Source of the DNA: Baffinella frigidus
Lineage: Eukaryota; Cryptophyceae; Cryptomonadales; Baffinellaceae
DNA: 26,000 bases
Assembly: GCA_026770585.1 (NCBI GenBank)
Contig: MU646304.1
Span: 1,203,138-1,229,137, forward strand
Reading direction: 5' to 3'
The position numbers were made by a program, and so were the translations under genes. The notes beneath the pieces were generated by a model that saw only the letters and a program-made list of their open reading frames with translations, made no database searches and was not told the origin of the DNA. Below are positions 1 to 26,000 of the stretch, in pieces (position 1 is the stretch's first letter; each line of letters begins with the position of its first letter).

Positions 1-23
1 GCCCCCCCCCCCACCCCCCGTTA

Positions 24-69
24 TTGTTTTATTATCATTACCTCCAGAGCCGTTTGAAAAGCGACCAAC
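24..69 (+). CDS. Possible 3' end of an exon upstream of exon 1
   Basis: The frame starting at 24 reads F-Y-Y-H-Y-L-Q-S-R-L-K-S-D-Q, resembling the I-L-x-Y-L-R spacer between LRR modules. It is followed by a textbook donor, C|GTAAGT, at 70. No acceptor is visible before the window edge, and the next exon in phase between 70 and 556 was not found. Confidence 0.3.
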
Positions 70-556
70 GTAAGTACCCACTGCCGCATGATTTCCCCTT
101 GAACACTGCGTTTGTGATCGGGCCGGTGGGTTTGCGATTGGGAAACACCTCCGATGCAGCGTCATGCGTTTGCCTGCCGGCGCTCGGCATATCAGTAGCC
201 TCTTTCTGGGCTGAACACCTCCGATGGCGTCCTCCCCTCCCCCCACCCCACGCAGTGTTCGGTGCCGGGTGCATCGTTCAGCAACTCCTCTCATCTCCCG
301 GAGTGTTGAACCGCGTATCATTACTTTTGAACCGCGTATCACCACTTTGAACCTCTGCTATGTACGACACTACCTATCTGAATCGCCAGCCACTTCGTGA
401 ACAACCACCATCTCCCCCTTTGCAGGATCCCACCTCTTTTGATCCACACCCGCCCTTCAGGGTTACCAACTTGAATAACCCCCATCTCCTCTGGCGCTTC
501 ACTCTGCAACTCAGTAAAGCGAGTGTCGCTCTCTAAAGCAACTTATGTGCGCGCAG
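70..556. other. Non-coding stretch before exon 1
   Basis: No convincing exon is seen here. A 20-22 bp unit (ttgaaccgcgtatca) occurs twice in tandem at about 306-349, and 'acacctccgatg' occurs at about 147 and 218. If 24-69 is an exon, at least one more short exon is needed in this stretch to restore phase, and I could not identify it. Confidence 0.4.
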
Positions 557-660
557 GCCCACTCTCGCACTCTGCGCATCAACGCTCGAGACACTGGAGC
601 TGGACAATAACCCGGCTCTCGAGTCGCCGCCACCCCCCGTCATCGCGGCTGGCTTCTCAG
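557..660 (+). CDS. Exon 1: last LRR and proline cap of a module
   Basis: After gcgcag, one nucleotide completes a codon, then the reading contains S-T-L-E-T-L-E-L-D-N-N-P-A-L-E-S, followed by P-P-P-P-V-I-A-A-G. This is the LRR plus cap that closes a module. It ends at CAG|GTCAGC in phase 1. Confidence 0.75.
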
Positions 661-3600
661 GTCAGCCCCCCTACACTCAAAACCACTCTCCTCACATCCT
701 CAGCGTTCCGCGGCCGGTGATACGCGCGGAGTGCACTTCCCGCTTCCCGCTCAGTCGCTCGCGCGGTCGCGGTCGGCTGATTCCGCTCCGTAACACCCAT
801 CATTTTGCGATTTTATGGGTATCCAATCAATATCATCTTGGGCTGGCAGAGGCGATGCTCTATCAGACGCATCTGCAGCACTCGCCCAAAACCCTAATCC
901 CTGAACCCTCCCCGCTCCCCTCTTTGGGTGGCAGAGGTGATGCGGTTTCTGATGAAATCGGACCCCGGTTCTTAATAAACACGGAACGGTTTCTAATGAA
1001 AACGGACCGGTGATGCGGTTCCAGGGTCCGTCTTGAGCAGATGTGAGGCTGTCCCTCACGGAGCTGCAACATGCATGGATCAAACTCGGCTCGATACGCG
1101 CGATGCCAGCGGTGTAACTGTGACCGTTCCGTAGGGTGCTACCGTATGCAATACCGTAGGTTGATACGGGATGCCGCAATTAGGTTGACGCTGCAATAGA
1201 TCTTCCAACGTTAAGTGCTGAATGCACTTCGCGCTTCCCTGTTGAGCAGATGTGATGGTCTACCATCCCGCGTCCCTCGAAGGATGGCAACTACACCCCC
1301 GAAACCCTGGACCCTAAACCCTAAACAGCATCTTGAAACACCCTAGGGTTGACGCTTTCTCTCGTGGTCTGGCAGATGTGATGGTCTACCTGTCGGAGTT
1401 ACAGCGCTCGCGCTCGGCCGATCGACTCGACCTCTCGAATCAGCGCTTCCGCGCCCTTCCCGTCTCGCTTCCGGAGTACTCCCACATCAAGTGAGCCCCC
1501 CCCCCGCCCCTTCCCAGTAGAAGAGGCTGTATTGGACGTAGAGGAGACTGTATAGGGCGACCCCTCTTGCCCCCCCCCCACAAGCGCCCTCCCTGACTCC
1601 TTCCCCGCCTACTCCCAAATTAAGTGCGACCCACAACCGACGCAGCAGGATTTTAGTGCTGGGGGACGACTTGATGCTGAAAGTCACAACGTGACGCTCG
1701 GTCTGGCTGCAGGGTTTTAGTACTGGTGGACAAACGGATGATCGACTTGCCCTCTCCATCAATTTAGGTCACACTTGATGTGAGAGGAGGCGGGACAGAG
1801 AGGTAACGCGTGTCCTGGCGGCAGGGTGCTGGTGCTGGCGGACAACATTATGACCGACTTACCCCAGAACCTCTGCGCTCTTGGCAAGTTGGAGTTCCTC
1901 GACGTTTGCCGCAACCGCCTTGTCTGCACCCCACCCCATGATTTAATTAGGAGTGGTGCAGTCTGCACCTCATCCCCCTCTGCACCCCACCCCCAGCTCC
2001 TGATTCAACGATGTCGCTACTTGATGACCGACCTACCCCCGATTCTCTGCGCTCTTGGCAAGTTGGAGTTCTTTGACGTCGGCCGCAACCGCCCTTGTCT
2101 GTTCCCCACCTTCTCCACTTCGCGTTCGCGTTCTCTGTTTTCTCGAGATGTGGTCCTGATTTGGAAGGTCCTGATGTTTTGCACCACCCTCGACGACTGC
2201 CGGAACCGCCTTGACTGCGCCCCACCCTACACTCTGAGATATACCCTGAAAGGTGACGGGTCGAAACAGGGACACAATCGCAGGCGATGCACCCCCCTCC
2301 TCCGATTCTCCCTCTCCCTTTCTCTATGTTTGGCGAGATGTGGCCCCAAAGTTTCGGATGGTCCTGATGTTTTGCACCACCCTCGACGCCTGCCGAAACC
2401 GCCTTGTCTGCATCCCACCCTTATAATTGCTCCAGCACCCCGTGTGCACCCCCACTCTTGGCACACACCGGGGGTTCCCGTGCACTTGATTAGACTCCAA
2501 ACTGATGCCCCTCGTAACTCAGAACCGCGCCCGGACCCTGAACCCTGAACCTTGATCTATGAACCCTCAACGCCACACCCTAAACCCTGAACCCTAGCCC
2601 CTAAACCCTGAACCCTAAACTCTAAACTTTAAACCCTGAACCCTAAACCCTAAACCCCGAACCCCAAAACGCTGAACCCCCAGGAGCTGCTCCCCGAAGG
2701 CTTCGGACTGCTGACGAGTCTCGAAGTTCTGCGCGCGGTCAACCCTACACCCTACACCCTACACCCTTTACCCTACACCCCACACCCTACACGCTGAACC
2801 CAGAACCCCACACCGTACACACTGAACTCTACACCCTCAACCCTGAACTCTCATCCCCCAACTCCCAACTACTAACTTCCAAACCCCAAACCCTACACGC
2901 CACAATCAAAAGCTTAAACACTAAACCCCCAACCCCCAACTCAATCCCCACACCCCACACCAGGACGACAACAAGCTCCCTCACCTCCCGCGGACGTTCT
3001 CGAAGCTCCCGCGACTCATCTCCTGCTCGCTGCGCCGCAACCTCCTCACCTGGCTCCCCACACTGGTCCGCACCCGCCAGAGAAAAAACAAGTCTCTTTG
3101 ATAGGGACACCATCAGAAGAGGGGCGTGGGGGGGGGGGGGGGGGGGAGAAAATCCCCCGAGGGACGCCCCCTTGGGCCGGGGTTTTAAAAAAAAACCCCC
3201 CCCCCCCCCCCCCCCCCCCCCATTCACCCCCCCCCCCCCCCTTTCCGTTTCATCGACTCACCCTCTCCCCCGGAGGAACCTTCCTTTCAAAACCCAATAC
3301 TACCAGTTTGCGCTCTGGGGATCGCCTCTCCTTCTCCTGATGAGTTGTTGGGTGCAAACCCAATACCTCGTCAAACCCGACACCTCGGGCGGATGGACTG
3401 CGAGGAGGATCTGGGAGTGAGTTGATGGACCGAGTGGGGGTTGTGGTGATGCCAGGTTGAATGATGAGGAGGTTGAATCGATGTAACGCGAGTGTCGTTT
3501 GCAGGTCGGGCGAATGGATTCGGTGGAGGAGCTGCTCGTAGAAGAAAACCCTCTCCGCTCTCCTCCCCAGGATGTTGTCGCGCAGGGCACTCGCCGCATC

Positions 3601-5674
3601 CTCCGGTCCCTTGCCGCAACCGCCCTGCCGTGCTGCTCATGCTAGCTCCGCCTCAGTCGGGTTGACTGATCGTTTTCACAACAAAAGTTGCCGAATTTGT
3701 ACCACACAACATATAAATCAACGTATGGTCAATTTGAGGAGACCAGATCGACTCGTAGAGGACACCCCTCTCCGCTCTCCCCCCCAGGATGTGGTCGCGC
3801 AGGGCTCCCGTCGCATCCTTCGGTCCCGCCCCTTTCCCCCTTTGGATCCAAATTGGAAAGCCCCAATGGACTGAGACAGGGGCGTGTGGACTCAGTGGAG
3901 GCTGTCCCAGTCTATCTGTCTCAGTACCAATCGTAACCCCATAAAAAAATTGAAACAGTTTGAATAGACTGGTGGTTGTAATTCCCACGTGTGACCTGGC
4001 GTGGCCTCGACAGATGTCTGGGGAACCTGGAGCCTTTCCCCCCTGTAGCTCTGTCTCACTCTGTTTTGGTTTGAGTTTGGTACGGAAATCGTTTGAATAG
4101 ACGGGGTTTGAAATTTCATTTGAAATTTTGTTAGGCGGGAATCGTTTGAATAGACGGGTTTTGAAATCTGGCGTGGCCTCGACAGGTATCTGGGGAACCT
4201 GGAGTACTCGGAACGGACCTGTTCCCTCGATCTCTCTGCGCTCAAGCTCGAATCGGTGCGTGTCTCCCGCGGTGTCAACGAAAAAAAACACCATTCAGAT
4301 ACATCTCAACACATTCACTATTCGGATACGATATTCACTATTCGGGAACACACGTTCACTATTCGGATGCTGCGGGCTGCCAGCGTGACTGTCGAGCTCT
4401 TCGCGGCAGAACACTGTTCAAAACATGCAACCTGGTACGGTATGATTAAAAAAAAAACGTCAAGACACTTACGCCGTCACTATCGTAAAACTGGCGCCGC
4501 AGGCCTCACAAATATTTATATGCAAAAAAGCTTCGTTCTAAATTATTTGTCCACCGGGGCGGGGACAGGTACCGCTGATGGTGTGCCGTCAGACGGCGCT
4601 GACAGAACTGAAGCTGTTCAAGAACGTGGTCTCGGCAGTTCCTGTCAAGCTCCAGCGTCTCACCAACCTCACCCGCCTGGTAAGCCCGCAAACCCTGTTT
4701 TCACCCATAGTGCCCATGCATTACCCTGGAAAATGTGCGCAAACCAACATGTTTCTACCCCCGACACTCACGCACACCCCTGCGTATCTGTCTTCATGCC
4801 GAAGGACATTGTGTGTCCCGCGTCGAAACGGTACACCGTGAGGATGAACGCCTACTTGGAGTTGAACTCCACTTGAACATGGAGGGCAAGTAACCGCGGG
4901 GAGGGTGGTGCACCCTCAACCCCAATCCCACCCCGCTACCCCAAACCCACAACCCTTCACCAGGTGCTATCAGACAACAAGCTGGAAGTGCTGCCAGACT
5001 TCCTGCACCGGTTCCCGCACCTGCAGGGGTTTCACGCCGACGACAATCTTCTCACGGTTCTCAAACAGACCCTGAACCCTACACCCTGAACCATAAACCC
5101 GAAACCCTAAACCCTAAACCCCCTAAACCCTCAACCATAAACCCTCAACCCTAAACCCTAAACGCTGAACCTCAAACCCTAAACCCTAAACCCTAAAACC
5201 GGAACCCTAAACCCTAAACCCTAAACCCTAAACACTAAACACTACACCCTAACCTCTAAAATCCACAATCTGAACCCCCAACGCTTCAATCCTCAACCGT
5301 ACATCCTAAAATTAAACCCCAAAACCTCAACTTCAAACCCCAACCCCTAAAACTCACACCTTTAACCCTCAACCCTGCACCCTTATTTCTGAAGCCTAAA
5401 CGTGACACCCTGAACCCTCATCCCCCATCCCTAACTCCCATCTCCAAACTCTATACCCTAAACACCACCACCGCCATCGGCGCAGAAATGCCCCGAGTCA
5501 GTATCGGCGCTGACGAACCTGATCGAGCTACGTCTCGCTGGGAATCAACTTGACGACCTGCCGCACGGTCTACACCCCACCACCCGCCCTCCAAAACCCT
5601 AACCCTGAATCCCAATCCTTGAAACGTAAACCGTGAACCCTCAACCCTCAACCCTCAACCTTCAATCCTTAACC

Positions 5675-5731
<57 letters not shown>

Positions 5732-8700
5732 TCAACCATCAATCCTCAATCCTCAACCCTAAACTCTAAACCCTAAACCCTGAACCCTGAACCCTGAACC
5801 CTAAACCCTAAACCCTAAACCCTAAACCCAAAACCCTAAACCCCAAATCCTGAACCCTAAATCCTGAGCCCAAATTATGGACCCTCACTCCTGAACTCCC
5901 AAACTCCCAAACCGAAAACAGGGCTGTCGCGTCTTTTGAACCTGCTGCTCCTGGACGTCTCTCGCAACAAGCTCACCACCCTTTCGCCAGGTCCTCCTCT
6001 ATCCAATCTCGAATCGCAAACTTGAATACTTTGCTAGCTCGTGGACTAGTGTAGAGTCTGGGGTTCTTTTCTATGAAGAAGGATGTCTTCCGGAACAAAC
6101 GCTCCTCCCTTTCGTCAGGTCCGCTTCAAAAAGGCTTGGGTTTTCATTTAGGTTTTGCTGAACTAATCGATTTTGAATTCCAAATTTGAACAGGAAGCTC
6201 GGCATCAATCGAATTGCACCCCAGGCCGGGATAATTGCATTACCCTAGTTGGACAAGCGCACCACCCTAGTTGGATTCTCAGCTCTGAAACAGCTGTCAC
6301 GTGCGAATTGTATGACCTACGGGTGGCCCTACGGTAGGAGGTGGCTAGCAAATTCTTGTGGGTGTGGCCTATTCGATTAATGACGAGCTTCCTGTTCAAA
6401 GCACCACCCTAGTTGCATTCTCAGCTCTGAAACAGCTGTCACGTCCCCTCCGGGGCTGCTTCTGCACAGGCAGGGCGGATTGCTAGACGTTTCTCGGAAA
6501 ACCCCCCGAACCCCTGCACTCTGATCTGAAGGAACCCCAACCCCTGCACTTTGAAATCCTTCGCGGCACGTCATATGCTCACTACCAGTATACTCACTAC
6601 CCCAAAATCGAACAGCGTTGCAGATCTCGCCCCTAACGCACCCCCCCCCATCCCGCAGCGTCCTTCAAGGCACTCAAAAAATGCGAAGTCCTCCGCCTCT
6701 CATCCAACGCCCTCCAGCGGATCCCATCCGAAATCGAGAGCATGTCCAAGCTCAGGGAGTTACATCTCGGTGGGAATCCGCTGATTGACATCCCGCCGGA
6801 GATCTGCACGCTGTCGCACCTCGGCATCCTCTCTCTCCAGGTTTGTCCCCCTTCTGTCCATGCCCGTGCTTCTCGATTTCTCTCTCGAGGTGTGCCCTTG
6901 TTTCGCACCACACCCCTTCGACCCGAATCACCCCTCGAGGTTTGCCCTTGCGCCCACCTCTGCCCTTACACCTCTCCCTGCGCCACCCCCCCACCGTGCC
7001 ACTCGACTCAGCTCTCGAGATTTGGCACTCGACGCAGCTCTCGAGGGGTGGCGTTGCGCCTGCCCGTCTCCCCCAACTCACCCCCCCCCTTTCCCATGAC
7101 TTTACAGACGCGCGCACAGCAGTTGCTTTACACTCAACTGAGACTCTCTTTCTGGCACGCTGCGATCAGAGCAGGGCGGGGAATGTTCCACAAAAATAAC
7201 TCTTCGTGTTCCACCAAAACCACTCTTCGTGTTCCACAGAAACCACTCATCGTGTTCCACCAAAACCACTCTTCGTGTTCCACCAAAATTACTCTTCGTG
7301 TTCCACCAAATTTTACTCTTCGTGCCACCAAAATCACTCTTCGTGTTCAAACCCATGGCCTGCAAACATAAATAAACCAGGCGGCGACGCGGCTGGGTTG
7401 GCTACAGGCTCCTAGAGCCTCGACGTCTCGTCCCACCTCTCTCCCGCTGGCGTACAGCTTGTCGTGTTTGTCAATTTATGAACCTCGTGTTTCCCCCGGG
7501 TGGGCAGGATACGCCGAATTTGTTTGCACCTCCGCCGGAGGTGACGACGCAAGGCTTGGAAGCTGTCCTCTTCTACCTCCGACGCGTCTTTGATGTCAGT
7601 CCCTCTCCTCCAGCAGAGGAGACTTTTATTGAACTTGCGACGTCAGTCCATGAACTTAAGGCGGCCATAGCGGGCTCCTTCAGCCAGACGGGCTGAGAGT
7701 GGATGCTGTGCTCTTCTACCTACGCCGAGTCTTCGACGTCTGTCCCTCTCTTCCCACACGGAAGGGCCTGTTCCAAACCGAGATTTAGTCTTTGTGTAGT
7801 GACTGTCATTGCCTGTGCAGCCATTCCATCTTTTTTTAGCATAGGCACGAGGTTGGAATACCCCATCTTAGTACACGTTTTGGAAGCAGTGCTCGTCTGC
7901 CTCCGACAAACCTACGACGTCTGTCCCTCTCTCCTCCCGCCCTCCCCCCGCAGCTGTTTTGATTGTGTTTGACACCCCCAGATTTGGACCTGATGGGCGC
8001 CGGAAATATGCAACTTGTACTAGCAACGTGTAGCGATATCGAATTGTTTTACAAACCCGCCAGCATTAATTGATCAAAGTACGGATCATCGGAGAGCGAC
8101 TCTGTCTTTCGAAGCTAATGCAGTGACTCATGCACCTGACCATACCCGCACAATGTTCCGGAGGTGTCCCGGCATCGTTGTGCCACACAGCGGACTAGGA
8201 AGGGATTTTGAATAACCTCTGCACGACGAGACCTTGGACCCTAGGGTAGGCAACCCGTAGGGATATAGGGGGATTCCTACGGATAAGGTAACCGGCAAAG
8301 CCTTGATGCTGACGATCTTTTTTTTTCTTCGTAGCCCGCTGTGTGGTTCACTGTCGGATCCTCAGTCACGAGTTATCTACGATTCACTTCCCACCGCCGG
8401 GCACCGCATGCACATGTTGAAACTTTCAACGCCGAATCCAAAAAATCTGAACCGGAAACGGTTCTGATGTCTGAATCGAAAACGCCGAATCGGCAAAGTG
8501 GAAGACAAAACGCTGACGCGAAACCATGTCTCACGTGGGCAGGCGCAACGCACTGGTGTCTTGGATCTCGTCTGGTTGGGACTCAAGTCTGCGCCCCCCC
8601 CGACCCTCCCCCCTTCAGAAACAGATCCAAATGACGTGTTGTGAGCCCAAGTGGAATCTCTTCAGCAACAAATCCCGGAACACGACTTCAGTGACAGAAA

Positions 8701-11700
8701 CTAATGGTCTTTCCTGCCCCCGCCACCGTTTCATGCAGACAGGTTTGAATGCCAGAGGAAGGAGATAGCAGCCTCAGCAGCTGCGATGGGGTGCGTGATA
8801 CTACTTTCATCTATCAGGATCTATCTCAGATTTGTCTTGGCGATGAAGCTGTTTTGTACGTGAATGGCTGACAATACTGGGGTTTACCCGCATCGTCCCT
8901 GTGCTGTGCATGCACCTATACATCAACACCGAGAAGCTTTTGCACCTCACATTTCTCAACCTCTCATCACCGCCACACACCCTCGAAACGGCTGAATCAA
9001 AAGGAAATTTTGAAAACGCTGAATCACAACCTGCACCTATCGACCCGGTACAGGCATCTATGAATCAACCACGAAAAGCTATCTCTCCTCACAGCACTGA
9101 ACCTCTCGGGCAACGAATCGACATTCCATTCTGGAATTTCACGCTGGAGCATCGAGTGTTGGACCTGAACCTCTCGACGCTGTCCCGTGCAGGCATCTCT
9201 ACATCAACAACGAGAAACTGTCGCACCTCACATCGCTCAACCTCTCTGGCAACGACTTCGTGGACCTTCCGCACCAGATCCCGCACCTCACGATGCTCAA
9301 GACCATCACCTTCAACGATAACAAGCTCACGGTCCGCCACCTCCCGTACTGACTAGTGTTGTTTATTTTCATATTTAATTTATTAACGTTTGTCGGGAAC
9401 CTCTTGGGATCCAGGTGCGGTGTACGGCGTACGCTCCACTGGGCCTTTCATAGTCCAAACCTGTTTGCTAATTCCACTGAATTTGAAGACTGATGGTTCG
9501 ATTAAGTGTTTTCTTGCACTTGATGTATCGAGGCAGTGTTTCCTATGCAGGTACCCCCCCCTGGGCACGGGGCTGAAGATGCTGTCGTTCCATGGGAACC
9601 CTGTCTAATAAGCATGTGAACCGTGCCAGTCCCGTCCAAATCGCTCATGATACGTGTTTCATGTGCAGGTTCTTCCCCCGGGGCTGGGGGTGATCACGGG
9701 ACTGACAATGCTCTCGTTCCGCGGGAACCCTGTCGAGTCGCCCCCCGCCGAGATCGTCGACCGAGGTGCGTCAAGGGGTCAGGGTTTAGGGCGGCACTAG
9801 CTTCACCAAAGCACATAACCACCCCTAACATACACATAGGGTGCCCCAACCCCCCGTTAGGGTTCGGGGTTTCGGGTTTAAGGATGACGGATTCGGGATC
9901 AGGTTTAGGGTTCTCACTGTGTTGTCATTTCGTGTTGTCGCGTCGAGTCTCTTCACGCCGAGATCGTCGACCGAGTTGCATGTGCAACCCCTGGCAGGCA
10001 GGTAGGACCCTATACCCTACATCGTGCTCGCCACGTGGCCACTCAATCCCTCTTTAGGGTTTCGGGCTCGTCCACAACCTCCCTTGGATCTTGCGCACGC
10101 TTCTTATGGCACCTAAGAAGCGTATCAATCAGACACCCCTATACCAGCAAACACGTGATTCCAATTGAATAGGTTTCCATGACATCAGGCACGGAGGCGA
10201 TTCTGCGGTACCTCCGCCGCGTGTGGAACGCAAACGACACCCAGTTTCTCGACCTCTCGTCTCAGGTAAACTCTACACCTCAAATCCTACACCTGAAACA
10301 TGAACCCCAACCCTAAACCCTAAACCCTAAACCCTAATACCTCATGCCTACACCCAAAACCTAAACCCTGAACCCTGAACCCTGAACCATAACCAATACA
10401 CCCTAAATCCTGAACCCTACACCCTAAACAATGAATCCTAAACCCGAAACCCTCAACCAGGGGATCCAAACCCTCCACGTCTCCATCTGTCTTCTCTCCA
10501 ACATCTCGCGCCTCACGCTGGTTTACCCTAAACCCTAAACCCTAAACCCTAAACCCTAAACCTTGAACCGTAAACCCTAAATCCTGAACCCTAAACGCCA
10601 AATCCTAAACCCTAAACCATAAACTCTGTATCAATAGGGTTTCACTGAACGCTGCCCCCTGAACGCTGAATATTGAACCCTGAGGATCACAACTCTTGGA
10701 GCTATTGATGCTCTTTTCATTCCCAACACCCTAATCCAGGATGACAACAAGTGTGAGACGCTTCCAGAGGAGATGGGGCAGCTGCAGAGGCTGGTAAACC
10801 CTACACCCCAAACCCCAAACCCTGAACCCTAACCCTAACACAACTCCCTACCCCCAATCTTAAACTTTCAAGCCCAAACCCTCAAACTTAAACCCTAAAC
10901 CCTAAATCCTATACCCTAAACCCTATACCCTAGACTCTAAACCCTAAACCCTTAACCCTGAACCTTGAACCCTAATCCCTAAACCCTAAACCCCAAACCC
11001 TCAACCCTCAACCCTCGACCCTCAACCCTAAACCCCCACGCCTCAACCCTCAACCCTGAACACCAATCCCCAAACCCTGCACCCTGAACTCTAAACCTCA
11101 AGTCTTTAACCCCAATCGTTCAACCGTAACCACCAGGAGTTCCTCTCGCTTCGGAACAACAAGCTGACCTCGCTTCCCGGGAGCCTAGGGCTTCTCAACG
11201 TCCAGGTGATTCTCTCACTCCTCTAGCTCTGTCTCTGTCTTTTCAAGCGAAACTGTTTGGTGGTCATGCGGTCTTCCCTGGTCCAAAATTGACGGGAGTC
11301 TTACTAGATGTCCAAGTTCTGCCCCCCATCCAAACCGTACACCCCCTCAACCCTCTACACACTTAAGCACGTAATGGAAGCGTGGGGATGCGTGCCTCGT
11401 GGAACAGCCCCGCCGGCAGGCTCGTGAACGCCCGCGTGACCGGTCACGCGGACGCCGAAGCCAACTGTCCGAGGTGGCTGCCTTGCGTGTTTCTAGCACC
11501 CCGTTGCTGTAAGTTGATGGTGCATCCAGCACGCTCGTTTGCACCTGGCGATTCTCAGCGGTCGAAGGCTTCACGCCCCCCACACTCACTTGATCGCAAC
11601 AATCTTCAAACGTCTTGACTTGCTCCTGAACAACATCCCGACGCATCTCGCACCCCTCAGCTCTAGCCCCACAATGCCCCAGCTCTAACCACCCACATGG

Positions 11701-14700
11701 TATAGCCCGAACCCACCATCACCTCTTATATCTCGCGGAGCTGTTCCTGGACGACAAACCGCAACAAAAACGACAACCCGCAATACACACGTCTCTCATT
11801 TTCACGATTTTCATCGGCCGAAGAGTTCACGCCCCCCACGCTGAATGACTCTCAACACTCTTCCGATGGCAGGAGTTACTCCTGGATGACAACCCGACCC
11901 TGCGCTACCTCCCGCCCGAGATGGCCACCATGACGACCCTCGTCACTCTCGGCCATTCGGGGTAAACCCAAAACCCCTACAGTCGCCACCATCGACCCCC
12001 AACCTTGAGCCTAACACCTTGCACCCTGCACCCTACACACTGCACCCTCAACCCTCAACCCTTGAACCCTGAACCCTGGACTCGCGATGGCCTCCATGAC
12101 CACGCTCGTGACGCTCGGCCATTTGGGGTACACCCTAGACCCTACACGCCTAGACCCCAAAACTACCCGCATCTAACGGTTGTTTCATGCATTGTGAAAC
12201 AATACACCGAATGGAGTGCTCAACTTCAGATTATCTGGACAAAAAACAGGCATGCGGTGGTTGCGGGCTTTCCCTCTCAAACCCCAGCCGGGCTTTCCCT
12301 GTCAAACCCCAGACCTCAAAACCATCACCTCCAAACCCAAAACCCCAAACCCCACAGCCAAACCCCAAACCCCCAAAACGCAGGTGCTTCCTCGAGTCTC
12401 CCGGGATGGAGATAGTCGGGAAGGGGGTGCATGCTGTCATGACCTACCTCAGCGCGTACCCCCCCTCCCTCACCCTTCCTACCCAACCACCCACCCTACC
12501 CACCCACCCACCCAAACTACCCACCCATGCACCCACCCCTCCATCCACCCACCCACCCATACACTCACACTGCCCCCCCTACCCCCACCCACCCACCCCC
12601 CCACCCACGTGATCGAGCATGCGGCCCGATCAAGGCCCGAGGCAGCCTGCGTGTGACAGTTCATCTTCCCTTCAACACTTCATCCGCCCAAAGTGGTGTG
12701 CACGGACGTGCTCGGCTGCATTCCGCTCTGAACCACCCATCATTTCGCGATTTTGTGGGTATCCTCTCATTTTTTTTTTGGCAACGCGCAGGTGCCTGGA
12801 CTCGGTGCGGTCGAAGAAGGTGCTGCTGCAGGCGAGCGGCATGACTCAGTTCGCCATGCAGTTCACCGCCCGCCAGGTGCTGTCATCCCTGCCATTTGCA
12901 AATCCTGTGAATGCATTCCGAAATACGGACGTCCTTGCTTTCTTGCACACGACTGCGCTGGGTTTCGATGAGGAGGGTGTGTGACGTTGGCGTTGCGGAT
13001 AGTGTGCGTGCGTGCGCGCGCGTGCTCGCGTCTTCAGCTCGCGTCTTCAGCATTCCTGCACGGCGGTTGGACGCCACTGACAACCCTCGGCGACTATGAA
13101 CCACCTGGGTACTAAGGACCTTGACTTGAAAACCCTTCACACCAAAACCCCTAAATTATATGTCCTGCACCCTGAACCCTACAACCTACAACCTATACAA
13201 CACACCATGCACCCTGAACCCTGAACCCTGAACCCTGAACCCTGGACCCTGAACGCTGAACCCTGGGCAGACGTGCATGCATGTGGACATCTCGAACAAC
13301 TTTCTGGAGGAGCTCCAAGAGGGCATCTTCACGTGCGTTCCCACTCTGATTGCCCCCGCCCACTTGCCACCGGACCCGACCATGTATCACTTATTTCAAC
13401 CACATACCACCTCACCCAACCACCCATCACTCCCTTCAACCACTTACCCCTCTCGGAATGCCCCGCCCACGTGCCATGTCCCCAATTCACTCATCATGCT
13501 TCCAACAACTTGTCACTTCCCCCAACCACTCATCACCTCCCCCATCCACCTATCATTTAACCCAACCACGTATTTACGGTGCGTACTCCTCATCTTGGTG
13601 TCGCCAGAGCCTGCAATGGTCCCAGGGCCCCACAGTTGACTGTATCAGGTCGTGCCATCGGGTTGTACCAAAGACCGAGTTTTCATTGTATGGAGCCCTA
13701 TTACTCATTGCCAAAGCCCTGTTACTCATTGTAACCCCTTGGTTCCGCAGGTTTCTGAACCTGACCCACCTGAACGTCTCATACAAGAGTTGAGGGTCCT
13801 GCACCCTACACCCCACACCCAAACGCTGAATACTCACCACTAAACCCATTCACTCTCCGTGGTTCGTCCGCAGGTTCCTGAACCTAACCCACCCTCAACC
13901 CTCAACCCAAAACTTGAATCCCTCAACCCTGAACCCCACACCCCAAACCCCTGACCTCTGAACACTAACACCCCCCCCCCCGTGGTTCCGCAGGTTTTTG
14001 AACCTAACGCACCTGGACGTCTCATACAACCGCCTCGCGAAAGTCCCGATCCTGGTCGGCAACTTACGCGAACTGCTCCACTTTGCCGCGGACGGCAACA
14101 TGCTTACCCAGCTCCCGCTCTCTCTCGCGTACATGGATAAGCTTCAGGTCGAGAATCCTTCATCCCCCAATCCCAAACCGCCCACAATCCAAAACCGCAT
14201 TGTCCCACACTCCAAAACCGCATCATCTCTTTAGTAATTTTCGTAAGGGTTGGCCTTGTTCCTCACATAATTCCTAGGCGGTGTTCTCAATCCGTGTTCA
14301 CGTCCTTACACGCCCACTCTTTTGCGTACATGGATAAGCTCCAGGTTCGTTGACCCCCCCTCCTCGCTGATTTCTGATGGGGTTTCGTAAATAATCAATG
14401 CGTGAATGATCCGTAAGACCCTACGGTAGGACATCCAGGGAGATGGGTTTGTTCCTACGTAACTGACACCAAGTTGATACCTTTGTTCCTACGTAACTGA
14501 CACCAAGTTGACACCAAGTTGATACCCAACAGCCCCCCCTCTCTCTCGTACGCATGGAGAAGCTGCAGGTGCGTGTACCCTCCCCCATCACTCACTTGAA
14601 ACACCCAATCTCAATTCACTAGTGTGGCTTGCCTCTCAATTCACTAGTGTGGCTTGTCTCAATTCAATCTCAATTCACTAGTGTGGCTTGCCCAAGAAAA

Positions 14701-17700
14701 CACCCTCCCCAAGCCTGTCTCACTTTTATCATGTGGGATGTTGCGCAATCATGTCGTGCTTCTGGGGTGCATCGCCGGAGCTGGGTAAGCATGTTGCCGT
14801 CCGCGGCAAAGTGGAGCAGTTCGCGTAAGTTGCCGACCAGGATCGGGACTTTCGCGAGGCGGTTGTATGAGACGTCCAGGTGCGTTAGGTTCAAAAACTT
14901 CTGGGGTGCATCGCCGCTGACATATTGCACCGTCTCGCTCCTCGTGCATGGTGCTGAAAATCTGTGGGAAATGGTTTGCAGCACATCAGCGCGGCGGACA
15001 ACGCGATCTCCGACATCCCGCCAGACTACGCGATGCTCTCCTCCCTCCAAACCCTCCACCTCCCCGGCAACCTCATCTCCGAGCCCACGGGGGAGCTGCA
15101 CCATGTCACGTGCGTACCCCTCTTTGATCAAATTTGTTGGATAACCATAACATTTCCAGGTACCTGGTGTTATAGAGGGGAATCCATCCTTGCCTGAATG
15201 GGTGTGACAGAGTGCGCGTGAATGACCTCACATTGGGTGGAAATGCAGAGGCTGGAAGTGAGCGGGTGGGCACGACCCCGGCATGAAATGGGTTTGCAAT
15301 ACGCTGAAGTTTGCGTGGGAGTGCAGGACGCTGACGAACATCAGCCTGGCGCGGAACCGCATCTCGTCCCTCCCCTTCGAGTGGGGGTACCTCACCAGAC
15401 CACCAACCCTCAACCCTGAATTACAAACCCTACACCCTACACCCTACACCCTTGACCCTAAACCCCAAACCCTAAACCTAAACCCCAAACCTCAAACCCG
15501 AAACTCGAAACCCGGAACCCGGAACCCGAAACCCGAAACCCTAAAACCTAAACCCTCAATCAGGTACCTGACCAACGTCACGGAGCTGGACCTGACGGGC
15601 AACCACCTCACCGATCCGCCTTCTGAGGTATCATCCGCGGGTCTCTTATACCACTCTGCCTGCATGCCTGCCTGTCTGTCGCTGCCGGTTTCAGAGAGTG
15701 TCTGCAACAGCTGCATCTCCGAAGCCGGCCTTCAAAACGACAGGCCCGCGTCGGGACGGATGGACCCGCCTCGGGTCTGGGACAATCGAGTCGGGAATCT
15801 CTCCCAGAGGGATAACGGAGGTGTCATAACCAGGTGGGGTAACAAAGGTGTGATATGCAGGTTCGGCGGATCGGGGTGTCGCACATGCTGCGGTACCTCC
15901 GACAGGTGATGAACAGCTTCCTCAACAACTCCCTCGACTTCGCGGGGCTCAACCTCGCAGAGGCCCCGCTCGTCTTCGTCCGCAACCGCAATATCATCGA
16001 GATGTCTGACCCCAACCTCAGAGATCCAACCTCATCAGAGATCCAACGCCACCAGACACCACATAGCAGCCACCGGAGGTTTTAAGGATACAGTCCATCT
16101 AAACGATTTGTATTAGAATATTATCCATTTGCATTGGATTATAACTGCATTTCCCCAAAATATCCGGGGGAAAAGGAACTCCTCTGCTGCTAAGTAGATG
16201 TCAGTATTCAGAGCCCGAGAACCCTGCAGTGTCGTTCAAACTCCTCTTCGTCGGCAACAGAAACATCATCGAGATGTCCGTCCTCCCTCAACTATAACCC
16301 TGCACACGGATCCCTGCACCCTATTCTCAAGTCAATGCTCATACTCGCACCGGGTGAGAACCTCGAGAGATTTTTGTTTGGAATTATGTTCAATGTTTCA
16401 GGGTTTTGACTTTTCGATTCCCGAGCAGGTACCTGGACAACAACCGACTCTCTGTGCTGCCCCCCGAGGTTGCCGCCCCTCCAACCCTCTTCTTCTTCTT
16501 CTTCTTCTTCTTCTTCTTCTGCTTCTTTTTCTTCTTCTTCTTCTTCTTCTTCTTCTTCTTCTTCTTCGTTTTATTCTCCGTCTGCTTCTTCTTTTGCTTC
16601 CTCATCTTCTTCCGCTTTCTCGTTTTCTTCTTCCTTCTTCCGATTCCACGTTTTCGTCTTCGTCTTTTTATTCTCCGTCTTCTTCTTCTTCTTTATTACG
16701 CCCAAGCCTAGAGATGTGTGATCCAAAAACAGCCGCCTCTCAGTGCTCTCCACCGAGGTTCAAAACCCTGAAACCTAAAACCCCAACCCCCAAACCTGAC
16801 ACAGATCGGGCAGCTCCCCCAGATGAAGATCCTCTCCCTCTCGAACAACAAGCTGACCACCCTCCCATGCGAGCTCGGACAATGCACATCGCTCACGCAT
16901 CTGCATCTGGGGGGAAACAAGCTGCGGTCGCCGCCCGTGGACGTTCTTGACGCTGGCGTCGACGGTCTGCCTCCCAGTCAAACACCCTATTCCAAACACC
17001 CTATGCGGACAATGTTGGAATGGTAAATGAATGATAGATGGACGGCTGCGGTCGCCGCGCGTGGATGCGCTGGATGCGGGCGTCGACGGTGCAGACTCTC
17101 ACTCCCCAATAGTCCTCTACCGAAAAAGCCTCCAATCCCCAATTGTCCTTCACCGAGAAGGCGTCGACGGCGGGGATCCCCACGCCAGGCTCTTGGGCAG
17201 GGTATTCCAGGCCTGTTATTGGAGCCATTGGGCGGTGTTGGAGCCGTTTCTTCTCAGCATTGATTTTTGAATACCGTTTTTCTTTTTAAAAACACAATCA
17301 CTTTTGAATACCCCCCTTGCCAGCCCTGCGTGGCTCACCCAGCCCCTTTAGTTAAATGCAGAAACATATTCCAGTTAAAACACTATTGTGTGCTATACGT
17401 GGGGTGTAATTTGCTCGTGTACGCTCTACACAGCTTTACCTTAGCACTCGACTGAGACAGAGCTTGGCACAACGCAAGGCAGTCACCTCGGACAGTTGGC
17501 TTCGGCGTCCGCAGTCAGCACATCACCACCCTGTCACGAACCCCGTCTCTTCATCACACACAGATTCAATCCGACTCGGGTGCCGAATCGGGTGAGCTTT
17601 TGGCCTGACCTGCGAGCCCGACTCTGGTCTGAATTGATCAAAGCACCCAATTCGTGAACCGAATCCTGAACCCCAAACCGCAACCCCTTAACCGTCAACC

Positions 17701-20700
17701 CCAAACCCATCACCTCAAGGGATCCTGCAGTACCTGCGGTGCTTCTCACCGGCGATGCTCAGCGGGTTCCTCGGTCCTCTTGGAATTTGAGCCATTTCCA
17801 CAAAACCAGGATTTTGACAAAACGGCTCATCGGTTCCAATTACGTGGAGGGGAATCTCCCCAGTTTGCCTCCAGGGATCCTGCACTACATGCGATGTTTC
17901 TCAGTAAGCTGCGACAAATGTCGCCTGCTGCATGGCTTGCAGGGATCCTCCACACAGCGATTTTCATTGCAGACAGAGAGATGTCTATCGGCTGATGAAA
18001 TCTGTGACCATCCCCAGGGATCTTGCACTACCTGAGGTGCTGCCTGCCGACGGTGTCACAGTCAAGCCGTAGACTAACCCGCACTGGGTGTGATCATGGA
18101 CGTTAATCAAACCTTTCGTCTCCAGGGATCTTGCACTACCTGCGATGTTTTTCGGCCGCGATGCTCAGCGGGTTCCTCGACCTCTCTGACGCCCGCCACA
18201 CCGACGTCCCCAACGAGGTCTCCTCCCTGCCTTCCTGCTCGCCCCCGCCGCCGTTCCTCCCGATGTGTCTTTCGATTTTGACCAAAACAGCGTCGTGGCG
18301 AGGCAGGCGCCCCCCATCTCGAATCTCATGGACCAGTCTACATCTCGAATCTCGAATCTAACAGACCACTCCGCACATAGTGTCGCACTGCAGACGGCCC
18401 TGGGGCACGTATGATACGCATTCTGACGTGAGCAACACAGGATCGAAACACGCAGTATGTTCCTGACCCTGACGTCAGCGACGCACGATGCGCATGATAC
18501 GTGCCCCGAAGTGTGTTGCTGCCGTCAGGGCGCATTCGTGGTCGCTGAATATCACCCCCGAAACCCCTGAACCCAAACCCCAAACCACACCCGGCAGGTG
18601 CTGCTTGTCTCCAACCTCACGTTCCTCTCGCTGCGCAACAACACCGTATCCGATTGCTAGACCAAACCTCAACCCCCCAACCCCGCCAGGTTCTTCTCGC
18701 CTCGAACATAACCTTTTTCTCCCTGCCTTCCTCTCCATGTGGACGCGGAGGCGAAAACCCAAGTCTCGAACCCCGAAGTCTTCCATTGCAGGTGCTGCTG
18801 GTCTCGAACCTCACGTTCCTCTCGCTGCGCAACAACATCGTGTCTGAATGTTCCGCGGGGATCAACGTCCTGCAAGCGGGCCTCACGCACCTCGATCTCT
18901 CGGGCAACAAACTCGCCGAGGTATTAACACCCAACATCCTAAACCATAAACCTGAATCCCGAACCCCCAAGTCCCAAACCATGAAACCGAATCCCGAATC
19001 CCTAAGCTCCAAACCATAAACCCGAATCCCGAAACTCTAAGACCCAAACCATAAATTCTAATCCCGTGTCCCTAAACCCCAAACTCCGAGCGTTCAACTT
19101 CAACCCTCGAACCTTAAACCTGCAGCCCAAAACCCTAAACCACCAATCTCAAAACCACATCTCAAACCCCAAACCCCAAACCCCAAACCCCAAACCCAAG
19201 CAGGAGCCATCACCGCTCAAAGACCAGACGAACCTGACGATCCTCGCGCTGGACCGCATTCCCCTTCACAAACTCTCTTTGCAGCATTTCGGAACATTTA
19301 TGCTCCACGTATCGTATGCTATGTTAGAGTGTTGCTAGTTTTATGTTGGACAGGGGTTCTACGTTTTTGCTATGTTGGGCATGGGTTGTATGCCACCATA
19401 GCAACACTGACCCTAACATGCCGCACACATACATAAAAAGTGCAACCGAATGAGTAATGTCCCCCCCCCCCTTTCCAAACCGCAGGTGCCATCAACGCTC
19501 GGAGATCTCACGAACCTCACCTTCCTCGCACTGGACCGCAACCCTCTCCCGAAGCTCTCGCGAAGCCTACGGCTGCTCACGAAGCTCACGACGATGCGCA
19601 TCGAGTGCGTCGTCATGCTCTCGCCACCCCCGGAGCTCCAGGTGATTTCATCGCCCCCGGAGCTCCAGGTGAGTCTATTGGTACCCAATACACTTTGTAT
19701 GGGTACCGGTACCCAATACACATGAAGCGCACTATTGCTGACATTTGTCATTATTATTACTATCATTATTGTAATATATATATATATATTTGGCTTATTA
19801 TTGTAATATATATATATATATATATTTGGCCAAATATATATATATATATATTTGGCTCTCGCCGACTCCGGAACTCCAGGTCATGTGATTATCTCCTGCA
19901 GTGCCGTTGATTGTTATTTTTCTTACATTTGTTTTCATCCCGATTTTACCCTGCGTGTTGGCATGTTCAAACCACCTGGATCTCCAGGTGTTATCAGGGG
20001 TACCCACTAACCTGCATGAGGTGCATTGCTGCTGCTACCATTTGTTCCGGGATCTGTGTATGTTTCGAGCAGCAGGGTATCCTCATTCACAGCTTCTGGG
20101 TGTGAGATGCTGGTCTAAAAAAATCTCAAATTTTGCCACCCCAAAATCTCAAATTTTCCCACCGTTGATCTGATCTCAAATTATGCCACCTCGTTCGCAG
20201 GTTCTCAAGGAGCCGCATTACATTCTCAAGTTCCTGGAACAGGTCCACTCCCGCAATCTGTCTGTCTTTCTTTGCGAGAATACGCTAGCCACACAGCGGA
20301 CTTTGCAGCGATTTTGAATATCTGCGAAGCGATACGGCATACGACCCTACGGTAGGCAACCCGTAGGGGAATGGGGGTGTTCCTACTGATAAGGTAACGA
20401 AACTTCGGCCCGATTCGGGCCAAAAATCCCTTCGTAGCACGGTGCGTCGTTAGCAAACACATAAATGCACTGTGCCATACAGCGGGCTTCGAAGGGATTT
20501 CCGGCCCATATCGACCCACCTTTCCGTTATCCGTGGGAACCCCCCCTATGTTCCGACGGATTGCCTACCGGAGGGTCCTACTTGCAGATCGACACACGTC
20601 TGCAAATGCTCACTAGAGCATTTGTGCCTAATTGCACACCCAAAACGTATGCGGCTAATTGCACACCCAAAACGCGTGCAGTTGCACGTGGGGGACGAGA

Positions 20701-20811
20701 CGGGGCGGATGGTTCTCGACGACTGCGCCCTGCACGAGGTTCCTGACGAGGTACTTCTGCCTCTACTTCCCGACTCTCTTTTTTGCTCTTCTCGCTCTCT
20801 CTCTCTCGCTA

Positions 20812-20842
<31 letters not shown>

Positions 20843-21310
20843 GCATATATAAATACATGTTTATATATCAATATAACTATATATATATAAGGAAGGAACG
20901 AGACGGGGCGCATGGTTCTCGACGACTGCGCGCTGCACGAGCTGCCTGAAGAGATGTGTTTATGTCCCTCTCGCTATATATATCTCTCTCTCGCTCTCTC
21001 GCTCTCTCGCTTTCTCTCTCTCCCTCTCTCTCTCTCTCGCTTTCTCTCTCTCTCGCTCTCTCTCGCTCTCTCTCGCTCGCGCTCTCTCGCTCTCTCTCGT
21101 GCGCTCTATGTCTCGCTCTCTCTTTCGCACTCTACATCTCTTTCTCGCTCTCTCTATCTCTATAACTGTCTTGCTCGTGCACTGTCTCTTGTTCTCTTGT
21201 TCTCTCTCTCTCTCGCGCGCACCGCCAACGGGCTTCGCAGTCTCTATCGATCGCTTCTCTCTCGCACACCCCCCATATCTCCTCTTTCAGTCACTCCATC
21301 TTGCTCTCTA

Positions 21311-21372
<62 letters not shown>

Positions 21373-22254
21373 TCATCACTCACTCTCGATATCTGGCTCA
21401 CCGCCAACACGTGCCCATCATATATGCAGTGTCTATACTCACCTGCGGATCGCGCAGGGGGGGTGTAGCTAGGGTCAGTAGGGTGTGGACGAGAGAGTGT
21501 AGCTATGGTCAGTAGGGTGTGGACGAGGTCCGCATGCCCTCCCCTTGCAGAGGCGATATGTCAGGCCTGATGCCGTCCGCTGTCCCCAAGCTGGTCACCG
21601 CGTGATAAACATCTGGTAGGGTGCTGGTGTGGTCAGCAGGGTATAGCATTCACGTGTTGCCCCATCTTAGTGCCCGAGGCCATGCAATTGAAACTGCCTT
21701 TGATGCTATATTAACAGTGATTTCTCTCAGATTTTGCTATCTTAGCTTCGACGTACTTAAAATAGCACACATTCACCCCATAATAGCAAAAAACACGCTT
21801 TGAATCGCATGGCCTCGGCTATGAATCTGCAGGCGATGGCGATGCGGCATCTGGAATATCTATAGAGCATATAGGGTGCTGGTAGGGACAGCAGGGTGCA
21901 GGATTTCTTCGCGTTCCTGAATAGATTCAATTTCAGCCTAAATACTTTCAGGGATTCAAAATAGCTGGGTGTGTACCATTTATCTTTTAGATGGACAGTT
22001 TGCGAAATTAAATCTGTTCAGGTCCGGGACAAGATTCACATTTTTTCTAATGTGCAGGTGATGGCGATGCGGCATCTGGAGTATCTATCGATCAGACAGA
22101 ACCACATCTCGTCTCTCCCGATCGGCATCGGCGATCTCACGGATCTCACGGACTTGTTGGTCGACGACAATGACGTCACGTACATCTCCCCGGTACCGAC
22201 CCCAACCATTTATATACCACATAGGTACCCCTCCAACCCTACATATCCCGTATA

Positions 22255-22333
<79 letters not shown>

Positions 22334-22347
22334 ATAATTAAAAAAAA

Positions 22348-22443
<96 letters not shown>

Positions 22444-25400
22444 ATATATGGAATCGGCAATCTGACAGACCTCACGAACCTCCTCACTGACGACAAGGAC
22501 GTCACATACATCTCCCCGGAACCCATCCAACCATGTATGGCCATACCTCCACGGAATATGCGCGGGTAAGTTTTTTGTGTGTGATGCCATCAGGATCGGC
22601 GACCAAGTGACGCCACCAGCATCACGCGCCCCCAAACCTTCTTCTTCTTCGTTATCAACATATTAAAATCTCTGCAAACAGGTGCTAGGCCTATTGGGGA
22701 GTGATCAACTTACTAACTACGCTGTTGGCCCTCGACGGGGACCAAAACCCTAACCCCGAAACACAACCCCCAAAACCAGGTGATCTTGCAGCTGACACGT
22801 CTGCGAATCCTCGTAGGGTTCGTAGGTCTTCTCGATTAGGGGTTACTATAAGCCCGAAACGCTACACCGAAAACCAGGTGATCTGGCAGCTTACGCGAGG
22901 ATTTACTCTCTCGATATAGAGAGAGTGTATGTACTCGAGAGTAGTAAATATACTCGTTCGATATATTGAGAGGATATACATAGATGCTGCGGACACCAGC
23001 ATCCCCCAAACATAGATACTGCGTACACCAGCATTCCCCAAATACTGCAAACACCAGCATCCCCCCAAAAGAACCCCTAACCCCTACACCAGGTGATCTG
23101 GCAGGTGACGTGGTTGCGAATCCTCTCTCGCCTCTGCCATCGGGATCTCTCGTATGATGCTATCGGGTTCGGCGACCAACGGACGACACCAGCACCCCCC
23201 ACACTCTAACCCCTAACCCCTACACCAGCATCGCGCGCCCCAAAATCCTAACCCCGAAACGCTACACCGAAAACCAGGTGATCTGGCAGCTCACGCGGCT
23301 GCGAATCCTCTCGCTTCGGAACAATCCTGCACGCAAGCTCCCGCCTGAGGTCCCCTATGTCCCTACGGGTTGCCTACCGTAGGGTCCTAGGTCTGATTGC
23401 TTAGGGGTTATCCGCCTTGCCAAGAATTATTAAATTGACATATTTATTTGATATATGGGTTGCGTCATGGTGTGTAGTTTGAAATGACGTGGGGTTTTGT
23501 CAAAGCAATAGAGAACTCGGATGGCTCACCACCATCCATTTGAGAAGACGCTGCAAATCCTCTCTCTTTGGAACTACCCTGCGCGCAAGCTCTCACCTGA
23601 GGTCCGCCATGCCTATTCTTAAGTTGACATCTTGAGTTCACGTTCCAAAGTTGACATCGTGAGTTGATTTATGATTTTTGTCTTAGTGGGTGGTGGGGAG
23701 GGAATGCAATCGAGAACTCGGGGGCTGCGAATCCTCTCTCGTCGGTACTAGCCTGTGCGAAAGCCTGAGGTCCGCCATCCCAATAATTATTTCCTTGCCA
23801 ATAATTATTAAGTTGACAACTTAAGTTGTCATATGGGTTTCATCTTGGAGGCAAAACCTCGCTTCTCTCTCAGTCTGTATCATTCAGCCACGGTTGTGAA
23901 GCAATGCAATCGAGAACTCGGGGAGGCTCGCCACCACCCACTCGAGAAGACGCGGCTGCGAATTTTCTCGCTTCGGAACGTTGGCTCTGGTTCAATTCGT
24001 TGTGTGGCCCACACAGGCTGGTACTAAATCGTGATAAAACAAACAGGTTGGGCTGTTGAACCCGGACGTGTTCAAGGAGCTTCCGCTGGATGGGTGCTCC
24101 AGGCTGCTCTCGCCCCCTCCGGAACTCGTTCTTCTGGGCGTCGAGCGCATCCTCCCCTACCTCCGCAGGTAGAGTGTTTTATGCATCTGTTGGCCACTGA
24201 AAATACTGGCTAAAAAATGGTAATTGTGTACCAGAACCGTCAACGGTTGACGTTTTTTGTTAGTCATGCGGTCAACTTCTCTATGCACACCGAAGCTGCT
24301 CTCGCCCCCCCCGGAGCTGGTCGTGCTGGGTGTCCCCTAACTCCGCACTTACCTAATTTCCTCGCCTTCGTTCCCCCCCCATCATTTCATTCTCCGATTT
24401 TTCTACCCTACCACTACTCAGTTTTCGTCTCTTGTCTAGGCGTGGGCCCCTAGAACTTGTTGTGGGATGCCCGAAACCAAACCATGAGGGTCGCACGAAC
24501 AGGTTGTGGGATGCGCGGCGGGGCCAGGTGTTGCATAGCGTCATGTACAACTATAAGTAGTCAAGAGCCAAGCAAATTTCGAGTAGCCAGTGGACCTAAA
24601 CACGCAATGTTTATGCAGGGTGTGGGATGCGCGGCAGAGCCAGGTGCTACATCTCATCGACTGGGACTTCTCGACCCTCCAGCCTGAGCGCACTCTCGAC
24701 AATGTCAGCCCCCGTTCTCTCCCCTGGTCAGAAAACCGGCACCAGGGTGTTACCTGAGCTGGGGGCGTTTTATGCGTTGACCGTCCAGGGGCGGGCCCGC
24801 AACATGTGACCGCATGATCAACTTTGCGCTGGGCCTCATAACTTACAGGTGGATTCGTTGACGGACCTGGACCTTTCAGAGAACCTGGGTCAACGTTATA
24901 TCGAGTGGCATACGCGGTACTAGACACGGCTCCTTTTTCTGTAGGAATTCCGGGGATGGGCCAACAATTTTTACCCCGGAATGGACTTTTGCACCGTACC
25001 TTTTGATGATCTCCAAGGCAAGGTTCTGCAGATGGGCGGTACCTGAACCTATGTGATGAGCCTCATAACCTGCAGGTGGACAGGTGCACGGACCCGGACC
25101 TCTCGGAGAACCTGGGTCATCGGTGTATCTAGTGGCATACGCGGCACTAGACACGGCTTCTTTCCCGGTTGGAATCCCGGTGATGGGCCCCAAAAGCACA
25201 TTTCGGAACATAACAGAATCTGTCACGATCTTCAGCCTCCCCACGCGGAAGGTAAGGGTGGATATTAGATATATTTTATTTATGGCATCAAAACAAGGCT
25301 AACATGAGTGTATTCGCCCACCGATTATGTTATGTTCCGATTAAATTTGACCGCGGGAATAAAAAAAATCAGGTGGACACGTTGACGGACCTGGACCTTT

Positions 25401-25537
25401 CGGAGAACCTTCTGTCAAGAATCGACGACAAGCTGCCCGTGCTGATGGCCTCGCTGAAGTTTCTGCGGTTTAACGGGAACCGTTTGACGCTGCTGCCGGA
25501 GAACATCGATGCGCTCAAGTTTCTCGAGACCATCGAG
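557..25537 (+). CDS. Multi-exon leucine-rich-repeat protein gene, partial at both ends (41 exons)
   Basis: Joining 41 separately recognised exons gives 1310 codons without a stop. Every intron begins GT and ends CAG, and all 40 junctions keep phase. The product is a tandem series of LRR modules. Each module has 2 to 7 LRRs of about 23 residues, a proline-rich cap (P-P-x-E-(I/V)-V-x-x-G) and a Y-L-R spacer before the next L-D-L start. LRR solenoids usually bind proteins; no enzymatic domain, signal peptide or membrane segment is seen. Neither the start codon nor the true stop lies in the window: exon 1 begins in mid-codon and exon 41 ends at a donor. Some boundaries (exons 6, 14, 21, 22, 27, 29, 40) were chosen among nearby GTs to keep phase and repeat spacing, so those ends are less certain. 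It could be a pseudogene or several genes, but 41 compatible exons argue for one functional gene. Confidence 0.8.
661..1375 (+). repeat. Intron 1 with four decayed copies of exon 2's start
   Basis: Acceptor-like CAGs at about 852, 941, 1038 and 1246 are each followed by sequence reading in exon 2's frame like its opening: E-A-M-L-Y, E-V-M-R-F-L, D-V-R-L-S-L-T-E-L-Q and D-V-M-V-Y. They then decay and lack a donor. Short runs of CCCTAAA/CCCTGAA lie at about 890-910 and 1300-1345. The stretch 774-824 closely matches intron 22. Confidence 0.65.
1376..1490 (+). CDS. Exon 2: module start, Y-L spacer and first LRR
   Basis: Starts after ctggcag in the phase left by exon 1. It reads V-M-V-Y-L-S-E-L-Q-R-S-R-S, then A-D-R-L-D-L-S-N-Q-R-F-R-A-L-P. 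It ends at AA|GTGAGC, one of the few donors close to the usual GTRAGT consensus, in phase 2. Confidence 0.8.
1491..1824 (+). repeat. Intron 2 with two decayed copies of the exon 2 end / exon 3 start
   Basis: A C-run is followed by 'tactcccaaattaagtg' near 1610, a copy of the exon 2 donor region. Acceptor-side copies of exon 3 start after CAG at 1649 and 1713. The second reads L-V-L-V-D-K-R-M-I-D-L-P and hits TAG near 1766. Confidence 0.6.
1825..1921 (+). CDS. Exon 3: LRRs
   Basis: Follows gcggcag with one nucleotide completing Lys. It reads V-L-V-L-A-D-N-I-M-T-D-L-P-Q-N-L-C-A-L, then G-K-L-E-F-L-D-V-C-R-N-R-L. It ends at CTT|GTCTGC in phase 0. Joined to exon 2 it gives a continuous LRR (S-H-I-K-V-L-V-L-A-D-N). 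Confidence 0.85.
1922..2683 (+). repeat. Intron 3: three donor-side copies of exon 3, then telomere-like repeats
   Basis: Copies of exon 3's 3' half lie at about 2010-2100 (M-T-D-L-P-P-I-L-C-A-L-G-K-L-E-F), 2168-2225 and 2352-2410. The last two share 'gatgttttgcaccaccctcg'. From about 2530 to the acceptor the intron is CCCTGAA/CCCTAAA-type repeat with the C-rich strand sense. Confidence 0.7.
2684..2737 (+). CDS. Exon 4: half LRR
   Basis: Exactly 18 codons, phase 0 on both sides: E-L-L-P-E-G-F-G-L-L-T-S-L-E-V-L-R-A. It lies between two telomere-like intron stretches. Its last residues fuse with exon 5's D-D-N to rebuild an LRR, which is strong evidence that the repeat between them is spliced out. 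Confidence 0.85.
2738..2963 (+). repeat. Intron 4: degenerate CCCTAAA-type repeats throughout
   Basis: Starts GTCAAC and ends ACCAG. Nearly all of the 226 nt is CCCTACA, CCCTGAA, CCCAAAC and related heptamers with C-rich sense polarity. Confidence 0.85.
2964..3065 (+). CDS. Exon 5: LRRs
   Basis: 34 codons in phase 0: D-D-N-K-L-P-H-L-P-R-T-F-S-K-L-P-R-L, then I-S-C-S-L-R-R-N-L-L-T-W-L-P-T-L. It ends at CTG|GTCCGC. Confidence 0.85.
3066..3504 (+). other. Intron 5 with G-run and C-run
   Basis: Contains a run of about 20 G (from about 3127), a short A-run and long C-runs (about 3198-3222 and 3228-3241). The G and C runs are complementary and could pair, or form G-quadruplex structures. 'Aacccaatac' appears twice (about 3291 and 3357). 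Homopolymer lengths may be assembly-dependent. Confidence 0.7.
3505..3605 (+). CDS. Exon 6: closing LRR and proline cap
   Basis: After tttgcag it reads M-D-S-V-E-E-L-L-V-E-E-N-P-L-R-S-P-P, then Q-D-V-V-A-Q-G-T-R-R-I-L. This is the best example of the cap that closes each module. It ends CG|GTCCC (phase 2). The Arg is completed by exon 7's first G, giving R-Y-L. Confidence 0.85.
3606..4185 (+). repeat. Intron 6: copy of exon 6 and copy of the exon 7 acceptor
   Basis: A donor-side copy of exon 6 lies at about 3744-3822 (D-T-P-L-R-S-P-P-Q-D-V-V-A-Q-G-S-R-R-I-L, then CG|GTCCC). 'Ctggcgtggcctcgacag' occurs at 3996-4013 and again as the true acceptor at 4168-4185. 'Gtttgaatagac' recurs at about 3959, 4091 and 4145. 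Confidence 0.7.
4186..4255 (+). CDS. Exon 7: Y-L spacer and L-D-L-S start of a module
   Basis: Reads Y-L-G-N-L-E-Y-S-E-R-T-C-S-L-D-L-S, then A-L-K-L-E-S. It begins in phase 2 and ends TCG|GTGCGT in phase 0. From L-D-L to the next L-x-L it has the same length as the exon 14/15 junction (26 residues). Confidence 0.8.
4256..4568. other. Intron 7
   Basis: Holds three spaced copies of 'ttcactattcgg' at about 4313-4368 and A-runs. No other feature is recognised. Confidence 0.5.
4569..4679 (+). CDS. Exon 8: LRRs
   Basis: 37 codons in phase 0: V-P-L-M-V-C-R-Q-T-A-L-T-E-L-K-L-F-K-N, then V-V-S-A-V-P-V-K-L-Q-R-L-T-N-L-T-R-L. Ends CTG|GTAAGC, close to the consensus donor. Confidence 0.85.
4964..5056 (+). 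CDS. Exon 9: LRRs
   Basis: 31 codons in phase 0: V-L-S-D-N-K-L-E-V-L-P-D-F-L-H-R-F-P-H-L, then Q-G-F-H-A-D-D-N-L-L-T. Acceptor caccag, donor ACG|GTTCTC. The intron before it (4680-4963) has no recognised element; its last 50 nt are C-rich. Confidence 0.85.
5057..5485 (+). repeat. Intron 9: telomere-like repeats almost throughout
   Basis: From about 5080 to 5465 it is CCCTAAA with CCCTCAA, CCCTGAA and ACACTAAA variants, including short exact runs (about 5172-5195 and 5205-5235). C-rich sense polarity. It ends ggcgcag. Confidence 0.85.
5486..5567 (+). CDS. Exon 10: LRR
   Basis: Phase 0 reading: K-C-P-E-S-V-S-A-L-T-N-L-I-E-L-R-L, then A-G-N-Q-L-D-D-L-P-H and one extra G (phase 1). It completes exon 9's D-N-L-L-T. 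A second AG at 5499-5501 (gtcag) is an alternative acceptor but would break phase. Confidence 0.8.
5568..5921 (+). repeat. Intron 10: telomere-like repeats almost throughout
   Basis: A block of CCCTCAA heptamers (about 5640-5760) is followed by a block of CCCTAAA/CCCTGAA (about 5760-5880). Variant types are therefore clustered, as expected from local array expansion. C-rich sense polarity. Confidence 0.85.
5922..5990 (+). CDS. Exon 11: LRR
   Basis: Starts in phase 1, with GG completing Gly. It reads L-S-R-L-L-N-L-L-L-L-D-V-S-R-N-K-L-T-T-L, then S-P and a final G. Donor CAG|GTCCTC. Confidence 0.85.
5991..6658 (+). other. Intron 11: partial copy of the exon 11 end and an inverted-repeat element
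   Basis: A donor-side copy of exon 11 lies at about 6091-6122 ('ccctttcgtcaggtcc'). A MITE-like element occupies 6185-6400 (own entry). A 44-bp direct repeat with one mismatch lies at 6259-6302 and 6401-6444 ('gcaccaccctagttg...'). Confidence 0.6.
6185..6400. mobile_element. MITE-like element with 29-bp terminal inverted repeats
   Basis: The first 29 nt (tttgaacaggaagctcg...) and the reverse complement of the last 29 nt match except for a few positions. The 216-bp unit has no coding capacity and contains 'ctacgggtggccctacggtagg', related to the hairpin family seen elsewhere. A clear target-site duplication was not found. Confidence 0.5.
6659..6840 (+). CDS. Exon 12: more than two LRRs
   Basis: The longest exon (182 nt). 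After cccgcag it reads A-L-K-K-C-E-V-L-R-L-S-S-N-A-L-Q-R-I-P, then L-R-E-L-H-L-G-G-N-P-L-I-D-I-P-P, then H-L-G-I-L-S-L-Q. Donor CAG|GTTTGT, phase 0. Confidence 0.9.
6841..7507 (+). other. Intron 12 with a minisatellite
   Basis: The 5' part is C-rich with repeated 'ctcgag'-type words (about 6884-7045). The minisatellite at about 7198-7350 has its own entry. Near 7417-7470, 'ctcgacgtctcgtcccacctc' reads L-D-V-S-S-H-L but frameshifts and is not needed for phase. It may be a decayed LRR fragment. Confidence 0.55.
7198..7350 (+). repeat. Minisatellite, unit about 23-24 bp
   Basis: About seven imperfect copies of a unit like actcttcgtgttccaccaaa, varying by single bases and small indels. Open frames across it on both strands are repeat artefacts. 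Confidence 0.85.
7508..7594 (+). CDS. Exon 13: proline cap and Y-L-R-R spacer
   Basis: 29 codons in phase 0: D-T-P-N-L-F-A-P-P-P-E-V-T-T-Q-G, then L-E-A-V-L-F-Y-L-R-R-V-F-D. It continues exon 12 as L-G-I-L-S-L-Q-D-T-P. Donor GAT|GTCAGT. Confidence 0.85.
7595..8542 (+). repeat. Intron 13: two copies of exon 13's end and a MITE-like element
   Basis: Donor-side copies lie at about 7699-7750 (D-A-V-L-F-Y-L-R-R-V-F-D-V) and 7868-7935 (L-E-A-V-L-V-C-L-R-Q). Both keep the Tyr/Phe-Asp-Val boundary and following 'ctgtccctctc'. The element at 8183-8346 is described separately. Nothing else is recognised. Confidence 0.65.
8183..8346. mobile_element. MITE-like element, TIR CCACACAGCGG, internal hairpin
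   Basis: Begins ccacacagcggactaggaag and ends in the inverted form cttcgtagcccgctgtgtgg; 18 of 20 terminal bases match. Inside, 8239-8262 (ccctagggtaggcaacccgtaggg) forms a stem-loop. It has no coding capacity. A diverged full-length relative lies at 20289-20449. Confidence 0.7.
8543..8586 (+). CDS. Exon 14: L-D-L start of a module
   Basis: Short exon in phase 0: A-Q-R-T-G-V-L-D-L-V-W-L-G-L, ending AA|GTCTGC (phase 2). Joined to exon 13 and exon 15 it gives L-R-R-V-F-D-A-Q-R-T-G, then L-G-L-K-H-L-Y-I-N, with spacing identical to exons 7/8. Confidence 0.7.
8587..9192 (+). repeat. Intron 14: two decayed copies of exon 15's start
   Basis: Acceptor-side copies lie at about 8908-8972 (L-Y-I-N-T-E-K-L-L-H-L-T-F-L-N-L-S) and 9054-9120 (after tacag, with 'catctatgaatcaac'). 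Both resemble exon 15's first 65 nt, then diverge and lack a donor. A shorter match precedes the true acceptor near 9155-9185. Confidence 0.7.
9193..9331 (+). CDS. Exon 15: LRRs
   Basis: After cgtgcag, one nucleotide completes Lys. It reads H-L-Y-I-N-N-E-K-L-S-H-L-T-S-L-N-L-S-G-N, then V-D-L-P-H-Q-I-P-H-L-T-M-L, then F-N-D-N-K-L-T. Donor ACG|GTCCGC, phase 0. Confidence 0.9.
9332..9668 (+). repeat. Intron 15 with a decayed copy of exon 16
   Basis: After tatgcag, 9551-9607 reads like exon 16 (L-G-T-G-L-K-M-L-S-F-H-G-N-P-V) with a one-base frame difference near its start and an in-frame TAA at its end. Confidence 0.75.
9669..9765 (+). CDS. Exon 16: closing LRR and proline cap
   Basis: Phase 0: V-L-P-P-G-L-G-V-I-T-G-L-T-M-L-S-F-R, then G-N-P-V-E-S-P-P-A-E-I-V-D-R and one G (phase 1). 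Donor GAG|GTGCGT. Confidence 0.9.
9766..10188 (+). other. Intron 16
   Basis: Contains a donor-side fragment of exon 16 ('gccgagatcgtcgaccgag', about 9957-9976). It also has short TTTAGGG-oriented words (about 9785, 9860-9910 and 10053). This is the only intron where the G-rich version is noticeable on the sense strand. Confidence 0.55.
10189..10265 (+). CDS. Exon 17: Y-L-R-R spacer and module start
   Basis: Two nucleotides complete Gly, then T-E-A-I-L-R-Y-L-R-R-V-W-N-A, then N-D-T-Q-F-L-D-L-S-S-Q. This is the clearest copy of the inter-module spacer. Acceptor catcag, donor CAG|GTAAAC. Confidence 0.9.
10266..10460 (+). repeat. Intron 17: telomere-like repeats throughout
   Basis: Starts GTAAAC and ends aaccag. 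The 195 nt are CCCTAAA, CCCTGAA and CCCTACA units with C-rich sense polarity. Confidence 0.85.
10461..10520 (+). CDS. Exon 18: LRR
   Basis: 20 codons in phase 0: G-I-Q-T-L-H-V-S-I-C-L-L-S-N-I-S-R-L-T-L. Donor CTG|GTTTAC. Flanked on both sides by telomere-like introns. Confidence 0.85.
10521..10739 (+). repeat. Intron 18: telomere-like repeats
   Basis: About 10525-10690 is CCCTAAA-type repeat; the remaining 50 nt before ctaatccag are unique. One inverted word (agggttt) occurs near 10636. Confidence 0.8.
10740..10793 (+). CDS. Exon 19: half LRR
   Basis: 18 codons in phase 0: D-D-N-K-C-E-T-L-P-E-E-M-G-Q-L-Q-R-L. Same length and phase as exon 4. Donor CTG|GTAAAC. Confidence 0.85.
10794..11136 (+). 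repeat. Intron 19: telomere-like repeats throughout
   Basis: Starts GTAAAC and ends caccag. It holds CCCTAAA, CCCTATA, CCCTCAA and CCCTGAA units with C-rich sense polarity for nearly the whole 343 nt. Confidence 0.85.
11137..11205 (+). CDS. Exon 20: LRR
   Basis: 23 codons, exactly one LRR, phase 0: E-F-L-S-L-R-N-N-K-L-T-S-L-P-G-S-L-G-L, then L-N-V-Q. Donor CAG|GTGATT. Confidence 0.9.
11206..11872 (+). other. Intron 20
   Basis: An acceptor-side fragment of exon 21 lies at about 11738-11762 ('gagctgttcctggacgac'). 'Agcggtcgaaggcttcacgccccccac' (about 11557-11583) and 'cggccgaagagttcacgccccccac' (about 11815-11839) are a direct repeat. A possible decayed LRR (R-L-D-L-L-L-N-N-I-P-T-H-L) lies near 11606-11645 and is not needed for phase. 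Confidence 0.55.
11873..11961 (+). CDS. Exon 21: LRR
   Basis: Phase 0: E-L-L-L-D-D-N-P-T-L-R-Y-L-P-P-E-M-A, then T-M-T-T-L-V-T-L-G-H-S and GG (phase 2). Donor GG|GTAAAC, chosen for phase. Confidence 0.85.
11962..12383 (+). repeat. Intron 21: telomere-like repeats and a donor-side copy of exon 21
   Basis: About 11963-12080 and 12290-12380 are CCCTGAA/CCCAAAC-type repeats. Exon 21's end is copied at 12088-12127 ('gatggcctccatgaccacgctcgtgacgctcgg...'), followed by its own GT. Confidence 0.75.
12384..12455 (+). CDS. Exon 22: proline cap and Y-L spacer
   Basis: G completes Gly, then C-F-L-E-S-P-G-M-E-I-V-G-K-G, then V-H-A-V-M-T-Y-L-S and GC (phase 2). It is a diverged cap: the second Pro is replaced by Gly. 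Donor GC|GTACCC. Confidence 0.8.
12456..12791. repeat. Intron 22 with (CACC)-rich minisatellite
   Basis: About 12480-12608 is dense CCCACC/CCAC repeat. The stretch 12713-12764 matches 774-824 of intron 1 closely ('acccatcattt.gcgatttt.tgggtatcc'). Confidence 0.75.
12792..12876 (+). CDS. Exon 23: diverged module start
   Basis: Follows gcgcag in phase 2: C-L-D-S-V-R-S-K-K-V-L-L-Q-A-S-G-M, then T-Q-F-A-M-Q-F-T-A-R-Q. LRR-like spacing is weak, but the phase fits both neighbours. Donor CAG|GTGCTG. Confidence 0.7.
12877..13270 (+). repeat. Intron 23: 3' part telomere-like
   Basis: The 5' part has a (TG/CG)-rich stretch (about 12999-13030) and 'ctcgcgtcttcag' twice. From about 13165 to 13265 it is CCCTGAA repeats, ending gggcag. 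Confidence 0.75.
13271..13332 (+). CDS. Exon 24: LRR
   Basis: Phase 0: T-C-M-H-V-D-I-S-N-N-F-L-E-E-L-Q-E-G-I-F and AC (phase 2). Donor AC|GTGCGT, identical to exon 26's donor. Confidence 0.85.
13333..13993 (+). repeat. Intron 24: degenerate C-rich repeat and two decayed copies of exon 25's start
   Basis: About 13375-13575 is a degenerate 'caaccac..atcac' minisatellite. Acceptor-side copies of exon 25 begin at 13751 (F-L-N-L-T-H-L-N-V-S-Y-K-S, then TGA) and 13874 (F-L-N-L-T, then telomere-like CCCTCAA repeats). All three share the acceptor context 'gtggttccgcag' or close to it. Confidence 0.75.
13994..14147 (+). CDS. Exon 25: two LRRs
   Basis: G completes Thr, then F-L-N-L-T-H-L-D-V-S-Y-N-R-L-A-K-V-P, then R-E-L-L-H-F-A-A-D-G-N-M-L-T-Q-L-P, then A-Y-M-D-K-L-Q. 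Donor CAG|GTCGAG. Bases 13994-14115 recur exactly, inverted, at 14777-14898. Confidence 0.9.
14148..14981 (+). repeat. Intron 25: donor-side copies of exon 25, hairpin element fragment, inverted exon copy
   Basis: Copies of exon 25's end lie at about 14322-14344 ('gcgtacatggataagctccag') and 14545-14570. A hairpin-family fragment lies at 14419-14475. 'Ctgacaccaagttgatac' repeats at about 14464-14525, and 'tcaattcactagtgtggctt' repeats three times (about 14612-14690). The inverted exon copy has its own entry. Confidence 0.75.
14777..14898 (-). repeat. Perfect inverted copy of exon 25 (122 bp)
   Basis: The reverse complement equals 13994-14115 with no mismatch. The copy starts within a base of exon 25's splice junction and stops inside the exon. 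It lies between two exact 19-bp direct repeats (cttctggggtgcatcgccg) at 14759-14777 and 14898-14916, like a target-site duplication. Zero divergence implies recent origin. It is not part of the sense coding sequence. Confidence 0.9.
14982..15109 (+). CDS. Exon 26: LRRs
   Basis: After tttgcag, phase 0: H-I-S-A-A-D-N-A-I-S-D-I-P-P-D-Y-A-M-L, then S-S-L-Q-T-L-H-L-P-G-N-L-I-S-E-P, then H-H-V and AC. Donor AC|GTGCGT. Confidence 0.9.
15327..15386 (+). CDS. Exon 27: LRR
   Basis: G completes Thr, then T-L-T-N-I-S-L-A-R-N-R-I-S-S-L-P-F-E-W-type reading ending GG. The donor is placed at GG|GTACCT for phase. The preceding 217-nt intron has no recognised repeat. Confidence 0.85.
15387..15563 (+). repeat. 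Intron 27: telomere-like repeats, flanked by a short direct repeat
   Basis: About 15405-15560 is CCCTAAA/ACCCGAA-type repeat. The intron begins gtacctcacca and the next exon begins GTACCTGACCA, so the intron is bracketed by an 11-nt repeat with one mismatch. Confidence 0.85.
15564..15627 (+). CDS. Exon 28: LRR and cap
   Basis: G completes Gly, then Y-L-T-N-V-T-E-L-D-L-T-G-N-H-L-T-D-P-P-S and E. Donor GAG|GTATCA, phase 0. Confidence 0.9.
15861..16003 (+). CDS. Exon 29: Y-L-R spacer and module start
   Basis: Phase 0: V-R-R-I-G-V-S-H-M-L-R-Y-L-R-Q-V-M-N, then L-D-F-A-G-L-N-L-A-E-A-P-L-V-F-V-R-N-R-N, then I-I-E and AT. Donor AT|GTCTGA was chosen because exon 30's G restores Met and the LRR. The 233-nt intron before it contains a partial copy of its acceptor context near 15817-15832. 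Confidence 0.8.
16004..16428 (+). repeat. Intron 29 with a donor-side copy of exon 29
   Basis: At 16236-16275 the end of exon 29 is copied (L-F-V-G-N-R-N-I-I-E-M), again followed by GT. 'Agagatccaac' repeats at 16019-16046. Nothing else is recognised. Confidence 0.7.
16429..16468 (+). CDS. Exon 30: short LRR piece
   Basis: 40 nt: G completes Met, then Y-L-D-N-N-R-L-S-V-L-P-P-E. Acceptor gagcag, donor GAG|GTTGCC, phase 0. Confidence 0.85.
16469..16804 (+). repeat. Intron 30: (CTT)n microsatellite, copy of exon 30's end, telomere-like tail
   Basis: About 16488-16695 is nearly pure CTT on the sense strand. A donor-side fragment of exon 30 follows at about 16730-16757. Then a short CCCTGAAACC stretch leads to acacag. 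Long open frames here are microsatellite artefacts. Confidence 0.85.
16805..16964 (+). CDS. Exon 31: two LRRs and proline cap
   Basis: Phase 0: I-G-Q-L-P-Q-M-K-I-L-S-L-S-N-N-K-L-T-T-L, then L-T-H-L-H-L-G-G-N-K-L-R-S-P-P-V-D-V-L-D, then A-G-V-D and G (phase 1). Donor G|GTCTGC. Confidence 0.9.
16965..18125 (+). repeat. Intron 31: copy of exon 31's end and four decayed copies of exon 32's start
   Basis: The exon 31 end recurs at about 17044-17088, with a fragment near 17160. Acceptor-side copies of exon 32 ('gggatcctgcactacctgcg') begin at about 17719, 17875, 17942 and 18018. The first keeps 'atgctcagcgggttcctcg'. About 17657-17715 is weakly telomere-like. The stretch 17265-17650 shows nothing recognisable. 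Confidence 0.7.
18126..18217 (+). CDS. Exon 32: Y-L-R spacer and module start
   Basis: GG completes Gly, then I-L-H-Y-L-R-C-F-S-A-A-M-L-S-G-F, then L-D-L-S-D-A-R-H-T-D-V-P-N-E. It is the last of five copies and the only one complete to a donor (GAG|GTCTCC). Confidence 0.85.
18218..18791 (+). repeat. Intron 32 with two decayed copies of exon 33
   Basis: Acceptor-side copies begin at 18598 (V-S-N-L-T-F-L-S-L-R-N-N-T-V-S, then TAG at 18658-18660) and 18690 (V-L-L-A-S-N-I-T-F-F-S-L). Near 18395-18545, 'acgcattctgacgtgagcaacac' and related words form an imperfect inverted repeat. Confidence 0.75.
18792..18920 (+). CDS. Exon 33: LRRs
   Basis: 43 codons in phase 0: V-L-L-V-S-N-L-T-F-L-S-L-R-N-N-I-V-S, then G-L-T-H-L-D-L-S-G-N-K-L-A-E. 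Donor GAG|GTATTA. The first LRR is a near repeat of the decayed copies upstream. Confidence 0.9.
18921..19485 (+). repeat. Intron 33: telomere-like repeats and a decayed copy of exon 34
   Basis: About 18930-19200 is degenerate repeat (AACCATAAACCCGAATCCC, later CCCCAAA). Exon 34's first part is copied at 19204-19290 after gcag (L-T-I-L-A-L-D-R-I-P-L-H-K-L-S). 'Atgttggac..gggtt' repeats near 19342-19387. Confidence 0.8.
19486..19641 (+). CDS. Exon 34: LRRs and cap start
   Basis: 52 codons in phase 0: V-P-S-T-L-G-D-L-T-N-L-T-F-L-A-L-D-R-N, then P-L-P-K-L-S-R-S-L-R-L-L-T-K-L, then V-V-M-L-S-P-P-P-E-L-Q. Donor CAG|GTGATT. Confidence 0.9.
19642..20200 (+). repeat. Intron 34: copies of exon 34's last codons and AT microsatellites
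   Basis: 'Tcgcc..cggagctccaggt' recurs at 19649-19671 and, more diverged, at about 19858-19881 and 19974-19990. (AT)n lies at about 19778-19855 with a palindromic centre (tttggccaaa). 'Ctcaaattttgccacc' repeats at about 20125-20190. Confidence 0.7.
20201..20242 (+). CDS. Exon 35: Y-L-type spacer
   Basis: 14 codons in phase 0: V-L-K-E-P-H-Y-I-L-K-F-L-E-Q. It aligns with the I-L-x-Y-L-R spacer. Acceptor ttcgcag, donor CAG|GTCCAC. Confidence 0.8.
20289..20449. mobile_element. MITE-like element, same family as 8183-8346
   Basis: Starts ccacacagcggactttgcagcgattttgaata and shares the internal hairpin (20345-20368) and 'gttcctac.gataaggtaac' with the 8183 copy. Its right terminus has diverged (cacggtgcgtcg). 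Flanks are gctag and ttagc, possibly a mutated short target-site duplication. Confidence 0.65.
20475..20590 (-). mobile_element. Partial inverted copy of the MITE-like element
   Basis: Starts ccatacagcgggcttcgaaggg, the reverse-complement terminus of the family. It runs through 'gttatccgtgggaac' and the hairpin ('ttgcctaccggagggtcctac', about 20561-20581), then loses similarity before the other end. Confidence 0.6.
20682..20750 (+). CDS. Exon 36: module start
   Basis: 23 codons in phase 0: L-H-V-G-D-E-T-G-R-M-V-L-D-D-C-A-L-H-E-V, then P-D-E. Acceptor gtgcag, donor GAG|GTACTT. Confidence 0.85.
20751..22057 (+). repeat. Intron 36: simple repeats and two partial exon copies
   Basis: (CT)n lies at about 20785-20830 and 20978-21220, (AT)n at about 20828-20890 and 21316-21372. 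Exon 36 is copied at about 20896-20953 without acceptor or donor. Exon 37's start is copied at 21833-21870, with an early TAG. 'Gtagctagggtcagtagggtg' words repeat at about 21465-21520. Confidence 0.8.
22058..22192 (+). CDS. Exon 37: two LRRs
   Basis: 45 codons in phase 0: V-M-A-M-R-H-L-E-Y-L-S-I-R-Q-N-H-I-S-S-L, then D-L-T-D-L-T-D-L-L-V-D-D-N-D-V-T, then Y-I-S-P. Acceptor tgtgcag, donor CCG|GTACCG. Confidence 0.9.
22193..23277 (+). repeat. Intron 37: (TATATG)n array, copy of exon 37's 3' half, three decayed copies of exon 38
   Basis: (GTATAT)n lies at about 22250-22330 and 22350-22445, separated by an A-run. Exon 37's second half is copied in frame at about 22446-22522, but its donor GT is GA. 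Acceptor-side copies of exon 38 begin at 22780, 22878 and 23093, each after ACCAG in a short telomere-like context (CCCTAA, CCCCTAA). 'Acaccagcat.cccc' repeats at about 22990-23065. Confidence 0.75.
23278..23349 (+). CDS. Exon 38: LRR
   Basis: 24 codons in phase 0: V-I-W-Q-L-T-R-L-R-I-L-S-L-R-N-N-P-A-R-K, then L-P-P-E. Acceptor aaaccag, donor GAG|GTCCCC. It is the fourth of seven related segments and the only one with both splice sites and an intact frame. Confidence 0.85.
23350..24046 (+). repeat. Intron 38: hairpin-family fragment and three donor-side copies of exon 38
   Basis: A hairpin (ccctacgggttgcctaccgtaggg) lies at 23361-23384. Copies of exon 38's 3' part lie at about 23548-23601, 23722-23769 (both followed by GTCCGCCAT) and 23945-23985. 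'Gcaatcgagaactcgg' accompanies the last two copies. Confidence 0.75.
24047..24168 (+). CDS. Exon 39: LRR, proline cap and Y-L-R spacer
   Basis: Phase 0: V-G-L-L-N-P-D-V-F-K-E-L-P-L-D-G, then L-L-S-P-P-P-E-L-V-L-L-G, then V-E-R-I-L-P-Y-L-R and AG. Acceptor aaacag, donor AG|GTAGAG, phase 2. Confidence 0.85.
24169..24618 (+). repeat. Intron 39: donor-side copy of exon 39 and two decayed copies of exon 40
   Basis: 'Gctgctctcgcccccccggagctggt'-like sequence at about 24294-24345 copies exon 39's end. Acceptor-side copies of exon 40 lie at about 24457-24472 ('ttgtgggatgcccg') and 24503-24530 (after acag). Confidence 0.7.
24619..24703 (+). CDS. Exon 40: spacer end and module start
   Basis: G completes Arg, then V-W-D-A-R-Q-S-Q-V-L-H-L-I-D-W-D-F, then S-T-L-Q-P-E-R-T-L-D-N. 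With exon 39 it gives Y-L-R-R-V-W-D-A, closely matching exon 17's Y-L-R-R-V-W-N-A. The donor AAT|GTCAGC is inferred from phase. Confidence 0.75.
24704..25372 (+). repeat. Intron 40: two tandem copies of exon 41's start plus flanks
   Basis: A unit of about 145 bp at about 24828-24965 recurs at about 25058-25195 (period about 228). It includes 'cctcataac.t.caggtgga', the start of exon 41 (L-T-D-L-D-L-S-E-N-L) and 'agtggcatacgcgg.actagacacggct'. Neither copy has a donor. Confidence 0.8.
25373..25537 (+). CDS. Exon 41: LRRs (last exon seen)
   Basis: 55 codons in phase 0: V-D-T-L-T-D-L-D-L-S-E-N-L-L-S-R-I, then L-K-F-L-R-F-N-G-N-R-L-T-L-L-P-E-N-I, then F-L-E-T-I-E. Ends GAG|GTTATG. If unspliced it would meet TAA at 25560, so this could instead be the terminal exon. 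The repeat is incomplete there, which favours splicing. Confidence 0.85.

Positions 25538-26000: not shown

Follow-up and report, generated by a model that had tools for sequence, protein, structure and literature searches.

The introns described here, predicted in a cryptophyte LRR gene and elsewhere among the genes of this genome, were probably born (probability about 0.6) by the insertion of telomere-type DNA into exons, and were kept mainly in the orientation in which the C-rich strand is the sense strand. Telomere-type DNA would enter at double-strand breaks, through telomerase or through repair that copies telomere-type DNA, and would initially land in either orientation. The insert would become the intron body, and GT and AG would arise where it meets the exons, in many cases as G/GTAAACCC ... 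AAACCAG/G (slashes mark boundaries). A G-rich-sense insert would present AG and GT every ~7-10 bases, be spliced at many places and be lost, and mainly the C-rich sense orientation would have survived because it has few internal AG/GT sites.

Repeat tracts in the predicted introns of an LRR gene

The window (the whole stretch of DNA analysed, 26,000 nt) contains the modelled part of an LRR protein gene on the plus strand (1376-23349). The hand-built model has 36 exons, which splice to 1136 residues of LRR with 0 stops, and consists of two phased runs (E01-E12 and E14-E37) with one unsettled junction between them; exon E13 is out of frame and was excluded. Both runs match Pfam LRR_8 (E = 7.2e-27 and 8.5e-46). 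Since the intron limits were chosen manually to fall at GT and AG, what supports the junctions is the preserved phase and the LRR register. As expected of spliceosomal introns, cutting out the GT-AG-ended segments restores the frame at all 34 phased junctions, in agreement with the sequence-only reading, which had LRRs resuming in phase across the repeats. Frame and homology suggest that the spliceosome would remove the tract introns. The LRR gene, or a set of neighbouring LRR genes, continues past both window ends, and LRR-like exons are found in the flanking stretches L063 (via Pfam), L065 and L067. An Rfam search gave no match at gathering scores.

When the window is aligned to CCCTAAA with wraparound, its plus strand yields 25 C-rich tracts, with scores of 30-443, and only one TTTAGGG tract. 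In three sequences simulated from the window by a first-order Markov model, scored in the same way but without the drop-off rule used for the real tracts, the best tract reached 27. A strict three-repeat pattern matches 26 times, always on the plus strand (26/26), and 0 times in 100 shuffles. Eleven of these 26 matches fall in a near-perfect CCCTAAA array at the right window edge (25857-26000, plus strand), which lies outside the modelled exons and was excluded from the strand, AG-substitution, shared-word and edge counts. The repeats are degenerate, with an identity to CCCTAAA of ~80%.

CCCTAAA-type tracts, all on the plus strand, occur in 17 of the 35 introns of the LRR gene, and no tract is found in 17 of the 35. 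Nine of the tract-bearing introns are about half to nearly all repeat. The highest shares are those of E09-E10 (5568-5921) and E18-E19 (10794-11136), both 99%, and of E16-E17 (10266-10460) and E03-E04 (2738-2963), both 98%, the last with its tract 3 nt from the donor and 2 nt from the acceptor. E08-E09 (5057-5485) is 93% repeat, and E26-E27 (15387-15563) is 88% repeat, with GTACCTSACC opening both the intron and the exon that follows. Shares are lower in E20-E21 (11962-12383; 54%), E32-E33 (18921-19485; 48%, with the exon that follows present as a degraded copy at ~19204) and E17-E18 (10521-10739; 47%, the repeat lying in the 5' half). With tract shares of 47-99%, these nine bear out the earlier claim that introns are built from CCCTAAA-type heptamers, and the repeat does stop at or near splice sites, the tract ending 1-3 nt from both sites in four of the nine. 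The claim that eight introns are mostly heptamers holds for most of them, but those at 10521-10739 and 18921 are only about half repeat.

Smaller tracts are present in eight further introns, in six of them no more than 20 nt from the acceptor. They occupy the acceptor ends of introns E02-E03 (2535-2679), E07-E08 (4912-4961), E22-E23 (13130-13264), E29-E30 (16763-16796, a short tract) and E36-E37 (23197-23275). Intron E23-E24 has two tracts (13798-13847 and 13891-13973) flanked by copies of the start of the next exon, and short tracts within E30-E31 (17662-17708) and E31-E32 (18557-18586) are each followed by such a copy. Copies of neighbouring exon edges are a further component of the introns.

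Intron-free sites in homologues

Database homologues that are 30-66% identical align without gaps through four of the nine main tract introns and three other introns. P0001-P0003 (63-66% identical) and P0005 (30% identical, and possibly a paralogue) are gapless across E15-E16, E16-E17, E17-E18 and E18-E19, and P0006 (56% identical) is gapless across E07-E08 and E08-E09. Empty orthologous sites, as described for interstitial telomeric sequences, are therefore seen at the protein level for four tract introns. Because the homologues run gapless through these introns, they were probably gained in this lineage, which supports the idea of intron creation from telomere-type DNA. Three introns of the compared stretches (E07-E08, E14-E15, E15-E16) consist mainly of other sequence and are likewise missing from the homologues; intron gain here thus extends to sequence other than repeats. 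The direction of gain rests on few protein homologues, which may themselves have lost introns. A protein search with the exons at ~13994-15920 found no homologue, and a scan with P0001 as query found no relative.

A similar comparison is available for kinesins. A 132-nt intron of the kinesin gene in L087 is CCCTGAA-type repeat nearly end to end, and by eye the paralogue in L094 is continuous at this site. Also by eye, L094 is without two of the L087 introns, one of which is nearly all repeat.

These comparisons bear on an unlikely alternative, in which the introns are old and were later filled or replaced by expanding telomere-type repeats, so that the repeat gave rise to none of them and introns were lost from the homologues. 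The eight introns with just a smaller tract beside ordinary sequence fit such expansion, as do the copies of neighbouring exon edges, which point to intron growth by other routes. Against it, four tract introns in two parts of the gene fall within unbroken homologue frames, a distant homologue is also without four introns, and the kinesin paralogue is without the two introns described above.

Orientation and splice signals

Exact matches to (CCCTAAA)3 number 53,120 in the 382-Mb eukaryotic genome that contains the window, divided almost equally over the strands (27,288 vs 25,832); a control pattern read backwards gives 14 and 13 per strand. Of the viral contigs with the pattern (54 stretches, all counted loosely), the nine that were examined hold short CCCTGAA- or CCCTCAA-type arrays, some of them in inverted pairs, and were uninformative.

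Relative to genes, C-rich sense predominates. Between the exons of six plus-strand kinesin genes the plus strand carries 22 C-rich tracts and one G-rich tract, and between those of three minus-strand kinesin genes it carries 18 G-rich and 0 C-rich, giving C-rich sense in 40 of 41 tracts for plus and minus genes alike. The ratio of C-rich to G-rich sense is 50:1 for all tracts in 11 kinesin stretches. Adding the LRR stretches, together with a protein kinase on the minus strand (PF00069, 4.3e-34; in L066, 10-20 kb upstream), brings it to 102:7. The score threshold for a tract varies between the analyses (30, 36, 50, 60 and 80). Three of the seven G-rich-sense tracts (of 109) are clustered in L065. 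The sole G-rich-sense (TTTAGGG-type) tract in the window (9857-9912) lies inside intron E15-E16 (9766-10188), which P0001, P0002, P0003 and P0005 do not have; the C-rich strand is therefore sense in nearly all tracts, but not throughout as had been claimed. The strand bias is genuine, tracking the gene strand in independent genes on both strands, and it is not absolute.

Kinesin matches occur on 21 contigs, of which 13 were sampled; the stretches L091 and L095 contain no tract. An ab initio coding score agrees with the kinesin strand in 11 of 13 stretches and is wrong in L091 and L093; this score, together with LRR-like translations, set the strand of L063, L065 and L067. L073/L074, with 13 G-rich tracts on the plus strand, were excluded from every count, the only guide to their strand being coiled-coil-like translations on the minus strand, and L069 was left out of the strand counts because it lacks a gene strand. 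A search for myosin gave only four matches.

Chromosome-arm or subtelomere polarity was rejected as a source of the bias, because the tracts in the minus-strand kinase and the three minus-strand kinesins have the opposite strand. Local copying of one insertion finds no support in the shared words, the longest word common to tracts of this gene being 32 vs a null maximum of 34 in shuffled tracts.

The strands differ greatly in potential splice sites: tracts totalling 13.0 kb contain 166 AG and 51 GT in sense, and 1239 AG and 1823 GT in antisense. The edges are also uneven. AG directly follows 33 of 99 tracts and directly precedes 9 of 99, and GT is at the left edge of 21 (of 99) vs the right edge of 4. 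The edge GT/AAACCC is found in 18 of 48 candidates and AAACC/AG in 28 of 53 candidate acceptors, and random insertion alone leaves the favored AAACC/AG edge unexplained. The exon junction is G/G in 8 of 9 tract introns vs 14 of 25 others.

The strand bias by gene, the favored edges at both ends and the G/G junctions would also suit an RNA-level spread of intron-like units, in which, for instance, a telomeric intron or transcript of C-rich sequence is reverse-spliced into mRNA and then copied back into DNA; sense orientation would then be automatic. This route seems improbable, since the shared words argue that the tracts of this gene are unlike recent copies of one intron, the lengths and variants of the tracts differ widely, and splicing itself could choose the edges. 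In-register target site duplication is not supported as a general signature of insertion in the window, with one clear case in its nine tract introns, one in L087, and a mean for the window that is reached by 41 of 500 re-pairings.

It is quite improbable that CCCUAAA-type RNA is itself a splicing signal in this species (pyrimidine-rich, with a CUAAAC-like branch site) and that selection draws repeats of any source to acceptors. Tracts do adjoin acceptors even in otherwise ordinary introns, and a third are directly followed by AG, but about half of the introns do without a tract, and the ending is GCAG, not CCAG, in 14 of 16 phased tract-free introns. Nor are the substitutions inside tracts of a kind peculiar to genes. 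A-to-G changes at the three A positions number 66, 8 and 9 in tracts, and 62, 16 and 9 in the arrays of L069, where no gene was called. The scarcity of AG-making changes inside tracts was rejected as evidence of selection on this control, although the control is imperfect in that a gene may have been missed in L069. The proposed selection for the CCCUAAA form in the transcript is not shown: substitutions in the tracts do avoid making AG, but the L069 arrays have a similar pattern.

An assembly artefact, or a decayed pseudogene with repeat filler, is hardly credible. Many scaffold stretches are N and repeats are hard to assemble, but the 1136 residues are free of stops, orientation follows the gene strand on different contigs, and kinesin and kinase domains carry on across the repeats.

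At a little short of even odds, telomere-repeat DNA is a genome-wide intron factory in this lineage. Thousands of introns would then derive from arrays that telomerase made, or that were copied from telomeres, and that landed in exons, with a strand rule (C-rich nearly free of AG/GT, G-rich full of them) picking the survivors.

Significance and relation to known systems

Where new spliceosomal introns come from has long been debated, and proven cases exist for few of the mechanisms. Inserted telomere-type DNA would be a new source of introns; literature searches turned up no earlier report of such introns. If the insertion reading is true, break repair inside chromosomes would directly shape genes, and the tens of thousands of repeat matches in this genome would allow tests of intron birth at scale. 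If the factory reading is true, the maintenance of chromosome ends has come to generate gene structure.

Short interstitial telomeric sequences of primates, rodents and horse are internal telomere-type arrays with empty orthologous sites, thought to have entered by break repair, with telomerase proposed (PMC7215372). According to that paper, no human array is within an exon, stops are expected in both orientations, and the effect on splicing is left to test; the present tracts bear on this open question of the fate of an interstitial telomeric sequence that lands in an exon. Like those arrays, they are tandem telomere-type repeats that lie away from chromosome ends and have empty orthologous counterparts. 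Against the insertion reading, the organism's own telomere did not show up at 12 readable contig ends (of 18): none is a uniform terminal TTTAGGG array, and L097 and L109 end in degenerate repeat. Unlike the arrays of PMC7215372, the tracts make up entire predicted introns within coding sequence, and their orientation tracks that of the gene (102 vs 7) rather than being either one relative to genes.

Introner elements, which are mobile introns, offer a likeness in massive intron gain, usability in the sense orientation and carried splice sites. An introner family consists of copies that are nearly identical and show features of transposons. In contrast, the tracts here are simple repeats and, by the shared-word test within this gene, not near-identical copies of each other.

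Plant telo boxes place the AAACCCTA motif in plant genomes too, introns included, but there the motif stands singly, mostly in 5' regions or in the first intron, and acts in promoters (PMC3022908). The words 'strand', 'orientation' and 'splic' were not found in the portion of PMC3022908 available. The tracts are not regulatory single motifs of a promoter or 5' region, being long arrays spread along the gene.

In Cryptococcus, repeat expansion makes new introns in one gene, from a repeat unit that already held an intron (PMC2395259). Repeat growth leading to new introns in a single gene is common to both cases; unlike the Cryptococcus repeat, the repeat here is telomere-type, forms the intron body itself and occurs in several unrelated genes.

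Repeat tracts in predicted introns of the LRR gene

In a motif scan, LRR motifs run along the plus strand of the window. The gene model has 36 exons (E01-E12 and E14-E37) encoding 1136 residues with no stops, in two phased runs, and Pfam detects LRRs in each run. Exon limits were chosen from LRR continuity, splice dinucleotides and phase. The E12-E14 junction was left outside the phased set; phase is kept at 34 of 34 remaining junctions, all of them GT-AG, the latter by choice of limits. The stretches flanking the window also have LRR-like translations on the same strand, so this gene or neighbouring genes run past it.

Both strands of the whole window were scanned for periodic CCCTAAA matches, giving 25 C-rich tracts (CCCTAAA form) and one G-rich tract (TTTAGGG form); the largest tract scores 443, against a maximum of 27 in three Markov simulations of the window. 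The 35 predicted introns, a tally that excludes exon E13, have a C-rich tract in 17 cases, a G-rich tract in one and no tract in 17. Nine introns, starting at 2738, 5057, 5568, 10266, 10521, 10794, 11962, 15387 and 18921, are about half to almost wholly repeat; the share is at least 93% in five, 88% in one and about half in three. In the introns at 2738, 5568, 10266 and 10794 the gap between donor and tract is 1-3 nt and that between tract and acceptor 1-2 nt. Among the eight smaller tracts or groups of tracts, six are no more than 20 nt from the acceptor. Mutual copying among window tracts is not above shuffled-tract expectation.

Introns of this gene also hold long arrays of other kinds, namely TTC, CT-rich and TATGTA (16488-16693, 20983-21161 and 22251-22440). 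The introns in 13750-14000, 14130-14580, 17717-18150, 18598-18830 and 22742-23349 contain several partial copies of the edge of an adjacent exon, splice site included; by eye, and with the real exon counted, the E31 start occurs about five times and the E32 start three times. Introns seem to grow through repeated copying of exon-intron junctions. The intron after E24 holds an inverted copy of part of that exon (14770-14890, minus strand), marked by minus-strand LRR matches at 14888 and 14819.

In the 382 Mb genome (1364 contigs), exact (CCCTAAA)3 matches, counted with overlaps, number 27,288 and 25,832 for the two strands, and the pattern read backwards has 14 and 13. The B. frigidus telomere was not found at 12 readable contig ends. 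Three contigs of the IMG/VR viral collection (L049, L014 and L038) carry short TTCAGGG / CCTGAA arrays as inverted pairs.

Tract orientation and gene strand

A kinesin search supplied exons of known strand. Between kinesin exons, three minus-strand genes have 18 G-rich and no C-rich tracts on the plus strand and six plus-strand genes have 22 C-rich and one G-rich, so that the C-rich form is sense in 40 of 41; a tenth gene, with two exons, has no tract. All tracts of the 11 kinesin stretches give 50 C-rich sense versus 1. The count becomes 102 versus 7 once the window, its flanking LRR stretches and a protein kinase on the minus strand, 10-20 kb upstream, are included, with 105 of the 109 tracts coming from two gene families, kinesin and LRR. 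Each of the 13 loci that have tracts (11 kinesin genes, the LRR gene and the kinase) shows this lean (two-sided sign test about 0.0002, by hand arithmetic). Arm-wide polarity as the cause is ruled out, since orientation flips between opposite-strand neighbours. Stretches L073 and L074 (G000:C3:500001-520000) have 13 TTTAGGG tracts and no C-rich tracts on the plus strand. Their minus strand translates as a coiled-coil-like protein, which would fit the strand rule.

Splice-site content differs between the two strands of 13.0 kb of tracts, with 166 AG and 51 GT in sense versus 1239 AG and 1823 GT in antisense. A G-rich-sense insert would present splice sites throughout its length, and we infer that a filter against such inserts would produce the C-rich sense bias. 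Substitutions within tracts follow the pattern expected of this filter; they were rejected as its footprint, because arrays without a called gene have much the same pattern.

Edge candidates, which are sites near tract ends in the window and in L063-L067 and L083-L089 and not all proven splice sites, favour certain unit positions. The second C (AAACC-AG) is commonest before AG, in 28 of 53 candidate acceptors, and the first A is commonest after GT, in 18 of 48 candidate donors. The donor preference may arise because GTAAAC is a good donor. The acceptor preference leaves room for an RNA-level route. Those 28 acceptors share the AAACC-AG register, though a C before AG permits three registers.

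Probable intron gain

Protein database searches returned P0001-P0003 (63-66% identical in alignment), P0006 (56%) and the more distant P0005 (30%); a third search, with exons at about 13994-15920, found no homologue. P0001-P0003 and P0005 align without gaps over introns E15-16, E16-17, E17-18 and E18-19, and P0006 over E07-08 and E08-09. P0001 and P0002 also span E14-15, where the upstream side has only three window residues in the alignment. At the protein level, seven introns of the window are thus missing from homologues, four of them belonging to the nine tract introns. The simplest reading of these alignments, by parsimony with the distant homologue, is that the seven were gained in the B. 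frigidus lineage; they may instead have been lost from the homologues. Repeat is not the main content of three of the seven, which suggests either that introns here also arise from other sources or that tract introns decay as they age. The introns at 9332-9668 and 9766-10188 have little or no C-rich repeat and are likewise missing from homologues, which would make intron gain wider in scope than the repeats.

Kinesin and kinase genes provide exact cases. A 132-nt predicted intron of CCCTGAA-type repeats lies inside the kinesin motor of L087, and when spliced in silico the protein continues across it (Pfam kinesin motor, 1.9e-40). By eye, the paralogue L094 is uninterrupted at this site. AAGGT stands at both ends of the intron, a pattern like that of a duplicated target. 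Repeats in L088 lie between stretches that are presumably conserved in kinesins. In L066 a tract ends in AAACC-AG and is immediately followed by YRAPELLLG, which we take to be a kinase motif.

Relation to known repeats and introns

Among the matches listed in searches of open-licence papers, none describes introns built from telomere repeats. One study describes telomere-type arrays as entering at breaks, with none in human exons, and gives their splicing effect as yet to be tested (PMC7215372). Other papers describe telo boxes in plant genes (PMC3022908), Cryptococcus introns made by repeat expansion (PMC2395259) and introner elements (PMC11782384).
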